Assembly (NCBI RefSeq): GCF_019511665.1
Contig: NZ_JAEUAW010000008.1
Span: forward strand, 62,001-126,000
Origin: Microbacterium jejuense
GTDB lineage: Bacteria > Actinomycetota > Actinomycetes > Actinomycetales > Microbacteriaceae
Reading direction: 5' to 3'
Length of the DNA stretch: 64,000 nt
Shown in pieces: positions 1 through 64,000 of this stretch. The translations under genes were made by a program, and so were the position numbers. The notes below the pieces were generated by a model. It was not told the origin of the DNA. It did not search any database and saw only the letters and a list, made by a program, of their open reading frames with translations. Every line of letters starts with the position of its first letter. Positions within the stretch are counted from its first letter, which is position 1.

Positions 1-1883
1 TCGGCGACGGCCGCGTAGTCCCGTGCCGCCTCCTGGTCGCCGAGCAGCGCGGCCGCGCGGGCCACGGCGTCGACCGACCGGAACAGATACGCCGACGCGA
101 CGATGTCGGCATCGGTCTTGGCCTTGGCGGCCTGCTCCGGCGGAGCGTCGGGGTCGAGCCAGTCGCCGAACTGGAACATGCCCTCCCACAGGCGCCGGGG
201 GCCGGCGAGGTCGATGAGCACGTCGGCCCACGCCTTCATGCTGTCGTACTGGCGCTCGATCGTCGCCACGTCGGCGTAGCGCTCGTGCAGCACCCACGGC
301 ACGATGGTGGCGGCATCCCCCCACGCGGCGGCCGGACGCGCCTCGCCCAGGACGTTGGGCACCACGAACGGCACGACGCCGTCGGCCTGCTCCAGCGCGA
401 GGTCGCGCAGCCAGGAGTCGAGGAACCCGCGCACGTCGTACAGGAACGACGCCGTCGGCGCGAACACCTGGATGTCACCGGTCCAGCCCAGGCGCTCGTC
501 GCGCTGCGGGCAGTCGGTCGGCAGGTACAGGAAGTTGCCGCGCAGGCCCCACACGATGTTCTCGTGCAGCTGGTTCACGAGCGGATCGGATGCCTCGAAC
601 CAGCCTGTGCGCTCCATGTCGCTGTGGATCACGACGGCCGTGACCGCCGACGGGTCGAACTCGCCGGGCCACCCCTCGATCTCGGCGTAGCGGAAGCCGT
701 GGAAGGTGAACTCGGGCTCCCACACCTCGACGCCCTCCCCCGACAGCGTGTAATGGTCGGTCGCGGCGGCGGCGCGCAGCGGCCGCGTGCCCAGCTCGCC
801 GTGCTCGAGCACCTCGGCGTGACGGAGCGTCACCACCGTGCCGGCTGGCCCCGCGACGCGGATCCGCAGGCGACCGACGAGGTTCTGCCCGAAGTCCACC
901 ACCGTCTTGCCCGCGGGGGTCGTGATGACCTCCCGCACCGCGAGCTCGTCCAGGCGCCGCACGAACGGCGACACGCGTGCCTCGGGCGTCGGGATCGCGT
1001 CGGCCTCGGCCGCCGGCATCCACTCCGCAGCATCGAAGCCGGCCTCGGCGAAGCCGCGGCCGGAGGCGTCCACGAGCGCGAGACGCGCGTCGTGGTCTTC
1101 GCCGGCGTAGAGCCCGCTGGCGGTGATCGGGCCCGTGGCTGCCCGCCACGAGGCGTCCGTGCGCACCCATTCGTGCGAGCCGTCGACGTACTCGATCAGC
1201 AGCTGCGCGGCGAACCGCGGCTGGTCGGCGTAGAGCGGGCGGGCGTTGTCGCGGAACCCGAAGCTCTCGGTCGCCCATGCCCCGGCGAGGCGCACGCCGA
1301 TGGCGTTGCGTCCGGGCGCCAGGAGGGCCGTGACATCGGTGGTCTCGTGGATGAGGCGCTGGGGGTACGGCGTCCAGCCCGGCTTCATGACCTGGTCGTC
1401 GACGTCGACACCGCCGATCGCGGCCTGGTACACGCCGACAGCCGTCGCGTACAGCGTCGCACGTGCCACGGGCCCGGTGACGTCGAACTCGGTGCGCAGG
1501 TACGCGGGCTGCGCGGTCTCGGCCGGCGACGCGAGGCCGATGGGCGTGGCCTGCCACTCCCCTTCGCCCAGGAAGCCTGCGACGACCTGCCGCGGGGCGC
1601 TCCACTCGCCCGCGTGGCCGTCCTCGCCGGTCACGCGCACGCGCAGCGACACCGCTTCGCGCGGCGCGAGCGGCGCGAACGGCCAGGCCACGCGCGTGGC
1701 GGCGCGGCCGTCGATCCGGTGCGTCGAGGTCTCGCCTCCTCGCGTCAGCTCGAGCTCGGCCGACGCCTGCAGCCAGCCGGTGGTGTCGGTCTCGGTGCGC
1801 CAGCCGATCTCGGGCGTGGATGACGCGACGACGTCGCTGCGATACGGCGCGTCGATGACGAGATGCGGAACGGTGCTGCTCAT
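1..1883 (-). CDS. Alpha-L-rhamnosidase, GH78 (3' end beyond window)
   Basis: Hydrolyses terminal alpha-L-rhamnose from oligosaccharides or glycosides. The reading frame is open from the ATG at 1883 to the window edge, giving 627 visible residues, so the C-terminus is missing. The GH78 signature with residues DCPQRDERLGWTGD lies near residue 455 (bases about 475-520). No signal peptide is seen, so the enzyme should be cytoplasmic and act on imported oligosaccharides. It starts 85 bases after the next GH78 gene and shares its domain plan but differs clearly in sequence, suggesting different substrate preference. A good Shine-Dalgarno lies just upstream (GAAGGAGT on the minus strand). The family call is firm; the exact substrate is unknown. 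Confidence 0.9.
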   Translation of the reverse strand, partial: MSSTVPHLVIDAPYRSDVVASSTPEIGWRTETDTTGWLQASAELELTRGGETSTHRIDGRAATRVAWPFAPLAPREAVSLRVRVTGEDGHAGEWSAPRQVVAGFLGEGEWQATPIGLASPAETAQPAYLRTEFDVTGPVARATLYATAVGVYQAAIGGVDVDDQVMKPGWTPYPQRLIHETTDVTALLAPGRNAIGVRLAGAWATESFGFRDNARPLYADQPRFAAQLLIEYVDGSHEWVRTDASWRAATGPITASGLYAGEDHDARLALVDASGRGFAEAGFDAAEWMPAAEADAIPTPEARVSPFVRRLDELAVREVITTPAGKTVVDFGQNLVGRLRIRVAGPAGTVVTLRHAEVLEHGELGTRPLRAAAATDHYTLSGEGVEVWEPEFTFHGFRYAEIEGWPGEFDPSAVTAVVIHSDMERTGWFEASDPLVNQLHENIVWGLRGNFLYLPTDCPQRDERLGWTGDIQVFAPTASFLYDVRGFLDSWLRDLALEQADGVVPFVVPNVLGEARPAAAWGDAATIVPWVLHERYADVATIERQYDSMKAWADVLIDLAGPRRLWEGMFQFGDWLDPDAPPEQAAKAKTDADIVASAYLFRSVDAVARAAALLGDQEAARDYAAVA

Positions 1884-1968
1884 GGCACTCCTTCGTGCGG
1901 TTTCTTGCCGGTCGGGGTCTGGTCTGGGTCGTGGGTCTGCGGTCGTGAGTGTGGGGTGGATGCCGCGA

Positions 1969-4677
1969 TCAGGCCGGCACCGGCGCCTCCTGCGCGGCAG
2001 CGGGCGCCGGCACCGCGACGGCGGGTGCGGTGACGACGATGCGGTGGGTGCCGTGGTGGAGCTCGCCCGGCGCGGGTGCCCCGTCGACGGTGACGACCGA
2101 GTCCGGGGTGGCGGGGAGGTCCAGCACGGCCCGTGCCCCGAACGGCACCTCGAGCGTCGCCTCGAACCGGTCTCCGTCGAGACGCCAGTCGATCGCGAGC
2201 CGGCCGTACCGGGTCTGGATCGACGCGGCGGCACGCTCGAGACCGACGGCGGGACGCGGCGCGACGTGGACCGCGCGGTAACCGGGGTCGGCGGCATCCG
2301 GAGCCAAGCCCGCCACCGTGCGGTAGACCCAGTCGATCATCGCGCCGTACGCGTAGTGGTTGAACGAGAGCATGCCGGTGTCGTCTTCGGACGCGTCCTC
2401 GGTGGGCAGCGCGTCCATCGCGCCGGAATGGATGCTGCCGTCCGGCAGGATGGCGTCCCAGCGCTCCCACACCGTCGTCGCACCGCGGTCCACCTGGTAC
2501 AGCCACGAGGGTGCGTCGCGCCGCAGCGCCATGAGGTACGCCTCGTCGAGGTGCCCGCTGCGCGAGAGCGCGAACAGCACGAGCGGCGTGCCGAGGAACC
2601 CCGTCGCGATGCGGCCGTTCTCGCGCCGCACGTTCGCGGCGAGGCCTGCGGCGATCTCATCGCGGCGCTCGGCCGGCGCGAGGCCGAACTCCAGCGCCAT
2701 GGCTGCGCCCGACTGCGTGAGGACCGCCTCGTCGCCCCAGCGTGCGAACGTCGCCGCGCCGACGCGGTCAGCCAGCGCGTCGTATCCGTCTGCGGCCGCC
2801 TCGTCGCCGAGCACCCGTTCGGCGCGAGCTAGCAGCCGCGCCGAATGCGCGTAGAACGCGTTGGCCACGAACTCCGCCGACACCTTCGCCTCCCACGGCC
2901 GCTCGCCCGGGGCATCGGGGTCGAGCCAGTCGCTGAACTGGAAGTCGCCGCCCGGCAGCACGACGCCCTCGCCGGCGCGGCGCCGCAGGTGCTCGACCCA
3001 CCGCCGCATGCTGCCGCGCTGCCGCGCCAGCACCTCGTCCGAGCCGTACGACTCGTACACCGCGAGGGGCACGATCGTGGCGGCATCCGCCCATCCGGCA
3101 CGGCCCATGTTCTCGGTGGGCACGCCGCCCATCAGCATGTCCTGCGGGCGGATGATGTCGGGGACGACCGCCGGCACCCCGCCCTCGTCGGTCTGGTCGA
3201 TCTCGAGGTCGCGCAGCCACGACATCCAGAACGACTCGGTGTCCATGAGCGTGTTGGCCGTCGCGGCGAACGCCTGCGCGTCACCGGTCCAGCCGAGCCG
3301 CTCGTCGCGCTGCGGGCAGTCGGTCGGGACTGACACGAAGTTGTCGCGCTGCGACCAGAACACGTTCGAGTGGAAGCGGTTCAGCGCCTCGTGCGACGAG
3401 TCGAACGTGCTGCGCGGCGCGAGGTCGCTCGAGATCGCGACGGCGGTCGCCGAGACCACGTCGGCGCCGTCGACGTCGGCGTACCGGAAGCCGTGGAACG
3501 TGAACGCGGGTTCGAGCGTGTGCTCACCGTCGCGGTCGAGCGTGTACACGTCCGTCGCCTTCGCCGACCGCAGCGCCTTGACGTGCAGATCGCCCGAGGG
3601 CTCGAGCACCTCGGCGTGCCGCACCGTCACGGTGTCGCCGGCGCGACCGCGGACGGTGAGCCGCACCCAGCCCGACAGGTTCTGCCCGCCGTCGAGCCGC
3701 GTGCGCCCGTCGTGCGGCGTGGCCGTCATCGGCAGCTCGGCGACGATCCGCACCGGTGGCGCCGACCGCGGCTCGAACCGGGCGGGGTCGACGTCGACGA
3801 CGGATGCCGCACCCCAGCCGTCGCCCGAGAACCCCGGGCGATGCACGTCGGGATCGTGGAGGCGCAGGTCGGTCACCGTCCCGTCGTAGATGCTCGCGCT
3901 GCGGACGGCACCGAGGCCCGCCTGCCACGAGGCATCCGTCTTCGCGACGATCTCGCCGTCGGCCTCGAGCTGCGCGAGCGCGCCGGTGCGGTCGCCGTAG
4001 ATCGCCTGACGACGCGCGAAGCCGAAGCTGCCGCGGTACCAGCCGTCGGCGACGGCGAGCACGACGACATTGACGCCCTCGTGCAGCAGCGCGGTGACGT
4101 CGAGCGTGTCGACGAGGATGCGCTGCTGGTACGACGTCCACCCCGGCGTGAGAAGGGCATCCGTCGCGCGCCGGCCGTTGACCCAGGCATCCACCAGTCC
4201 GACGGCGCTCAGCCGCAGGCGGGCCACGTCGGGGACGCGGTCGAGCGTGAACTCGGTCCGCAGCAGCGGCACCGGGCCGTCGGCCGGGGTGTCGAGGCCG
4301 ATCACCTGCGCGACCAGGTCGGGGCCGTCGACACCCGCCTCGACGACGAGCGGCTCGCTCCACGGGCTCCACCCCGCCGTGGTCGCCACGCGCACGGTGA
4401 AGGCCCGGCGCTCGCGCGGAGCGAGGGTGTCGGCGACCTCGATGCCGGTCGTGCGGGAGTCGAGGACGGGCGCGGATTCCACCGGCTCGCCGCCTTCGGC
4501 GCCGGCCGCCAGCTGGTACCCGATCAGGCGCGCGTGGGCGTCGTCGCTCTCGGCGCGCCAGCTCAGGCGCAGTCCGGTGCGCGGAACGCCGATCAGTCCT
4601 GCGCCGTGCTGGGTGCGCAGACCCGTCACGCGGGTCGCGGCATCGGGGGACGTGGGGGCGGGGAGGGATGCCGTCAT
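1969..4677 (-). CDS. Alpha-L-rhamnosidase, GH78
   Basis: A 902-residue inverting rhamnosidase, the usual size for bacterial GH78. N-terminal beta-sandwich domains cover about residues 15-430. The (alpha/alpha)6 catalytic domain follows and opens with the DCPQRDERLGWTGD signature at about 453-466, which carries catalytic-site acidic residues in this family. The ATG at 4677 is preferred over an in-frame ATG at 4725 because it has GAAAGGA about eight bases upstream and the longer start adds a basic, unconserved tail. No signal peptide is visible, so it is cytoplasmic. It diverges from the importer operon and its promoter region carries a TGAAACGATTCA operator. It was probably induced together with rhamnose uptake. 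Confidence 0.93.
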   Translation of the reverse strand: MTASLPAPTSPDAATRVTGLRTQHGAGLIGVPRTGLRLSWRAESDDAHARLIGYQLAAGAEGGEPVESAPVLDSRTTGIEVADTLAPRERRAFTVRVATTAGWSPWSEPLVVEAGVDGPDLVAQVIGLDTPADGPVPLLRTEFTLDRVPDVARLRLSAVGLVDAWVNGRRATDALLTPGWTSYQQRILVDTLDVTALLHEGVNVVVLAVADGWYRGSFGFARRQAIYGDRTGALAQLEADGEIVAKTDASWQAGLGAVRSASIYDGTVTDLRLHDPDVHRPGFSGDGWGAASVVDVDPARFEPRSAPPVRIVAELPMTATPHDGRTRLDGGQNLSGWVRLTVRGRAGDTVTVRHAEVLEPSGDLHVKALRSAKATDVYTLDRDGEHTLEPAFTFHGFRYADVDGADVVSATAVAISSDLAPRSTFDSSHEALNRFHSNVFWSQRDNFVSVPTDCPQRDERLGWTGDAQAFAATANTLMDTESFWMSWLRDLEIDQTDEGGVPAVVPDIIRPQDMLMGGVPTENMGRAGWADAATIVPLAVYESYGSDEVLARQRGSMRRWVEHLRRRAGEGVVLPGGDFQFSDWLDPDAPGERPWEAKVSAEFVANAFYAHSARLLARAERVLGDEAAADGYDALADRVGAATFARWGDEAVLTQSGAAMALEFGLAPAERRDEIAAGLAANVRRENGRIATGFLGTPLVLFALSRSGHLDEAYLMALRRDAPSWLYQVDRGATTVWERWDAILPDGSIHSGAMDALPTEDASEDDTGMLSFNHYAYGAMIDWVYRTVAGLAPDAADPGYRAVHVAPRPAVGLERAAASIQTRYGRLAIDWRLDGDRFEATLEVPFGARAVLDLPATPDSVVTVDGAPAPGELHHGTHRIVVTAPAVAVPAPAAAQEAPVPA

Positions 4678-4723
4678 GGCCGGGTCCTTTCGGCGGAGCG
4701 GCCGCTTCGCCGCCCGCCCGTCC

Positions 4724-4753
4724 ATCGTGAAACGATTCAGGGTTGCGTGTCAA
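4724..4753 (-). promoter_or_regulatory. Promoter of rhamnosidase operon with operator R1
   Basis: On the minus strand a consensus -35 TTGACA (4753-4748) is followed after 18 bases by CACGAT (4729-4724). The near-palindrome TGAAACGATTCA (4728-4739, plus strand) fills the end of the spacer and touches the -10 box. The same 12-mer recurs at 9023-9034. A LacI-type repressor bound here would block RNA polymerase. The regulator itself is not proven. Confidence 0.6.
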
Positions 4754-4803
4754 TATGTGTGTAGACCGTTACACGATCGTGATGGACCGATCTACATCGA
4801 CTG

Positions 4804-4854
4804 TTGACCTACCCCCGCCTCGCGCCGTACCGTACGAGAAGTTGAATGGTTTCA
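4804..4854 (+). promoter_or_regulatory. Promoter of rhamnose importer operon with operator R2
   Basis: TTGACC (4804-4809), an 18-base spacer and TACCGT (4828-4833) form a sigma70-like promoter. Just downstream, at about the transcription start, lies TGAATGGTTTCA (4843-4854). This differs at a single base from the reverse complement of TGAAACGATTCA. The leader is then about 90 bases to the ATG at 4946. The bases between the two divergent promoters (about 4755-4800) hold a further inverted pair, TGTAGA and TCTACA, that may bind another regulator. Confidence 0.6.
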
Positions 4855-4945
4855 ATGCCCCCGAGCGTCGGCTCCGTTCAACACAGGCACCAAGGATTCC
4901 GGCAGCGTGGACGGACTCACCGTCCAGCTTTACAAGGAGGTAAAG

Positions 4946-6271
4946 ATGAAGAGCTCCCCGACCAGGAGAATGCTCCTCGCAGGTGCGGGCATCGCGGCAC
5001 TGGCTCTGCCGCTCGCCGCGTGCAGCGGCGGCGGCGGTGGATCAAGCGACGGCAAGATCGAGATCAGCTACCTGACGCAGAGCGACGACGCCAACACCAA
5101 CCAGGCGAAGGCGCTCATCGCCGCCTTCGAGAAGGCCAACCCCGACATCACCGTCAAGCTCGAGACGCAGCCCGGCGGCACCGAGGGCGACAACCTCATG
5201 AAGACCAAGCTGTCGACGGACTCGATGAACGACGTGTTCCACTACAACTCCGGCTCGCTCCTGCAGGCGCTGAACCCCGACCAGACGCTCGTGAATCTGA
5301 GCGACGAGGACTGGGTCAGCGACCTCACCGACGACTTCAAGGCCGTCGTCTCGACCGACAACGGCCTCTACGGCGCCCCCTGGGGCACGTCGTTCGCCGG
5401 CGCGGTCCTCTACAACAAGAAGGTCTACGAGAAGCTCGGGCTGGAGATCCCCACGACGTGGGACGAGTTCATCGCCAACAGCGAGAAGATCAAGGCCGAG
5501 GGCGGCGGCGTCACCCCGATCCTGCAGTCGTTCGGCGACACCTGGACGAGCCAGCTCTTCGTACTCGGCGACTTCGCGAACGTCTCGGCCGTCAACCCCG
5601 ACTGGGCCGAGGAGTACACCGCCAACGACCCGAAGGCCAAGTATGTCGAGGAGCCGGCGTTCGCCGGATTCGCGCACGGCGCCGAGGTGTTCGAGAAGGG
5701 CCTGCTCAACGAGGACTTCGCGTCCATGACGAACGCGCAGGCGATGGACGCCCTCGCAACGGGCGCCGGGGCGCAGTACCCGATCCTGTCGGCGAACATC
5801 TCGCAGGTGCAGCAGGACAACCCCGACAAGGTGGATGACATCGGCACGTTCGCGCTGCCGGCCGCCGACGCCGACGACACGTCGATCACGATGTGGCAGC
5901 CGAACGCGATCTACATCGCGAAGACGACCGAGGGCGACAAGCTCGAGGCGGCCAAGAAGTTCGTCGCGTTCGCCAACTCCGACGAGGGATGCCAGGTGCA
6001 GAACGAGGGCGGCTCCATCGCGGGCCCGTACGTCACGAGCGCGTGCACGCTGCCCGACGACGTGCCGGCGCTGGTTGCCGACATCCAGGCGTACTTCGAC
6101 TCCGGCAAGACGGGCTCGGCGCTGGAGTTCCTCTCCCCCATCAAGGGACCGAACCTCGAGAACATCACCGTCGCTGTCGGATCTGGCATCACGTCCGCCG
6201 AAGAAGGCGCGGCCCAGTACGACGACGACGTGAAGAAGCAGGCTCAGCAGCTGGGCCTCGAGGGCTGGTGA
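4946..6271 (+). CDS. Sugar ABC transporter substrate-binding lipoprotein (CUT1)
   Basis: A 441-residue extracellular binding protein that delivers the imported sugar to the permeases encoded next. The signal peptide ends in a lipobox (PLAAC, Cys26), so it is lipid-anchored outside the membrane. A glycine/serine linker follows, then a family-1 solute-binding fold. The ATG at 4946 is chosen because AAGGAGGT sits directly upstream; the longer frame from 4907 would spoil the signal peptide. Context with rhamnosidases and rhamnose enzymes implies rhamnose or rhamno-oligosaccharides as ligand. A hairpin at 6306-6334 separates it from the permease genes. Confidence 0.93.
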   Translation: MKSSPTRRMLLAGAGIAALALPLAACSGGGGGSSDGKIEISYLTQSDDANTNQAKALIAAFEKANPDITVKLETQPGGTEGDNLMKTKLSTDSMNDVFHYNSGSLLQALNPDQTLVNLSDEDWVSDLTDDFKAVVSTDNGLYGAPWGTSFAGAVLYNKKVYEKLGLEIPTTWDEFIANSEKIKAEGGGVTPILQSFGDTWTSQLFVLGDFANVSAVNPDWAEEYTANDPKAKYVEEPAFAGFAHGAEVFEKGLLNEDFASMTNAQAMDALATGAGAQYPILSANISQVQQDNPDKVDDIGTFALPAADADDTSITMWQPNAIYIAKTTEGDKLEAAKKFVAFANSDEGCQVQNEGGSIAGPYVTSACTLPDDVPALVADIQAYFDSGKTGSALEFLSPIKGPNLENITVAVGSGITSAEEGAAQYDDDVKKQAQQLGLEGW

Positions 6272-6305
6272 TCCGGCACTCGATCCGCTGAGATCAGGTA
6301 GGACC

Positions 6306-6334
6306 CGGGGCCGGCGGCCACGCCGCCGGCCCCG
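6306..6334 (+). terminator. Hairpin after binding-protein gene
   Basis: A perfect 13-bp stem (6306-6318 with 6322-6334) with loop CAC lies between the binding-protein stop and the permease ribosome binding site. It has a GTTTC tail rather than a T-run. It probably ends part of the transcripts or protects the upstream mRNA 3' end, keeping binding-protein expression above that of the permeases. Confidence 0.6.
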
Positions 6335-6352
6335 TTTCACGAAGGAGTGAAC

Positions 6353-7285
6353 ATGACGACCGCAGTCGCGCCGACCGCCGCGGCACCGCCCGCCGCGAGC
6401 CCTCCGCCCGCGTCGAAGAAGCGCAAGGGCATCCGCAGCCCGTACCCGAGCTGGTTCTACATCCCCGCAGCCGTGCTGTTCATCGTGTTCTTCGCGGTGC
6501 CCACGTTCGCGTCGTTCTACTTCTCGCTCACGCGATGGACGTTGTTCGACGTGCAGTTCATCGGCTTCGACAACTTCATCCAGTTCTTCCAGGAGCCCCA
6601 GCTGGTCCAGGGCTTCGTCAACACCTTCATCTACGGCTTCGTCACATCGGCGGCGAAGGTCGTGCTCGGCCTCGCCCTCGCGCTGCTGCTGACCGGTCCC
6701 ACCCTCGGCCGCGGCTACCTCCGCGCCGTCGTGTTCTTCCCGGTGCTCGTCTCGACGATCGGCGTCGGGCTCACCTTCAAGGCGCTGCTCGACCCGTTCC
6801 ACGGCGTCGTCAACAACGTGCTCGGCTTCTTCAACCTGCCCGAACCGGGCTGGTACACCGACCCGAACCTGGCACTGCTGACGGTCGCGGGAGTGGACAT
6901 CTGGAAGGGCGTCGGCATCGCCACGCTCATCTTCATGGCGGGCATCGTCGCCATCCCGGCCGAGTACTTCGAGGCCGCCCGCATGGACGGCGCCGGCGCG
7001 TGGTCGGTGTTCCGCAACATCACGCTGCCGCTCGTTCGTCCGGCAACCGCGACGGTCATCATCCTGTCGCTCATCGGCGGCCTGCGAGAGTTCGCGATGA
7101 TCTGGGCGATGACCAAGGGCGGCCCGGGCTTCAGCAGCGACGTGATCGCCTCCGTCATCTACAAGCAGTACCAGGCGGGCTTCTTCGGCCTGTCGACGGC
7201 GGGCAACGTGATCCTGTTCGTCGTGGTCACGGCGATCATGGTGCCCGTGTCGTGGTTCCTGAACAGAAGGGAGGCGGAACTGTGA
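6353..7285 (+). CDS. Sugar ABC transporter permease (MalF-like)
   Basis: A 310-residue inner-membrane permease of the CUT1 class, with about six hydrophobic segments and the cytoplasmic EAA loop (EAARMDGAGAWSVF at about 206-219) that docks the ATPase. The ATG at 6353 follows GAAGGAG with good spacing; a GTG at 6347 overlaps that ribosome binding site and is less likely. The proline/alanine-rich N-terminus is cytoplasmic. It overlaps the start of the second permease gene, so the two are translationally coupled. Confidence 0.92.
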   Translation: MTTAVAPTAAAPPAASPPPASKKRKGIRSPYPSWFYIPAAVLFIVFFAVPTFASFYFSLTRWTLFDVQFIGFDNFIQFFQEPQLVQGFVNTFIYGFVTSAAKVVLGLALALLLTGPTLGRGYLRAVVFFPVLVSTIGVGLTFKALLDPFHGVVNNVLGFFNLPEPGWYTDPNLALLTVAGVDIWKGVGIATLIFMAGIVAIPAEYFEAARMDGAGAWSVFRNITLPLVRPATATVIILSLIGGLREFAMIWAMTKGGPGFSSDVIASVIYKQYQAGFFGLSTAGNVILFVVVTAIMVPVSWFLNRREAEL

Positions 7286-8199
7286 CCGTCACCGAGACCC
7301 TCACGACCGCCGACTCCCGCAAGCTCAGGGGCCGGCGTGCTCCCCGCGAGGACCGCCGCCCGATGACGCTGCGTCGCTGGTTGCGAAAGTACCTCGTCGG
7401 GATCATCGCGATCCTCGTGTCGATCGTGGTCTTCATCGTCCCGTTCGTCTTCGTGCTGCTGCAGTCGTCGAAGAACTCGCAGGAGGCGGGCCTGGTCGAG
7501 TTCAGCCTGCCCAGCGAATGGCAGTTCTGGCCGAACTTCGTCGAGGTCGTGCAGAAGAACGACTACCAGGTGCTGTGGGCGTTCCTGTGGACCACGATCA
7601 TCACGGTGTTCAGCTGCGCGATCATGGTCGTCCTCGCGGCGATGGTCGGCTACGTCCTGCAGCGCAAGCGCACGCGGCTGAACCCGTGGATCAACTTCTT
7701 CGTGCTCGCCGCGCTCATCGTGCCGCCCGCTGTCGTCCCGACGATCTGGGTGCTGCAGGGCGTCGGGCTCTTCAAGACGATCCCGGGCATGATCCTCATC
7801 GAAGCCACCTTCGGGCTCGCGTTCTGCGTCCTGCTGTTCCGGGCTTTCGTGGGCACCATCCCGCGCGAGCTGGACGAGGCCGCCATCATCGACGGCGCCG
7901 GTCCCATGCGGCTGTTCTTCACCGTCGTGCTGCCGCTGCTGAAGCCCGTCATCGTCACGGTGGTCGTGACGCAGGCGGTGTTCGTGTACGGAGACTTCCA
8001 GAACCCGCTGTACTTCCTGCCCGGCAACGACTACCCCACCGTCCAGCTCGGCCTGTACAACTTCCAGAGCCAGTCCGTGAGCCAGTTCAACCTGCTGTTC
8101 ATGTACATCCTGCTGACGACGATCCCGCCGCTGATCATGTACATCTTCTTCAACCGGCAGATCGTCGCGGGCATGACCAGCGGAGCGATCAAGGGCTGA
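7282..8199 (+). CDS. Sugar ABC transporter permease (MalG-like)
   Basis: A 305-residue partner permease of the CUT1 importer. It has a basic N-terminus, about six membrane segments and an EAA loop (DEAAIIDGAGPMRLFF). The GTG at 7282 overlaps the stop of the preceding permease (GTGA), and a GGGAGGCGG ribosome site lies inside that gene. No ATPase gene is found in the operon, so a shared MsmK-type ATPase is expected from elsewhere. Its stop overlaps the ATG of the next gene by one base. Confidence 0.92.
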   Translation: MTVTETLTTADSRKLRGRRAPREDRRPMTLRRWLRKYLVGIIAILVSIVVFIVPFVFVLLQSSKNSQEAGLVEFSLPSEWQFWPNFVEVVQKNDYQVLWAFLWTTIITVFSCAIMVVLAAMVGYVLQRKRTRLNPWINFFVLAALIVPPAVVPTIWVLQGVGLFKTIPGMILIEATFGLAFCVLLFRAFVGTIPRELDEAAIIDGAGPMRLFFTVVLPLLKPVIVTVVVTQAVFVYGDFQNPLYFLPGNDYPTVQLGLYNFQSQSVSQFNLLFMYILLTTIPPLIMYIFFNRQIVAGMTSGAIKG

Positions 8200-8981
8200 T
8201 GGAACAGCACGAGCGGGCGCTCGCCGCGTACGTGGACTCGGTGCGCGGCGAGCCCGGCGCCCTGGGGGTCGTGCTGGTCGGCTCGGTCGCGCAGGGGCGC
8301 GAGCGGCCGGATTCCGACGTCGACGTGTACTTCGTGGTCGACGATGACCGGTTCGCCGCAGAGACGGCGGACGGCCGGTTCGCGTGGGTGGAGCGACGGG
8401 ATGCCGACTACCCCGGCTCGTACATCGACATCAAGCTCGCCGGCCCGTCGTACCTCGCCGCCGCCGTCGAGCGCGCCGACGATCCGACGCGCGCGTCGTT
8501 CCTCGGCGCGCGCGTCGCGTGGACGGTGCTTCCCGACCTCGACGAGACCGTGGCACGCATCGCCGCGCTCCCCGACGACGTGTGGGACGAGCGCGTCCGC
8601 TCGCACGTCGCGCAGGCGCGCCTGTACGGCGGGTACTTCCTGCGGCAGGCGGTCGAGCGGGGCGACGAGTTCCTGCGCCGGCACGCAGGGCTGCACCTCG
8701 CGCTGGCGGCGGCGCGTGCAGCTCTCGCCGCGAACCGCACGATGCTGCCGGGCCCGAAGTACGTGTCGAAGCTGGTGCGCGAGCTCGCCGCTCCCGAGGG
8801 GTTCGTCGCCGCATGGCAGGCGGTCGTCGACGAGCCCGATGCCGAGTCGGGGGCCGACCTGCTGCGCGTGCTGGACGGCTGGCTGGGCGCCGGCCTCTCC
8901 GCCGACGACACGCTGTCGACCTTCATCCGCGACAACGAACTCCACTGGCTGCGAGGAGGTGTGCCCGCCGAGTTCTGGTGA
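8199..8981 (+). CDS. Nucleotidyltransferase domain protein
   Basis: A 260-residue protein with an N-terminal pol-beta-type nucleotidyltransferase fold. The signature is LVGS at 26-29 followed by SDVDV at 39-43, whose aspartates would bind metal. The C-terminal two thirds is helical, as in aminoglycoside-nucleotidyltransferase-like and MNT-domain proteins. The ATG overlaps the permease stop by one base, so it is coupled to the sugar importer. Its substrate is unknown. Sugar, drug or protein nucleotidylation are all possible, and no role in rhamnose metabolism is established. No partner HEPN toxin gene lies beside it. Confidence 0.75.
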   Translation: MEQHERALAAYVDSVRGEPGALGVVLVGSVAQGRERPDSDVDVYFVVDDDRFAAETADGRFAWVERRDADYPGSYIDIKLAGPSYLAAAVERADDPTRASFLGARVAWTVLPDLDETVARIAALPDDVWDERVRSHVAQARLYGGYFLRQAVERGDEFLRRHAGLHLALAAARAALAANRTMLPGPKYVSKLVRELAAPEGFVAAWQAVVDEPDAESGADLLRVLDGWLGAGLSADDTLSTFIRDNELHWLRGGVPAEFW

Positions 8982-8993
8982 GCGCTTTCCCAC

Positions 8994-9034
8994 TTGCGGA
9001 GAAGCGCGAGTCCATCTATCGTTGAAACGATTCA
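8994..9034 (+). promoter_or_regulatory. Promoter of rhamnose catabolic operon with operator R3
   Basis: TTGCGG (8994-8999), a 17-base spacer and TATCGT (9017-9022) form a promoter. TGAAACGATTCA (9023-9034) follows directly, covering the start of transcription. This is the identical 12-mer to operator R1, so importer, hydrolase and catabolic genes are probably controlled by one repressor. Confidence 0.65.
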
Positions 9035-9100
9035 TGACACGCACATGGATGATCCGGGATGCCGCGGCCCCCGGCATCCCCCGTCCCACAGGAGCACCCC

Positions 9101-9493
9101 ATGCCGAGCACCGCGACGAAGCGGTACTGCTTCCAGCTGACGGTCCGCCCCGAGCTGCTCGACGAGTACATCGCCCGGCACACCCCCGTGTGGCCCGAGA
9201 TGCTGGCCGAGATCGCCGCCGCCGGGCGCCGCAACTACTCGCTGTTCCTGGGCGACGGCGGCCGGCTCATCGGGTACTACGAGACCGACGACGACGAGGC
9301 CGCACGGGCCTACCTCGCGAACTCCGAGGTCGCCGCCCGCTGGGAGGCCGAGATGGGCCGCTTCTTCGTCGGCCTCGAGGGCCGACCCGACCAGGCGGCC
9401 ACACCCCTCACCGAGATCTTCAACCTCCACGACCAACTGACCGCGGCTCAGGCTGCGGCCACCGCAACCGAGAACGAGAGCACCGCATCATGA
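9101..9493 (+). CDS. rhaM: L-rhamnose mutarotase
   Basis: A 130-residue protein that interconverts alpha and beta anomers of L-rhamnose so the isomerase receives its preferred form. Recognised by the RhaM pattern ARHTPVWPEM near residue 26, NYSLFL near 44 and the C-terminal EIFNL segment. It is longer than the roughly 104-residue Escherichia coli protein, with extra residues at the C-terminus. The ATG at 9101 is used because AGGAG stands 7 bases upstream and the N-terminus then fits the family. It is first in the catabolic operon, and its stop overlaps the rhaI ATG. Confidence 0.9.
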   Translation: MPSTATKRYCFQLTVRPELLDEYIARHTPVWPEMLAEIAAAGRRNYSLFLGDGGRLIGYYETDDDEAARAYLANSEVAARWEAEMGRFFVGLEGRPDQAATPLTEIFNLHDQLTAAQAAATATENESTAS

Positions 9494-10656
9494 CGACGCT
9501 GTCACCCGACATCCTGTCCACGCTCGAAGGCCAGGGCATCGAGCTGCCCAGCTGGGCGTTCGGCAACTCCGGCACCCGCTTCCGCGTGTTCACCACGCCC
9601 GGCACGCCCCGCGACCCGTACGAGAAGATCGCCGACGCCGCTCAGGTCAACGCCTTCACGAAGCTCGCGCCCAGTGTCGCGCTGCACATCCCATGGGACA
9701 AGGTCGACGACTACTCCGACCTGCGCCGTCACGCCGAAGACCTGGGCGTGAGCCTCGGCACGATCAACTCGAACACCTTCCAGGACGAGGACTACAAGTT
9801 CGGGGCGCTCACGCACCACGACGACCGCATCCGCCAGAAGGCCATCGACCACCACTTCGAGTGCATCGACATCATGCACGCGACCGGTTCGCGCGATCTC
9901 AAGATCTGGCTCGCCGAGGGCTCGAACTACCCCGGCCAGGGCGACATGCGCGCGCGCCAGGATCGCCTGCAGGACTCGCTGCAGCAGATCTACGCCCGCC
10001 TGTCGGACGAGCAGCGCCTCGTGCTGGAGTACAAGTTCTTCGAGCCGGCGTTCTACCACACCGATGTTCCGGACTGGGGCACGTCCTATGCCCAGGTCGC
10101 GGCCCTCGGCGACAAGGCGATGGTGTGCCTCGACACCGGGCACCACGCGCCGGGCACGAACATCGAGTTCATCGTCATGCAGCTGCTGCGTCTCGGAAAG
10201 CTCGGCTCGTTCGACTTCAACTCGCGCTTCTACGCCGACGACGACCTCATCGTGGGCGCCGCCGACCCGTTCCAGCTGTTCCGCATCATCTTCGAGGTCG
10301 TGCGAGGCGGCGGGCTGAACAACCCCGACGTGGCGTTCATGCTCGACCAGTGCCACAACATCGAAGACAAGATCCCCGGCCAGATCCGTTCGGTGCTCAA
10401 CGTCCAGGAGATGACCGCCCGCGCCCTGCTCGTCGACCGCGACGCGCTCGCCGCCGCGCAGCAGGCGAACGACGTCCTGGCCGCCAACGCGGTCTTCATG
10501 GACGCGTTCTACACCGACGTGCGTCCGGCGCTCGCTGCCTGGCGTGAGGAGCGCGGACTCGCGGCCGACCCGATGGCGGCGTACGCGGCATCCGGCTACC
10601 AGCAGCAGATCGCTGCCGACCGCGTCGGCGGGACGCAGGCAGGATGGGGCGCGTAA
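9490..10656 (+). CDS. rhaI: L-rhamnose isomerase
   Basis: A 388-residue TIM-barrel isomerase converting L-rhamnose to L-rhamnulose. It is of the RhaI type known from Pseudomonas stutzeri and many actinobacteria rather than the Escherichia coli RhaA type. Metal-ligand segments visible include LEYKFFEPAF, CLDTGHHAPG and SFDFNSRFYADDD. The ATG at 9490 overlaps the rhaM stop (ATGA), so translation is coupled. A hairpin follows before the esterase gene. The family call is firm; some family members also act on other aldoses. Confidence 0.92.
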   Translation: MTTLSPDILSTLEGQGIELPSWAFGNSGTRFRVFTTPGTPRDPYEKIADAAQVNAFTKLAPSVALHIPWDKVDDYSDLRRHAEDLGVSLGTINSNTFQDEDYKFGALTHHDDRIRQKAIDHHFECIDIMHATGSRDLKIWLAEGSNYPGQGDMRARQDRLQDSLQQIYARLSDEQRLVLEYKFFEPAFYHTDVPDWGTSYAQVAALGDKAMVCLDTGHHAPGTNIEFIVMQLLRLGKLGSFDFNSRFYADDDLIVGAADPFQLFRIIFEVVRGGGLNNPDVAFMLDQCHNIEDKIPGQIRSVLNVQEMTARALLVDRDALAAAQQANDVLAANAVFMDAFYTDVRPALAAWREERGLAADPMAAYAASGYQQQIAADRVGGTQAGWGA

Positions 10657-10672
10657 GCGCCTGACACAGACC

Positions 10673-10711
10673 CACCCGGGGTTCGGGATGCCGATCCCCG
10701 AGCCCCGGGTG
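10673..10711 (+). terminator. Hairpin between rhaI and esterase
   Basis: CACCCGGGG (10673-10681) pairs with CCCCGGGTG (10703-10711), and an inner TCGGGAT/ATCCCCGA pairing extends the structure. No T-run follows. It may attenuate transcription or stabilise the rhaM-rhaI message. Confidence 0.45.
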
Positions 10712-10735
10712 CACCAACCTCTCGAAGGATCCCCC

Positions 10736-11620
10736 ATGAGCGAGCCCTACTCCGCCGCCGACGGCCTCGTCCGCGTCTACCCCGCGCGCGAGCCGAACGG
10801 CACCGGTCTGCTGTGGGCCCACGGCGGCGCGTTCGCGTTCGGCGACCTCGACATGCCCGAGTCCGACTGGGTCGCCGCGCAGCTGGCGGCCCGGGGCACC
10901 ACGGTCGTGTCGGTCGACTACCGTCTCGCGCCCGTTCCGGACGGGTGGGATGCCGGCGGCCGCGCGGCCGGCGGCCACCACTACCCGGCGGCATCCGACG
11001 ACATGCTCTCGGCGTGGGCGTGGACCCTCGACAACGCCGACCGTCTGCGCGTGGACCGTGCACGCCTCGCCATCGGCGGCACGAGCGCGGGCGGCAACCT
11101 CGCCGCCGGCGCCGCGCTGCGGCTGATCGAGCTCCGGGCCGACGTGCTCCCGGCGCTGGCGCTGCTCGCCTACCCGACGCTGCTGGCGGTGCAGCCCGCC
11201 CCCGACGCGGCGCTCCGCGCAGCACTGGACGCGCAGCCGGACGCCGACCGTTTCCGGCCCGACATGGTGCTCGCCATGTACGAGAACTACCTCGGCGGGC
11301 CGGTCGAGGGCGCGCCCCTCGCCGCGATCCCCGGCCGTGCCCGCCCCGTCGACCTCGTGCAGTTCCCGCCGACCCTCATGGTCAACGGCGAGGTCGACGA
11401 GCTCCGTGTCTCGGGCGAGGTGTTCGCCGCGGCGCTGCGCGCCGCCGGACGCCCGATCGAGGTCGTCACCGAGCCGGGCACCGAGCACGGCCATCTGAAC
11501 CGCCCGCAGGAGCCGGCGGCATCCCTCACCATCGAGCGGTTCGCGGCCCGCCTGGCCGCACTGCCCGCGGTCACCACCACTCCCCTGTCGCAACCTGTCG
11601 CCGCCCGCGGCAGATCGTGA
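10736..11620 (+). CDS. Alpha/beta hydrolase (HSL-type esterase)
   Basis: A 294-residue cytoplasmic carboxylesterase-like enzyme. It has the HGGAF oxyanion motif at 29-33, the nucleophile motif GTSAGG with Ser117, and a late Glu-His segment (EPGTEHGHLN) fitting the acid/histidine part of the triad. AAGGAT lies upstream of the ATG. Its place in the rhamnose operon suggests it removes acetyl or other acyl groups from imported rhamnosides, an inference from context only. The last residues (about LSQPVAARGRS) are encoded by the first arm of a palindromic repeat, so the C-terminus may have been rewritten by that element. Confidence 0.82.
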   Translation: MSEPYSAADGLVRVYPAREPNGTGLLWAHGGAFAFGDLDMPESDWVAAQLAARGTTVVSVDYRLAPVPDGWDAGGRAAGGHHYPAASDDMLSAWAWTLDNADRLRVDRARLAIGGTSAGGNLAAGAALRLIELRADVLPALALLAYPTLLAVQPAPDAALRAALDAQPDADRFRPDMVLAMYENYLGGPVEGAPLAAIPGRARPVDLVQFPPTLMVNGEVDELRVSGEVFAAALRAAGRPIEVVTEPGTEHGHLNRPQEPAASLTIERFAARLAALPAVTTTPLSQPVAARGRS

Positions 11621-11690
11621 CAGGCGAACCCCGAGCACTTCCGCTCCCCTGTCACGAACGACGCCCCGCGGTCGCAGACCGTGACAGGGG
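11582..11690. repeat. Two tandem copies of a CCCCTGTCACG palindromic element
   Basis: The second copy has perfect 11-bp arms, CCCCTGTCACG (11646-11656) and CGTGACAGGGG (11680-11690), around a 23-base centre. The first copy, from 11582 to about 11625, is related but decayed (CCCCTGTCG and TCGTGACAGG) and overlaps the end of the esterase gene. Both centres contain CGCGG. The structure looks like a dispersed REP/BIME-type element. It could also fold in RNA before rhaEW. Confidence 0.7.
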
Positions 11691-11714
11691 AACACCCCGA
11701 ACGAAGGACACACC

Positions 11715-13751
11715 ATGACCAATCCGGCCGTCACCGATCTGATCTCGCGGTCGAACCGCCTGGGCGCCGACCCGAAGAACACGAACTATGCGGGCGGCAA
11801 CACGTCCGCGAAGGGCACCGAGACCGACCCGGTCACGGGCGAGCCGGTCGAGCTGCTGTGGGTGAAGGGCTCGGGCGGCGACCTGGGCACGCTGACGGAG
11901 TCGGGGCTGGCGGTGCTGCGGCTGGACCGCATGCGGGCGCTCGTGGACGTGTACCCGGGTGTCGAGCGTGAGGACGAGATGGTGGCCGCGTTCGACTACT
12001 GCCTGCACGGCAAGGGCGGTGCGGCGCCGTCGATCGACACGGCGATGCACGGCCTGGTGGATGCCGCGCACGTGGATCACCTGCACCCCGACTCGGGCAT
12101 CGCGATCGCGACCGCTGCCGACGGCGAGGAGCTGACCGGGAAGATCTTCGGCGACAAGGTGGTGTGGGTGCCGTGGCGTCGACCGGGGTTCCAGCTGGGC
12201 CTGGACATCGCCGCGATCAAGGCCGCCAACCCGCAGGCGATCGGGACGATCCTCGGCGGCCACGGCATCACCGCGTGGGGTGACACGTCGGAGGAGGCCG
12301 AGGCGAACTCGCTGTGGATCATCGAGACCGCGCAGGCGTACATCGACGCGAACGGCAAGGCCGCCCCGTTCGGCGGGGTGCGTGCCGGGTTCGAGGCGCT
12401 GCCGGAGGCCGAGCGGCGGGCGAAGGCCGCGGCGCTGGCCCCGACGATCCGCGGCCTCGCGTCGACGGACAAGCCGATGGTCGGGCACTTCACCGACGCG
12501 GATGTCGTGCTCGACTTCCTCGCGTCCGAGAAGGCGCCCGCGCTGGCGGCGCTGGGCACGAGCTGCCCCGACCACTTCTTGCGGACCAAGGTCAAGCCGC
12601 TGATCCTCGATCTTCCGGCGTCGGCGTCGGTGGAGGCATCCATCGATCGCCTGAAGCAGCTGCACGAGGCCTACCGGGCCGACTACCAGGCGTACTACGA
12701 CGCGCACGCGACCGCCCAGTCGCCCGCGATCCGGGGCGCCGACCCGCTGATCGTGCTGATCCCGGGTGTGGGCATGTTCTCGTACGGTGCGAACAAGCAG
12801 ACCGCGCGGGTGGCGGGCGAGTTCTACGTCAACGCCATCAACGTGATGCGCGGCGCGGAGGCGCTGTCGACGTACACGCCGATCTCGGACGCCGAGAAGT
12901 TCCGCATCGAGTACTGGGCCCTCGAAGAGGCCAAGCTGCAGCGGATGCCCAAGCCCAAGACGCACCAGGGCCGCATCGCGTTCGTGACCGGTGCCGCCTC
13001 CGGGATCGGCAAGGCCATCGCGACCCGCCTGGCCGCCGAGGGCGCCTGCGTGGTCGTCGCCGACCTCGACCTTGAGAAGGCGCAGGCCGCCGCCGCCGAG
13101 CTCGGCGGCACCGATGTCGCGATCGGCGTGGCCGCGAACGTGGCCGACGCGGACGCGATCCAGGCCGCTCTCGACACGGCGGTGCTCGCGTTCGGCGGCG
13201 TCGACCTCGTCGTCAACAACGCGGGCCTGTCGCTGTCGAAGCCGCTGCTGGAGACCACCGAGAAGGACTGGGACCTGCAGCACGACGTCATGGCCAAGGG
13301 TTCGTTCCTGGTGTCGAAGGCCGCCGCGAGGATCCTCATCGAGCAGAAGCTCGGCGGCGACGTCATCTACATCTCGTCGAAGAACTCCGTCTTCGCCGGC
13401 CCGAACAACATCGCCTACTCGGCCACCAAGGCCGACCAGGCCCACCAGGTGCGGCTGCTCGCGGTCGAGCTCGGCGAGCACGGCGTGCGCGTCAACGGCA
13501 TCAACCCCGACGGCGTCGTGCGCGGCTCGGGCATCTTCGCCTCGGGCTGGGGCGCCAACCGCGCCGCGACCTACGGCGTGGCCGAAGAGGACCTCGGCCA
13601 GTTCTACGCCAACCGCACGATCCTCAAGCGCGAAGTCGTGCCCGAGAACGTCGCCGACGCGGTCTACGTGCTGACCGGCCCCGAGCTCTCGCGCACCACC
13701 GGCCTGCACATCCCCGTCGACTCCGGCGTCGCCGCCGCCTTCCTCCGATGA
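11715..13751 (+). CDS. rhaEW: Bifunctional rhamnulose-1-phosphate aldolase / short-chain dehydrogenase
   Basis: A 678-residue fusion. Residues about 1-400 are a class II aldolase/adducin domain (AGGNTSAKG near 27 for phosphate binding) cleaving rhamnulose-1-phosphate to DHAP and L-lactaldehyde. Residues about 420-678 are a short-chain dehydrogenase with the TGAASGIG nucleotide loop, VVNNAG and the catalytic YSATK, oxidising lactaldehyde to lactate. This is the fused type known from Bacillus (RhaEW) and actinobacteria, and the length is typical. GAAGGA precedes the ATG. Together with rhaI and rhaB it completes the pathway. Confidence 0.92.
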   Translation: MTNPAVTDLISRSNRLGADPKNTNYAGGNTSAKGTETDPVTGEPVELLWVKGSGGDLGTLTESGLAVLRLDRMRALVDVYPGVEREDEMVAAFDYCLHGKGGAAPSIDTAMHGLVDAAHVDHLHPDSGIAIATAADGEELTGKIFGDKVVWVPWRRPGFQLGLDIAAIKAANPQAIGTILGGHGITAWGDTSEEAEANSLWIIETAQAYIDANGKAAPFGGVRAGFEALPEAERRAKAAALAPTIRGLASTDKPMVGHFTDADVVLDFLASEKAPALAALGTSCPDHFLRTKVKPLILDLPASASVEASIDRLKQLHEAYRADYQAYYDAHATAQSPAIRGADPLIVLIPGVGMFSYGANKQTARVAGEFYVNAINVMRGAEALSTYTPISDAEKFRIEYWALEEAKLQRMPKPKTHQGRIAFVTGAASGIGKAIATRLAAEGACVVVADLDLEKAQAAAAELGGTDVAIGVAANVADADAIQAALDTAVLAFGGVDLVVNNAGLSLSKPLLETTEKDWDLQHDVMAKGSFLVSKAAARILIEQKLGGDVIYISSKNSVFAGPNNIAYSATKADQAHQVRLLAVELGEHGVRVNGINPDGVVRGSGIFASGWGANRAATYGVAEEDLGQFYANRTILKREVVPENVADAVYVLTGPELSRTTGLHIPVDSGVAAAFLR

Positions 13752-13786
13752 GTGCGTCGATCGCGGAGCCGACCCAGCGCCGTCGA

Positions 13787-13860
13787 GCACGCACGTCCTC
13801 GCCGGGCACGCACGTCCTCCCCGTCGAGAGCATGCGTCTTCGGCGAGCACGCACGTCGTC
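13787..13860. repeat. Short direct repeats GCACGCACGTCNTC upstream of rhaB
   Basis: GCACGCACGTCCTC occurs at 13787-13800 and 13806-13819, and GCACGCACGTCGTC at 13847-13860. A degenerate copy (GAGCATGCGTCTTC) lies between them. The 133-base rhaEW-rhaB gap is otherwise featureless. Spacing is irregular (19 and 41 bases between starts), so it is not a CRISPR. It may be a dispersed intergenic repeat family. Confidence 0.55.
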
Positions 13861-13884
13861 GACGCCAGGGAACGGGACCGTCCG

Positions 13885-15300
13885 GTGAGCGGCGTCGTCG
13901 CGGCGGTCGACCTCGGGGCCACGAGCGGACGCGTCATGCTCGGGTACGTCGGCGACGGCGAGCTGCGCCTCGAGCAGGTCGCGCGGTTTCCGAACGGACC
14001 GGTTCCCGGTCCCGACGGCAGCCTGCGGTGGGACTTCACGGCGCTGTACCGGCACATCGTCGAGGGGCTCTCCGAGGCGGTCCGCCGCGAGCCGGGCATC
14101 GCGAGCATCGGCATCGACTCGTGGGCGGTCGACTACGGTCTCGTCCACGGTGGCGAACTGCTCGGCGAGCCGTTCCACTACCGCGACGAGCGCACGGTGC
14201 GGGGAGTGGATGCCGTCAACGCCGCGGTCCCGTTCGCCGAGCTGTACCGGCGCAACGGCCTGCAGTTCCTGCCGTTCAACACGCTGTACCAGTACGCCGT
14301 CGAGGAGCGCCTGGCAGACGCCGAGGTGTCGCTGCTCATCCCCGACCTCGTCGCGTTCCTGCTGACGGGTGCGCGGTCGGCCGAGCGCACGAACGCGTCC
14401 ACGACGGGTCTCGTCGACGTCCGCACGGGCGAGTGGGACCTCGAGCTCGCCGAGCGACTCGGGGTGCCGGCATCCCTTCTTCCGCCGCTCGTCGACCCCG
14501 GCGCGGTCCTCGGCACGCTCCGGGGCGAGGCGCGCGAGCGCATCGGCGCGGCCATCGATGTGGTCGCGGTCGGCTCGCACGACACCGCGTCTGCCGTCGT
14601 GGCCGTGCCGCTCAGCACCCCCGACGCCGCCTACATCTCGTGCGGCACGTGGGGCCTCGTCGGCGTGGAGCTCGACGAGCCCGTCGTCAGCGACGAGGCG
14701 CGCGAGGCGAACTTCACCAACGAGGGGGGCGTCGACGGGCGCGTGCGGTTCCTCCACAACGTGACGGGGCTGTGGCTGCTGAGCGAGGCCGTGCGCACGT
14801 GGGAGGCCGAGGACGGCGCGGCGATTGACCTGCCCGCCCTGCTGGGGGAGGCTGCGGCCGGCACCGGCGACGTGCCGCTGTTCGATGCGAACGACGCCCG
14901 GCTGTCGGCACCCGGCGACATGCCGGCGCGCATCGCCGCCGTCATCGCCGAGTCAGGGACCGCCGTCCCCGCGACGCGCGCCGCGTTCGCCCGCTCGATC
15001 GTCGAGAGCATCGCGCAGGCCTTCGCCGACGCGGTCGCGACGGCGGGGCGCCTCACCGGGCGCGAGGTCGACGTCATCCACCTCGTGGGGGGCGGCTCGC
15101 TCAACCGCCTGCTCTGCCAGGCGACGGCCGACCGGTCCGGGCTCCCCGTGATCGCCGGTCCGGTCGAGGCGACCGCGCTCGGCAACGTGCTGGTGCAGGC
15201 GCGCGCACACGGCTGGTTCGGCCCCGACGCGACGCTTGAGGACCTGCGGCGCGCGGTGGCGGCATCCACGTCTCCCGAACGCTACGAGCCGCGCGCGTGA
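13885..15300 (+). CDS. rhaB: Rhamnulokinase
   Basis: A 471-residue FGGY-family kinase that phosphorylates L-rhamnulose to rhamnulose-1-phosphate with ATP. Visible landmarks are the N-terminal phosphate loop VDLGATSGR at about 8-16, IGIDSWAVDYG near 75, the SHDTASAV segment near 233 and the C-terminal HLVGGGSLN near 396. The GTG at 13885 is the only start matching the family N-terminus. Its stop overlaps the GTG of the next gene, so both are co-translated. Its substrate is the product of rhaI and it feeds rhaEW. Confidence 0.92.
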   Translation: MSGVVAAVDLGATSGRVMLGYVGDGELRLEQVARFPNGPVPGPDGSLRWDFTALYRHIVEGLSEAVRREPGIASIGIDSWAVDYGLVHGGELLGEPFHYRDERTVRGVDAVNAAVPFAELYRRNGLQFLPFNTLYQYAVEERLADAEVSLLIPDLVAFLLTGARSAERTNASTTGLVDVRTGEWDLELAERLGVPASLLPPLVDPGAVLGTLRGEARERIGAAIDVVAVGSHDTASAVVAVPLSTPDAAYISCGTWGLVGVELDEPVVSDEAREANFTNEGGVDGRVRFLHNVTGLWLLSEAVRTWEAEDGAAIDLPALLGEAAAGTGDVPLFDANDARLSAPGDMPARIAAVIAESGTAVPATRAAFARSIVESIAQAFADAVATAGRLTGREVDVIHLVGGGSLNRLLCQATADRSGLPVIAGPVEATALGNVLVQARAHGWFGPDATLEDLRRAVAASTSPERYEPRA

Positions 15301-16292
15301 CCGGGTACGGCGCCGCTTTCGACTGGGCCCGGCGTCATGTCGGCGCGGGCAGGCTGCCCACCGCCGTGCTGGGCATCGCCACGGCCGACGGCGTCGTGGC
15401 GCTCGACGCCTTCGGCGCGACCGACGGGCGTCCCGCCCGGGTCGACGACCCGTACTGGCTGTTCTCGATCACGAAGGTGCTGACCGGACTCACGGCGACC
15501 CGTGCCGTGGAGCGCGGGCTGCTCACGACCGAGACGCCGCTGACCGACGCGCTGCCGCAGTTCGGCGCCGGCCGCGACGCCGACGACGTCGTCCGCCTGC
15601 GGCACCTCGTGAGCCACACCGCCGGCATCCCCGAGCCGACGCTCGACCCCGAGGAGGGTCTGCGCGCCGCGCTGCTCGCGCCGGGAAGGGACTTCGCCGC
15701 CGGCACAGCGTCCCGCTATTCGACGGTGGCGTTCGACGGCATCGCCGAGCTCGTGCGGCACGCCGCCGGGTGGGAATGGGATGCCGACATCGCGGCGTGG
15801 GCGGCCGCCATCGGTGCCCCCGGGTTCACGCTCGACCCCGCCGTCGACCCTCACACGGTGGTCGACGCCGAACGGCTCGGCCTCGACATGCGGGGCTTCG
15901 CGAGCCAACGCAATCCCGGCGCCGGCATGATCGGCACCGCCGCCGACCTGCTCGCGCTGGGTAGCGCGCTGCTGCGCATCGGGAGGGGCGAGCAGGGATC
16001 GGTCGTGCAGCCGGCGACGCTCGCCATGATGCGACGCCCGCTCACCGGCGACATCCCGCGCCTCGATCCATACCCAGCGGCGGCCGGACAGGACTGGGGC
16101 TTCACGTTCAACCTGCGCACGCGCGCGCCCGCGCTCATCGACCGCGACGTGTACGGGCACGCCGGCTGGGCCGGCACCGAGTTCTGGGTGCATCCCACCG
16201 CCGGCGTCGCCTGGGTGCTGCTCACGAATCAGGCCGAGCGGCCGGGTGTCGACGCCGACGAGCTGGACAACGCGGTGGTCGCGGGCCTCTGA
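15297..16292 (+). CDS. Serine hydrolase, beta-lactamase (class C-like) family
   Basis: A 331-residue protein of the beta-lactamase/DD-peptidase/esterase superfamily. The SxxK motif is SITK at 57-60, the second motif is Tyr141 in YST in place of the common YxN, and a HAG near residue 283 matches the third motif. No signal peptide is seen, which argues against a cell-wall or antibiotic role and for a cytoplasmic esterase. It overlaps the rhaB stop (GTGA), so it is the last gene of the rhamnose operon. Its substrate is unknown. Confidence 0.82.
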   Translation: MTGYGAAFDWARRHVGAGRLPTAVLGIATADGVVALDAFGATDGRPARVDDPYWLFSITKVLTGLTATRAVERGLLTTETPLTDALPQFGAGRDADDVVRLRHLVSHTAGIPEPTLDPEEGLRAALLAPGRDFAAGTASRYSTVAFDGIAELVRHAAGWEWDADIAAWAAAIGAPGFTLDPAVDPHTVVDAERLGLDMRGFASQRNPGAGMIGTAADLLALGSALLRIGRGEQGSVVQPATLAMMRRPLTGDIPRLDPYPAAAGQDWGFTFNLRTRAPALIDRDVYGHAGWAGTEFWVHPTAGVAWVLLTNQAERPGVDADELDNAVVAGL

Positions 16293-16332
16293 CTCCGCGC
16301 CGCCCGCTGCGGCCGCTCGCCGGGATCCGGGC

Positions 16333-17682
16333 TCAGGCGAGCGCTGCCGACGCCGCGCCGAGGTCGAGTTCGCCCACCCGCACCGCCCGGCCGGTGACGA
16401 GTGAGCGGTTGCCCGCGAGGCCGACGGCGACCGAGCGCACGCCGTCGTGCCACGTCGCGGCGCGGCCGAGCGGATCGTCGCCGACGCCGCGGAACAGCTC
16501 GGCCAGCAGCTGCGCGTCACCCCCGCCGTGCGCGCCGCTTCCGTCGGGGATCACCAGCCGGCGCGCGGGCTCGAAGTGCTGCTGCACGACGAGCTGCTCC
16601 GACACCGGGCGCACCTCGTCTCCAGCCGCGGTGTTCGGGTGGGCGCTGGGGTCGACGATCGCGGTCGGTCGACCGCTCGGCGCCAGCCGCACCTCGCCAC
16701 GCTCGACGACGGTCAGCTCAGCGCGACCCCGCGTGCCGTTGACGCCGACGACGTACCCCTCCCACGGCGAGTGGGCGTTGAGCGAATACGACATCGACGC
16801 ACCGCGCGCGTAATCCACGACCAGCGACAGGTTGTCTTCGATGGTGATGCCGTCGTCGAACACATCCCGGTCGCGCAGGTAGCCGTCGTGCGCTTCCTGC
16901 TCCAGGTACAGCCCGCGCAGCTCGGCGTCGTCGCGCAGGTCGAGGCTGAACGCGTCGCGCAGCGGCGAGTCCTCGGATCCCCGGGTCGGCCGGGGTCCGA
17001 GGCCGCGCCGGCGCGCATTGTCGGCGCCGTAGAAGCGCAGGCCACCGCTCGCGAACACACGCGCCGGAGCGTCGTCGATCCACCAGTTCACCAGGTCGAA
17101 GTGGTGCGACGCCTTGTGGATCAGCAGACCTCCCGAGCGGTCCTTCTCGCGGTGCCAGCGGCGGAAGTAGTCGGCACCGTGCGACGTGTCCAGCAGCCAC
17201 TCGAAGTGCACCGAGGTGACCTCGCCGATCCGCCCCGACTGCACCACCTCCTTGAGCGCGGAGTTACGTGGCGAGTAGCGGTAGTTGAACGTGACCGTGA
17301 CCGACCGGCCCGTCCGGGCTGCGGCATCCCCGATCCGGCGCACGCCCTCTTCGCTCGTCGTGAGCGGCTTCTCGACGACGGCGTCGGCGTCGGCCTCGAG
17401 CGCCGTCACGACATGGCCGGCGTGCGTGGAGTCCGGCGATGTGACGATGACCCGGTCGACGCCGAGGCGCCGCACCGTCTCGGCGAGGGCGTCGCCCGCG
17501 AACCGTTCCGGCACCGTGGCCCCGCGGGCCCGTACCCGGGCCTCGTGCCAGTCGAGCCGCCCCGGGTTGGGGTCCGTCCACGCGACGAGCTCCGCCACGT
17601 CGGCGTGCGCCCCGGTGATTGCGTCGATGTACATCTGCGCACGGCTGCCGGTGCCGACCAGTGCGTACCTCGTCTGTGCCAC
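16333..17682 (-). CDS. Gfo/Idh/MocA family oxidoreductase
   Basis: A 449-residue NAD(P)-dependent sugar or inositol dehydrogenase-type protein. The N-terminal Rossmann motif is LVGTGSRAQ, the EKPLT motif with the conserved lysine is near residue 107, and NYRYSPRN follows. The GTG at 17682 begins 11 bases after the upstream permease stop and fits the family N-terminus. The longer frame reading into the permease is an artefact. As last gene of the importer operon it probably oxidises or remodels the imported sugar. The substrate cannot be named from sequence. Confidence 0.88.
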   Translation of the reverse strand: MAQTRYALVGTGSRAQMYIDAITGAHADVAELVAWTDPNPGRLDWHEARVRARGATVPERFAGDALAETVRRLGVDRVIVTSPDSTHAGHVVTALEADADAVVEKPLTTSEEGVRRIGDAAARTGRSVTVTFNYRYSPRNSALKEVVQSGRIGEVTSVHFEWLLDTSHGADYFRRWHREKDRSGGLLIHKASHHFDLVNWWIDDAPARVFASGGLRFYGADNARRRGLGPRPTRGSEDSPLRDAFSLDLRDDAELRGLYLEQEAHDGYLRDRDVFDDGITIEDNLSLVVDYARGASMSYSLNAHSPWEGYVVGVNGTRGRAELTVVERGEVRLAPSGRPTAIVDPSAHPNTAAGDEVRPVSEQLVVQQHFEPARRLVIPDGSGAHGGGDAQLLAELFRGVGDDPLGRAATWHDGVRSVAVGLAGNRSLVTGRAVRVGELDLGAASAALA

Positions 17683-17693
17683 TGCGGCGCCCC

Positions 17694-18605
17694 TCACTTG
17701 ATGCCCGATGTCGCGAAGCCCTTGACCAGGTACCGCTGGCCGAGCAGGAACGCGAGGAACAGCGGGATCAGCGACACGACCGACATCGCGAACATGGCGC
17801 CGTAGTTCGATGACGACTGCGCGTCGATGAAACCCTTGAGCGCCACCGACACCGGGAAGTTCTCGCGCGTGCGCAGGTAGATGAGCGGTCCGAAGAAGTC
17901 GCCCCACGTCCAGATGAACGTGAAGATCGCGGTGGTCGCCAGGGCCGGCACCATCAGCGGCAGCGTCACCTGGCCGAAGATGCGCACGTGTCCCGCGCCG
18001 TCGATGCGGGCGGCTTCGAAGATCTCCTTCGGCAGCCCGCGGATGAACTGCACCATCAGGAAGATGAAGAACGCGTCGACCGCGAGGAACTTCGGCACGA
18101 TCAGCGGCAGGAACGTCTCGAGCCAGCCCAGCTGACGGAAGATGATGAACTGTGGCACCAGCACGACGTGGAAGGGCAGCATGATCGTGCCGAGCATGAT
18201 CGCGAAGTACGCGTTGCGGCCCCAGAACTTCAGGCGCGCGAACGCGTAGGCGGCGAGCGAGCACGACACCAGGTTGCCGACCGTCGCGCCGATGACGAGG
18301 ATCGTGGAGTTGATGAGGAAGTGGCTGAACGGCAGCTGCTGCGACGTCCACCCGTGGATGTAGTTGTCGAGCGTGACGTCGGTCGTGAAGATCCCGAGGT
18401 CGGTGAAGATCTCGCTGTTCGGCTTGAGCGACGACACGACGAGCCAGATGAGCGGGTAGATCATCAGGATCGACAGCGCGATCAGCACCACGTGCTTGAC
18501 GACCGAGCGGACGGCGCCGCGGCGGCGCAACCGACGTCGGCGCCGGTCGGCGGGATCCTGAGACTCGGCGACGCGAGGCGCCGCGGCTTCGTGCACTGCG
18601 GTCAT
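17694..18605 (-). CDS. Sugar ABC transporter permease (MalG-like)
   Basis: A 303-residue CUT1 permease with a charged cytoplasmic N-terminus, about six membrane segments and an EAA loop (EAARIDGAGHVRIFG). The ATG at 18605 is preferred because AGGAG stands upstream. An ATG at 18665 lacks a ribosome site and would overlap the previous gene. It pairs with the next permease and the divergent binding protein at 19892. Confidence 0.9.
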   Translation of the reverse strand: MTAVHEAAAPRVAESQDPADRRRRRLRRRGAVRSVVKHVVLIALSILMIYPLIWLVVSSLKPNSEIFTDLGIFTTDVTLDNYIHGWTSQQLPFSHFLINSTILVIGATVGNLVSCSLAAYAFARLKFWGRNAYFAIMLGTIMLPFHVVLVPQFIIFRQLGWLETFLPLIVPKFLAVDAFFIFLMVQFIRGLPKEIFEAARIDGAGHVRIFGQVTLPLMVPALATTAIFTFIWTWGDFFGPLIYLRTRENFPVSVALKGFIDAQSSSNYGAMFAMSVVSLIPLFLAFLLGQRYLVKGFATSGIK

Positions 18606-18654
18606 GGGGTTAGGTGCTCCTGGGCTCACGGGCGGACGTTCGGTGGGCGGCGCG

Positions 18655-19605
18655 TCAGTCGTCATAGAAGACCCAGTACTTCGAGAACCAGAAGTTGATC
18701 GCGGTGAAGGCGGCGATCACCAGCAGCAGCAGCCACGCCATCGCGGACGCGTACCCCATGTCGAGCTCGGTGAACGCCTGCTTGTAGAGGTACAGCGTGA
18801 AGAACATGGTCGAGTCCGATGGCCCGCCGGTGCCGCCCGAGACGATGTACGCCTGCGTGAACGACTGGAACGCGAAGATGATCTGCAGCACCAGGTTGAA
18901 GAAGATGATGGGCGTCAGCAGCGGCAGCGTGATCGAGAAGAAACGGCGCACGCGCCCAGCCCCGTCCATCTGAGCCGCCTCGTGGTACATCTCGGGGATC
19001 TGGCGCAGGCCCGCCAGGAAGATGACCATCGGCGAGCCGAACGTCCACACGTGCAGGATGATGATGGTCGCCAGCGCGTAGTCGGGGTGCGAGATCCAGC
19101 CCGGCCCCTCGATGCCGAACCACGACAGGAACCCGTTGACGAGACCCTCCTTGCCGAACACCTGGCGCCACAGGATCGCGATCGCCACCGACCCGCCGAG
19201 GAGGCTCGGCAGGTAGAAGATCGACCGGTAGAACGCGAGGCCCCGCATGCCCCGGTCCAGGAGCACGGCGACCGCGAGCGCGAGGGCGAGCTGCAGCGGC
19301 ACCGACACGACGACGTAGATGAGCGTCACCCGAAGCGAGTTCCACAGTCTCGCGTCGCCGGCCATGCGCGCGAAGTTGTCGAGCCCGGTCCAGGTCGGCG
19401 GCTGCAGCAGGTTGTAGTCGGTGAACGCGAGGAACAGGGACGCGATCATCGGGCCGATCGTGAACACGACGAGCCCGACCAGCCAGGGTGCGAGGAACAG
19501 ATGCCCCGCGCGGCTGTCGGGGTACTTGGTCTTCGCCTTCACGCCGCTGGATCTGCTGCGTCGTGCCTGCAGCGCCATCTGCCGCAGCTCTCCGATGCTG
19601 CTCAC
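18655..19605 (-). CDS. Sugar ABC transporter permease (MalF-like)
   Basis: A 316-residue CUT1 permease, first gene of the minus-strand operon. It has about six membrane segments and an EAA-type loop (HEAAQMDGAGRVRRFF). The GTG at 19605 is preceded by GAGGAGGT. The operon promoter and its GAAAGCGGTTTC operator lie just upstream. No ATPase gene accompanies it. Confidence 0.9.
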   Translation of the reverse strand: MSSIGELRQMALQARRSRSSGVKAKTKYPDSRAGHLFLAPWLVGLVVFTIGPMIASLFLAFTDYNLLQPPTWTGLDNFARMAGDARLWNSLRVTLIYVVVSVPLQLALALAVAVLLDRGMRGLAFYRSIFYLPSLLGGSVAIAILWRQVFGKEGLVNGFLSWFGIEGPGWISHPDYALATIIILHVWTFGSPMVIFLAGLRQIPEMYHEAAQMDGAGRVRRFFSITLPLLTPIIFFNLVLQIIFAFQSFTQAYIVSGGTGGPSDSTMFFTLYLYKQAFTELDMGYASAMAWLLLLVIAAFTAINFWFSKYWVFYDD

Positions 19606-19631
19606 GGGACCTCCTCGTCGCCGGAAACCGA

Positions 19632-19685
19632 GAAAGCGGTTTCACCGTGGGCATCAGTATTACCTGACGCGCGCCGACTCGTCAA
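19632..19685 (-). promoter_or_regulatory. Promoter of second importer operon with operator
   Basis: On the minus strand TTGACG (19685-19680), a 17-base spacer and TAATAC (19662-19657) form a good promoter. The palindromic GAAAGCGGTTTC (19632-19643) lies a few bases past the expected start of transcription. The identical 12-mer sits at the divergent promoter at 19799-19810. Confidence 0.68.
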
Positions 19686-19764
19686 ACGTCAAGACACGCG
19701 CTATTCCGCGCAGAGCACGCCACGCCTCTCGTCGATCTGGCCGATAACGCGCCCCTCACAACAA

Positions 19765-19810
19765 TTGACACGATGGCGACAGCTTGCTACTTTCCGGTGA
19801 AAGCGGTTTC
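19765..19810 (+). promoter_or_regulatory. Promoter of second binding-protein gene with operator
   Basis: TTGACA (19765-19770), a 17-base spacer and TACTTT (19788-19793) are followed by GAAAGCGGTTTC (19799-19810) at the predicted start of transcription. With the facing copy at 19632-19643 this makes a symmetric divergent control region, probably for the adjacent LacI regulator. Confidence 0.7.
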
Positions 19811-19891
19811 TTGCTCGCCACCGGTGACGTCTTGCCGCCGGCGCTGCCACCCGATGCCGGACCCACCGGCACGACGAAGAAATGAGACGCA

Positions 19892-21211
19892 ATGACGCGC
19901 AACGCACGAACCATCGCGACACGGGTCGCTATGGGCACGACGCTCGCCGCCACCCTGGCCCTCGTCGGATGCTCCGGCACCGGCGGCGGGGAGGCGGCGC
20001 CCACCGGCGGGTTCGATCCCGACGAGAAGGTCGAGCTCCACATCGCGTGGTGGGGCAACGACGAGCGATCGGCCATCATGGCCGAGGCGATCGACATGTT
20101 CGAGGAGGAGTACCCGAACATCACCGTCGTCGAGGAGCCCGTCGGCGCGCCCGACGACCTGTTCAACCGCCTCGCGACCGACTTCGCCTCGGGCACCGCG
20201 CCGGACGTGTTCGCCCTGGGCGGCGCGAAGCCCCAGGAGTACGGCGCCGCCGGCGCGCTGCTGGATCTCTCGACCGTGAGCGAACAGCTGCCCACCGACG
20301 CCTACCCCGACTTCACGCTCACCAACGCCACCGTCGACGACACGCTCTACGGCCTGCCGACGGGTGGGAACGCCATCGGCGTGCTGGTGAACAAGGCGGT
20401 GTTCGAGAAGGCGGGGGTGGAGCTTCCCGACGGATCGTGGACGTGGGACGACTTCATCGACGCCGCCAACGAGATCACCGCCAAGGCCGGCGACGGCGTG
20501 GTCGGCCTCGACCTGCGCATCCAGGACATCCTCGGCACCTACGTCGCGCAGTACGTCGACACCGGCATCTACGACTGGGACGGAGATCTCGCCGTCGACG
20601 CCGACACCATCCAGGACTGGTACGAGATGGAGGAGCAGCTCGTCGCCGACGGCGGCCTGCCCGACCCGTCGGTCATCGTCGAGCATTGGAACGTGACGCC
20701 TGACCAGACGCTGTTCGGCACCGGCAAGGCGGGCATGTCGTTCGCCTACAGCAACCAGATCGGCGCGTACGCAGCGGGAGCCGGCGGCGACGTCGAGATC
20801 GTCACGCCGCCCACCTCGACCGACAGCTCGGGCGTTGCGGTCCTGCCGTCGCAGTTCTGGTCGATCGCGGCCACGACGAAGCACCCGGAGGCCTCCGCGC
20901 TGCTCGTCGACTGGCTGCTGAACCAGCCCGAGCCGGCGAAGGTGATCCTCGCCAACCGCGGCCTGCCGTTCAACCCCGACACACTCGAGGTCGTGAAGCC
21001 GCTCCTCGCCCCCGCCGACACGCAGTCCGCCGAGTACCTGGAGTCCGTGCTCGAGGTGGGCGTCGTCGCCCCGCCGCAGCCGGCGGGCGGTGCGATCCTC
21101 AACGAGCTGTCGCAGCGCATCGAGTCCGACATCCTCTTCGGCAACACATCCGCCGCCGACGGCGCGCAGCAGTGGGTCGACGAGTTGACGGCCTCGCTCG
21201 CGAACGACTGA
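19892..21211 (+). CDS. Sugar ABC transporter substrate-binding lipoprotein (CUT1)
   Basis: A 439-residue secreted binding protein. The lipobox ALVGC places the lipidated cysteine at position 27, followed by a Gly/Ala-rich linker and a family-1 solute-binding fold. The ATG at 19892 gives a normal signal peptide, although the ribosome site (GAGACGC) is weak. It diverges from its permeases and is followed by a hairpin and a glycosidase. The ligand is unknown, probably an oligosaccharide cut by that enzyme. Confidence 0.92.
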   Translation: MTRNARTIATRVAMGTTLAATLALVGCSGTGGGEAAPTGGFDPDEKVELHIAWWGNDERSAIMAEAIDMFEEEYPNITVVEEPVGAPDDLFNRLATDFASGTAPDVFALGGAKPQEYGAAGALLDLSTVSEQLPTDAYPDFTLTNATVDDTLYGLPTGGNAIGVLVNKAVFEKAGVELPDGSWTWDDFIDAANEITAKAGDGVVGLDLRIQDILGTYVAQYVDTGIYDWDGDLAVDADTIQDWYEMEEQLVADGGLPDPSVIVEHWNVTPDQTLFGTGKAGMSFAYSNQIGAYAAGAGGDVEIVTPPTSTDSSGVAVLPSQFWSIAATTKHPEASALLVDWLLNQPEPAKVILANRGLPFNPDTLEVVKPLLAPADTQSAEYLESVLEVGVVAPPQPAGGAILNELSQRIESDILFGNTSAADGAQQWVDELTASLAND

Positions 21212-21216
21212 CCCCC

Positions 21217-21245
21217 GCGGGCGGCTCCCCAGCGGAGCCGCCCGC
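21217..21245 (+). terminator. Hairpin after second binding-protein gene
   Basis: A perfect 12-bp stem (21217-21228 with 21234-21245) with loop CCAGC begins six bases after the stop. It has no T-run and probably acts as a partial terminator or 3' stabiliser before the glycosidase gene. Confidence 0.6.
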
Positions 21246-21287
21246 CATCCCTCCCGTCGCACCCGCGACGGCCCTACCCGAAGGCCG

Positions 21288-22937
21288 ATGATGCCCGCGA
21301 TCGACGACGCTCTCGAGCGGCTGCGCGACGGCGACACGACAGCGCGTGCCGGCATCCCCGAATCCCATCCGCTGCACGACGGGCTGCGGCGCGCTGCCGT
21401 GGCCTTCGCTGCAGTAGGCGGCAGGTTGGAGGAGCGCTGGCACCGGGCCCTGACCGAACTGGCCGGCTGCATCCGTCCGCTGTCGGGCGCGGACGCCCTC
21501 TTCGAGGGCGGCGCCTACCCGGGTGCGTGGCTGGAGAGCACCGCGACCGTGAGCGCCGGCATCCTCGACCGATTCGCGCCCGAGGTCACCCGCGCGACGC
21601 ACCTGCTGTTCGCGGAACTGGCCCGCGACGACGGCCTGCTGCCCTACAAGGTGACCGCGGACGGGCCCGCGTTCACGCAGATCCAGATGGTCACACCTCT
21701 CGCGCGCGAGGTGTGGCACCACTACCTGCGGTCCGAGCCGACCGCCGCCGCGCGGCAATACCTGCGCCGCATGTACGACGCGATGGTCCGCAACGACGCC
21801 TGGCTCGCCGCCCACCGCGACACCCGCGGCACGGGAGCCGTCGAGGCGTTCTGCACGTTCGACACCGGCCATGACATGTCGCCGCGGTTCTGGCACGTTC
21901 CCGACCGCTGCTTCCGCGGCGACCCGACCCGCTTCGACCCCGATGTGCCGACGCTGCCCTACATCGCGCCCGACCTCACCGCGAACGTCGCGTGTCAGCG
22001 CGAGCACCTGGCGCTCATCGCGGCCGAGCTCGGCGAAGAGGGGGCGCCGTGGCGGGCGCGGGCCACGGCATCCACCCGCGCACTCCTCGACCAGTGCTGG
22101 GACGAGACCGACGGCATGTTCTACGACCGCGCACGCGACGGGCACCTCCGCGTCGCATCGGACGTGCTGCTGCGCGTGCTGGCGTGCGGCGTCGGCGACG
22201 ACGAGTCCTTCGGCCGTGCCCTCGAGCAGCACCTCATGAGCACGCGACGCCTCCTGTCGCACGCAGGCTTCACCTCGATCGCGATGGACGATCCCCGCTT
22301 CGACGACGACCACACGCGCAACTCGTGGGCGGGTCCCGTCAACTACCTGACGCTGGTGCGCGCGCCACAGGCGTTCGAGCAACACGGCAGGCATGCCGAG
22401 CTGAGCCTCGTGCGACGGTCGCTCCTGGGCGCCGTGGCAGGGCACGACCGATTCCCGCAGTGCCTGGACCCGTGGACGGGCGACGCGGGCTACACCGACG
22501 GCTACTCGCCGGCGATGCTGTGGCTGCTGGACGCCCTCGAGACCGACTGCGGCGTGCTGCCTCGCCCCGACGGCGAGGTATGGCTGACCGGGATGCCGCC
22601 CACGCGACTCGATCACGGCCAGTCCGCCGCTGCGACAGCGGCAGCCCGGACGGTCGCCGGCGTCCGCTACGAACTCGCGGCCGATGACGAGCGCGTCGAG
22701 GTTCACCGCGACGGCATGCTGTGGCTGCGCTTCCCTCGCGGCTGGCGGGTCGTCCTCGACCGCGGCGGCCGGGTGGCCGGTGTCGTCGGCATGTCGCCGT
22801 CCGCCGTCTCGGGCGAACTGCGAGTGGATGCCGCACCCCCCGTCGCCCTGACGCTCGGGCCCAACGACCACGCGACCGTCGCCGACGGCCACGCGACCGC
22901 CCTGCACCGCCGCGGATTCACGCCGCCGCGCTTCTAG
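21288..22937 (+). CDS. (Alpha/alpha)6-barrel glycoside hydrolase, GH63/MGH1-like
   Basis: A 549-residue protein with the features of six-hairpin glycosidases of the GH63/trehalase-like clan. It has the paired pattern of acidic motifs, DETDGMFYDRARDG near 275 and the RNSWAGPVNYLTL motif near 345, and a short beta-strand-rich C-terminus of about 90 residues. No signal peptide is present, so it is cytoplasmic and acts on imported oligosaccharide. GAAGG precedes the doubled ATG at 21288. It lies after the binding protein in the same transcription unit. The sugar specificity cannot be read from sequence. Confidence 0.72.
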   Translation: MMPAIDDALERLRDGDTTARAGIPESHPLHDGLRRAAVAFAAVGGRLEERWHRALTELAGCIRPLSGADALFEGGAYPGAWLESTATVSAGILDRFAPEVTRATHLLFAELARDDGLLPYKVTADGPAFTQIQMVTPLAREVWHHYLRSEPTAAARQYLRRMYDAMVRNDAWLAAHRDTRGTGAVEAFCTFDTGHDMSPRFWHVPDRCFRGDPTRFDPDVPTLPYIAPDLTANVACQREHLALIAAELGEEGAPWRARATASTRALLDQCWDETDGMFYDRARDGHLRVASDVLLRVLACGVGDDESFGRALEQHLMSTRRLLSHAGFTSIAMDDPRFDDDHTRNSWAGPVNYLTLVRAPQAFEQHGRHAELSLVRRSLLGAVAGHDRFPQCLDPWTGDAGYTDGYSPAMLWLLDALETDCGVLPRPDGEVWLTGMPPTRLDHGQSAAATAAARTVAGVRYELAADDERVEVHRDGMLWLRFPRGWRVVLDRGGRVAGVVGMSPSAVSGELRVDAAPPVALTLGPNDHATVADGHATALHRRGFTPPRF

Positions 22938-22989
22938 GATGAAGGCGCTGCGGCAGAGGGGGCCGGAGCGCCCGCGAGAGGAGACCTCC

Positions 22990-23991
22990 TTGGTCAGACG
23001 CACCCGAGCGACGACGATCGCCGAGGTGGCCCGGCACGCCGGCGTCTCGCCGGCGACGGTGTCGCGGGTCATGAACGACCGATTCCTCGGTGAGCCCGAG
23101 ATCGCCGACCGCGTGCGCGCCGCCGCGCGGGAGCTCGACTACTCCCCCAACCACCTCGCCCGCAGCTTCGCCCTTGGCCAGACCAACGCGATCGCCTTCC
23201 TCGTGCCCGACCTCGCCAACCCGTCGTTCCAGGCCGTGCTGTCGGGCCTGAGCAAGGCCGCCGGCGAAGAGGGGTACCGGGTGCTGGTCGCCGATTCGGC
23301 GGAATCGCCCGATGACGAGCCGCTGCTGGCCGCCGAGATCCGCCGTCGCTGCGACGCCCTCGTGCTGTGCGCGCCGCGTATGGCCGAGGACGCCCTCGTG
23401 CGCACCACCGAGACGCTGGGGCCTGTCGTGCTGATGAACCGCTCGAGCCCATCCGTGACGGCGCCGACCCTGTCGGTCGACTCCCGCAGCGGGTTCGAGG
23501 CGCTGGCGCGTCACCTGTACTCGCTCGGCCACCGTCGGCTCGTCTATGTCGAGGGCCCTCCCGGGGTGGCGAACGAGAAGCGGCTGCAAGGCCTCGCCGA
23601 CTTCCGCGCGTCCGTCAGAGGGGTCACCGTCGAGCAGGTCGCGGGCGGCCCCGGCAGCGAGAGCGGTCTCGCGGCGGTCGAGGCGGTCGTCCGCTCCCGC
23701 GCGACCGCCGCCCTCGCCTTCAACGACCTCGTCGCGGTCGGCCTCGTCCACGGGCTCGTCGAGCGCGGCGTGCGCGTGCCCGACGATATGTCGGTGACCG
23801 GTTTCGACGACATCCCGTTCGCACGGTTCATGTCGCCGTCGCTGACGACCGCGTCGGTGCCGCACGAGGTCCTGGGCGCGCTCGCCTGGAGCCGCATGCG
23901 CGCCCTCATCGAGGGCATGACCCCCGAGCACGACGTGGTCTTCCAGCCCCGCCTGGAGGTGCGCCGCTCGACGGCGGCGCCGCGGGCCTGA
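22990..23991 (+). CDS. LacI-family transcriptional regulator
   Basis: A 333-residue repressor with an N-terminal helix-turn-helix (TIAEVARHAGVSPATVSRVMND) and a periplasmic-binding-like effector domain. The TTG at 22990 is chosen because AGGAG lies six bases upstream and a TAGGAT -10 box at 22935-22940 would overlap the alternative ATG at 22939. Its position next to the second sugar locus makes it the likely reader of GAAAGCGGTTTC. Its stop lies three bases from the stop of the convergent LacI gene. Confidence 0.87.
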   Translation: MVRRTRATTIAEVARHAGVSPATVSRVMNDRFLGEPEIADRVRAAARELDYSPNHLARSFALGQTNAIAFLVPDLANPSFQAVLSGLSKAAGEEGYRVLVADSAESPDDEPLLAAEIRRRCDALVLCAPRMAEDALVRTTETLGPVVLMNRSSPSVTAPTLSVDSRSGFEALARHLYSLGHRRLVYVEGPPGVANEKRLQGLADFRASVRGVTVEQVAGGPGSESGLAAVEAVVRSRATAALAFNDLVAVGLVHGLVERGVRVPDDMSVTGFDDIPFARFMSPSLTTASVPHEVLGALAWSRMRALIEGMTPEHDVVFQPRLEVRRSTAAPRA

Positions 23992-23994
23992 GCG

Positions 23995-25062
23995 TCAGGG
24001 TGCAGGCCCCGTCGAGGCCCGCGGCTTGAGCTCGACCTCGAACACCTCGTGCGCGGCGGCCGTGCGGCCGGCGATGCGCTCCAGCAGCATCTCGACCGCG
24101 CGGGCGCCCATGCGCTCCCCGGGCTGATCGACGCTCGTGAGCGAGATGGCGGGGTGTGAGGCCATCGCCACGTCGTCGTAGCCGATCACCGACATGTCCG
24201 CCCCCGTGTCGGCGACCGCCCGCAGCACGCCGAAGGCGAGCTCGTCGTGCGCCGCGAACACAGCCGTGGCGGTCGTGCCCTGCTCGATCGCCTCTCGTGT
24301 CGCGCGGTACGACGGCTCTTCGCCGTCGTCCGTGTGCCACACCTCGGCATCGAGGCCCCGGTCGGCCATCGCCGCGAGATACTCGCGCAGACGGCCGCTG
24401 TGCGGGTACGGAGCGTTCGGATCCTCCTTCGGCAGCGTCAGGTGCGCGATGCGCGTGTGCCCGAGATCGAACAGGTGCTGCAGCGCCAGCCGTGCACCGC
24501 CGAGGTCGTCTCCCGCGACCACGTCGTAGCGATCGGACTTGTCGAGCCTCCCGAACATGACGAGCGGGACGGATGCCGCGATCCGTTCGAGCGCGTCCTC
24601 GTCGACGCGCGGCGACACTGCGATGAGCCCGTCGACCTGCCGGTCGACGAGCGCTTCGAGGGCGCGGTAGCCGAGCCGGGACCCGGTCTCGGCCGGCGCC
24701 AGGATCAGCTGGTACGGAGTGCCCTCGAGCGCGGCCGTCGCCCCGCGCACGATGCGCGTGAAGAACTGGTTGGCGAGATCGGGCAGCTCGATGCCGATCG
24801 TGTACGTGCGTCCGCGCATGGCGCGCGCGGCGATGCTCGGTCGGTAGTTCAGCTCGGCCATCGCAGCCGTCACCCGCTCGCGCATGGCATCGCTCACGCC
24901 GTAGGCGTCGCGCAGCACCTTGGACACGGCCGCCCGCGACACCCCGGCACGTGCGGCGACGTCCTCGATGGTCGCTCTGCGCAGTGGAGTGCCCGTGCCC
25001 ACGCGCACCGATGCTCCGGACGCCGCATCGGCGGCGCCCGGTGGGGGCGTGGGGGCCGTCAT
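23995..25062 (-). CDS. LacI-family transcriptional regulator
   Basis: A 355-residue regulator with helix-turn-helix ATIEDVAARAGVSRAAVSKVLRD at about 30-52 and a sugar-binding effector domain. The ATG at 25062 follows GGGAGGAG; the longer frame to 25197 is antisense to the next gene and was not used. The first 30 residues are an unconserved Pro/Ala-rich tail. Its target is not clear. It may serve the rhamnose operators, which have no adjacent regulator, or a gene outside the window. Confidence 0.87.
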   Translation of the reverse strand: MTAPTPPPGAADAASGASVRVGTGTPLRRATIEDVAARAGVSRAAVSKVLRDAYGVSDAMRERVTAAMAELNYRPSIAARAMRGRTYTIGIELPDLANQFFTRIVRGATAALEGTPYQLILAPAETGSRLGYRALEALVDRQVDGLIAVSPRVDEDALERIAASVPLVMFGRLDKSDRYDVVAGDDLGGARLALQHLFDLGHTRIAHLTLPKEDPNAPYPHSGRLREYLAAMADRGLDAEVWHTDDGEEPSYRATREAIEQGTTATAVFAAHDELAFGVLRAVADTGADMSVIGYDDVAMASHPAISLTSVDQPGERMGARAVEMLLERIAGRTAAAHEVFEVELKPRASTGPAP

Positions 25063-25188
25063 GATTCTCCTCCCGGCACGGCGTGTGCAGTGCAAACGTA
25101 CCCCGGGTCGACGGGGGTGCTCGACGCAGAGTCCGACGCCGCCGTCAAGACCCTGGGCCGCGGCATCCATCCGTTCCATGGTGGCTTC

Positions 25189-25335
25189 ATGGAACAACGA
25201 CGCGACGACGAACGCCCGGCCGACGACGAGAGCCCCATCGGCGGAGACGAGACGACCGAGGACCAGCTCGAGGCCGACAACCCCGTGGAGGAGGAGACCC
25301 TCGAGACGCTCGACCCCGACAACCCGCCCGCGTGA
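25189..25335 (+). CDS. Small acidic protein of unknown function
   Basis: A 48-residue, strongly acidic reading frame (more than a third Asp/Glu) ending in LETLDPDNPPA. It is predicted soluble and largely disordered. GGTGG stands before the ATG. It sits head-to-head with the LacI gene and ends 12 bases from the transglutaminase stop. Support comes from biased, protein-like composition and the lack of a competing gene. I recall similar short acidic proteins in Microbacteriaceae, but this needs a search. Confidence 0.5.
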   Translation: MEQRRDDERPADDESPIGGDETTEDQLEADNPVEEETLETLDPDNPPA

Positions 25336-25347
25336 CGACGACCGCCG

Positions 25348-26193
25348 CTACGCCTCCCGGGTGATCGTCACCTTGACGTGCAGGCTGCTCTTGAAGGGGC
25401 CCGCGTAGACGCCGCGCAGCGGCGGCACGTCGTTGTAGTCGCGCCCGCGGCCCACGAGCACGTGGCGGTCGCCGATCTCGATGTTGTTCGTCGGGTCGAA
25501 GCCCTGCCACTCCCCCGCGAACCACTCGATCCACGCGTGGGACTCTCCCGTGACGGCGACGCCCACCTCGGCGGACGGCCGCGGGTGAAGGTAGCCCGAC
25601 ACGTAGCGGGCCGGGATCCCCACGACGCGCAGCGCGCCGAGGGTGATGTGCGCGATGTCCTGGCAGACGCCCTTGCGGGCCTCCCACGCCTCGGCGGCGG
25701 TGGAGTGCACGCCGGTCACGCCGTGCATGTACTCGACGGCATCCCCCACCGCCACCGAGATCGCATGGGCGGCGCGACCGGGATGGTCGTGCTGCGCGGC
25801 GATCGAGCGGGCGAGCTCGGCGACCTCGTCGTGCGGGCGCGTGCGGTTCGTGAGCGACAGCTGCTCGACGGTCTCGATGGAGCGGTCGGCCTCGCGGGCC
25901 AGGCCGTCCCACGTGACGTCGATGTGCTCGAGAGGGCGCGGACGCACCTCGACGAGCGAGCGCGCCGTGATCGACAGCGCCGAGTGCGGCGACAGCACGT
26001 CGAACGCGGCAACGCGGGTGCCGAAGTAGTCGACGTACTGGTTGACGGACGTCGACGGCTCGATGTCGAGCGACGAGTTCAGCACGAACTGGCTGTCGGT
26101 CGACCCGGGCAGCATGCGCGCCTCGTTGTAGGACGCGGTGACGTCGCCGCCGTAGCTGAACCCGGTCTGGTGCTCGATGCGCAGCCGCTTCAT
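25348..26193 (-). CDS. Transglutaminase-like protein
   Basis: A 281-residue protein with an N-terminal beta-strand-rich domain (residues 1-85) and a transglutaminase/papain-type core. The triad is visible: Cys177 in GVCQD, His219 in ESHAWIEW and Asp233 in FDPTNN. No signal peptide is present. It is the last gene of a three-gene operon with alpha-E and circularly permuted ATP-grasp proteins; its ATG overlaps the alpha-E stop. The trio is widely conserved and suspected of making or trimming a peptide-like product. The product is unknown. Confidence 0.88.
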   Translation of the reverse strand: MKRLRIEHQTGFSYGGDVTASYNEARMLPGSTDSQFVLNSSLDIEPSTSVNQYVDYFGTRVAAFDVLSPHSALSITARSLVEVRPRPLEHIDVTWDGLAREADRSIETVEQLSLTNRTRPHDEVAELARSIAAQHDHPGRAAHAISVAVGDAVEYMHGVTGVHSTAAEAWEARKGVCQDIAHITLGALRVVGIPARYVSGYLHPRPSAEVGVAVTGESHAWIEWFAGEWQGFDPTNNIEIGDRHVLVGRGRDYNDVPPLRGVYAGPFKSSLHVKVTITREA

Positions 26194-27122
26194 GAGATCT
26201 CTCCGATCCAGCTGGGCTCGGCCTGCGTCGGGAAGAACCGGCCGCGGATCGCCTCCGACGCCTCGCGCGTGACCTGCTGCACGCGGTCCATGTGGGTGGG
26301 CAGCTCGCCGAGGATCTCGGAGATCGGCCGGTACTCGAGGTCGTTGCGGATCTGTCCGAGGGCCCGCAGCACGGTGTTGGAATGCCCGACGCGGTCGGCG
26401 CGCGGGTCGATGGCGCTCATGCACTCCTCGGCGCGCTGGATCGAGTAGATGATGGAGCGAGGGAAGAGGCGGTCCAGCAGCAGGAACTCGGCCGCGTTGC
26501 GCGCGCTCGGCATGCCCCGGTACGTGCGCAGGTACGCCTCGTACGCCCCACACGAGCGCAGGATCGTGGTCCACGACGGCCCCGAGGCCTCGGTGAGCGA
26601 CCGCGTGGCCAGCAGCCGCGCCGTCATGTCAGTGCGCTCGATGCTGCGGCCGAGGGTGAAGAACTGCCAGGCCTCGTCGCGGCTCGTGGACGAATCGTGG
26701 ATGCCGACGGCCAGCGCCGCCCGTTCACGCACCCACTGGAAGAACTCGTGGACGCGGTCGTTCTGCAGGCGGCGCGGCATGCGCGCGTTCGTCGTGTTGA
26801 GGATCTCCCACAGCTCGGTCGACACGATCTCGCGGGCCCGGCGGGCGTTCTCGCGCGCGGCGGTGAGCGCGTAGGCGATGCTCGACGGGTTCATGCGATC
26901 GACGGCCAGGCGCGACAGCACGTCCTCGCGGCGGACGTGCTCGACGCCCTCGGGCGGCAGCGAGCCCATGACGCTCAGCAGCGACCGGCACGCCGTGTCC
27001 TCATCGATCCAGGGGTCTTCGAGCAGCAGCTGCAGGTGCACGTCGAGGATGCGCGCCGTGCCGTCGCTGCGCTCGATGTAGCGCCCGATCCAGAAGAGCG
27101 ACTCCGCGATGCGGCTCAGCAC
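26190..27122 (-). CDS. Alpha-E domain protein
   Basis: A 310-residue, almost entirely helical protein beginning LSRIAESLFWIGRYIERSD, the hallmark of the alpha-E (DUF403) family. The family has no established enzymatic role and is nearly always encoded beside a circularly permuted ATP-grasp protein. The GTG at 27122 overlaps the ATP-grasp stop by seven bases and gives the family N-terminus. The larger frame extending into the upstream gene was rejected. Confidence 0.9.
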   Translation of the reverse strand: MLSRIAESLFWIGRYIERSDGTARILDVHLQLLLEDPWIDEDTACRSLLSVMGSLPPEGVEHVRREDVLSRLAVDRMNPSSIAYALTAARENARRAREIVSTELWEILNTTNARMPRRLQNDRVHEFFQWVRERAALAVGIHDSSTSRDEAWQFFTLGRSIERTDMTARLLATRSLTEASGPSWTTILRSCGAYEAYLRTYRGMPSARNAAEFLLLDRLFPRSIIYSIQRAEECMSAIDPRADRVGHSNTVLRALGQIRNDLEYRPISEILGELPTHMDRVQQVTREASEAIRGRFFPTQAEPSWIGEIS

Positions 27123-28795
27123 GGCTCGCCCCCGTCCTGCGTCTGCTGCTGCTGTTCGTGCTGCTTGTGCGTGCCCCGGCCGGGGTCCTGCGGCGAGTGC
27201 GTGGGCTCGGTCTGCGCGTCGTAGATGATCGGGATGGCCGCCGTGACGTTGGCGGCCTGGTCGGCGACGAGCTCGGGCACGCCGCGGCCCTGGCCGTACT
27301 CGACTGTGCCGGGTGCGGCGCCGCCGACGATCCAGGTGTCCTTCGACCCGCCGCCCTGGCTGGAGTTGACCACGAGCTGCCCCTCGGGCAGGGCCACGCG
27401 CGTGAGGCCGCCGGGCAGCACCCACACGTCCTCGCCGTCGTTGACCGCGAAGGGGCGGAGGTCGGCGTGACGCGGGCGCATGCCGTCCTCGACGAGGGTC
27501 GGGATGGTCGAGAGCATCACGACGGGCTGCGCGATCCAGCCACGGGGGTCGGCGAGCAGGCGCTGCCGCAGCTTGTCGAGCTCGGCGGGCGACGCGTCCG
27601 GCCCGACGACGAGCCCCTTGCCGCCGGAGCCGTCGACGGGCTTCACGACGAGCTCGTCCAGCCGGTCGAGCACCTCCTCGAGCGCGCCCGGGTCTTCGAG
27701 GCGCCACGTGTCGACGTTCTTGAGGATCGGCTCCTCGGCCAGGTAGTACCGGATGAGGTCGGGCACGTACGTGTAGAGCAGCTTGTCGTCGGCGACGCCG
27801 TTGCCGACGGCGTTCGCGATCGTGACGTTGCCCAGCCGCGCCGCGAGCATGAGGCCCGGGGCTCCGAGCATCGAGTCCGCGCGGAACTGCAGCGGATCGA
27901 GGAAGTCGTCGTCGACGCGGCGGTAGATGACGTCCACGCGCTGGGGCCCGCGCGTCGTGCGCATGAAGACCTTGCCGCCGACGCACAGCAGATCGCGCCC
28001 CTCGACGAGCTCGACGCCCATCAGGCGGGCCAGCAGCGTGTGCTCGAAGTACGCCGAGTTGTAGACGCCCGGCGTCAGCACGACGACATTGGGGTCCTCG
28101 ATGCCGGCGGGTGCCGAGGCGCGCAGCGCCGCGAGCAGCTTGTTGGGGTAATCGCCGACCGGACGCACGCGCATCGACACGAACAGCTCGGGGAGGGTCT
28201 GCGCCATCACGCGGCGGTTCGAGATGACGTAGCTCACGCCCGACGGCACGCGCACGTTGTCTTCGAGCACGCGCATCTCGCCGTGCTCGTCGCGGATGAG
28301 GTCGATGCCCGACACCTGGATCCGCACGCCGTTGGCGGGCTGGATGCCGGCGGCCTGGCGATAGAAGTACTGCGAGCTCGAGATCAGCCGGGCGGGCAGC
28401 ACCTGGTCGCGCACGCAGTGCTGGTGCCCGTACGCGTCGGCGAGGAACGCCTCGAGCGCGCGCACGCGCTGCTTGACGCCCGCCTCGATGCGCGACCACT
28501 CGTCGAACGCGATGATGCGCGGCACGGCGTCGAGCGGGAACGGCCGCTCCTCGCCCGCGAAGTCGAACGTGACGCCCTGCGCGAGGTACGAGCTGGCGAG
28601 CGAATCGGTGCGTCCGCGCAGCTCTTCCTGCGTCATCTGCGCCAGCGCCTGATACAGCTCCCGATACGCCTCGCGCGACTCGGCGGGCGCGCCGGGGTGC
28701 GCGGGGCTCCCGAACATCTCGTCGAACGCCGGCACCCCCGAGGGTGTCTTGCGCGGCGCGAGCGTCGAGCCGTAGCCGTCGAACAGATCACCCAT
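27116..28795 (-). CDS. Circularly permuted type-2 ATP-grasp protein
   Basis: A 559-residue protein of the DUF404/DUF407 group, proposed amidoligase-type enzymes that join amino acids or peptides using ATP. Recognisable segments are VLEDNVRVPSGVSYV near 197, LTPGVYNSAYFEH near 242, NAVGNGVADDK near 323 and KPVDGSGGKG near 390. The last 30 residues are a Gln/His-rich tail absent from the core family. It heads the operon with alpha-E and transglutaminase genes. A TAGGCT box (28807-28802) six bases before the ATG suggests a leaderless message. Confidence 0.9.
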   Translation of the reverse strand: MGDLFDGYGSTLAPRKTPSGVPAFDEMFGSPAHPGAPAESREAYRELYQALAQMTQEELRGRTDSLASSYLAQGVTFDFAGEERPFPLDAVPRIIAFDEWSRIEAGVKQRVRALEAFLADAYGHQHCVRDQVLPARLISSSQYFYRQAAGIQPANGVRIQVSGIDLIRDEHGEMRVLEDNVRVPSGVSYVISNRRVMAQTLPELFVSMRVRPVGDYPNKLLAALRASAPAGIEDPNVVVLTPGVYNSAYFEHTLLARLMGVELVEGRDLLCVGGKVFMRTTRGPQRVDVIYRRVDDDFLDPLQFRADSMLGAPGLMLAARLGNVTIANAVGNGVADDKLLYTYVPDLIRYYLAEEPILKNVDTWRLEDPGALEEVLDRLDELVVKPVDGSGGKGLVVGPDASPAELDKLRQRLLADPRGWIAQPVVMLSTIPTLVEDGMRPRHADLRPFAVNDGEDVWVLPGGLTRVALPEGQLVVNSSQGGGSKDTWIVGGAAPGTVEYGQGRGVPELVADQAANVTAAIPIIYDAQTEPTHSPQDPGRGTHKQHEQQQQTQDGGEPC

Positions 28796-28801
28796 GCGAA
28801 G

Positions 28802-28807
28802 AGCCTA
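28802..28807 (-). promoter_or_regulatory. -10 box for leaderless transcript of ATP-grasp operon
   Basis: TAGGCT on the minus strand ends six bases before the ATG at 28795, the spacing expected if transcription starts at the start codon. There is no Shine-Dalgarno. No clear -35 was seen. Confidence 0.5.
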
Positions 28808-28881
28808 ATGCGGCCCGGATTGCCGTCGTGTTTCGCGGGTCGCGGGCGAAGACGGACGGTGCGGATGCCGCGGCCCGAACG

Positions 28882-28887
28882 TACGCT
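28882..28887 (+). promoter_or_regulatory. -10 box for leaderless transcript of molybdopterin gene
   Basis: TACGCT ends six bases before the ATG at 28894, with no ribosome binding site between. It faces the TAGGCT box of the divergent ATP-grasp gene about 75 bases away. Confidence 0.45.
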
Positions 28888-28893
28888 GAGACC

Positions 28894-30693
28894 ATGGTTC
28901 CGGCGTCCCCGCGTGGCCGCGTCCCGGCGCCCCTGGGGTGGGCGGCGGGCGTCGCTGCGGTGGTGCTCGGAGCGGGCCTCGGCGAGCTCGCGGCCGCGGT
29001 CGTGGCCCCCGCATCGAGCCCGGTCGCCGTCGTCGGCGGCGCCCTCATCGACGTGGCGCCGCCGTGGGCGAAGGACACCGCGATCGCCCTCTTCGGCACG
29101 GGCGACAAGGCGGCGCTGCTGACCGGCATCGGCGTGGCGCTCGTGGTGCTCGCGGCGCTCGCGGGATGGCTCCAGCTGCGGTTCGCGCCGTGGGGCGTCG
29201 TCGTCGTGGCGGCGTTCGGCGCGGGCGGCGCGATCGTCGCTGCGACGCGTCCTGGCGCGGGCGCGATGGCGTGGCTGCCCGCGGTCGTGGCGGGCGCCGT
29301 CGGGGCGCTCGCACTGTGGCTGCTGGTCGGGATGCTGCGGCCCGATGCCGACCGTCGATCGGCGCGTTTCGTCTCGCTCGTTCCTCGCTCGCTCAACGAC
29401 CGGGAGCCGACCGCAGAGCTCGATCCCCGCTCGTTGAGCGAGCGAAGCGAGACGAAACGCCCCACGCTCGACCCCCGGGAGCCGACCGCAGAGCTCGATC
29501 CCCGGTCGTTGAGCGAGCGAAGCGAGACGAAACGCCCCACGCTCGACCCCCGGGAGCCGACCGCAGACACCGACCACCGGTCGTTGAGCGAGCGGAGCGA
29601 GACGAAACGCCCCAGCCCCGAACAGCCCAGCCGGCGCGCGTTCTTCGCGTGGGCCGGCGGCGCCGCCGCTGTCGGTGTCATCGCCGTCGCGATCGGCAGC
29701 CTCCGCACCACGTCCTCGGTGGGCGTGGCGGCGGCGCGGCGGGCGCTGCGCCTTCCGCGGCCGGCGACGACGGCATCCCCCGTTCCCGCGGGAGCCGAGC
29801 TCGACCTGCCGGGCCTCGCCGACGTCGTGACCCCGAACGACAGCTTCTACCGCATCGACACGGCCCTCATCGTGCCCGAGATCGATCCCGCGGACTGGCG
29901 GCTGCGGATCCACGGCATGGTCGCTCACGAGGTCGAGCTGACGTGGGACGAGCTGCTCGCCCTGCCGCTGCAGGAGTCGTGGACCACGCTCGCCTGCGTG
30001 TCGAACGAGGTGGGCGGCACGCTGATCGGCAACGCGCTGTGGCTGGGGTACCCGGTGCGCGAGCTGCTCGCCCGTGCGCAGCCGGACGCCGACGCCGACA
30101 TGGTGCTGTCGCGGTCGATCGACGGGTTCACGGCATCCACTCCGCTCGAAGCGCTCACCGACGAGCGCGACGCGATCCTCGCCGTCGGGATGAACGGGGA
30201 GCCGCTGCCGCTGGAGCACGGCTTTCCGGTGCGCCTGGTGGTCCCCGGCCTGTACGGCTACGTGTCGGCGACGAAGTGGGTCACCGACCTCGAAGTGACG
30301 CGCTTCGACCGGGCGCGGGCCTACTGGACCGACCGCGGCTGGTCAGAGCGCGGCCCCATCAAGCTCCAGTCGCGCATCGATGTGCCCCGGCGCGGTCAGG
30401 GCCTCACGGCCGGCGACGTGATGATCGCCGGCGTCGCCTGGCAGCAGCAGGTCGGCATCCAGGGCGTCGAGGTGCGCATCGACGAGGGCGAGTGGCAGGC
30501 AGCGACGCTCGCGACCGCGATCTCGGACGACACGTGGGTGCAGTGGAGCCTCCCCTGGCGGGCGGAGAAGGGCGACCACGTCATCCAGTGCCGGGCGACG
30601 AGCAAGACCGGCGAGACCCAGACCGAGGCCGCCGCGCCGCCCGCGCCGGACGGCGCGACCGGATGGCACTGGCGCACGGTCTCGGTGTCGTGA
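28894..30693 (+). CDS. Membrane-anchored molybdopterin-dependent oxidoreductase
   Basis: A 599-residue sulfite-oxidase-fold enzyme. Residues about 15-150 hold four membrane segments. Residues 157-244 are a low-complexity linker encoded by an in-frame 75-bp tandem repeat. A Tat-like SRRAFF motif (246-251) with a further membrane segment follows, then the Mo-cofactor domain (about 300-500) with the likely Mo-ligand Cys in TLACVSNEVGG, and a C-terminal Ig-like dimerisation domain. The catalytic part should face outside. The substrate is unknown. The family includes sulfite oxidases and the MsrP/YedY methionine-sulfoxide reductases, but no cytochrome gene lies nearby. Confidence 0.87.
   Translation: MVPASPRGRVPAPLGWAAGVAAVVLGAGLGELAAAVVAPASSPVAVVGGALIDVAPPWAKDTAIALFGTGDKAALLTGIGVALVVLAALAGWLQLRFAPWGVVVVAAFGAGGAIVAATRPGAGAMAWLPAVVAGAVGALALWLLVGMLRPDADRRSARFVSLVPRSLNDREPTAELDPRSLSERSETKRPTLDPREPTAELDPRSLSERSETKRPTLDPREPTADTDHRSLSERSETKRPSPEQPSRRAFFAWAGGAAAVGVIAVAIGSLRTTSSVGVAAARRALRLPRPATTASPVPAGAELDLPGLADVVTPNDSFYRIDTALIVPEIDPADWRLRIHGMVAHEVELTWDELLALPLQESWTTLACVSNEVGGTLIGNALWLGYPVRELLARAQPDADADMVLSRSIDGFTASTPLEALTDERDAILAVGMNGEPLPLEHGFPVRLVVPGLYGYVSATKWVTDLEVTRFDRARAYWTDRGWSERGPIKLQSRIDVPRRGQGLTAGDVMIAGVAWQQQVGIQGVEVRIDEGEWQAATLATAISDDTWVQWSLPWRAEKGDHVIQCRATSKTGETQTEAAAPPAPDGATGWHWRTVSVS
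29364..29625 (+). repeat. In-frame 75-bp tandem repeat (3 units) plus inverted copy
   Basis: Units at 29401-29475, 29476-29550 and 29551-29625 repeat with exact 75-base (25-codon) period. The first two are almost identical and the third is more diverged. Each contains TCGTTGAGCGAGCGAAGCGA at 29431, 29506 and 29581 (the last with one change). Just before them, 29364-29404 is an inverted, related copy (GTTTCGTCTCGCTCG ... CTCAACGACC). The core resembles a REP-like sequence I recall as common between genes in Microbacteriaceae. Here it encodes the linker REPTAELDPRSLSERSETKR and on. Confidence 0.9.
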
Positions 30694-30839
30694 CCGGGTG
30701 GTGACGGCACGACCGCGCGAGCGCGGGTTATGCCCAGGTGCCCTCAGGATTCGGTCGACCGGACGCGCGTGACCGGATCGCCCGCTAGCATGCCGTGAGG
30801 GCCGACTGCTGGGGAGCGCCGGTTCTGGGGAGGTAATGG

Positions 30840-31523
30840 GTGCCTGATCCTTTGGAGCTGCTTGTCGCGCGCCTCATCGAGCTCGCGACCCTCGACGAAG
30901 CCACGGGAATGCGCCGGCTTCCTCCCGAGCGCGAGCTGTGCGACGCGCTCGGCATGAGCCGCGGCACGCTGCGCGAGCAGCTCGCCGTGCTCGAACGGCT
31001 CGGGTTCGTGACCCGAACCCAGGGCCGCGGCACGTACCTCGGCAACCCGCCCTTCGACTTCGTGCGCACGTTCTTCGCGATCGCCCGCGTGCTGGGGCAC
31101 CTCACCGACGACGAGTTCTCGGAATCCCGCGTGCTGCTCGAAGAGGCGCTCGCCGAGGCCGCCGCGCGCCGCGCGACGCCCGCCGACGTGGCGCAGCTGC
31201 GCGCCGAGGTCGACCGCATGGTCGCCTCGCAGGCGGCAGGCGACTCCGCCGAGGCGCAGGAGGCCGACGTCGCGTTCCACCGGCGCCTGCAGAGCGTCGT
31301 CGACAACTCGGTGCTGCAGTTCCTCCACGAGGGTCTCAGCCACGTCCTGCGCGACGACATCGCGGCACGCCGGCTCGCCGTCGCCGAGGCGCGCGAGGCG
31401 ACCCGGACCGACAGCATCCACTACGAGATCGTGGACGCGATCGCGGCCGGCGACCCGGCCGGAGCGCGCTCGGCGATGCGCCGCCACTTCGGCGGCATCG
31501 CACCCGGCGCCCGCTCCGCCTGA
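30840..31523 (+). CDS. GntR-family (FadR-type) transcriptional regulator
   Basis: A 227-residue regulator with an N-terminal winged helix (LPPERELCDALGMSRGTLREQLAVLERLGFV at about 25-55) and an all-helical FCD effector domain, whose metal ligands probably include His in DVAFHRRLQ and SIHYEIVDAI. The GTG at 30840 has GGGGAGGT upstream. A TAGCAT box at 30786-30791 may be its -10. It converges on rocD with a 30-base gap. It may control the molybdopterin gene, rocD/ddaH or itself. The ligand is unknown. Confidence 0.87.
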   Translation: MPDPLELLVARLIELATLDEATGMRRLPPERELCDALGMSRGTLREQLAVLERLGFVTRTQGRGTYLGNPPFDFVRTFFAIARVLGHLTDDEFSESRVLLEEALAEAAARRATPADVAQLRAEVDRMVASQAAGDSAEAQEADVAFHRRLQSVVDNSVLQFLHEGLSHVLRDDIAARRLAVAEAREATRTDSIHYEIVDAIAAGDPAGARSAMRRHFGGIAPGARSA

Positions 31524-31553
31524 GCCGTCTGGCCGGCGTCGGCCGGGAGCGTG

Positions 31554-32777
31554 TCAGCCGGCGAGGACCGTCCGCAGCTGCTCGACCGCCCAGTCCAGCT
31601 CGGTCGCGCGGATGACCAGCGGCGGCGCGATGCGGATCGTCTGACCGTGCGTGTCTTTCGCGAGCACGCCGCGGGCGATGAGCCGCTCAGCCACCTCGCG
31701 CCCCGTGCCGACCGCGGGGTCGATGTCGATGCCCGCCCACAGGCCGGCGATGCGCACGGCGGTGACGCCGTGGCCGACGAGCTCCTGCAGCTTCGCCTCG
31801 AGGTGCTCGCCCAGCAGCTTCGCGCGGTTCTGGAACTCGCCCGTCTGCAGCAGCTCGACCACCCGCAGCCCGACGGCGGCCGCAAGCGGGTTGCCGCCGA
31901 ACGTCGAGCCGTGCTCACCGGGGCGGATGACCCCGAGCACGTCGCGATCCGCGACGACGGCCGAGACGGGAAGGATGCCGCCGCCCAGCGCCTTGCCGAG
32001 CAGATACACGTCGGGCACGACGCCCTCGCGGTCGCACGCGAAGGTCTCGCCCACGCGGCCGAGGCCGGACTGGATCTCGTCGGCGATGAACAGCACGCCG
32101 CGCTCGGTGCACAGGTCGCGCACCGCCCGCAGATAGCCCTCGGGCGGGACGATCACGCCGGCCTCGCCCTGGATCGGCTCGATGAGCACCGCGACCGTGT
32201 CGGACGTGATGGCGGCCTCGATCGCCGCGGCGTCGCCGAACGGCACCCCGACGAAGCCAGGGGTGAAAGGACCGAACCCGTCGCGGGCGGAGGCGTCGTC
32301 GCTGAATCCGACGATCGTCGTGGTGCGGCCGTGGAAGTTGCCGTGCGCGACGACGATCTGCGCGGCATCCGCCGGCACGCCCTTGACGCGGTAGCCCCAC
32401 GCGCGGGCGACCTTGATGCCCGTCTCGACGGCCTCGGCTCCGGTGTTCATCGGCAGCACGAGGTCCTTGCCGCACAGCGCGGCGAGCGCCGACGCGAACG
32501 GCCCGAGGCGGTCGTTGTGGTACGCACGGCTGGTGAGCGTCAGGCGGCCCAGCTGCTCCTGCGCGGCCGCGAGGATCGCGGGATGCCCGTGCCCGAAGTT
32601 CAGCGCCGAGTACGCCGACAGCAGGTCGAGGTACCGCTTGCCCTCGACGTCGGTGACCCACGCGCCCTCGCCCCGCGAGACCACGATGGGCAGGGGGTGG
32701 TAGTTGTGCGCGAGGTGGTCCTCCTCGCCGGCGATGATGCGGATCGTCGCGGTGTCGGTGATGGTCTCAGAGGTCAT
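31554..32777 (-). CDS. rocD: Ornithine--oxo-acid transaminase
   Basis: A 407-residue fold-type I PLP aminotransferase that moves the delta-amino group of ornithine to an oxoacid, giving glutamate-semialdehyde. Recognised by NTGAEAVETGIKVARAWGY, NFHGRT, the DEIQSGLGR motif and the PLP-lysine in LLGKALGGG near 259. The length is typical. The ATG at 32777 follows GGGGGAG. It lies 14 bases after ddaH, suggesting an arginine/ornithine-derived nitrogen route whose product could feed proline metabolism (putA at 51390). Confidence 0.9.
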   Translation of the reverse strand: MTSETITDTATIRIIAGEEDHLAHNYHPLPIVVSRGEGAWVTDVEGKRYLDLLSAYSALNFGHGHPAILAAAQEQLGRLTLTSRAYHNDRLGPFASALAALCGKDLVLPMNTGAEAVETGIKVARAWGYRVKGVPADAAQIVVAHGNFHGRTTTIVGFSDDASARDGFGPFTPGFVGVPFGDAAAIEAAITSDTVAVLIEPIQGEAGVIVPPEGYLRAVRDLCTERGVLFIADEIQSGLGRVGETFACDREGVVPDVYLLGKALGGGILPVSAVVADRDVLGVIRPGEHGSTFGGNPLAAAVGLRVVELLQTGEFQNRAKLLGEHLEAKLQELVGHGVTAVRIAGLWAGIDIDPAVGTGREVAERLIARGVLAKDTHGQTIRIAPPLVIRATELDWAVEQLRTVLAG

Positions 32778-32791
32778 GGCTCCCCCACTCC

Positions 32792-33688
32792 TCAACGCCG
32801 CAGCTCGAGCGTGCAGCACTTGATGCCGCCGCCGCCGAGCAGCAGCTCCGACAGGTCGACGAGCACCGGGTTGTAGCCGCGCTCGCGCAGCTGCGCTTCG
32901 AAGCCCGTCGCGCGCGGCGAGATGATGACGTTGCGGCCGTCGCTGGCCGAGTTGAGCCCGAACACGGCGCCGTCGGCATCGGCGACCTTGATCGCGTCGG
33001 GGTAGCGCTCGGCGAGGATCGCCTGGCTGCGCTCGTCGAACGCGTGCTCGAGGTACGCGATGTTGGCCCTGTCCACACCGCCCGGCCCCTCGACGGGGTC
33101 GAGCACCGAGATCGCGGTGTCGAGGTGGTAGAACCGCGGGTCGACGAGCGTGAGGCTCACGACCTCCTTGCCGAACACGTCGGCGAGCTCGCGGTGGCTG
33201 TCGCCGGTCGAACGGAAGCCCATGCCGGCGAGGATCGTGTCGCCCACCAGCAGGAAGTCGCCCTCGCCCTCGTTGACCTCGACGGGCTCGGCCACCTGGA
33301 AGCCGTTGTCGCGGAACCACTCCATGAACGCGGGGCCTTCGGGCACGCGCTCCTGGTAGCGGAACTTCGCGCCGTACGCGACGCCGCCGATGACGAATCC
33401 GCCGTTGGCCGTGTAGACCATGTCGGGCAGCCCCGGGATCGGGTCGATCAGCTGCACGTCGTGCCCGAGCGCGACATACGTGTCGTACAGCACCTGCCAC
33501 TGCCGCACCGCGAGGGCGGTGTCGGTCGGGTTCGCCGGTTCCATCCAGGGGTTGATGGTGTAGCTCACCGTGAAGTGCTCGGGACGGCACATCAGGTAGC
33601 TGCGGTGCTGCTGGATGCGCCCGCCGGTCGCCGAGCCGGTCGAAGCGGCGGCGGTCTCGGCGGGTGCGGGCGCGATGTCGTTGGACAT
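32792..33688 (-). CDS. ddaH: Dimethylargininase / arginine-deiminase-like amidinohydrolase
   Basis: A 298-residue enzyme of the guanidino-group modifying superfamily, hydrolysing methylarginine or arginine-like substrates to citrulline or ornithine. The catalytic cysteine is in the C-terminal GGGGIKCCTLELRR, the histidine in FYHLDTAISVLD and acidic residues in EGEGDFLLVGD. The ATG at 33688 has AAGGAG upstream; the longer frame to 33781 is not conserved in character. Pairing with rocD is common in actinobacteria. Whether methylarginine or arginine is used is not decided by sequence. Confidence 0.83.
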   Translation of the reverse strand: MSNDIAPAPAETAAASTGSATGGRIQQHRSYLMCRPEHFTVSYTINPWMEPANPTDTALAVRQWQVLYDTYVALGHDVQLIDPIPGLPDMVYTANGGFVIGGVAYGAKFRYQERVPEGPAFMEWFRDNGFQVAEPVEVNEGEGDFLLVGDTILAGMGFRSTGDSHRELADVFGKEVVSLTLVDPRFYHLDTAISVLDPVEGPGGVDRANIAYLEHAFDERSQAILAERYPDAIKVADADGAVFGLNSASDGRNVIISPRATGFEAQLRERGYNPVLVDLSELLLGGGGIKCCTLELRR

Positions 33689-33850
33689 GTGTCTCCTTGC
33701 GAAGTGCGGCGGACGCTGTCCAGAGGCCCGGCGGCTCCGCCTCACTCGGTCCAGAGCTTGGCGAAGAGCAGTCCCGGGCACGCCGCATCCATTGTCGCAC
33801 GCCCGCTGGGCGAGGCCTGGGAACCGGAGGGATTCCGGGATGCCGCGGCC

Positions 33851-34870
33851 TCAGTCCGCGAGCACCACGATCTTGCCCGTGACGTGGCCGTCGGCGACCT
33901 CTGCAAGTGCGTCAGCTGCACCGGCGAAGGGAGAGGTGCGCGCGATGACCGGGCGCAGGCTCCCCGCCGCGGCGAGCGCGACGAGCTCGGCGAGCACGTC
34001 GGTCTTCGCCGTCGCGGCCAGCGGCGCCACGGGCCGCTTCGAGCCGATCGACAGCACCGCCGCGCGCAGCAGGCGCCCCATCGGGCCGAGCACCCGGCCG
34101 CCCTCGCCCGAGACGAGGACGACCCGGCCGCCGTCGCGCACCAGGCGTCGCAGCGCGCGCAGCGGCGCGGTGCCGGCGATGTCGAGCACCGCGTCGAAGG
34201 TGCCGTCGCCGAGCTCGGCCGAGCCGGGCTGGATCCGGCGGTAGTCGAAGGTGCGGGCGGCGCCGAGCGACTCGACGAGCTCCCGGTTGCGCTCACCGCA
34301 CAGCGCCCACACCTCGGCGCCCCGCAGCGCGGCGAGCTGGACCGCGAAGGTGCCGACGCCGCCCGACGCCCCGATCACGAGCACGCGCGGGCGGCCGGCG
34401 CCGCCTGATGTGCCGACGCGCGCCTTCGCGAGCGCCTGCCACGCCGTCCCTCCGGCGACGGGCAGCGTCGCGGCCGACGCCGGGTCGAGCTCGGCCGGCC
34501 TCGGCACCAGGCGGTCGGCCGGGGCGAGGGCGTACCGCGCCAGCCCGCCGCCGGGCAGCTCGCCCACGACCTCGTCGCCCACCGCGACCCCGGCGACCCC
34601 GTCGCCGACGGCGACCACGGTGGCGGCGGCATCCATTCCCCGCACCGGCTGGCGAGGACGACGCAGGCCGAAGGCGACGCGGACGAGGAGCGGCTCGCCG
34701 CGCATGACACGGGTGTCGCCGCTGTTGAGGCCGGTGGCGCGCAGGCGCACCAGCGCCTGGCCCGGTCCCGGCGTCGGCACAGCGACCTCCGAGAGTGTCA
34801 CCGCGTCGGCCTCGCCGTAGCGGTGCTGCCGCCATGCCGGCATGGTGTGGGTGGACGTCTGGACGGACAT
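33851..34870 (-). CDS. Quinone-oxidoreductase-like NAD(P)-dependent dehydrogenase
   Basis: A 339-residue medium-chain dehydrogenase. It has an N-terminal GroES-like domain, then a Rossmann fold with VIGASGGVGTFAVQLA near 167. The structural zinc cysteines are absent, which places it in the zinc-free quinone oxidoreductase group. It begins one base after the XRE gene stop, so it belongs to that operon and may be the operon's effector enzyme. The substrate is unknown. The 160 bases before ddaH contain no further gene. Confidence 0.83.
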   Translation of the reverse strand: MSVQTSTHTMPAWRQHRYGEADAVTLSEVAVPTPGPGQALVRLRATGLNSGDTRVMRGEPLLVRVAFGLRRPRQPVRGMDAAATVVAVGDGVAGVAVGDEVVGELPGGGLARYALAPADRLVPRPAELDPASAATLPVAGGTAWQALAKARVGTSGGAGRPRVLVIGASGGVGTFAVQLAALRGAEVWALCGERNRELVESLGAARTFDYRRIQPGSAELGDGTFDAVLDIAGTAPLRALRRLVRDGGRVVLVSGEGGRVLGPMGRLLRAAVLSIGSKRPVAPLAATAKTDVLAELVALAAAGSLRPVIARTSPFAGAADALAEVADGHVTGKIVVLAD

Positions 34871-34871
34871 G

Positions 34872-35087
34872 TCATTCCCCCGGGTAGTCGAAGAGGTCGT
34901 CGAGCCCGACGCCGAACGCGCGGGCGAGCTGGAAGGCGAGTTCGAGGCTGGGCGAGTAGCGCCCCTGCTCGATCGCGATGAGGGTCTGCCGCGTCACGCC
35001 GACCGCGCGCGCGAGGTCTGCCTGGGTCATGCCGGCCGCCTCGCGCGTCGCGCGGATGGAGTTGGTGACCTTGGTGGGCTTGACCAT
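34872..35087 (-). CDS. Small XRE-type helix-turn-helix regulator
   Basis: A 71-residue protein consisting only of a Cro/C1-type DNA-binding domain ([34 protein letters not shown]). The ATG at 35087 overlaps the membrane-protein stop (ATGA). It probably binds the paired 18-bp sites at 35538-35601 as an autoregulator. Such membrane-protein/XRE pairs are common in Gram-positive genomes. Confidence 0.88.
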
Positions 35088-35521
35088 CAGACGAGCCCGC
35101 GACGATACGCGATGACGCTCGCGAGTCCGCCGACGATCCCCGACGCCGCGAAGCCGAGGAACATCGTGTTGGCGATCCAGAACCAGTCCGCCTCGAACGC
35201 GCACAGGACGATCACCCCGAGCCCGGCGATGACGAGGAACGCCTGGCCCACCCGCGTCGACATGTGGGAGATGTCGCGGTCCCGCTGATCGCTCTTGCCG
35301 ACGCCGTCGGGATCGCGCATGCCCGCCACGATCCCCCACACGATGCTGACGACGATCGCCGCGACGATGCTGACTCCGATGGTCCACAGCATGAGGGGCA
35401 CCCAGTCGACCGCATCGAGCGGGCCACCGCCCGCCTGCTGCAGCACGAGCACCACGTACACGATCACGCCGACGACGCTCACGATGAGACTCGCCCAGAT
35501 GTTGCGCTCCTCGTAGGCCAT
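35087..35521 (-). CDS. Four-helix membrane protein of unknown function
   Basis: A 144-residue protein with four predicted membrane segments (about 9-29, 41-65, 90-110, 115-138) and a charged loop [16 protein letters not shown] in the middle. The ATG at 35521 has GAAGGAGGT upstream. It is first in an operon with the XRE regulator and the quinone-oxidoreductase-like gene. It may sense a membrane signal for the regulator; this is an inference from gene order. Confidence 0.85.
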
Positions 35522-35537
35522 GAGCCGACCTCCTTCG

Positions 35538-35601
35538 TGTAAAGAATCTTTGACACACGTACGGTACGGCGACGGACTCGTCATGTCAAGGATTCTTTAC
35601 A
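35538..35601 (-). promoter_or_regulatory. XRE operon promoter flanked by paired 18-bp operator
   Basis: TGTAAAGAATCTTTGACA (35538-35555) and TGTCAAGGATTCTTTACA (35584-35601) are inverted copies matching at 17 of 18 positions. On the minus strand the outer copy supplies the -35 TTGACA (35589-35584). After 17 bases comes TACCGT (35566-35561), and the inner copy covers the transcription start. Binding to both would shut the promoter, a strong sign of autoregulation. Confidence 0.75.
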
Positions 35602-35632
35602 TTTCGGATGCCGCGGGTCGGTCCCGCGACAG

Positions 35633-35676
35633 GGCGACGCCCCCGCCCCTCCTCGTGGAGGGACGGGGGCGTCGCC
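35633..35676 (-). terminator. Terminator hairpin after esterase gene
   Basis: A 20-bp stem (35633-35652 with 35657-35676, one mismatch) with loop TCGT lies about 60 bases downstream of the esterase stop. Stem bases are almost all G/C and no T-run follows, typical of high-GC actinobacterial terminators. Confidence 0.7.
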
Positions 35677-35734
35677 GTCATGCAGGCCGGAGAGCGACCT
35701 CAGGTGCCGCGGCAGCCCGCGACGCGAGAGCGCC

Positions 35735-37933
35735 TCACCCGTCCACCGGCTGGAACAGCCGGGGAGCGAGGTCGATGAGGTTCTTCTGCCACGTGTCCCA
35801 GCCGTGCGGACCCACGGTCGCACCCGCGAACTCGTACTCGATGCCGGCCTGATCCAGCGCCGAGAGCGAGCTGATCACCCCGCCGTAGGCGAAGTCGGTG
35901 ATGTCGCCGGTGTAGATGCGGAACATCTCGGTCCCGGCGTTGATCGCGGCGGCATCCACGCCCGCCGTGCTGCCGAACCCTGCCGACATGGTCGAGATCC
36001 AGGCGAACTCACCCGGGTGCGCCTTCAGGACCGAAACCGTGCGCGCGCCGCCGGCAGACAGGCCCGCGAGCGCGCGCTGCGCGGGATCGGAGCTGACGTT
36101 GTACGCGGCCTCGGTGGCAGGGACCACATTCTCCAGCAGCTCTCTCGGGTAGTCGCCCACGTTCCCGTTCGGCATCACCACCACCATCGGCTCAAGCGCC
36201 CCGTCGAGCGACAGGTTGTCGAGGATCTGACCCGCGCGTCCCATCTCGACCCAGTCGGTCCAGCTCTGCCCGCCGCCGTGGTTGAGGACCAACAGCGGGT
36301 ACGGCTCGGCGCGCGCGGGGTCATAGCCCGGAGGCGTCCAGACGTACGCGCTGCGCTGCTGCCCGGCGACGGTGCTCTGGTAGGTGAGCACGTCGAGGTC
36401 GCCGCCCGTCCCGGCCGGGACATCCGTGAGCAGCCGCGACTCCTCCCCCTCGACCAGGAACGTGCTCCACGCCGGCTCCGACGTGATGCGCGTGGGGTTG
36501 GAGGCGTCCTTGACCGACTGCCGGTCGACGATGAGGCGGTAGTGGTAGAACCACGGGTCGAGCGGGCCGACGGTGGCCCGCCAGCGGTCGCCGACCTTGT
36601 TCATCTCGACGCGCAGCCAGCTGCCGCCCGGCGCCCAGTTCGCCCACACCGAGACGTACTGCGCGTCGGCGAAGGCTGTCGTGGTCTCGAACGTGACGAA
36701 GCCGTCGTCGGTGATGAACGGCGTCGGCGTCGTGCCCGGCGCGGGCGGCTCGAACCGCTCGGTGAGCGCCGTGTGCCCGTCGCTCATCGCGGGGTCGGAG
36801 GCGCTGCCGGTGAACAGGCGCGGCGCGAAGTCGATGAGGTTCTCCTGCCACGCGTTCCAGTTGTGCCCCGCGTCGGGGTTCACGCCGTCGAACTGGTACT
36901 CCAGGCCGATCTCGTCGAACTTCGCGAGCGAGTCGTAGACGTCGTTGTAGGCGATGTCGGTCTTGTTGCCGACGTAGACGCGGAACAGCCCGGTCCGGTC
37001 GTTCATCCGGTCGACGGCGAGATCGTCGAGGTCGCCGAAGCGCCCCGCGCCGAACGTGCCGATGGCCCCGAACTCTCCGGGGTGCTCGCTGAACACCTCG
37101 AACGCCTGGCCTCCGCCCATCGACAGACCTGCGAGCGCGCGCTTCTCTTTCGAGGGAGACACGTTGTAGGTGCGCTCCACGGCCGGCACGATGTTGCCCA
37201 GCAGTTCTGCCGAGAAGTCCGAGACGTTCCCGTTGCCCATCACGACGAGCATGTCCTGGATGCCGCCGGACAGCCACAGGTTGTCGAGGATCTGCTCGGC
37301 GCGGCCCACCTCGACCCAGTCGCGGTAGCTCTGCCCGCCTCCGTGCTGGAGGTACAGCACCGGCAGCTTCTTGCCCTTCGGCTTGTACGTCGGCGGCACC
37401 CAGACGAGCGCTTCTCGCTCCTCGCCTGCGACGGTGCTCGTGTACGAGAGCGTCTGGATGACGCCCGCCTGCTGCGGGGCGTCGGCGAGCAGCGCGGCGG
37501 AATCACCGGGGATGAAGAAGGTGCTCCACTCCGGCTCGGAGGCGACGCTGGTCGGGTTGCTGGCATCCTTCAGCACTTTGCTGTCGTCGCCGGTCACCTG
37601 GTAGTAGTACAGGCCGGGCTCGAACGGCCCGTAGGTCGCGGTCCAGTTCGCGCCGCTGCGCTGAAGCCCGATCTGGGCCCAGTTGTGCGACGGACCGAAG
37701 TTGCCCTCGACCACCAGCTGCGACACCGGGCCGACGGCCGCTTCGACCGCGGCGTTGGGCACCGCGATCCGCAGATAGCCGCCGTCCTGCGGAGCGACCC
37801 ACGGGTCCGCGGCGACGGCGGGAGTCGCCGCGACCAGCCCGGCCAGCGCCAGAACCGTCGCGGTCAGGACGGCGGCCGCCCGCCTCGCTCTTCCCGACCG
37901 GCTGGGGGCTCGGTCCTCGGATGTGATCTTCAT
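35735..37933 (-). CDS. Secreted tandem-duplicated esterase (feruloyl/enterochelin-esterase-like)
   Basis: A 732-residue exported protein made of two copies of the same unit. A signal peptide (about 1-42, cut near AVAA) leads to an early-set domain (43-140) and a CE1-type esterase (150-375). A second early-set domain (about 395-505) and second esterase (510-732) follow. Nucleophile motifs are LAGLSMGG and LAGLSAGG. Candidate histidines are in DAGHNW and VGPHGW. Each esterase carries HGGGQS and QILDNL. GAGGAA precedes the ATG. With the nearby arabinofuranosidase it probably releases acyl (perhaps ferulate) groups from arabinosyl polymers. The substrate is inferred. Confidence 0.83.
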   Translation of the reverse strand: MKITSEDRAPSRSGRARRAAAVLTATVLALAGLVAATPAVAADPWVAPQDGGYLRIAVPNAAVEAAVGPVSQLVVEGNFGPSHNWAQIGLQRSGANWTATYGPFEPGLYYYQVTGDDSKVLKDASNPTSVASEPEWSTFFIPGDSAALLADAPQQAGVIQTLSYTSTVAGEEREALVWVPPTYKPKGKKLPVLYLQHGGGQSYRDWVEVGRAEQILDNLWLSGGIQDMLVVMGNGNVSDFSAELLGNIVPAVERTYNVSPSKEKRALAGLSMGGGQAFEVFSEHPGEFGAIGTFGAGRFGDLDDLAVDRMNDRTGLFRVYVGNKTDIAYNDVYDSLAKFDEIGLEYQFDGVNPDAGHNWNAWQENLIDFAPRLFTGSASDPAMSDGHTALTERFEPPAPGTTPTPFITDDGFVTFETTTAFADAQYVSVWANWAPGGSWLRVEMNKVGDRWRATVGPLDPWFYHYRLIVDRQSVKDASNPTRITSEPAWSTFLVEGEESRLLTDVPAGTGGDLDVLTYQSTVAGQQRSAYVWTPPGYDPARAEPYPLLVLNHGGGQSWTDWVEMGRAGQILDNLSLDGALEPMVVVMPNGNVGDYPRELLENVVPATEAAYNVSSDPAQRALAGLSAGGARTVSVLKAHPGEFAWISTMSAGFGSTAGVDAAAINAGTEMFRIYTGDITDFAYGGVISSLSALDQAGIEYEFAGATVGPHGWDTWQKNLIDLAPRLFQPVDG

Positions 37934-38028
37934 CGATTCCTCATTCCGTGTGACTCGGCCGGCCCGGGGCGCGCACGCTCCTGCGGACCGACAGGGGACG
38001 CCGCGGGAGAGCTCCGTCGCCTGGGGAA

Positions 38029-38087
38029 TTACAACGTAGTAAACCCGCTGCGCTCACACTCTGACAGAACCGGTCCGACGGGGTCAA
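38029..38087 (-). promoter_or_regulatory. Promoter of duplicated esterase with operator A1
   Basis: On the minus strand TTGACC (38087-38082), 18 bases, then CAGAGT (38063-38058), a moderate promoter. Downstream lies TTACAACGTAGTAA (38029-38042), the first of three copies of the same LacI-type palindrome in this divergent region. Confidence 0.5.
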
Positions 38088-38094
38088 GAGGAAT

Positions 38095-38145
38095 TTACAA
38101 CGTCGTAGATTCGGTCTTTACAACGTCGTAAACCGTCGCTAGCCT
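38095..38145 (+). promoter_or_regulatory. Promoter of second esterase with operators A2 and A3
   Basis: TTTACA (38117-38122), 17 bases and TAGCCT (38140-38145) form a promoter. Its -35 is inside the palindrome TTACAACGTCGTAA (38118-38131). A further copy, TTACAACGTCGTAG, lies at 38095-38108, 23 bases earlier. Repressor bound at A3 would exclude polymerase. Confidence 0.62.
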
Positions 38146-38197
38146 GTGCGTGCCGAGCCGCATCGCGACGGCAGACCCCATTCAAGGAGGAAGAGCA

Positions 38198-39748
38198 ATG
38201 AGCGTTTTTCAATGGAGAAATCGCGCCGGGGAGGATTCGGACGAGACCGTCGGCCATCGTCGCCGCACTCGGCTCGGGAAGCCCCTCGCCGCTCTGGGGC
38301 TCGCGGCGGCCATGGTGTTGAGCACCGTGCCGATGGCCGCCCAGGCCGACGACGCGAACCTCACGCCCGGCCCGACCGTCTACGCGGATCCCTCGTCGCC
38401 GACGGGGTACACCGGTCACTTCGTGTACTACGACCCGGATGCGACGAGCGTGCGCTTCGTCGCCGACATCCTGCTGCGCAACTGGGCCGACCAGAGCGAC
38501 CCCACCGTCTACCAGCCGTCGCAGTACACGCCCGGCCTCATGCGCGGCGGCGGCGGCTACGACGTCGAGATGACCGACGCAGGCAACGGGTACTGGGTCG
38601 TCGACGTGCCGCTCGCGGCCGGCGCGAACCAGTACTGGTTCTACGTGGACGGCAACACGAGCCTGTGGGTCGCGGATCCGGCCAACTCGCCGATCTTCGC
38701 GCCCGACGGGCTCACCGGAACGGCTCGGCGCGCCTTCAACAAGGTGTTCGTCCCATACGACGCGGCCAAGCAGGACTTCGCGCCGCTGGCCGCGCGCCAG
38801 ATCGAGCTCCCGCGCGCCGATTCGCCGAAGGGCACGTGGAGCTACGTGCCCTTCCAGGTGAACGGCACGACGCGCACGCTGGGCGTGTATCTCCCGCCGG
38901 ACTACGACCCGAACCGGGCGGAGCCGTACAAGACGATCTACATGCAGCACGGGAGCGGCCAGGATCAGTCCGACTGGATGAACATGGGCGACGTCCCCGT
39001 CATCATGGACAACCTGATCCAGGACGGCACCACCGAGCCCGCCGTCGTCATCACGACCAACACCAACTACCTCGGAAGCTCCGCGCAGGGGTACCCGAAC
39101 CTGCGCAACGTCGTGATCCCGTTCGTGGAGGCGAATTACAACGTCTCTCTGGACGCGATCGACCGCGCGTTCGCCGGGCTCTCCATGGGCGCCGGCGTCA
39201 CGCAGACCCTGATCAACTTCGACGCCGACGCGTTCGGGTACTACGGTCCGTGGAGCGGCGGCGCCAGCGTCCGCACCACGACGCCGGATCTCGACAAGCC
39301 GTACATCCTCTTCGGCGGCGGCAAGTGGGACTTCGGCCTGCCGAACGCGAACACGGTGGCGGCGCTGGACCAGGTCGGATTCGTCGAGAACGTCGTGGTG
39401 GCGGGAGCGCACGACTTCAACACCTGGAACCAGATGTTCGCGATCTTCGCGCGCGACTACCTCTGGCAGCCGGAGTCCTTCCTCCAGGACGAGGTCGACA
39501 CCCTGAAGGCCGGGGTGGCCGCGGCGGGCCTGAACAAGGGCAACACGACCGCCTTGACGGTCAAGCTCGATCAGACGCTCGACCTGGTGACGAAGGACGA
39601 CTCCGCGGGAGCGCTCGAGGTCCTGGCCGGCTTCGCCGCCCAGGTGTCCGAGTTCGAGGCCGCCGGCAAGCTGACGGCCGAGCAGGCGAGCAGTCTCACG
39701 GCGGTCGCCCAGAAGATCACGTCGAATCTGGGTCACTGGCTGCAGTGA
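38198..39748 (+). CDS. Secreted esterase (CE1/Fes-like) with C-terminal helical domain
   Basis: A 516-residue exported enzyme. It has a long signal peptide (about 1-50, ending AAQA), an early-set domain (60-190) and an esterase domain (220-440) with nucleophile motif FAGLSMGAG and histidine in GAHDFNTW. A C-terminal helical FIMAH/FIVAR-like region (about 450-516) may bind cell wall or carbohydrate. AAGGAGGA precedes the ATG. It diverges from the duplicated esterase and shares the TTACAACG operators, so the two should be co-expressed. The substrate is inferred to be acylated arabinosyl glycans. Confidence 0.83.
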   Translation: MSVFQWRNRAGEDSDETVGHRRRTRLGKPLAALGLAAAMVLSTVPMAAQADDANLTPGPTVYADPSSPTGYTGHFVYYDPDATSVRFVADILLRNWADQSDPTVYQPSQYTPGLMRGGGGYDVEMTDAGNGYWVVDVPLAAGANQYWFYVDGNTSLWVADPANSPIFAPDGLTGTARRAFNKVFVPYDAAKQDFAPLAARQIELPRADSPKGTWSYVPFQVNGTTRTLGVYLPPDYDPNRAEPYKTIYMQHGSGQDQSDWMNMGDVPVIMDNLIQDGTTEPAVVITTNTNYLGSSAQGYPNLRNVVIPFVEANYNVSLDAIDRAFAGLSMGAGVTQTLINFDADAFGYYGPWSGGASVRTTTPDLDKPYILFGGGKWDFGLPNANTVAALDQVGFVENVVVAGAHDFNTWNQMFAIFARDYLWQPESFLQDEVDTLKAGVAAAGLNKGNTTALTVKLDQTLDLVTKDDSAGALEVLAGFAAQVSEFEAAGKLTAEQASSLTAVAQKITSNLGHWLQ

Positions 39749-39764
39749 TGCGGTCCTGACATGG

Positions 39765-39797
39765 GGGCTGCCTGCGGGATCTCACCGCCGGCAGCCC
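39765..39797. terminator. Hairpin between convergent esterase and LacI genes
   Basis: GGGCTGCC (39765-39772) pairs with GGCAGCCC (39790-39797) around a 17-base centre that can pair further (GCGG with CCGC). It lies between two convergent genes and could stop transcription from both sides. Confidence 0.45.
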
Positions 39798-39843
39798 TCT
39801 CTCATGCGTCGGCGCCCGCAGGCCGCGCGCTCCTCCCGCGCGC

Positions 39844-40851
39844 TCAGCGCGACGGCGCGGCCGTGGAATCCCGCACGACGAGGGAGGTCGCCAGCTCGAC
39901 CCGGGTGATCTCGCGCTGCGGATCCTCCGCCAGCTGCAGAACGAGCCGCGTCGCCTGCTCCGCCATCTCGCGCAGTGGCTGATGGATCGTCGTGAGCCGC
40001 GGACGCGCGAGCTCGGCGACCGCGAGGTCGTCGAACCCGACGACCGAGAGGTCGCGGGGCACCACGACGCCGGCCGCCGAGGCCGCGTGCAGCACACCGA
40101 GGGCCTGCAGATCGTTCCCCGCGAAGATCGCCGTCGGCGGGCTCGGCAGACGCAGCAGCTCTGCCGCGTGCCGCTCGCCCCCGTTCCGGTGGAAGTCGCC
40201 GAAGCGGACCCATTCCGCATCGATGGCTGCGCCCGCGGCAGTCATGGCGGAGCGGTAGCCGTCGAGCCGGGCGAGCGATGCCATGACCTGTTCCGGCCCC
40301 GTGATCGCCGCGACCCGTCGATGGCCGAGCTCGAGCAGATGTCTCGTGGCCGCCACGCCTCCCGACCAGTTCGCAGAGCCGACGGACGGGATGCCGGGCG
40401 CAGGGTCGCCCGCCGGATCGATGATGACGAACGGGATGCCTCGCGCCTTCAAGGTCGCCCTGCCCTCGGCGGGCACATCGGCGAACAGGAGGATGATCCC
40501 CGTCGGGCTGCGCCGCACGACGGCATCCACCCATTCCGGACCGGCCGAGCGGCGGTCGCCGCTCACCGAGAGCGAGACGGCCAGCCCCGCCTCCGCCGCG
40601 CTCTCGCGCACGCCCTCGATGATGGCGAGCGCCCAGTCGCCGCCGAGCTCCTGCAGCACCACCTCGATGTACTCGCGGCGCTGCCGGCTCCTGCGGCGCC
40701 GGTATCCGCTCTGGCGCAGCTGCTCCTCCACGAGCGCTCTCGTGGACGACGAGACGTCGGACGCCCCGTTGAGCACCTTCGAGATCGTCGTCAGCGACAC
40801 CCCCGTCCGAGCGGCGATCTCTTTGAGGGTCACCCGGTTCGTCTGCGACAT
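39844..40851 (-). CDS. LacI-family transcriptional regulator
   Basis: A 335-residue repressor. The helix-turn-helix VTLKEIAARTGVSLTTISKVLNG is at about 7-29, and the effector domain resembles those of xylose/arabinose-type LacI regulators. It sits between the esterases and the arabinofuranosidase and is one of two candidates (with 50271) for reading the TTACAACGTNGTAA operators. No copy of that palindrome precedes its own start, so it may not be autoregulated. Confidence 0.88.
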   Translation of the reverse strand: MSQTNRVTLKEIAARTGVSLTTISKVLNGASDVSSSTRALVEEQLRQSGYRRRRSRQRREYIEVVLQELGGDWALAIIEGVRESAAEAGLAVSLSVSGDRRSAGPEWVDAVVRRSPTGIILLFADVPAEGRATLKARGIPFVIIDPAGDPAPGIPSVGSANWSGGVAATRHLLELGHRRVAAITGPEQVMASLARLDGYRSAMTAAGAAIDAEWVRFGDFHRNGGERHAAELLRLPSPPTAIFAGNDLQALGVLHAASAAGVVVPRDLSVVGFDDLAVAELARPRLTTIHQPLREMAEQATRLVLQLAEDPQREITRVELATSLVVRDSTAAPSR

Positions 40852-40927
40852 CTCACACCGGCGGCCGCTCAGACCGTGCAGCGTCGCAGGATCGTTCCAG
40901 CGCCCGCGGTGATGACGTTCTCCATGG

Positions 40928-42433
40928 TCAGGCCAGGGTGAGAACCGTCCACGACACGGGCGGAAGCGTGATCGTCACGGTGCCTTCGCCGATCTGCACG
41001 GAGGTGTTCGGTCGGGGCACCACCCGGTCCGGGTGGTCCAGGGTGTTCGCCGCGTGGATGTCGTCGTCGAAGAGCGAGAACGCCTCGGCGTCGCCGAAGT
41101 CCGCGAGGGCGCGGGTGTCGATCTCGAGCGTCACCTCATCCGTCAGGCTCCGGTTCACGGCGAAGACGGTCGTCCCGCCCTCGTCGTGCGTCGCCACGGC
41201 GTCGACGATGCTCACCTCGCCGTAGCGCTCGGTGTCGTACGTGGGGCTGTCGAGCCTCAGCTCGAGCGCGGTGGCACGCGCCAGGCGCGACGTGAGCGAG
41301 AACGGGTAGAAGGTGGTCTGACGCCACGCGGGTCCGCCGGGCTCGGTCATGATCGGTGCGATGACGTTCACCAGCTGCGCGAGGCTCGCCGAGGTGACCC
41401 GGTCGGCGTGGCGGATCAGCGAGATCATGAGACTGCCGAAGACGACGGCATCCAGAACCGAGTACGAGTCCTCGAGCAGGCGCGGCGCGACCGGCCACGT
41501 CTGCACATCGGTGATCCGGTCGACGTCGTGGTAGCGGGACTGGTACCACACGTTCCATTCGTCGAACGAGATGTTGATCGTCTTCTCGCTGCGGACGACG
41601 GCCTTGACGGAGTCCGCGGTCGCCACGACGGCGTCGATGAAACGGTCCATGTTGACGCCCGACGCGAGGAAGCCCGCGTAGTCGGCGCCGTCGGGCTCGT
41701 AGTAAGCGTGGCACGAGATGAAGTCGACGTTGTCGTATGTCTTCTCCAGCACGATGCGCTCCCACTCGCCGAAGGTCGGCATCTGGGCGCTCGAGCTGCC
41801 GCACACGACGAGTTCGAGGTCGGGGTCGATCTGCCGCATCGCCGCCGCCGTCTTCGCCGCGAGCTGCCCGTACTCCTCGGCGGTGCTGTGGCCGAGCTGC
41901 CACGGACCGTCCATCTCGTTGCCCAGACACCACATGCGGATGCCGTGCGGCTCCGGTCGCCCGTTCGCGACGCGCTGATCCGCCCAGAAGGTACCGGACG
42001 TCAGGTTCGCGTACTCGAGGACGTCGAGCGCCTCGAGGATCCCCCGGGTGCCGAGGTTGATGGCGTACATGAGCTCGCCGCCGACCTTGTCGAGCCACGT
42101 CGCGAACTCGTCGAGCCCGATCTCGTTGGTCTCGGTCGAGTGCCAGGCCAGGTCCAGCCGTCGCGGGCGGTCCTCACGTGGCCCGACGCCGTCTTCCCAC
42201 CGGTAGCCCGAGACGAAGTTCCCGCCCGGGTAGCGGACGGTCGAGACCCCCAGCTCGCGCACCAGCTCGATCACATCGGTCCGGAATCCGTCCTCGTCGG
42301 CCTGCGGATGTGACGGCTCGTAGATGCCGTCGTACACGCATCGGCCCAGATGCTCGACGAACGAGCCGAAGAGACGACGGTCGATCGGACCGACCACGAA
42401 GTGCGGGTCGACGGTGAGATGTGTGCGGATCAT
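40928..42433 (-). CDS. abfA: Alpha-L-arabinofuranosidase, GH51
   Basis: A 501-residue retaining glycosidase that removes L-arabinofuranose from imported arabino-oligosaccharides. The acid/base is Glu173 in LGNEMDGPW and the nucleophile Glu292 in ISFDEWNVW. The (beta/alpha)8 barrel is followed by a C-terminal beta-sandwich. No signal peptide is seen, so it is cytoplasmic. AAGAGAA precedes the ATG. It is last in the operon after the binding protein and two permeases. No araA, araB or araD gene is present in the window. Confidence 0.93.
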   Translation of the reverse strand: MIRTHLTVDPHFVVGPIDRRLFGSFVEHLGRCVYDGIYEPSHPQADEDGFRTDVIELVRELGVSTVRYPGGNFVSGYRWEDGVGPREDRPRRLDLAWHSTETNEIGLDEFATWLDKVGGELMYAINLGTRGILEALDVLEYANLTSGTFWADQRVANGRPEPHGIRMWCLGNEMDGPWQLGHSTAEEYGQLAAKTAAAMRQIDPDLELVVCGSSSAQMPTFGEWERIVLEKTYDNVDFISCHAYYEPDGADYAGFLASGVNMDRFIDAVVATADSVKAVVRSEKTINISFDEWNVWYQSRYHDVDRITDVQTWPVAPRLLEDSYSVLDAVVFGSLMISLIRHADRVTSASLAQLVNVIAPIMTEPGGPAWRQTTFYPFSLTSRLARATALELRLDSPTYDTERYGEVSIVDAVATHDEGGTTVFAVNRSLTDEVTLEIDTRALADFGDAEAFSLFDDDIHAANTLDHPDRVVPRPNTSVQIGEGTVTITLPPVSWTVLTLA

Positions 42434-42485
42434 TCTTCTCTTTCAGGGGAGGGCGAACCGGTGCGCGGAGCACCGGCGCGTCGGG

Positions 42486-43415
42486 TCACTTGAGGCTTCC
42501 GATGGCGAGTCCTCCTCGCCAGTACTTCTGCAGCGTGAGGAAGGCGATGATCAACGGGATCACCGACACCAGCGAGCCGAGCACGATGATGCTCCACAGG
42601 CTCTGTCCGCCCGCCGCACCGTAGGTGGAGGCGGTGGACTGCCACAGCCCGATGCCGACGGTCACGGGGTACAGCTGGTTGTTCGACAGCATGACCAGCG
42701 GCAGGAAGTAGTTGTTCCAGGCCGCGACGACCGACAGCAGCAGCACCGTCACGATCGCCGGACGCAGGAGCGGCAGCGCGACGACGAAGAACGACCGGAA
42801 CTCTCCCGCGCCGTCCACCCGGGCGGCGTCCAGCAGCTCGTCCGGCACCGCGTCGCGCGCGTAGACGCACATGAGGTAGACGCCGAAGGGGTTGAGCAGC
42901 GTGGGGATGATGACGGCCCAGATCGTGTTGGTGAGCCCCGCCTGCGCGAACAGCACGAAGGTGGGGATGACGAGTGCCGTCATCGGCACCATGACCGAGC
43001 CCAGCAGGATCGCGAACGACAGCCGTCGCCCCGCGAAGCGGTACTTCGCGAAGCCCCAGCCCGCCAGCACCGCCAGCACCGTCGCTCCGACTCCGCCGGC
43101 GATCGCGTAGAGGGCCGAGTTGGCCAGCCAGCGGGCGTAGATGCCGCCGCTGTACGTGAACAGATCGACGAGGTTCGAGATGTAGTTGATGTCGTCCGCG
43201 AACCACAGCGAGCTGCCTCCGCCGAACAGACCGGCGGAGCTCTTGGAGCTGTTGACGATGAGCCACCAGAAGGGGACGAGGAAGTAGATCACCAGCAGCG
43301 CGAGCACGATGTTCAGCGTGACGCGGCTGCGGGGGCGGCCGCTGGAGCGGCGGCGCTCGATCACCGGCCGCGTCTTGCCGGGCGCGGCGGTGAGGTCGAC
43401 GGGGGTGGCGCTCAT
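42486..43415 (-). CDS. Sugar ABC transporter permease (MalG-like)
   Basis: A 309-residue CUT1 permease with a basic cytoplasmic N-terminus, about six membrane segments and an EAA-type loop (LLDAARVDGAGEFRSFF). Its ATG overlaps the stop of the upstream permease (ATGA), so the two are coupled. It serves the importer of the arabinosyl locus. Confidence 0.91.
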   Translation of the reverse strand: MSATPVDLTAAPGKTRPVIERRRSSGRPRSRVTLNIVLALLVIYFLVPFWWLIVNSSKSSAGLFGGGSSLWFADDINYISNLVDLFTYSGGIYARWLANSALYAIAGGVGATVLAVLAGWGFAKYRFAGRRLSFAILLGSVMVPMTALVIPTFVLFAQAGLTNTIWAVIIPTLLNPFGVYLMCVYARDAVPDELLDAARVDGAGEFRSFFVVALPLLRPAIVTVLLLSVVAAWNNYFLPLVMLSNNQLYPVTVGIGLWQSTASTYGAAGGQSLWSIIVLGSLVSVIPLIIAFLTLQKYWRGGLAIGSLK

Positions 43416-44338
43416 GAGAAGAAGCTCCCTCGCTTGCGGGTCGCGAACATGAAGATGTAGACGCAGACGAACACGACCGCTCCCAGCGCGAACGAGATCG
43501 CCGAGCCGTAGTTGTAGTTCGCGAGCGAGAACGCCTGCTGGTACGCGTACATGTTGGGTGTGAAGTCGTCCGGGATGGCTCCGGCGGCCAGCTGCTGGAG
43601 GATCTTCGGCTCGTTGAAGAACTGCAGCGTCCCGATGAGGGCGAACACCAGGATCAGCACGAGGGCCGGCGCGAGCAGCGGGATCTTGATCCGCAGGACG
43701 ATCTGCCACTGCGATGCCCCGTCGATGCGGGCTGCCTCGTAGAGGGTCGGATCGATCCCCTGGAGCGCCGCGTACAGGATGATCATGTAGTAGCCCGCCC
43801 ACTGCCACGTGACGATGTTCAGCAGTCCGTAGAAGATCAGGCTGCTGCTCAGGAAATCGGGCGCCTCACGGCCGAAACTTTCGAAGATCTCCGCGAGGGG
43901 ACCGAAGTTGTCGCTGTAGAGGAACCCCCACATCAGCGCCCCGATCACGGTCGGGATCGCGTACGGCATGAAGATCATCAGGCGCGAGAAGCGCGCGAAG
44001 CGCGAGACCACGATGTCGAGGATCAGGGCGATCGCCAGCGACACCGCCATCTGCAGCGGGATCAGCACGACCGAGAAGCGGATGACGAACCAGACGCCGT
44101 CGAGGAAGGACGGGTCGGTGAACGCCTTCGCGTAGTTGCCGAAGAGGACGAAGCGCGTCCCTCCGATGAGCGACTTCTGGAAGAGGCTGAGGTAGAACGC
44201 GTAGCCGATCGGGAGGACGAGCAGCGCGAGGAAGATGATCCCGAACGGGGCGACGAAGGCCCAGCCCGTCAGGTTCTGACGAACGGTCGTCGACCTTCGG
44301 CTCCGGGATGAGACGGGGGCGGCAGTGGAGGCTGACAT
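43412..44338 (-). CDS. Sugar ABC transporter permease (MalF-like)
   Basis: A 308-residue CUT1 permease with about six membrane segments and EAA loop YEAARIDGASQWQIV. The ATG at 44338 is preceded by CGGAGAA and gives a normal short N-terminus; the frame from 44386 runs through the hairpin and was rejected. It follows the binding-protein gene after a strong hairpin. Confidence 0.91.
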   Translation of the reverse strand: MSASTAAPVSSRSRRSTTVRQNLTGWAFVAPFGIIFLALLVLPIGYAFYLSLFQKSLIGGTRFVLFGNYAKAFTDPSFLDGVWFVIRFSVVLIPLQMAVSLAIALILDIVVSRFARFSRLMIFMPYAIPTVIGALMWGFLYSDNFGPLAEIFESFGREAPDFLSSSLIFYGLLNIVTWQWAGYYMIILYAALQGIDPTLYEAARIDGASQWQIVLRIKIPLLAPALVLILVFALIGTLQFFNEPKILQQLAAGAIPDDFTPNMYAYQQAFSLANYNYGSAISFALGAVVFVCVYIFMFATRKRGSFFS

Positions 44339-44360
44339 GTTTCTCCGGGTCTGTGAAGGC

Positions 44361-44403
44361 TCGGGCGGGGCCGGTCCGTGGAGCACGGACCGGCCCCGCC
44401 CGA
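44361..44403 (-). terminator. 20-bp hairpin after third binding-protein gene
   Basis: A perfect 20-bp stem (44361-44380 with 44384-44403) with a three-base loop lies between the binding-protein stop at 44411 and the permease start. It is the strongest hairpin in the window and should terminate most transcripts, leaving partial read-through into the permeases and arabinofuranosidase. Confidence 0.75.
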
Positions 44404-44410
44404 AGCCGGG

Positions 44411-45772
44411 TCACTGGGTGACGGTGAACCCTTGCTCTTCGGCGTACGCGACCACGTCCGCCTGGAGGGCGTCGGCCGCTTCGGAGCCGGTCGCCGATCC
44501 GTCGTTGATCGCCGCGATCTGCTTCGTGAGCGCCGAGTAGTAGTACTGGCCGAGGGGCGTGTACGTCATGCCCTTGTACGCGTTGGCCGCCGGCACGTAC
44601 ACCTCCTTGTTGGCCTGCTGGCCGTTGAAGAAGGGCACCTCGTAGTCCTGGAACTCCGGCGAGTCCAGCACGTCCACGTTGAGCGGGAAGATGATCTGCT
44701 GCTGCCAGCCCTCATCCAGCGACGCCTGGTCGGCGTACACGCCGAACGCGACCTTCGCCGCCAGCTCGGGGTCCTTCGCCTGGCTGCTCACCGAGAACGC
44801 CGAGCCTCCCCAGTTGATCGCGATGGGGTTGTTCGGATCCCACTGCGGCATCGGTGCGGTCGCCCACACCCCGGCGTCCGCGCCCTCGCCGACACCCGCG
44901 CCCTGCAGGTAGCCCGGGGCCCACGCCGCCGACAGATACGTGGCGTAGTCGCCGTTGATGACGGCGGCGATGTACTCCGGCGTGAACTGGTCCTCGGTGC
45001 CCACGAGCCCCTTCTCGACGAGACCGTCCCAGTAGTCGAGCACTTCCTTGACCTCGTCGCTGTTGAGGTTGATCCCGATCTCGCCCTCGTCGGCGGGGTC
45101 GTACGTGAACGGCTCCGCGCCGTTCTGGTACATCAGGGCCGTGACCTCGGCGGGCTGGTTCGCCGCGAAGCTGGCGAACACGGGCCCGCCCGCGTCCTTC
45201 ACCTGCTGTGCGGTGGCCTCGAACTCGGTCCACGTGGTCGGCGGAGTGATCCCGTACTTGTCGAAGACATCGGTCCGATAGATCATGCCCATCGGCCCGC
45301 CGTCGATCGGAGCACCGTAGATGCCGTCTCCCACCGAGACGTCCTTCCACGCGCCGTCGCTGAAGTTGTCCTTGACATCCTCGTAGCCGAGGTCGCGGAG
45401 GTCGACCAGGGCATCCTGTGCCTGGAACGAGGCGATGCGGTCGGCCTCGACCATCATGACGTCCGGCGCGCCGCTGCCCGCCGAGATCGCGGTCTGGAAC
45501 TTGTCGTAGGCGTCGCCGCCGGCGCCGGCGTTGGTCCAGCAGACCTGGACGTCGTCGTTGGCCTCGTTGAAGTTGTCGACGACCGTTTCGGCGTTCGGAT
45601 ACCACGCCCACAGGGTCACGACAGGGGCGTCGGGGTTCTTGATCTTGTTGGTGCAGTTCGAGGCGTCTGAGCCGCCTCCGTCGCCATTGCCGCCGCCTCC
45701 TGCGGTGCAGGCTGCGAGGGCGCCGGCCACTGCGAGCATCGTGATCGCAGCAAGGACTGGCTTGGTCTTCAC
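44411..45772 (-). CDS. Sugar ABC transporter substrate-binding lipoprotein (CUT1)
   Basis: A 453-residue exported binding protein. The lipobox LAAC places the lipid anchor at Cys22, then comes a Gly-rich linker and a family-1 solute-binding fold. GAAAGGAAAT precedes the ATG. It is the first gene of the operon running through two permeases to the arabinofuranosidase. The ligand is probably an arabinose-containing oligosaccharide. Two adjacent palindromic operators lie upstream. Confidence 0.93.
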   Translation of the reverse strand: MKTKPVLAAITMLAVAGALAACTAGGGGNGDGGGSDASNCTNKIKNPDAPVVTLWAWYPNAETVVDNFNEANDDVQVCWTNAGAGGDAYDKFQTAISAGSGAPDVMMVEADRIASFQAQDALVDLRDLGYEDVKDNFSDGAWKDVSVGDGIYGAPIDGGPMGMIYRTDVFDKYGITPPTTWTEFEATAQQVKDAGGPVFASFAANQPAEVTALMYQNGAEPFTYDPADEGEIGINLNSDEVKEVLDYWDGLVEKGLVGTEDQFTPEYIAAVINGDYATYLSAAWAPGYLQGAGVGEGADAGVWATAPMPQWDPNNPIAINWGGSAFSVSSQAKDPELAAKVAFGVYADQASLDEGWQQQIIFPLNVDVLDSPEFQDYEVPFFNGQQANKEVYVPAANAYKGMTYTPLGQYYYSALTKQIAAINDGSATGSEAADALQADVVAYAEEQGFTVTQ

Positions 45773-45858
45773 TGGATTTCCTTTCGGTTTGCGGGACTTC
45801 TTCGTCGGTGCGCGACCGTTGGCGCATCGCTCGGGAGCGAGGCGTTCTCCGCGTGGTC

Positions 45859-45915
45859 TACAACGTTGTAGAGCAACGTTGTAGACACTTTGGCACCGGC
45901 GGTTCTGCGTGTCAA
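45859..45915 (-). promoter_or_regulatory. Promoter of arabinosyl importer operon with double operator A4/A5
   Basis: On the minus strand a consensus TTGACA (45915-45910) is followed by a weak -10 near 45891-45886 (AAGTGT). Over the predicted start lie the perfect palindrome CTACAACGTTGTAG (45859-45872) and GAGCAACGTTGTAG (45872-45885), 13 bases apart. Two head-to-tail repressor sites here imply tight control. Confidence 0.65.
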
Positions 45916-45974
45916 GGGAGCGACGGGATTTTCTGCGTCAGGATCGAAACTTGCGGCTCAGCCGTCGACCGCGC

Positions 45975-46931
45975 TCAGTAGTCGACCGGGGCCGGTCCCA
46001 GCTGCTTCAGCAGGCCGGAGAGCGCCGCATAGGCCTCGTCGCGGTAGGTCGCGAGCTCGGATGCCCGTTCCCGGGGCGTCGCCAGGAACCCGCGGCCCGT
46101 CTTCACGCCCAGCTCGCCGCGCTCGACGCGTTCCGAGAGCACCGACGGCGCGGCGAAGCGATCCGGGTAGGCGGCGCCCAGCGATCCGTAGCAGAAGTCG
46201 TACACGTCGAGCCCGGCGATGTCCGCGATCGCGAACGGACCGAAGAACGGCAGGCGGAACCCGAAGGTCGTGCGTGCGATCAGATCCACCGCCTCCGGCG
46301 TCGCCACGCCCTCGTCGACCAGGCGCGCCGCCTCGCTGAACAGCGCGTACTGCAGACGGTTCAGCACGAAGCCCGTGACGTCGGTGATGGGCACGCCGAC
46401 CTTGCCGCATTCACGGAGGAGCTCGACCACACGGTCGACGGCGCTCGGGTCGGTCGTGGCGTGAGGGATCACCTCGACGCCCGGGACGAACGGCGCGGGA
46501 TTGCTGAAGTGGACCCCGAGGAATCGCGACGGGTCCGCGACCGCCTGGGCGAGCGTGCCGATCGAGATCGTCGAGGTGTTGCTGCCGATGAGCGTGTCGG
46601 CACGACAGGCCGCGCTGACGCGTCGAAGCGTCTCGTGCTTGAGGTCGAGGATCTCGGGCACCGCCTCCTCGACGAGATCCACGTCTGCGACGGCATCTTC
46701 GAGGGATGCCGCCGCGGTGAGCCGCTCCGCGACCGCCTCCCCCGCGTCCCGGGGGAACAGACCGCGCTCGCCGTAGTCCGCGGCCTCGCGGATCAGGCGT
46801 TCGCGGTTCGAGGCGGCGAGCTCGGGACTCGCGTCCGCCAGCACGACCTGCCGGCCGGCGAGGGCCAGGACCTGGGCGATGCCACCGCCCATGTAGCCCG
46901 AGCCGATGACGGCGACCTTCGAGTTGTTCAC
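45975..46931 (-). CDS. 3-hydroxyacyl-CoA dehydrogenase-family hydroxyacid dehydrogenase
   Basis: A 318-residue NAD-dependent dehydrogenase. The Rossmann motif is [11 protein letters not shown], followed by [21 protein letters not shown] with the likely catalytic His, and [19 protein letters not shown]. These last motifs resemble L-gulonate 3-dehydrogenase/lambda-crystallin and carnitine dehydrogenases more than fatty-acid enzymes. GAGGAGGAA precedes the GTG, which overlaps the RpiB-like stop. In this cassette it probably oxidises a sugar-derived hydroxy compound. The substrate is unknown. Confidence 0.8.
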
Positions 46932-47386
46932 GCTTCCTCCTCGTATTCGTCGATCAGGCGGACCTTCGCCGCAGAGGGCGAGCCCGGGTCGAACCGGTGC
47001 TCGAGCCATTCGTCCACGAGCTTCTTGGCGAGCTCCAGTCCGATGACGCGCGCGCCCAGGGTGAGCACCTGCGCGTTGTTGCTCTTGACCGACCGCTCCA
47101 CCGAATAGCTGTCGTGGGCGGTCACCGCCCGGATGCCATGGACCTTGTTGGCGGCGATCGCGACCCCCAGTCCGGTGCCGCAGATGAGCAGCGCGCGATC
47201 AGCGTCGCCTCTGGCCACGATGGATGCCGCCGCCACCGCCACCCGCGGGTACGGCGTCGCCGCGGCGTCCGCGACGCCGACGTCGTGGACGCTCTCGACC
47301 CGAGGGTCGTCCTCGAGCAGGTCGCGAAGCGCCTCCTTGTAGGCGAAGCCGGCGTCGTCGGCGCCGATCACGATCTTCCATCCCAT
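46928..47386 (-). CDS. RpiB-family sugar-phosphate isomerase (tetrulose-phosphate type)
   Basis: A 152-residue isomerase of the RpiB/LacAB fold. The active-site loop is [20 protein letters not shown] with the cysteine near 69; [18 protein letters not shown] follows. These motifs resemble EryI and DerI, which isomerise D-erythrulose-4-phosphate, as well as true ribose-5-phosphate isomerase B. It stands between the DhaK-type kinase and the hydroxyacid dehydrogenase. A C4 or C5 ketose phosphate substrate is the best guess. Confidence 0.82.
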
Positions 47387-47389
47387 GGG

Positions 47390-49141
47390 TCACCGTCCTT
47401 CTCGAGAGGTGTCCGCGCAGCGCGCGATCTCGGCGACCATGAGCGAGAACGACACCGCGCCGGGATCGGGATGCCCGGCACTGCGTTCCGCCAGCGGCCG
47501 TGCGCGTCCGCGACGAGGCGTCATGGGCGCCGTCGCGTCCGCGCCGGCGCGGGCGGCCTCGGCAGCGGCTCGGAGCGCCGACGGCAGCCCGCGTCCGGCG
47601 CGCACCTGCGCCGAGAGCGTCACGTCGAACGGCACGATGGCGTCCAGCATCGTCTTGTCTCCGGGCTGGGCGCCGCCGAGCTCCGCCACACGCGTGCGCG
47701 CGGCTGTGACCGACCTGGCCACGTCCGCAGCGGAGATCGCGTCCGGGGACCCGAGCGATGCGCCGATCTGCGCGACGGCCGCACCCCACAGGGCACCGGA
47801 CGTCCCTCCCGCCCGCTCCGACCACGCATCTCCGGCGCGCTGCAGCAGCTCCCGCACGCCGGTCGCCGGATCGGTGGACTCGGCCGCCTCGACCGCGGCG
47901 GTGACGCCCCGCAGCATGCCGATGCCGTGGTCGCCGTCGCCGGCGATCGCATCCAGTTCGCCGAGGCGCTCCGCGTGCGTCGCGATCACGTCGCGGGTGC
48001 TCACCAGCAGGCGCCGGGCGACCGCCGCAGCGCGCAGCGAGGCCGGCGTCGCGGGCGGCGCCGTCGACGCTGCCTCGGCTGGTGCCTCCGCCGTCGGCAG
48101 GGCAGCACGATCGTCTGCCGCGGATCGCCCCTCCCCCGGCAGGACCGCCGACGCGCCCTTCCGCAGGGCGGGCGAGAAGGCCGGAGCCCGCCACAGCTCT
48201 TCGAGCTCCTCGTCGAGCCAGAGCACGGTGAGCGACACGCCCGCCATGTCGAGGCTCGTCACGAACTCGCCGCACAGCGGCTCGACGATCTCGATGCCCT
48301 GCGCCTCGAGATGCTCGAGGACGAACCCGAACAGCACGAACAGCTCCTCGTACTTCACGGCGCCGAGCCCGTTCACGATCACCGCGGCACGGTGGGCGCC
48401 GGCGGGCCGTTCCCGCAGCAACGGCTCTGCGAGCGTGACCGCCAGCTCCGGCGCGGACTGCAGCGGCACATCCCGGACGCCCGGTTCGCCGTGGATGCCG
48501 AGACCGATGGACATGTGCCCCTGGGGCACCTCGAACAGGGCGTGGTCCGCTCCCGGGAGCGTGCAGCCGGCGAACGCGACGCCGTGGCTTCGCGTGCGGC
48601 TGTTGGCGAGGGCGGCGAGACGCTCGACCTCGTCGATCGGGTCTCCGCGCTCGGCGGCGGCGCCGGCGATGTGGAACACGCAGACGATCCCGGCGATCCC
48701 GCGCCGTTCGCCGGCGTCGTCGACGGCCGCGCTGGCGACGTCGTCTGTGATGAGGACGGTGCGCGCGTCGATCCCCTCGTCGCGGAGTCTGCGCTCCGCC
48801 TCGCCGAAGTGGATGACGTCGCCCGCGTACCGGCCGTACGTGAAGAGCACGCCGCCGCCGGCATCGGCCGCGTGGGCCACGCGCAGGGCCTGCGCGGTCG
48901 ACGGCGACGTGAAGACGTTCCCGCACACCGCGCCGGCCGCCATCCCCGTGCCGACGTACCCGGCGAAGGCGGGGTAGTGCCCGGACCCGCCGCCGATCAG
49001 CACGGCGACCTTTCCGGACTCGAGCGGGTGGGCGCGCACGACCCCGCCGTCCACGAGCGAGACCTCGCCTTCGTGGGCCCGGGCGAAGCCTCGCAGCGCG
49101 TCGGCGACGAACGCGTCCGGGTCGCCGTGGATGCGCGTCAT
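47390..49141 (-). CDS. DhaK-DhaL fused ketose kinase
   Basis: A 583-residue ATP-dependent kinase of the dihydroxyacetone kinase family. The N-terminal DhaK domain (1-330) has GGGSGHYPAF near 50 and the substrate-binding His217 in GLGIHGEP. A Pro/Ala-rich linker (about 335-385) leads to the DhaL nucleotide domain with AGDGDHGIGM near 404. GGAGGT precedes the ATG, which overlaps the isomerase stop. Relatives phosphorylate dihydroxyacetone, D-erythrulose or L-erythrulose. The adjacent RpiB-like gene favours a tetrulose. Confidence 0.87.
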   Translation of the reverse strand: MTRIHGDPDAFVADALRGFARAHEGEVSLVDGGVVRAHPLESGKVAVLIGGGSGHYPAFAGYVGTGMAAGAVCGNVFTSPSTAQALRVAHAADAGGGVLFTYGRYAGDVIHFGEAERRLRDEGIDARTVLITDDVASAAVDDAGERRGIAGIVCVFHIAGAAAERGDPIDEVERLAALANSRTRSHGVAFAGCTLPGADHALFEVPQGHMSIGLGIHGEPGVRDVPLQSAPELAVTLAEPLLRERPAGAHRAAVIVNGLGAVKYEELFVLFGFVLEHLEAQGIEIVEPLCGEFVTSLDMAGVSLTVLWLDEELEELWRAPAFSPALRKGASAVLPGEGRSAADDRAALPTAEAPAEAASTAPPATPASLRAAAVARRLLVSTRDVIATHAERLGELDAIAGDGDHGIGMLRGVTAAVEAAESTDPATGVRELLQRAGDAWSERAGGTSGALWGAAVAQIGASLGSPDAISAADVARSVTAARTRVAELGGAQPGDKTMLDAIVPFDVTLSAQVRAGRGLPSALRAAAEAARAGADATAPMTPRRGRARPLAERSAGHPDPGAVSFSLMVAEIARCADTSREGR

Positions 49142-50115
49142 CGCGTCACCTCCGTCACGTGGGTCTGGCGCACCCTGCTCTCGCCCAGCGCGTACTCGCG
49201 GCGAGGCAGCACGCGGTCGCGCAGATAGTCGCGGTTGGTCGCGCTCACACTGAGCCCGTCTCCGCCGTAGTGCTCCACGCAGATGACGCCCTGGAACCCG
49301 CTGCGCAGCGCGATCTTCACCGCCTCGCGGTAGTCGATGACGCCGAGCTCCAGCGACGTGGGGACGGTCGAGAAGAAGCCGCGCGCGACGTCTTCGTCAC
49401 GCGTGTAGTTCTTGACGTGCCAGAAGTTGGCGTAGGGCATGATCGCCTCGGCGATCGCGCGCCAGTCCTCGACCGGCTCGTGCAGCCGGATGAGGTTGCC
49501 GATGTCGGGGTTCAGGCCGACGACATCCAGCCCGATGTCCTCGACCAGGCGCACGGACGACTCCGCACTGCCCAGGAAGGTGTGCTCGTAGAGCTCCAGC
49601 GAGAGCACCAGCCCCACCTCGCCCGCGTGGCGCCCCAGCTCTCGCAGGCGTGCGACGGCGAGCGCCCACGCATCGTCGTCTCCGAACGGGTCCCGATGCC
49701 CGTCCACGGTCCAGAACCACAGTTGCTCGCGCTGGGCGGCCGTGAGCGCACGGTGGAGTCCGACCGAGACGACCGGGATCCCGAGCTCGGCCGCGACGTC
49801 GATCGTCCGGTGCGCGTACGCGAGGTGCTCGGCGCCGTGCCGCTCGTCGATGACGCTGCGCCGGATCGCCGAGAGGGATGCCGCCCGCATGCCCGCCTCG
49901 TCGAGACACGCCCGCAACGCCGCGACGTGCTCGCGGTCGAGGTCGCCGTAGCGGGTCCAGGTGTCGGTGAGGTCGACGTCCGTGAAGCCGGCGTCGTTCA
50001 CCTCCTCGAGATCCGCCCGCCAGCGCGCGATCGCCGCCTCGGTCCCGCCGACCGGATGCGCGTCGCCCGCCGAGAGCATCGCGGCCGCGATCGGCCAATC
50101 CATCGAACTCAGCAT
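49138..50115 (-). CDS. Xylose-isomerase-like TIM-barrel sugar isomerase/epimerase
   Basis: A 325-residue protein of the AP-endonuclease-2 / sugar isomerase-epimerase fold. Metal-ligand candidates are LSLELYEHTF, GLNPDIGNL, FWHVKNYTRDED and ICVEHYGGDG. It is first in the four-gene cassette with kinase, RpiB-like isomerase and dehydrogenase. It probably converts the incoming sugar to the ketose used by the kinase. GGAAGA precedes the ATG at 50115; a shorter start at 50103 is possible. The substrate is unknown. Confidence 0.82.
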   Translation of the reverse strand: MLSSMDWPIAAAMLSAGDAHPVGGTEAAIARWRADLEEVNDAGFTDVDLTDTWTRYGDLDREHVAALRACLDEAGMRAASLSAIRRSVIDERHGAEHLAYAHRTIDVAAELGIPVVSVGLHRALTAAQREQLWFWTVDGHRDPFGDDDAWALAVARLRELGRHAGEVGLVLSLELYEHTFLGSAESSVRLVEDIGLDVVGLNPDIGNLIRLHEPVEDWRAIAEAIMPYANFWHVKNYTRDEDVARGFFSTVPTSLELGVIDYREAVKIALRSGFQGVICVEHYGGDGLSVSATNRDYLRDRVLPRREYALGESRVRQTHVTEVTR

Positions 50116-50157
50116 TCTTCCGTCCTCGATGACGTCATGACCGCAAGCTACACTATT

Positions 50158-50171
50158 TTACAACGTTGCAG
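50158..50171. promoter_or_regulatory. Operator A6 between isomerase and LacI genes
   Basis: TTACAACGTTGCAG matches the palindrome seen three times at 38029-38131 and twice at 45859-45885, with one change in the right arm. It lies 43 bases before the minus-strand cassette and 100 bases before the LacI gene, so it can control one or both. Confidence 0.62.
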
Positions 50172-50270
50172 TTTCGGGGACGTCTGGGACCACGGCGCAC
50201 ACGCCGCCGCCTGTGGAGGCGCGCGGCGGGCAGTAGAGTACAGAGATTCGGCCGGCAGGGGGGAGCATCG

Positions 50271-51308
50271 ATGGGACCGACGATGCACGACGTCGCGCGG
50301 GTCGCCGGCGTCTCCATCAAGACCGTGTCGAACGTCATCAACGACTATCCGCACGTGCGTCCGGCGACGCGGGATCGGGTCACTCAGGCGATCGAGCAGC
50401 TCGACTACCGGCCCAACCTCTCGGCCCGCGGACTGCGCTCCGGCCGCACCGGCGTGATCGGGCTCGCCGTCCCCTCGCTGCGTGAGAACTACTTCGCAGA
50501 GCTGGCGGACTCCGTCATCCGCGCCGCCGAGAAGCGCGGCCTCGGCGTCATGGTCGAGCAGACGAGCGGGCAGCGGGAGGGCGAGCTCCGGGCCGTCTCG
50601 ACGAACCGCCCGCGCTTCCTCGACGGCCTGCTCTTCAGCCCGGTGAGCCTCGGGCAGGCCGACGCCGAGACCCTCGCCATCGATGCTCCGCTCGTCCTTC
50701 TGGGCGAGCGCATCTTCGGCGGACCGACCGATCACGTGACCATGCACAACACGTCCTCGGCCGAGGCCGCGGTCGAGCACCTCCTCGAGATCGGGCGCCG
50801 CAGGATCGCGCTCATCGGCGCCGACCTGCACGGGGGCGACGAGGCCAGTTCGGCCAATCTGCGTCTCAAGGGCTATCGACGGGCACTGGAGCGCGCGGGC
50901 ATCGCACTCGATCCGGCCCTCGTGCGTCCGACCGAGATGTCTCGGTGGAACCGCGCCGGCGGCGCCGACGCGGCGCACCGGCTCGTGCGCGACGGGGTCC
51001 CGTTCGACGCGGTCTTCGCGCTCAGCGACACCCTCGGCCTCGGCGTGCTCCGCGCCCTCGGCGAAGAGGGGCTGCGCGTGCCCGACGACGTCGCCGTCAT
51101 CGCCTTCGACAACATCGACGAGAGCAAGTTCTCGGTGCCGTCGATGACGACCGTCGACCCGGGACGCGACGAGATCGCGGCCATCGCGGTCGACCGCCTC
51201 ATCGTGCGCATCAACGAGAAGGGTGAGCGCCGTCCGCCCGAGACGTTCAAGCCCGACTTCCGCATCGTGCGTCGCGAGTCGACGGGTTTCCCCAGCTCCG
51301 ACGACTGA
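50271..51308 (+). CDS. LacI-family transcriptional regulator
   Basis: A 345-residue repressor with helix-turn-helix TMHDVARVAGVSIKTVSNVIND at about 4-25 and a sugar-binding effector domain. GGGGGGAG precedes the ATG at 50271; the longer frame from 50166 runs through the operator and was rejected. Position next to operator A6 makes it the leading candidate for the TTACAACGTNGTAA regulator, with 40851 as the alternative. A perfect palindrome follows the gene. Confidence 0.9.
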   Translation: MGPTMHDVARVAGVSIKTVSNVINDYPHVRPATRDRVTQAIEQLDYRPNLSARGLRSGRTGVIGLAVPSLRENYFAELADSVIRAAEKRGLGVMVEQTSGQREGELRAVSTNRPRFLDGLLFSPVSLGQADAETLAIDAPLVLLGERIFGGPTDHVTMHNTSSAEAAVEHLLEIGRRRIALIGADLHGGDEASSANLRLKGYRRALERAGIALDPALVRPTEMSRWNRAGGADAAHRLVRDGVPFDAVFALSDTLGLGVLRALGEEGLRVPDDVAVIAFDNIDESKFSVPSMTTVDPGRDEIAAIAVDRLIVRINEKGERRPPETFKPDFRIVRRESTGFPSSDD

Positions 51309-51328
51309 CCGGCAGAGCCGGTGATGAG

Positions 51329-51352
51329 GGGATGCCGGGCGCCCGGCATCCC
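51329..51352. terminator. 24-bp palindrome between convergent LacI and putA
   Basis: GGGATGCCGGGC and GCCCGGCATCCC form a perfect uninterrupted palindrome between the two stops. It can fold in either transcript and is the likely bidirectional terminator. Confidence 0.6.
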
Positions 51353-51389
51353 GTTCACTCGGTCACGCGGCGAACCGTGGCCGGCCGGG

Positions 51390-54300
51390 TCAGATCACGG
51401 ACTCGCTCCACGGGTCGGGGTTGCCGAAGCGGTGCGCGGTGATCGTCACCGACTGTTCGTGGAGGAACGGGAGCAGCTCCAGGCGGCCGGCCGTCGTGAC
51501 CTCGTTGTCGTAGACCGCGAGGTCGGGGTCGCCGCCGACGGCCTGCGCGACGAGCGTGTGCAGCGCGGCGACCGACTCGGCGGAGCCGATGAGCCGCACG
51601 CGCGAGGGCCGTGGCGCGGGCGCCTCGTCGGCCACGGCGTCGAGCAGGTCGTCAGAAGCGGTGATGCGCTGCAGCCACTGCTCGTCGGACTCGACGTACA
51701 CCGCGACCCCCTCGTCGGCGAGCACACGGCGCACCGGGGCCGGCAGCCCCACGGGGGCGCTCAGGGTCAGCGTCGATCCGGCGCGGATCCCCGCCACGAC
51801 CACGCGCAGCACGGCCTGCCACGAGGCGTCCGCCGTCGCGCGCAGCGCCACCGAGCCGATGGGCCGGTAGCGGAACAGGTTGCGCTCGACGCCGAGGCCT
51901 GACACGTCGCGCACCTGACCGAATTCACGGTCCCACGCGATCGCGTCCGACAGCGCGCCTCGGCGCAGCCACTCGAACGCCGCGTAGTCCAGCGAGGGCT
52001 GTGCGGCCTCGATGAGCGCCGCGATGCGCGTGTCGAGCCCGCGCAGGTGGAGTGTGGTGGATGCCGGTGAGCCCGACGTCGCGCGCCACCGGCCGAGGCC
52101 GACGAGGTAGTTGGGACCGCCGGCCTTGGCGCCGGCGCCGACCGACGAGCGCTTCCACCCGCCGAACGGCTGACGCTGCACGATGGCGCCCGTGATGCCG
52201 CGGTTGACGTAGAGGTTTCCCGCCTCGACGCGGTCGAGCCACTGGGCGAGGTCGTCCGGGTTCTGCGTGTACAGGCCGGCGGTGAGACCGTAAGCCACGG
52301 CGTTCTGCAGCTCGATCGCGTGCGAGAGCGACGATGCGTGCATGACACCGAGCACCGGTCCGAAGAACTCCTCGTGGTGGAACCGCGACCCGGGCTGCAC
52401 GCCCACGCGGATGCCGGGCGTCCACAGCCGTCCCCGATACTCGGGCGCCGCGTCCACCCGCCGCGGCTCGACGAGCCACTGCTCCCCCTCGTCGAGGGTC
52501 GTGAGCGCCCACTCGAGCTTGCCGCGCGGCACCTCGACGACCGGGCCGACCTCGCTCAGCGGGTCGGACGGCGGGCCGACGCGCAGCGAGCCCACGGCGT
52601 CCACCAACTGGCGGGCGAAGCGGCGAGAGTGCCCGACCGGGCCGACGAGGATCGCGAGCGACGCGGCCGAGCACTTCTGGCCGGCATGGCCGAAGGCGCT
52701 CTTCACGAGATCGGATGCCGCCAGGTCGAGGTCTGCCGTCGGCATCACGATCATGGCGTTCTTGCCGCTGGTCTCGGCGAGGAGCGGCAGGTCGGGCCGC
52801 CACGAGCGGAACAGGGCCGCGGTCTCCCACGACCCCGTGAGGATCACGCGGTCCACGGCGGGGTGTGAGATGAGCGCCTGGCCGAGCCCGCCCTCGTCGA
52901 TGTCGACGAGCCCGAGCACGTCGCGCGGGACTCCGGCCTCCCACAGCGCCTCGGCCACGACCGCCGCGCAGCGCCGCGCCTGCGGTGCAGGCTTGAACAC
53001 GACGCCGGAGCCCGCGGCGAGCGCCGCCAGCACGCCGCCGGCGGGAATCGCGATCGGGAAGTTCCACGGCGGGGTCACGACCGTGAGCCTCGCCGGCTCG
53101 AACACCGCGCCGCTCACGCGGTCGAGCTCACGCGCTGTCGCGGCGTAGTAGTTGGCGAAGTCGACCGCCTCGCTCACCTCGACATCGGCTTCGGCGAAGA
53201 CCTTGCCGGTCTCGGACGCGGCGACCTCGATGAGCTCTCCGCGACGGGCCTCCAGCGCACGGGCGGCAGCCGTCAGCACGCGGGAGCGGTCGGCCGCGGG
53301 CAGCGCGCCCCACGCGGTCGCGGCATCCGTCACCCGCGCGATGATCGCCTGCAGGGCCGGCTCGTCGGTGACGCGGGCGGCGGCGATCGTCGCATCGCCG
53401 GCACGCGACGTCTCGATGCGCGACAGGATGCCGCGCGCCCATGCGCGGTTGCCGGGCAGAGCGGGGTCGCTGTCGGCCGTGTTGCGGAACCCCGGCGCCC
53501 CGGCCGCACGCGCGTCGGTCTGGCGCGGCGCGAACACCGCCGTCTCGACGAACGCCTCCGCACCGAACACCTGCTCGGGCACGGCCGGCTCCAGCGGGGC
53601 CGTGTCGGACGTCACGGCCGACCGCGCGATGCCCATCACGACCTGCGTGAGTCCGTCCTCGTCGGCCGCGGCACGACGCAGCCGGGCGCGGGTGCGCGGC
53701 GCCTCGTCGCCGACGCCCGCCTCGGAGCCCTCGAGCGCCGCGGCCTCGGCGACACGGTCCTGCTCGCGTCGTGGCCCGATCGCGAGCGCCGGGTCATCGG
53801 CGCGCTCGATCGACGCGACGAAGCGGTCGCGCTCGCGGGCGAACATCGCCGGGTCGTCGGCGAGGTCGAACGCGGCCGACAGGAAGTTGTCGCTCGACGC
53901 GTTCTCTTCCAGGCGCCGCACGAGGTAGCTGATCGCGACGTCGAACTCGTCGGGGCGCACGACCGGCACGTACAGCAGCACGTGCCCGACCTCGCGCGCG
54001 ACGGCGGCGACCTGCCCCTGCGCCATGCCGAGCAGCATCTCGAACTCGACCTCGGCGCGCACGCCCGTGATTCCCGCGAGCAGCCACGCGTACGCGATGT
54101 CGAAGAGGTTGTGGCCGGCGACGCCGATCCGCACCGCGCGCGTGCGCGCCGGGTCGAGGGCGGCGCGCAGGCAGCGCACGTAGTTGGCGTCGGAGTCGAG
54201 CTTGGAGTCGTAGGTGGCGAGCGTCCACCCGTGCATGACGGCATCCACTCGCTCCATCGCGAGGTTCGCACCCTTCACGAGCCGCACCTTGATGCGCGCG

Positions 54301-55220
54301 CCGCCGGCGTCGACGCGCTCGAGCGCCCAAGCGGTGAGCCGGTCGAGGGCGGGCAGGGCGTCGGGAAGGTACGCCTGCAGCACGATGCCGGCCTCGAGCG
54401 TGCGCAGCCGCGGGTCCTCGAGGATGCGCGTGAACACCGCGATCGTCAGGTCGAGGTCGCGGTACTCCTCCATGTCGAGGTTGATGAACGTGCCATCGGC
54501 CGCGGCCGTCAGATACAGCGGGCGCAGGCGCTCGACGACCTTGTCGACGACCTCGTCGAACGCCCACATCGAGATGTGGCTGGCGATGGCCGACACCTTG
54601 ACCGACACGTAGTCGACGTCGGGTCGCCGGATGAGCTCATGGATGCCGTCGAGCCGGCGCAGCGCCTCGTCCTCGCCGAGTACCGCCTCGCCGAGCAGGT
54701 TGAGGTTGAGCCGGGCATCGCCGCCGCGCAGCTGCTCGATGGCCGCGCCCAGCTTCTCGGGTCGCGCGTCGACCACGAGGTGCCCCACCATCTCCCGCAG
54801 CACGCGGCGGGCGATGGGCACGACGGGCGCCGGCAGCACGGGCGCCACGGCACCGCCCACGCGCACGGCCGAACGCAGGTACCACGGCAGGAACCCGGGC
54901 ACGAGCGGTGCGACGCGGTTCAGATGGGATGCCGCGGCCGACAGGCTCTCGGGCCGCATGACGCCGTCGACGAAGCCGATCGTGAACGGCAGCCCGTTGG
55001 GGTCCTTCAGCACGCCGGCGAGACGCTCGGCGGCGGGGTCGGCCTGCACCTCGGCGCTCTCGCGCGTCCACCGCTGTGCCAGCGCGACGGCTTCGTCGAC
55101 CAGGCGGCGCTCGGTCTCGGGATCCCTGCGCACTTCGCTCACTTGTTCGTTCACCTCTGCGTTCACGTGTGTCACTCCAGCCTGCACCTCTTCGTGCACG
55201 ATCGGTTCGACCTGTGCCAT
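51390..55220 (-). CDS. putA: Bifunctional proline dehydrogenase / glutamate-semialdehyde dehydrogenase
   Basis: A 1276-residue enzyme oxidising proline to glutamate. The FAD-dependent PRODH barrel (about 130-450) shows NLDMEEYRDLDL, RLVKGANLAMERVD and YDSKLDSDANYVRC. The aldehyde dehydrogenase half (about 600-1080) has FKPAPQARR, LLAETSGKNAM, catalytic Cys in GHAGQKCSA and QPFGGWKRSS. A C-terminal domain of about 190 residues follows. No N-terminal DNA-binding domain is present, so regulation probably lies with the divergent LysR gene. ATG 55220 was chosen; ATG 55247 is also possible because neither has a clear ribosome site. Confidence 0.92.
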   Translation of the reverse strand: MAQVEPIVHEEVQAGVTHVNAEVNEQVSEVRRDPETERRLVDEAVALAQRWTRESAEVQADPAAERLAGVLKDPNGLPFTIGFVDGVMRPESLSAAASHLNRVAPLVPGFLPWYLRSAVRVGGAVAPVLPAPVVPIARRVLREMVGHLVVDARPEKLGAAIEQLRGGDARLNLNLLGEAVLGEDEALRRLDGIHELIRRPDVDYVSVKVSAIASHISMWAFDEVVDKVVERLRPLYLTAAADGTFINLDMEEYRDLDLTIAVFTRILEDPRLRTLEAGIVLQAYLPDALPALDRLTAWALERVDAGGARIKVRLVKGANLAMERVDAVMHGWTLATYDSKLDSDANYVRCLRAALDPARTRAVRIGVAGHNLFDIAYAWLLAGITGVRAEVEFEMLLGMAQGQVAAVAREVGHVLLYVPVVRPDEFDVAISYLVRRLEENASSDNFLSAAFDLADDPAMFARERDRFVASIERADDPALAIGPRREQDRVAEAAALEGSEAGVGDEAPRTRARLRRAAADEDGLTQVVMGIARSAVTSDTAPLEPAVPEQVFGAEAFVETAVFAPRQTDARAAGAPGFRNTADSDPALPGNRAWARGILSRIETSRAGDATIAAARVTDEPALQAIIARVTDAATAWGALPAADRSRVLTAAARALEARRGELIEVAASETGKVFAEADVEVSEAVDFANYYAATARELDRVSGAVFEPARLTVVTPPWNFPIAIPAGGVLAALAAGSGVVFKPAPQARRCAAVVAEALWEAGVPRDVLGLVDIDEGGLGQALISHPAVDRVILTGSWETAALFRSWRPDLPLLAETSGKNAMIVMPTADLDLAASDLVKSAFGHAGQKCSAASLAILVGPVGHSRRFARQLVDAVGSLRVGPPSDPLSEVGPVVEVPRGKLEWALTTLDEGEQWLVEPRRVDAAPEYRGRLWTPGIRVGVQPGSRFHHEEFFGPVLGVMHASSLSHAIELQNAVAYGLTAGLYTQNPDDLAQWLDRVEAGNLYVNRGITGAIVQRQPFGGWKRSSVGAGAKAGGPNYLVGLGRWRATSGSPASTTLHLRGLDTRIAALIEAAQPSLDYAAFEWLRRGALSDAIAWDREFGQVRDVSGLGVERNLFRYRPIGSVALRATADASWQAVLRVVVAGIRAGSTLTLSAPVGLPAPVRRVLADEGVAVYVESDEQWLQRITASDDLLDAVADEAPAPRPSRVRLIGSAESVAALHTLVAQAVGGDPDLAVYDNEVTTAGRLELLPFLHEQSVTITAHRFGNPDPWSESVI

Positions 55221-55297
55221 GAGGTCAAGGGTGCGGCATCCATTCATTCATGAAAAGCGACCATCTATGATCTGTATCGTTCGATTCTGTCGATGGG

Positions 55298-56203
55298 ATG
55301 CCGGTGTTCGAACTTCGCCGTCTCAGGCTGCTGCACGAACTCTCGTTGCGCGGCACGCTCGCGGCCGTCGCTGACGCCCTGTCGTACAGCCCGTCGACGA
55401 TCTCGCAGCAGCTCGCCCTGCTCGAGAAGGAGGCGGGCGTCGCGCTGCTCGCCCCGGACGGCCGTCGCGTGCGACTCACCGAGCACGGCCGCGTGCTCGC
55501 CGCCCACGCCGCGCGTGCCCTCGACCTCGACGAGCGTGCCAGAGGCGAGCTGGAGTCGCTGGCGCCCGGCCTCGCGCCGGTGCGCGTCGCGGTGATGCAG
55601 ACGGCGACGCTCGCGCTGCTCCCCACCGCGCTCGCGCTGCTCGGCGAGCGCGCACCCGGGCTGCGGGTCGAGCTCGTTCAGCTGCCGCCCGAGCGGGGCC
55701 TGTTCGAGCTGACGGCGCGCGGGGTCGACCTCGTGATCGCCGAGCAGTACCCCGGTCACACCCGCGCACACGTCGAGGGGCTCGAGCGCGAGGTGCTCGG
55801 CACGGATCCCATCCGCCTCGCCGTCGCCCCCGCGGACGCCGCGCGGACGCTCGCCGATCTGCGGGGGCGCGCGTGGGCCATGGAACCCGCAGGCACCGCG
55901 GCACGCGACTGGGCCGTGCAGCAGTGCCGGGCCGCCGGTTTCGAACCGGACGTGCGCTTCGAGCTCGCCGATCTGACCGCGCACGCCCGGCTGGTCGCGA
56001 CAGGACACGCCGTCGCGGTGCTGCCCGATCTGCTGTGGGCCGGCGCCCCCGCGCCGGTGCGGCTGCTGGACCTGCCCCAGCATCCTGCCCGCGAGGTCTT
56101 CCTGGCGCTGCGCGACGCCTCGCGCGACCGTGCCGGCATCGCCGAGGTGCGCCGCGCGCTGCGCGACGCCTTCGCCGCCACGGGCCGCACGGCGGGCCCC
56201 TAG
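55298..56203 (+). CDS. LysR-family transcriptional regulator
   Basis: A 301-residue regulator. The N-terminal winged helix contains RLLHELSLRGTLAAVADALSYSPSTISQQLALLEKE, and a periplasmic-binding-like effector domain begins near residue 90. It diverges from putA with a 77-base gap, the usual LysR arrangement, so it probably controls putA. TATGAT at 55266-55271 may be its -10. The gap also holds ATTCATTCATGAA, a possible binding site. No Shine-Dalgarno is seen. Confidence 0.87.
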   Translation: MPVFELRRLRLLHELSLRGTLAAVADALSYSPSTISQQLALLEKEAGVALLAPDGRRVRLTEHGRVLAAHAARALDLDERARGELESLAPGLAPVRVAVMQTATLALLPTALALLGERAPGLRVELVQLPPERGLFELTARGVDLVIAEQYPGHTRAHVEGLEREVLGTDPIRLAVAPADAARTLADLRGRAWAMEPAGTAARDWAVQQCRAAGFEPDVRFELADLTAHARLVATGHAVAVLPDLLWAGAPAPVRLLDLPQHPAREVFLALRDASRDRAGIAEVRRALRDAFAATGRTAGP

Positions 56204-56205
56204 GC
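56200..56205 (+). promoter_or_regulatory. -10 box for leaderless transcript
   Basis: TAGGCT lies seven bases before the GTG at 56213 and overlaps the LysR stop region. No Shine-Dalgarno is present. The three-gene set after LysR may thus have its own leaderless start. Confidence 0.42.
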
Positions 56206-56212
56206 TGGGCTC

Positions 56213-56878
56213 GTGTCTGAGCAGCCTCGCGTCCGCCGTGCGCGCAAGAGCCGCTTCACGTGGATACGAGCGGCAGCCGATCGCGTGCCGACGGCCTGGT
56301 TCGCAGCGATCGGCACCGGCGTCTTCCTCGCTGCGACGGCTGCGTTCGGCGGGCTTGCGACGGCCGCCGAGCCGCCGCTGCCGCACCTCAGGAAGGGCAC
56401 CGCGCACGTGAACGACATGCGGTCGCTCACGGTCGAGCGGGCTGTGCTCATCGACGAACTGCCGGGGTCGGGCACTGTCCCGGAAGACGACGAGCGCGTC
56501 CTGGCGATCGTCGTGGACGTCGAGAACAACTGGGACCGGCCGCTCTCCACGACCGACGATCTCAACGGGGTCGCGGCGTCGTTCAGCGTTGCGGGGCTGG
56601 ACGAGCCGTCGTCGTCTGCGCGGATGGACGACGCGACGATCGGCCCGGTCCTGCAGCCCGGTGTCCCCGCGCAGCTCGTGTACACGTGGGCGGTCGCCGC
56701 GGACGACTACGCCGCGGGCGACAGACTGTCGGTCACGCTCAGCGACATGTCGCTGTACACGGCGTCCTTCGTCTCGAAGGGGACGTACTGGCAGGATCCG
56801 ACTCCCTCTGCGACGCTCACGCTCGTGCTGAAGGACGTCGGAGCCGGTGTCGATGCGGAGGCCGGGGATGAAGGCTGA
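56213..56878 (+). CDS. Single-pass membrane protein with extracytoplasmic beta domain
   Basis: A 221-residue protein. The basic N-terminus (1-24) is cytoplasmic, one membrane segment spans about 27-50, and the rest is a beta-rich outer domain. I do not recognise its family; DUF4352/Ig-like folds are possible. It is the first of three overlapping genes with the same plan. The function is unknown, and export-associated or envelope roles are guesses. Confidence 0.72.
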   Translation: MSEQPRVRRARKSRFTWIRAAADRVPTAWFAAIGTGVFLAATAAFGGLATAAEPPLPHLRKGTAHVNDMRSLTVERAVLIDELPGSGTVPEDDERVLAIVVDVENNWDRPLSTTDDLNGVAASFSVAGLDEPSSSARMDDATIGPVLQPGVPAQLVYTWAVAADDYAAGDRLSVTLSDMSLYTASFVSKGTYWQDPTPSATLTLVLKDVGAGVDAEAGDEG

Positions 56879-57491
56879 CGCCGTGACCTCATCGACCGCA
56901 CCCCATGAGGGTGCGCAGACCGCGGACGCCCCGGCCGTCCAGCGCCTGCCGACGTGGGCGACGTGGACGATCGGCATCGCCTGCATCGTCGCCGCCTGGT
57001 TCGTTGCTCTCGCGACACCCGGAGAGCACGACGCTCAGGCGCCCTTCGAGATACCGGCGGCCATCGGCGAGACGGCGACCGGCCGCAACCTCGTGGTGAC
57101 GGTCACCGACGTTCGTCGCGCGTCCGAGGTGAACGCGGACGGCTGGACCGCGGAGGGCAACTGGCTGGTCGTGGACCTCGAGACGCAGGCCGTGCTCACC
57201 GAGGACCGGGCGTCTCTGAGCCACGCTGATCTCGTGGTCGATGGCAACCGGTTCACCGCGAGCGAGCGACCGGATTCACTGCTGCGTCAGCCCCTGGCGG
57301 TCGGCATCCCCCTCGCGGGCAGCCTCGCGTTCGAACTGCCCGAAGGCCTCGACACAGGGTCGGCGCGCCTCGAACTGGCGCTCGCGTCGGATCCGTCGCT
57401 CGACTCGATGATCGTGCTCTCCTTCGAGCTGGACGAGGTGCCGACAGAGTCGCAGACGGAGCTGCTCCCGACAGAGTGGGCGAACCCATGA
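56868..57491 (+). CDS. Single-pass membrane protein, DUF4352-like outer domain
   Basis: A 207-residue protein with one membrane segment at about 37-52 and a beta-rich outer domain starting IGETATGRNLVVTVTDVR, a pattern typical of DUF4352-like immunoglobulin folds. The ATG at 56868 has GGAGG upstream and overlaps the preceding gene by 11 bases, so it is coupled. The function is unknown. Confidence 0.75.
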   Translation: MKADAVTSSTAPHEGAQTADAPAVQRLPTWATWTIGIACIVAAWFVALATPGEHDAQAPFEIPAAIGETATGRNLVVTVTDVRRASEVNADGWTAEGNWLVVDLETQAVLTEDRASLSHADLVVDGNRFTASERPDSLLRQPLAVGIPLAGSLAFELPEGLDTGSARLELALASDPSLDSMIVLSFELDEVPTESQTELLPTEWANP

Positions 57492-58000
57492 CCGGCTGGT
57501 GGCGCTCCAACGCGCTGGCTCTCGGCGCGCTCGTCGTGCTGGTGCCTGCGACGTACGCGGCGCTGACGTGGAACGAATGGTCGCCGGTGCTGCAGAACTC
57601 TGGCAGCCAGGCGATCACGCTGCAACCGGGCGACGAGGTCGAATATGCAGGCGCGACGATCGGCCCTGCATCGGCCGAGTTCACCGAGCTGCCCGACATG
57701 CCCGCGCACAGCCGTGTCGTGACGGTCACGCTGCACATCGACCCGGACGACCCGCCCATCGCATGTGACAAGCCGCAGCTGCGCGAACTGGGCGGCAGCG
57801 GGCGGACCTGGAACCTCCGCGAGGACCTCGGCCGAGACTGGAACCCGGACCTCAAGACCTTCTGCGATCGCGAGGTCGAGCAGCCCTACGAGCTGCTCAT
57901 CGACTACCTGGTCCCCGACGACGCCTCGGGGCCGTTCGTCGTCGAACTGAAGTCCGTCGAGGGCTGGCCCCAGTTCGTGAGCGCCGTCGTCGAACCCTGA
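57488..58000 (+). CDS. Single-pass membrane protein of unknown function
   Basis: A 170-residue protein with a membrane anchor at about 9-26 and a beta-rich outer part containing two cysteines (in IACDK and TFCDR) that could form a disulphide. The ATG overlaps the stop of the preceding gene (ATGA). Its 3' end overlaps the convergent membrane-protein gene by 97 bases. It is the third of the similar set; the family is not recognised. Confidence 0.75.
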   Translation: MTGWWRSNALALGALVVLVPATYAALTWNEWSPVLQNSGSQAITLQPGDEVEYAGATIGPASAEFTELPDMPAHSRVVTVTLHIDPDDPPIACDKPQLRELGGSGRTWNLREDLGRDWNPDLKTFCDREVEQPYELLIDYLVPDDASGPFVVELKSVEGWPQFVSAVVEP

Positions 58001-59310
58001 CCCCCGTCGACGTCCGTCTCGGAGAGAGCAGATGCCGCGGCATCCTGATCTTCCGTCGCCTGTGCTTCGAGCGCCTCGGCCCGGCGCCCGCGCAGCCGCC
58101 CGATGACGCCGTCGTAGCCGCCCGCCACGAGGGCGATCCGCACGGGCTCGATGAGCACCGGTGCGATGAGGAAGATCAGCTGGTCGTTGATCATCCAGAA
58201 CTCGTCGAGATCCTGGGGGCCGAACGCGCGGGGGACCACCATTTCAAGCGCACCCTGCAGCCACAGCAGCACGGTGTAGAGCAGCACGAAGCCGCCGATA
58301 AGCACCGGGCCGGCCCGCCACATGAGCACGAGCGCGTTGCCGATGGGCGTGAAGCGGCTGATGAGATCGCTCCACAGGTCGCCGATGCGGGCACGCAGTC
58401 GTGCGGGCAGCGACAGGTAGCGCGTGCGGATCCGGCGACCGACATCGCCACCGAGGCCTTCCGTCGACAGCGCCTGCGGCGCGACCGCCTGACCGTAGAG
58501 CACACCGGCGATGGTCAGCCATGCGACCGGGAGCAGGATGATGCCGCCCGCCTCCCCCAGCAGCCATTCCGCCGCGCCCCAGAGCCAGCCGAGCGGCACG
58601 AAGACCCCCTCGATGGCCGACCGCAGGTCGCCGAGCCACACCATGCCCTGCCGCGTCGCCACCCAGCCCGAGACCATCGCCACGATGTCGCCGATCACGA
58701 CCGCGGCGAAGTACACCCACACGGCCTCCAGGTAGGCGGCGAAGATCCCGAACCACCGCGGCAGCCTGTCGCGATAGCGCTTGAGCAGCCAGCGCAGTGC
58801 GAACGCGACGATCACGATCGCGATGGTGATCGGCGTGACGGTGATGTCGCCGTTCAGCCCGTCACCACCCGCCTCCGGGCCACCGAAAGCCTCAGCGAGC
58901 CGCCGCCCCGTGCTCAGCTCCAGCACGCGTGACGAATACGCCTGCGCATCCTCGCGCAGGTACCCCCAGGCCGCGTAGAACGCGAAGAACGGAAGGATGC
59001 CGACCATGAGCGCGTCGACGAACTCACGGCGCCGCGCTCGGCCGTCGACCGGCAGGGGCGCGATCGCGCGCAGCTGACGCATGCCGTCGCGCAGCACCAG
59101 GAACATCGCGACGAGCGCGATGAGCCGCACCAGGATCGCAACGGGCAGCAGGAGCGATCCGGCGATCGCGCTGTACGAGCCGACCCACCCCGCGAACTCG
59201 ATGACGCCGTAGCGCGCGAGGATCGCGCCGAGATACAGGGCGAGCAGCACCGGCCAGTGCCGCCAGAGCAGGCGGCCGGCGGTGCGCAGCACGTCGAGCA
59301 CGTCGGTCAC
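57904..59310 (-). CDS. Polytopic membrane protein of unknown function
   Basis: A 468-residue protein with about eight to ten membrane segments from residue 15 to 410 and a hydrophilic, low-complexity C-terminal tail. No family motif was recognised. The GTG at 59310 is preceded after six bases by TAGCGT (59322-59317), fitting a leaderless message. The end of the tail is encoded in the 97-base overlap with the plus-strand gene. It lies beside three single-pass proteins, but gene order alone does not define a complex. Confidence 0.8.
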   Translation of the reverse strand: MTDVLDVLRTAGRLLWRHWPVLLALYLGAILARYGVIEFAGWVGSYSAIAGSLLLPVAILVRLIALVAMFLVLRDGMRQLRAIAPLPVDGRARRREFVDALMVGILPFFAFYAAWGYLREDAQAYSSRVLELSTGRRLAEAFGGPEAGGDGLNGDITVTPITIAIVIVAFALRWLLKRYRDRLPRWFGIFAAYLEAVWVYFAAVVIGDIVAMVSGWVATRQGMVWLGDLRSAIEGVFVPLGWLWGAAEWLLGEAGGIILLPVAWLTIAGVLYGQAVAPQALSTEGLGGDVGRRIRTRYLSLPARLRARIGDLWSDLISRFTPIGNALVLMWRAGPVLIGGFVLLYTVLLWLQGALEMVVPRAFGPQDLDEFWMINDQLIFLIAPVLIEPVRIALVAGGYDGVIGRLRGRRAEALEAQATEDQDAAASALSETDVDGGQGSTTALTNWGQPSTDFSSTTNGPEASSGTR

Positions 59311-59316
59311 GCGCCT

Positions 59317-59322
59317 ACGCTA
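59317..59322 (-). promoter_or_regulatory. -10 box for leaderless transcript of membrane protein
   Basis: TAGCGT on the minus strand ends six bases before the GTG at 59310 with no ribosome site between, as for other leaderless starts in the window. Confidence 0.45.
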
Positions 59323-59355
59323 GCGGGCGCGGCGGCCCGGTGTGCACGAGGGCGA

Positions 59356-59392
59356 CGGCCGCGCCGCGGGGCCCCCGGCCGCGGCGCGGCCG
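59356..59392 (-). terminator. Terminator hairpin after coiled-coil membrane protein gene
   Basis: A 14-bp G/C stem (59356-59369 with 59379-59392) with a nine-base loop starts just past the stop of the minus-strand gene ending at 59396. No T-run follows. Confidence 0.6.
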
Positions 59393-59395
59393 GAA

Positions 59396-60010
59396 TCAGG
59401 CGCGCTCGGAGCGCGTCGGCGGAACGTCGCGTCCGTCGACGCCGTCGGCGGTCGTCGTGTCGCGCGTGCGCGCGTCGACGGCGTCCGTGTCCCGGACGTC
59501 TCGAGCGTCGACGGTCTGCGCCGGCGCACCTGTGGCATCGTGCGCCGTCGTCGGAGCCGTCCCCGCCGTCGCGTCTCGCGCGGTCCTCGGCGCCTGCGCG
59601 GCCGTCTCGCCTGTCCGGCCGGAGTCGTCGACAAAGGGGTCCACCTCGTCGGCCTTGCGCAGGGTCTCGGCCTGTCGCCGGCGCAGCTCCTCCGCTTCGT
59701 TGCGGTGCTCGTCGATGGTCCCGGCGCGGCGTTCGGCGTCGATCGACGCCTCGGCGGCGCGGGCCTTGGCGGCTTCTGCGGCCGCCGCCGCTGCTGCGGC
59801 GTCGGCGCGGGCGCGGGCCGCGTCGGCCTCGTGCTCGCGGGCGGCCAGTTCCGTCTCGCGCGCGTCGGCGCGCAGCCTCTCCGCGCGGTCGTGCTGGTGC
59901 TCGCGGCGCCTCGTCCGGCGCCCTCGGGCCGTCAGCAGCAGTGCGACGACCACGATCACGAGCACGATCGCGATGCCGACGATGATCCAGATGAGAGTCG
60001 TCGTGTCCAC
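59396..60010 (-). CDS. Membrane-anchored coiled-coil protein
   Basis: A 204-residue protein. One membrane segment (about 6-28) is followed by a basic stretch and a long Ala/Glu/Arg-rich coiled coil (about 35-115), then a Thr/Asp/Ala-rich disordered tail with repeated RD and TVDARD-like units. The GTG at 60010 follows GGGAGGAGGAG, which rules out the longer frame to 60202. It resembles generic actinobacterial envelope proteins. The function is unknown. Confidence 0.75.
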   Translation of the reverse strand: MDTTTLIWIIVGIAIVLVIVVVALLLTARGRRTRRREHQHDRAERLRADARETELAAREHEADAARARADAAAAAAAAEAAKARAAEASIDAERRAGTIDEHRNEAEELRRRQAETLRKADEVDPFVDDSGRTGETAAQAPRTARDATAGTAPTTAHDATGAPAQTVDARDVRDTDAVDARTRDTTTADGVDGRDVPPTRSERA

Positions 60011-60168
60011 GGCTCCTCCTCCCTCGGCGCCGGCGGGGGTGCCCGCGCCACCCAGATCAGCGAATCCCCCTTCGCACCCGCCGTACAACCCATTGCGTCG
60101 CGCTCGTGCTTGCGCTAGCCCCGCGGCGGCCTTTGCGGCCGTCCGGTGGCGCGTGCAGGAAGCGAGCG

Positions 60169-60174
60169 TAGGAT
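60169..60174 (+). promoter_or_regulatory. -10 box of phytochrome gene
   Basis: TAGGAT places transcription start near 60181. The in-frame ATG at 60173 would then be untranscribed, which supports the TTG at 60227 as start. The rest of the 60011-60226 gap shows no gene. Confidence 0.45.
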
Positions 60175-60226
60175 GAACGGACTCGCCGGCGCAGTACTCC
60201 ACCCGCCCGCTTCAGAAGGGCATGCG

Positions 60227-62179
60227 TTGACCGATCTCCCTCATCTCGCCTATGGCGGCGACCCGGCCCGCGACGAGGCCGAGCTGCTGCGGCTGCAGGA
60301 GTGCTCGACGGAGCCCATCCGCACGATCGGCCGCATCCAATCGCACGGTGCCCTGTTCGGCGTCGACGAGCAGACCGGACTCGTCGTCGTGGCCAGCGAG
60401 AACGTCGAGCACTGGCTCGGCCGCGATCTGCGGGAGGCCGGGAGCGAGACGCTGCTGTGGGCGCTCCGCGACGGCACGGCCGTCGACCCCGTCCGGGCAG
60501 AGTTCGAGGGTGCCGTCTACGACGTGATCCCGCATGCCGACACCACGCCGAGGCTGCTGGAGCTGGAGCCTGTCGTCCCGGGCATGGACTACGTGCGCAC
60601 GGGCGTCGTCGGCGCCATCCAGAGGCTCGCCGGCGTCTCCGACCCGGACGACCTCCGCCGGCAGGCCGCCCGCGAGATCAAGGCGATCACCGGGTACGAC
60701 CGGGTCATGTGCTACCACTTCCACGACGACGGCCACGGGCAGGTCGTCGCCGACGAGCGCGAGCCCGACATGGAGTCCTACTTCGGCCTCCACTTCCCGG
60801 CATCCGACATCCCGGTGCAGGCGCGCGCGCTCTACATCGAGAAGCGCTCACGGGTGATCGCCGACACGGAGGACCCCGGACTGGCTCTGCAGACGCTGCT
60901 GCCCGCAGACGCGCCCATCGACCTCGGTCCGACCGAGCTGCGCGCCTCGTCGCCCCATCACCTGCAGTTCATGCGCAACATGGGACAGGTCTCGACGGTG
61001 TCGTTCGGCATCGTGGTCGACGACCGCCTCGTCGGCATGTTCACGTGCGCGCACCGATCTCCGCGCCGCATCCCGGTGCTCCTCCGGCGCGCACTCGAAG
61101 TCCTCGCGACCCACGTCGCCACCCAGCTGGCCTCCGCCGAGCAGATCCGACGCCTTCGCCGCCAGCTCGAGGTGCGGGAGCGCCGGACCGCACTGACGGC
61201 GCCGATCTACGGACGATCGGATGTCGGCTCCGTGCTCATGGGCGGCGAACCGACCGTGCTCGACATCGTGCCGGCCGACGGCGCGCTCCTCCGGCTCGAC
61301 GGCGCGGTCACCACGGTGGGGGTCGTTCCCCCGCCGGCGCGGCTCTTCGCCGTCGTCGACGAGCTCGGGCCGGGCCGCTATCTCTGGGAGGCGCTGCCCC
61401 TGGAGCACCCCGAGCTGGCGGTCGAGATCCCCGGGGTCACCGGCCTGCTCGTCGTGCCGCTCGGCGGTGACGGCGATGCGCTCGTCTTCGTGCGCAGCGA
61501 GGTCGCACACACCGTCGACTGGCTCGGCGAGCAGACCCCGGCCAACCGCGACACGCCGCTCTCACCACGGAGATCCTTCTCGGCCTGGACCGAGAGCGTC
61601 ACCGGTCGCAGCCTGCCCTGGGGCGAGCACGCGCAGGACGCGTTCGACCTCGGTGAAGACATCCGCGCGGCGATCGTGGCCCGGACGCAGGCGGAGCTCG
61701 CCGAGCTGGCGCTGCGCGACGCCCTGACCGGGCTGCACAACCGGCGCTTCCTCGACGACCGGCTCGACGACCTGCTCCAGAGCTCCGAGAAGGCGGTCGC
61801 GGTGGTGTTCCTCGACCTCGACGACTTCAAACTCGTCAACGACACCTACGGACACGAGGTGGGCGACGGCGTGCTCGCGACGATCGGCCGGCGGCTGAGC
61901 GGGATCACGCGCGCGTCCGACGTCGCTGTGCGGCTGGGCGGGGACGAGTTCATCATCGTCTGCGTGGACGCGGGTCCGGCAGAAGCGGCCGCGGTGGCCG
62001 GGCGCGCACTCGGAGCGATCACCGAGCCGATCCTGGTGCGCGACATCGAGATCCGTGTCAAGGCGTCGGCCGGCGTCGTCGCGGCCCGGCGCGGCAGTTC
62101 GCCCGGCGAACTGCTGGATGCCGCCGACGCCGCGATGTACCGGGCGAAGCGCGACGGCGGCGGACGCGTCTCAGTGTGA
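60227..62179 (+). CDS. Bacteriophytochrome with GGDEF diguanylate-cyclase output
   Basis: A 650-residue red/far-red light sensor making cyclic di-GMP. It has a PAS domain (about 20-115) with the biliverdin Cys26 in LQECSTEPI, a GAF domain (130-300) with DIP at 194-196 and chromophore-pocket His245, and a PHY domain with tongue motifs PRRSF and WTE. A GGDEF domain (about 485-650) carries intact GGDEF (571-575) and the inhibitory site RASD (562-565). TTG 60227 is used because AGAAGGG stands upstream. There is no histidine kinase domain. A heme oxygenase gene is not in the window. Confidence 0.9.
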
Positions 62180-62473
62180 GGGCAGCTCCGGCTCGGGGAC
62201 GATGCGCAGCCCGCCGGAGGAGTTGGCGGTGTCGACGAGCTCGTGGAGCCACAGCCGGTTGATCTCGGGCATCGGCCCGTCGTACTCGAATCGCAGCTGG
62301 GTCACCGGCGAGATCCACACGGACTGGCGCAGTGACGTCTTCTGGTCGACGATCGAGAAGGAGAGGTTCTCGCGACGGCGAAGCTTCGCCAGGATCACGA
62401 GCTCGATGTGCGCCAGCGTACGGTCGTCGATCGTGAACGCCGCGGACGGCGAGCCGTAATGAAGTGTGCCCAC
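62171..62473 (-). CDS. DUF7882-type small protein
   Basis: A 100-residue protein beginning [27 protein letters not shown] core and a [21 protein letters not shown] end define a family seen in Microbacteriaceae, often wrongly called ATP-dependent DNA ligase. It overlaps the phytochrome 3' end by nine bases. The GTG at 62473 follows TAGGAT (62485-62480) by six bases, so the message is probably leaderless. The function is unknown. A paralogue starts at 63730. Confidence 0.8.
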
Positions 62474-62479
62474 CCCTTG

Positions 62480-62508
62480 ATCCTACGCGGGGCGGGCCAC
62501 GCTAACCT
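62480..62508. promoter_or_regulatory. Divergent -10 boxes for two leaderless genes
   Basis: TAGGAT on the minus strand (62485-62480) ends six bases before the GTG at 62473. TAACCT on the plus strand (62503-62508) ends seven bases before the ATG at 62516. Both lie in a 42-base gap with no ribosome binding sites. Confidence 0.48.
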
Positions 62509-62515
62509 GGACAGC

Positions 62516-62773
62516 ATGGCGATCGTGAACCGGCTCACCGTCGATGGACGCGACTACTTCCTCCCCGACCCGGTCACGGAGCTCAAGGGGAAGATCCTCG
62601 AGGCGATCAAGGCGGGTGGCGGGTACGTCAACGTCCCGCCGCTGCGGGGCGGTCCTGGCGTCGACATCCTCTTCTCTCCGGGGATGCCGGTGACATGGTC
62701 CCAGTTCGAGGTCGGGGACTCCGGGGCGCAGGCCGAGGAGCCTGCCGACGACTCGTCCGACTACGACCTCTGA
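62516..62773 (+). CDS. Small conserved-type hypothetical protein
   Basis: An 85-residue protein. The N-terminal DGRDYFLPDPVTELKGKILEA forms a strand-helix, VDILFSPGMPVTWSQFEV follows, and the tail is acidic (about 68-85). No signal peptide or membrane segment is present. I do not recognise a named family. It is transcribed divergently from the DUF7882-type gene, and leaderless expression is likely. It may act with that neighbour. Confidence 0.72.
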   Translation: MAIVNRLTVDGRDYFLPDPVTELKGKILEAIKAGGGYVNVPPLRGGPGVDILFSPGMPVTWSQFEVGDSGAQAEEPADDSSDYDL

Positions 62774-62799
62774 GCGTCGCCCGGCTCGCTGAGCCGTCG

Positions 62800-63603
62800 T
62801 CAGACGGCTGACGGGCCGACGCGGCGAAGGACGCCGCTCATCGCATCCGCGCGCAACGGCATGCCCCAGAGGTATCCCTGCCCGCGATGACAGCCTCGCG
62901 CCACCGCACGCGCGAAGTCGGCGAGGCTCTCGATGCCCTCCGCGACGACGCGCCAGCCGTGGCTCGCGCTGCTCTCGACCACCGTCGCGACCGCGTCGTC
63001 GGCTGCGGCATCCACCCTCTGCGTGAGGGAACGGTCGATCTTCACCTCGTCGATGGGCAGCGAGTCCAGCATCACCACCGTCGTGTCGCCGGCGGCGAAG
63101 TCGTCGACCGAGATCGTGACACCCGCCGCGTGCAGCGACTCGATCGCCGACAGCATCGGGGCGCGCAGCTGCGGCAGCGGCGCCTCCGTGATCTCGACGG
63201 TCAGCGCCGCCGGATCGAGGTCCAGTTCGTCCAGGCGATGCATGATCGCGTCGGCGTAGCGCGACGAGAAGTGCGCCGGCGACACGTTGACGGCGAACGC
63301 GATGTCGTGGCCGTCGCGACGCCACACTCCGATCTGCTCCGCCGCCTGCGAGAACACGTACCCGTCGACCTCGTCGAGGAATCCGGCGCGCTCGGCGAGC
63401 GGGATGAAGACATCGGGCGGAATCGCCCCCGCCTCGGGGTGCTGCCAGCGGCACAGCGCTTCGACCGACACCGGGGCCAGCGCGAGGGCGTCCTCCCGCA
63501 GGCCGACCGCACCCAGGTCGTACTGGCCCTGATAGGCGACCGAGAGCTCGCCGCCGGCCACCGCCGTTCGCAGATCGGCGGTGAGCCGGAGGGAACTGAG
63601 CAT
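62800..63603 (-). CDS. EAL-domain cyclic di-GMP phosphodiesterase
   Basis: A 267-residue stand-alone EAL domain that linearises cyclic di-GMP. The catalytic set is complete: Glu48 (EAL), Asn106, Glu137, Asp167-Asp168, Lys188, Glu222 and Gln242 (QGY). The loop after DDF is AAGDTT rather than the usual GTGYS, a region needed for dimer-linked activity, so activity may be altered. The ATG at 63603 gives a normal domain start; the longer frame to 63699 crosses a promoter. It is the natural counterpart of the phytochrome-GGDEF enzyme nearby. Confidence 0.87.
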   Translation of the reverse strand: MLSSLRLTADLRTAVAGGELSVAYQGQYDLGAVGLREDALALAPVSVEALCRWQHPEAGAIPPDVFIPLAERAGFLDEVDGYVFSQAAEQIGVWRRDGHDIAFAVNVSPAHFSSRYADAIMHRLDELDLDPAALTVEITEAPLPQLRAPMLSAIESLHAAGVTISVDDFAAGDTTVVMLDSLPIDEVKIDRSLTQRVDAAADDAVATVVESSASHGWRVVAEGIESLADFARAVARGCHRGQGYLWGMPLRADAMSGVLRRVGPSAV

Positions 63604-63641
63604 GGGACCACATTCGACGAGACGCGGTCCCCGCGCAACAC

Positions 63642-63670
63642 CAGACAGAAACGCTCGGGATTTGTATAAT
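63642..63670 (+). promoter_or_regulatory. Promoter upstream of second DUF7882-type gene
   Basis: CAGACA (63642-63647), a 17-base spacer and a perfect TATAAT (63665-63670) form the only full-consensus -10 in the window. The leader to the ATG at 63730 is about 55 bases. TACTGT at 63716-63721 could give a second, near-leaderless start. Confidence 0.6.
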
Positions 63671-63729
63671 GCACCGCGCTGCGAGCGAACGTGGCACACC
63701 GGATCGCCGGGAGGCTACTGTAGAGGACG

Positions 63730-64000
63730 ATGGGCACGCTCACCTACGACTCCCGCATCACGGCATCCTTCGATGACCGCATCCTGGCGCACCTGCAGTC
63801 CGTCATCTGGTCGAAGCTGCGCCGTGGCGAATCGTTCCCGTTCACGTGGACCGATCCGATGCGCAGCGGACTCGGTCGCGCCTCGATCTGGCTGAGCCCC
63901 AGCGTCTCGCTGTCGTTCGAGTACTTCGGCGGCCGCCAGCCCCGGCTGAACCCCGCCTGGATCGAAGCGCTGACGAAGGCGGCGAACTCGCCCGCCGGGC
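63730..64000 (+). CDS. DUF7882-type small protein (3' end beyond window)
   Basis: Ninety residues are visible from MGTLTYDSRITASFDDRILAHLQ to KAANSPAG at the edge. The DDR-LAH core, the SLSFEYFGG segment and the ANSP end match the protein at 62171-62473, so the two are paralogues. About ten residues should be missing. GAGGACG precedes the ATG. The function is unknown. Confidence 0.82.
   Translation, partial: MGTLTYDSRITASFDDRILAHLQSVIWSKLRRGESFPFTWTDPMRSGLGRASIWLSPSVSLSFEYFGGRQPRLNPAWIEALTKAANSPAG

Follow-up and report, generated by a model that had tools for sequence, protein, structure and literature searches.

The original work on Rickettsia palindromic elements (RPEs) is reportedly that of Ogata in 2002. 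As described in excerpts of a later account (PMC10969869), RPEs are dispersed palindromic repeats that lie in frame within unrelated genes and encode an inserted peptide. The GTAG and CGTC REPs are placed by parts of another study (Di Nocera 2013, PMC3733652) between convergent and same-strand genes, with element ends that give stop codons, while their intragenic dimers and clusters code for 20–30 or 43–82 residues. The same parts describe CGTC REPs as lacking a dedicated transposase, and give the CGTC families a stem of 8–9 bp, AT in the first two positions and a CCA tail. In Pseudomonas, the inverted doublets called REPINs form one hairpin, and ordered tandem clusters include flanking sequence (PMC3116915, in part). 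Finally, sections of Delihas 2007 (PMC2759123) present enterobacterial RU/ERIC-type repeats as small, mobile and keeping open frames inside annotated genes.

Dispersed repeats inside genes are therefore already known, and the Microbacterium family described here is a further case. In the open-licence literature, we found no description of a dispersed element of this kind from Microbacterium or Microbacteriaceae, and no occurrence of the 18-mer GTTGAGCGAGCGAAGCGA. The words Microbacterium and Actinobacteria are absent from the main text of PMC3733652.

An in-frame repeat array in an oxidoreductase gene

The window, that is, the whole 64-kb stretch of DNA analysed, contains no N. A repeat search of the window found a 75-nt repeat in three copies, starting at 29390, 29465 and 29540 (spacings of 75 and 75), with copies 2 and 3 showing 95% and 87% identity to copy 1. 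Units 1 and 2 differ at 4 bases, units 1 and 3 at 12, and units 2 and 3 at 8. TRF gave an array at 29400–29614 with a period of 75, 2.9 copies, 95% matches and 0% indels, the top score among the 13 rows for the window. The array (29390–29614, + strand) is thus made of three 75-bp, 25-codon units in the assembly, its exact copy number being uncertain because the genome is a 49-contig draft.

Each unit consists of ~35 bp of a dispersed element and ~40 bp of spacer. The three element copies (29431–29459, 29506–29534 and 29581–29609, all + strand) are strict matches to the family pattern given below and are all read SLSERSETKR, with one centre base changed in the third. An inverted copy on the − strand precedes them at 29364–29402 (strict match 29365–29399, 16-nt centre) and is read as RFVSLVPRSLND; inverted matches to the 75-bp units were found at 29361–29379 and 29385–29404. 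Altogether, the strict pattern matches four times in the window, against 0.00 expected from 100 shuffles. The initial annotation, which had described three units of exact 75-base period with an inverted copy before them, is confirmed.

The array lies in a gene for a molybdopterin-dependent oxidoreductase (28894–30693, + strand). The reading frame is open from 28744, and from the putative ATG start at 28894 it encodes 599 aa, with a four-helix part at the N-terminus. The protein belongs to PF00174, Oxidored_molyb (157.4 bits, cut-off 24; sulfite-oxidase-type), with the domain at residues 326–475 (29869–30318, + strand, E 3.2e-46). The repeats are read in frame as residues 157–244, so the earlier statement that a 25-codon period preserves the frame holds for an open gene of 599 codons.

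The repeats had also been said to join a four-helix part to a twin-arginine anchor and the catalytic domain. This placement is borne out by an alignment of 21 sequences, in which R247, R248 and F250 are invariant, and by the helices of a low-confidence structural model. Four hydrophobic helices are predicted upstream of the repeats by AlphaFold2 (residues ~12–37, 72–96, 100–117 and 128–148; 28927–29337, + strand), while the Tat-like motif SRRAFF (29629–29646, + strand), placed by the alignment and a model helix, precedes an anchor helix at 247–284. The model, made from 21 sequences, has a mean pLDDT of 66.6 and a pTM of 0.40; the N-terminal helices form blocks with pLDDT ~82–94, and linker residues 157–243 have pLDDT ~38–44. 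These low values are soft evidence of disorder, since overall confidence in the model is poor and values below 50 occur in parts of the catalytic domain as well; the linker is likely to be disordered. Judging by their hydrophobic sequence, the four N-terminal helices would be inserted in the membrane, and with four helices preceding it the linker should be cytoplasmic.

Within the genus, 48 of 59 and 34 of 40 genomes had a best match to the host gene at E ≤ 0.001, a few of these matches being weak or partial. The N-terminal helices, the RR motif and the catalytic part are common to the orthologues; the stretch in between does not align. We kept 136 of 140 orthologue loci, dropping L125, L133, L140 and L295 because the N-terminal part was missing, and these gave 119 distinct regions. 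From the helix loop to the catalytic start, the compared region spans 142–239 aa (median 158), and 233 aa in the protein studied here. The strict element occurs in only 1 of the 119 distinct linkers, that of the present gene. The element is absent from the nearest relative found, genome G064 (83% identity; linker as in M. kyungheense, locus L069). A loose pattern allowing two substitutions per arm gave one extra match each in L039, L043 and L127. These were taken as chance because the reversed loose pattern also gives 1 match over the same 119 linkers; the L127 match could be a decayed copy.

Other orthologous linkers carry tandem expansions of unrelated sequence, such as DPAPA in genome G051, and others were seen by eye in L063, L075, L079, L107 and L114. 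These expansions indicate that linker length and sequence drift freely. The initial annotation had held that a conserved linker common to all orthologues would speak against a mobile or REP origin; the linkers instead differ in both sequence and length. A derivation of the spacer from the DPQERTDA-like linkers of relatives was rejected, with no alignment beating shuffles at 11 loci (best p 0.16). As a separate observation, a rare repeat in G064, GAATCGGATCCGCGTGAGCGGA, occurs both in the orthologous linker (L266:1988–2112) and in a heparinase loop (L297:1928–1944); a search for it as a dispersed repeat gave 1 match in 400 kb of that genome.

The element family and its distribution

The family has the architecture TCGTTGAGCG-[variable centre]-GACGAAACG, in which the arms are fixed and the middle differs. 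The pattern TCGTTGAGCG-N(0–30)-GACGAAACG has 241 matches in the 4.2-Mb genome from which the window comes, and the 20-base core, when up to 2 mismatches are allowed, has 71 (36 + 35); both reversed controls gave 0. Absence of the core from the rest of the genome, named at the outset as a further argument against a mobile or REP origin, is clearly not what was found. The 241 places were only partly listed, and 40 stretches (308,628 bases) were picked around the listed matches; together with the window (~373 kb altogether), they hold 132 strict copies, which are thus a sample. These have 43 different centres, most commonly of 16, 10, 18 and 21 nt, and their consensus extends a little past the arms, to about CCGG-TCGTTGAGCG-[centre]-GACGAAACG-C. 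The core is 24–41 bp long in this genome. TGA occurs in one of the six frames of the element.

The heptamer d(GCGNAGC) is an unusually stable DNA mini-hairpin. It is present, with a 2-bp stem, in the 10-nt centre of 29 of the sampled copies; 37 have an inner stem of at least 5 bp and 66 have neither. The single copies of the window, with 16-nt and 10-nt centres, folded no better than shuffles, and Rfam gave no match for the element. The initial reading of a REP in the strict sense receives no support from these single short-centre copies, which are poor hairpins. The head-to-head pair at 29361–29464 (+ strand) behaves differently in folding calculations: with DNA parameters, it can form one long single-strand hairpin at −44.4 kcal/mol (z −8.64), a value equalled by 0 of 200 shuffles. 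Covariation was tested in one centre class, the 39-nt class of genomes G077 and G098 (26 distinct sequences among the 29 matches listed). In this class, compensatory changes preserve a central stem of 6 bp: 97.4% of cells are paired versus 74.8% in shuffles, and there are 25 double-change cells, where shuffles averaged 6.1 and none of 500 reached that number. The signal is lost when the partner is slid.

With genes called by a home-made codon-usage script rather than taken from curated annotation, 109 of the 132 copies are intergenic, 11 lie at 3′ ends, 1 at a 5′ end and 11 are internal, although the coding fraction of the sample is 0.893. Among intergenic spacers of at least 30 bp, the element is present in 19 of 42 convergent, 27 of 105 same-strand and 1 of 51 divergent ones, so that it avoids divergent spacers (Fisher p 2.5e-6, divergent versus the others). 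Neighbours within 200 bp are arranged head-to-head in 25 cases, tail-to-tail in 27 and in tandem in 21, with preferred distances of 10–14 bp for head-to-head and of 33 or 70–74 bp for tail-to-tail pairs. In 8 cases, the upstream gene terminates at the TGA in the element head (CGT TGA); genes ending in this way were seen in L174, L179, L184, L185 (two), L191, L196 and L209. An intergenic array of 12 elements at G000:C5:89167–90003 (in L187) has mostly alternating orientation and ~121 bp per repeat.

The element was matched at least once in 47 of 99 Microbacterium genomes, this one included; most have few matches and several have 78–272. In a family-wide sample, 4 of 199 genomes matched, namely this one, one congener and two from other genera. 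The other genera thus account for 2 of 196 genomes, with one copy each, one of which has an unusual centre. The family is nearly confined to the genus Microbacterium. The assignment of the compared genomes to this genus agrees with their orthologous linkers, some of which are identical, letter by letter, to those in Microbacterium records. A phage source was tried and rejected, an exact 29-mer having 0 matches in IMG/VR and 0 in phage records. A plasmid source was rejected likewise: one Microbacterium plasmid record, NZ_CP072877.1 (465 kb), has the element, in three places, and its best match, at 277402–277437, lies under a gene annotated as an alpha/beta hydrolase.

In-frame copies and a proposed origin of the array

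The 11 internal in-frame copies of the sample are spread over 7 genes, whose domains were checked by Pfam. The oxidoreductase holds 4 and a CcdA-like gene 2. There is one each in a CofG/CofH fusion (FbiC-like), a DnaX-like and a heparinase II/III-like gene, an ABC ATPase tail and a peptidyl-arginine/agmatine-deiminase-like C-terminal tail. When copies close to gene ends are counted as well, 15 lie wholly within called genes, and each of the five open frames is represented among them (7, 4, 2, 1 and 1); the stop-containing frame could never be scored as internal because the gene caller terminates genes at stops.

Arrays recur in the linker of the FbiC-like gene. This genome has 138 bp × 2.9 copies (46 codons; L212:2525–2930, contig C5), G051, a second species, has 72 bp × 3.1 copies (24 codons; L213:2900–3120), and TRF found no array in G064; with one genome per species, this is a difference between species. 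Strict elements are present in this linker in 2 of the 14 genomes with a match and absent from 12. The spacers of the 12-element intergenic array resemble those of the FbiC-like array. Two other repeats were seen near the gene: a tandem repeat with a 40-bp unit in 7.7 copies (L212:4795–5095), by eye unrelated to the element, and, upstream of it in G064, tandem arrays with 20-bp units (GGCATGGTCGCGCCCGAAGT and relatives; L214:612–887).

The CcdA-like protein (L177:2850–3695) has an inverted element pair in the loop following its first helix. Strict elements occur in this loop in 4 of 21 genomes (G000, G048, G051 and G044), in differing combinations; 17 are without them, and the shortest element-free loops have 23–31 residues. 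In the heparinase II/III-like gene (L180:1624–3687; L299 in G048), the loop carries the strict element in G000 and G048 but not in the other 8 of the 10 genomes compared, with looser matches in G061 and G073, and it is ~30 residues shorter in G044 and G014. Loop sites shared across species may reflect either repeated insertion or one early insertion that was altered afterwards.

For the oxidoreductase, we consider it quite likely that an inverted pair of the genus repeat came to lie in the variable linker and that a 75-bp piece was then duplicated locally in tandem. A head-to-head pair would have settled between the membrane part and the RR anchor, in a linker that, judging by the orthologues, was free to vary. 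The gene would have stayed open because the reading frame missed the one frame with a TGA. After landing, the 75-bp piece, one element plus locus-specific spacer, would have been duplicated twice, presumably through slippage or unequal recombination, and inside a gene only lengths in multiples of three would survive. We propose that the protein tolerates the repeat, nearly neutrally, because this stretch would be a disordered cytoplasmic tether. The likely order, inverted pair first and duplications later, follows from the spacer, which has no match outside the array in the 373 kb of this genome searched, while the unit's ~46-bp element part recurs at many places in those 373 kb. The relatives' linkers cannot be aligned here and so offer no base-level empty site, and in this sense we infer the insertion itself.

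The draft assembly and the mainly extragenic location of the element might raise the suspicion of an artefact: a misassembly, a minisatellite unlinked to any mobile element, or a repeat through which translation does not pass. Such an artefact is very unlikely to be the explanation, given the 71 near-exact core copies and 241 family copies in the genome, the open frame of 599 codons, in which conserved domains flank the repeat, and the recurrence of the pattern in other genes and species. Selection for the peptide, as a useful charged linker or motif, would fit SLSER..ETKR being the commonest reading (7 of the 15 copies wholly inside genes), but three of those seven belong to the oxidoreductase array, all five open frames are in use, orthologous linkers have unrelated compositions such as (DPAPA)n, and the element is mostly intergenic; this too seems unlikely. 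The nucleic acid rather than the peptide might matter if an RNA or DNA structure paused ribosomes or polymerase between the membrane and Tat parts. The folding of the pair and the compensatory changes in one centre class, the latter from two other species, are in keeping with such a role. It is nevertheless improbable here, with 118 of 119 distinct orthologous linkers free of the element, single short-centre copies folding no better than shuffles and Rfam silent.

The remaining alternative is a classical REP or REPIN that was mobilised by a RAYT (Y1 transposase) and is now intragenic. Much about the element is REP-like: it has many short, mainly extragenic copies (241; 109 of 132 intergenic), it lies at gene ends and in convergent and same-strand rather than divergent spacers, and, as in REPINs, its inverted head-to-head doublets have a preferred spacing and fold as a pair into a long hairpin (compare PMC3733652 and PMC3116915, both in part). 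Against this, PF01797, the Y1/RAYT-type transposase family, was found in none of 23 genomes of the genus and none of 20 that bear the element (37 together), in a search that was positive in 5 of 14 control genomes, including E. coli. No transposase was found either among the 20 of 22 proteins flanking the largest clusters that were scanned, which gave one weak resolvase match. A RAYT-driven origin is accordingly quite improbable. The suggestion that the core is an intergenic REP-like element thus stands as far as its dispersed, mainly intergenic occurrence in this genus is concerned, and we call it REP-like rather than a REP in the strict sense.

Returning to landing followed by tandem duplication, this one locus would combine both steps: arrival in a tolerant linker and then expansion by whole codons. 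A wider interpretation, which we offer only tentatively, is that a RAYT-independent element family may serve as a genus-wide source of disordered linkers, landing repeatedly in the same loops (CcdA-like, FbiC-like, heparinase-like and oxidoreductase) and expanding by whole codons, its arms fixed and its centre exchangeable and often hairpin-forming. If so, a piece of 'extragenic' DNA would set linker length across the proteome. Since the copies found in a given loop differ between species, Microbacterium offers a practical setting for studying how non-coding repeats become protein. It is also suited to asking whether elements move without RAYTs, and how strongly a Tat-anchored membrane enzyme depends on the length of its linker.

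Comparison with described repeats

The four systems introduced above were compared with the element on the basis of the parts of the cited papers already indicated; RPEs and intragenic REPs come nearest to it. Like RU/ERIC-type repeats, it is a small repeat with an open frame in genes; unlike them, it is not enterobacterial, and those repeats have units of 103–168 bp and another sequence. With RPEs it shares the behaviour of a dispersed repeat read in frame inside several unrelated genes and absent, by the strict pattern, from some orthologues. RPEs are however ~150 bp long with a conserved peptide, whereas the Microbacterium element is ~30–45 bp, is read in five frames, is mainly intergenic and is actinobacterial. 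Membership of the RPE family was rejected on the 24–41 bp core and the use of five frames.

The likeness to Pseudomonas REPINs lies in the inverted doublet that folds into one hairpin and in the tandem cluster that includes flanking sequence; REPINs differ in being tied to RAYT transposases, of which none was found in the 37 Microbacterium genomes. The element contains CGTC in reverse reading, but its consensus arms and stems, compared by eye, break the stem and tail rules of CGTC-tagged REP families 1–4, and assignment to these was rejected. The exact 25-codon tandem units are a feature of the Microbacterium element that we did not find described for GTAG/CGTC REPs in the parts of PMC3733652 used here. 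What the element has in common with GTAG/CGTC REPs is its intragenic coding copies, its location relative to genes and its stop-supplying ends; like the CGTC REPs in particular, it was found with no dedicated transposase.
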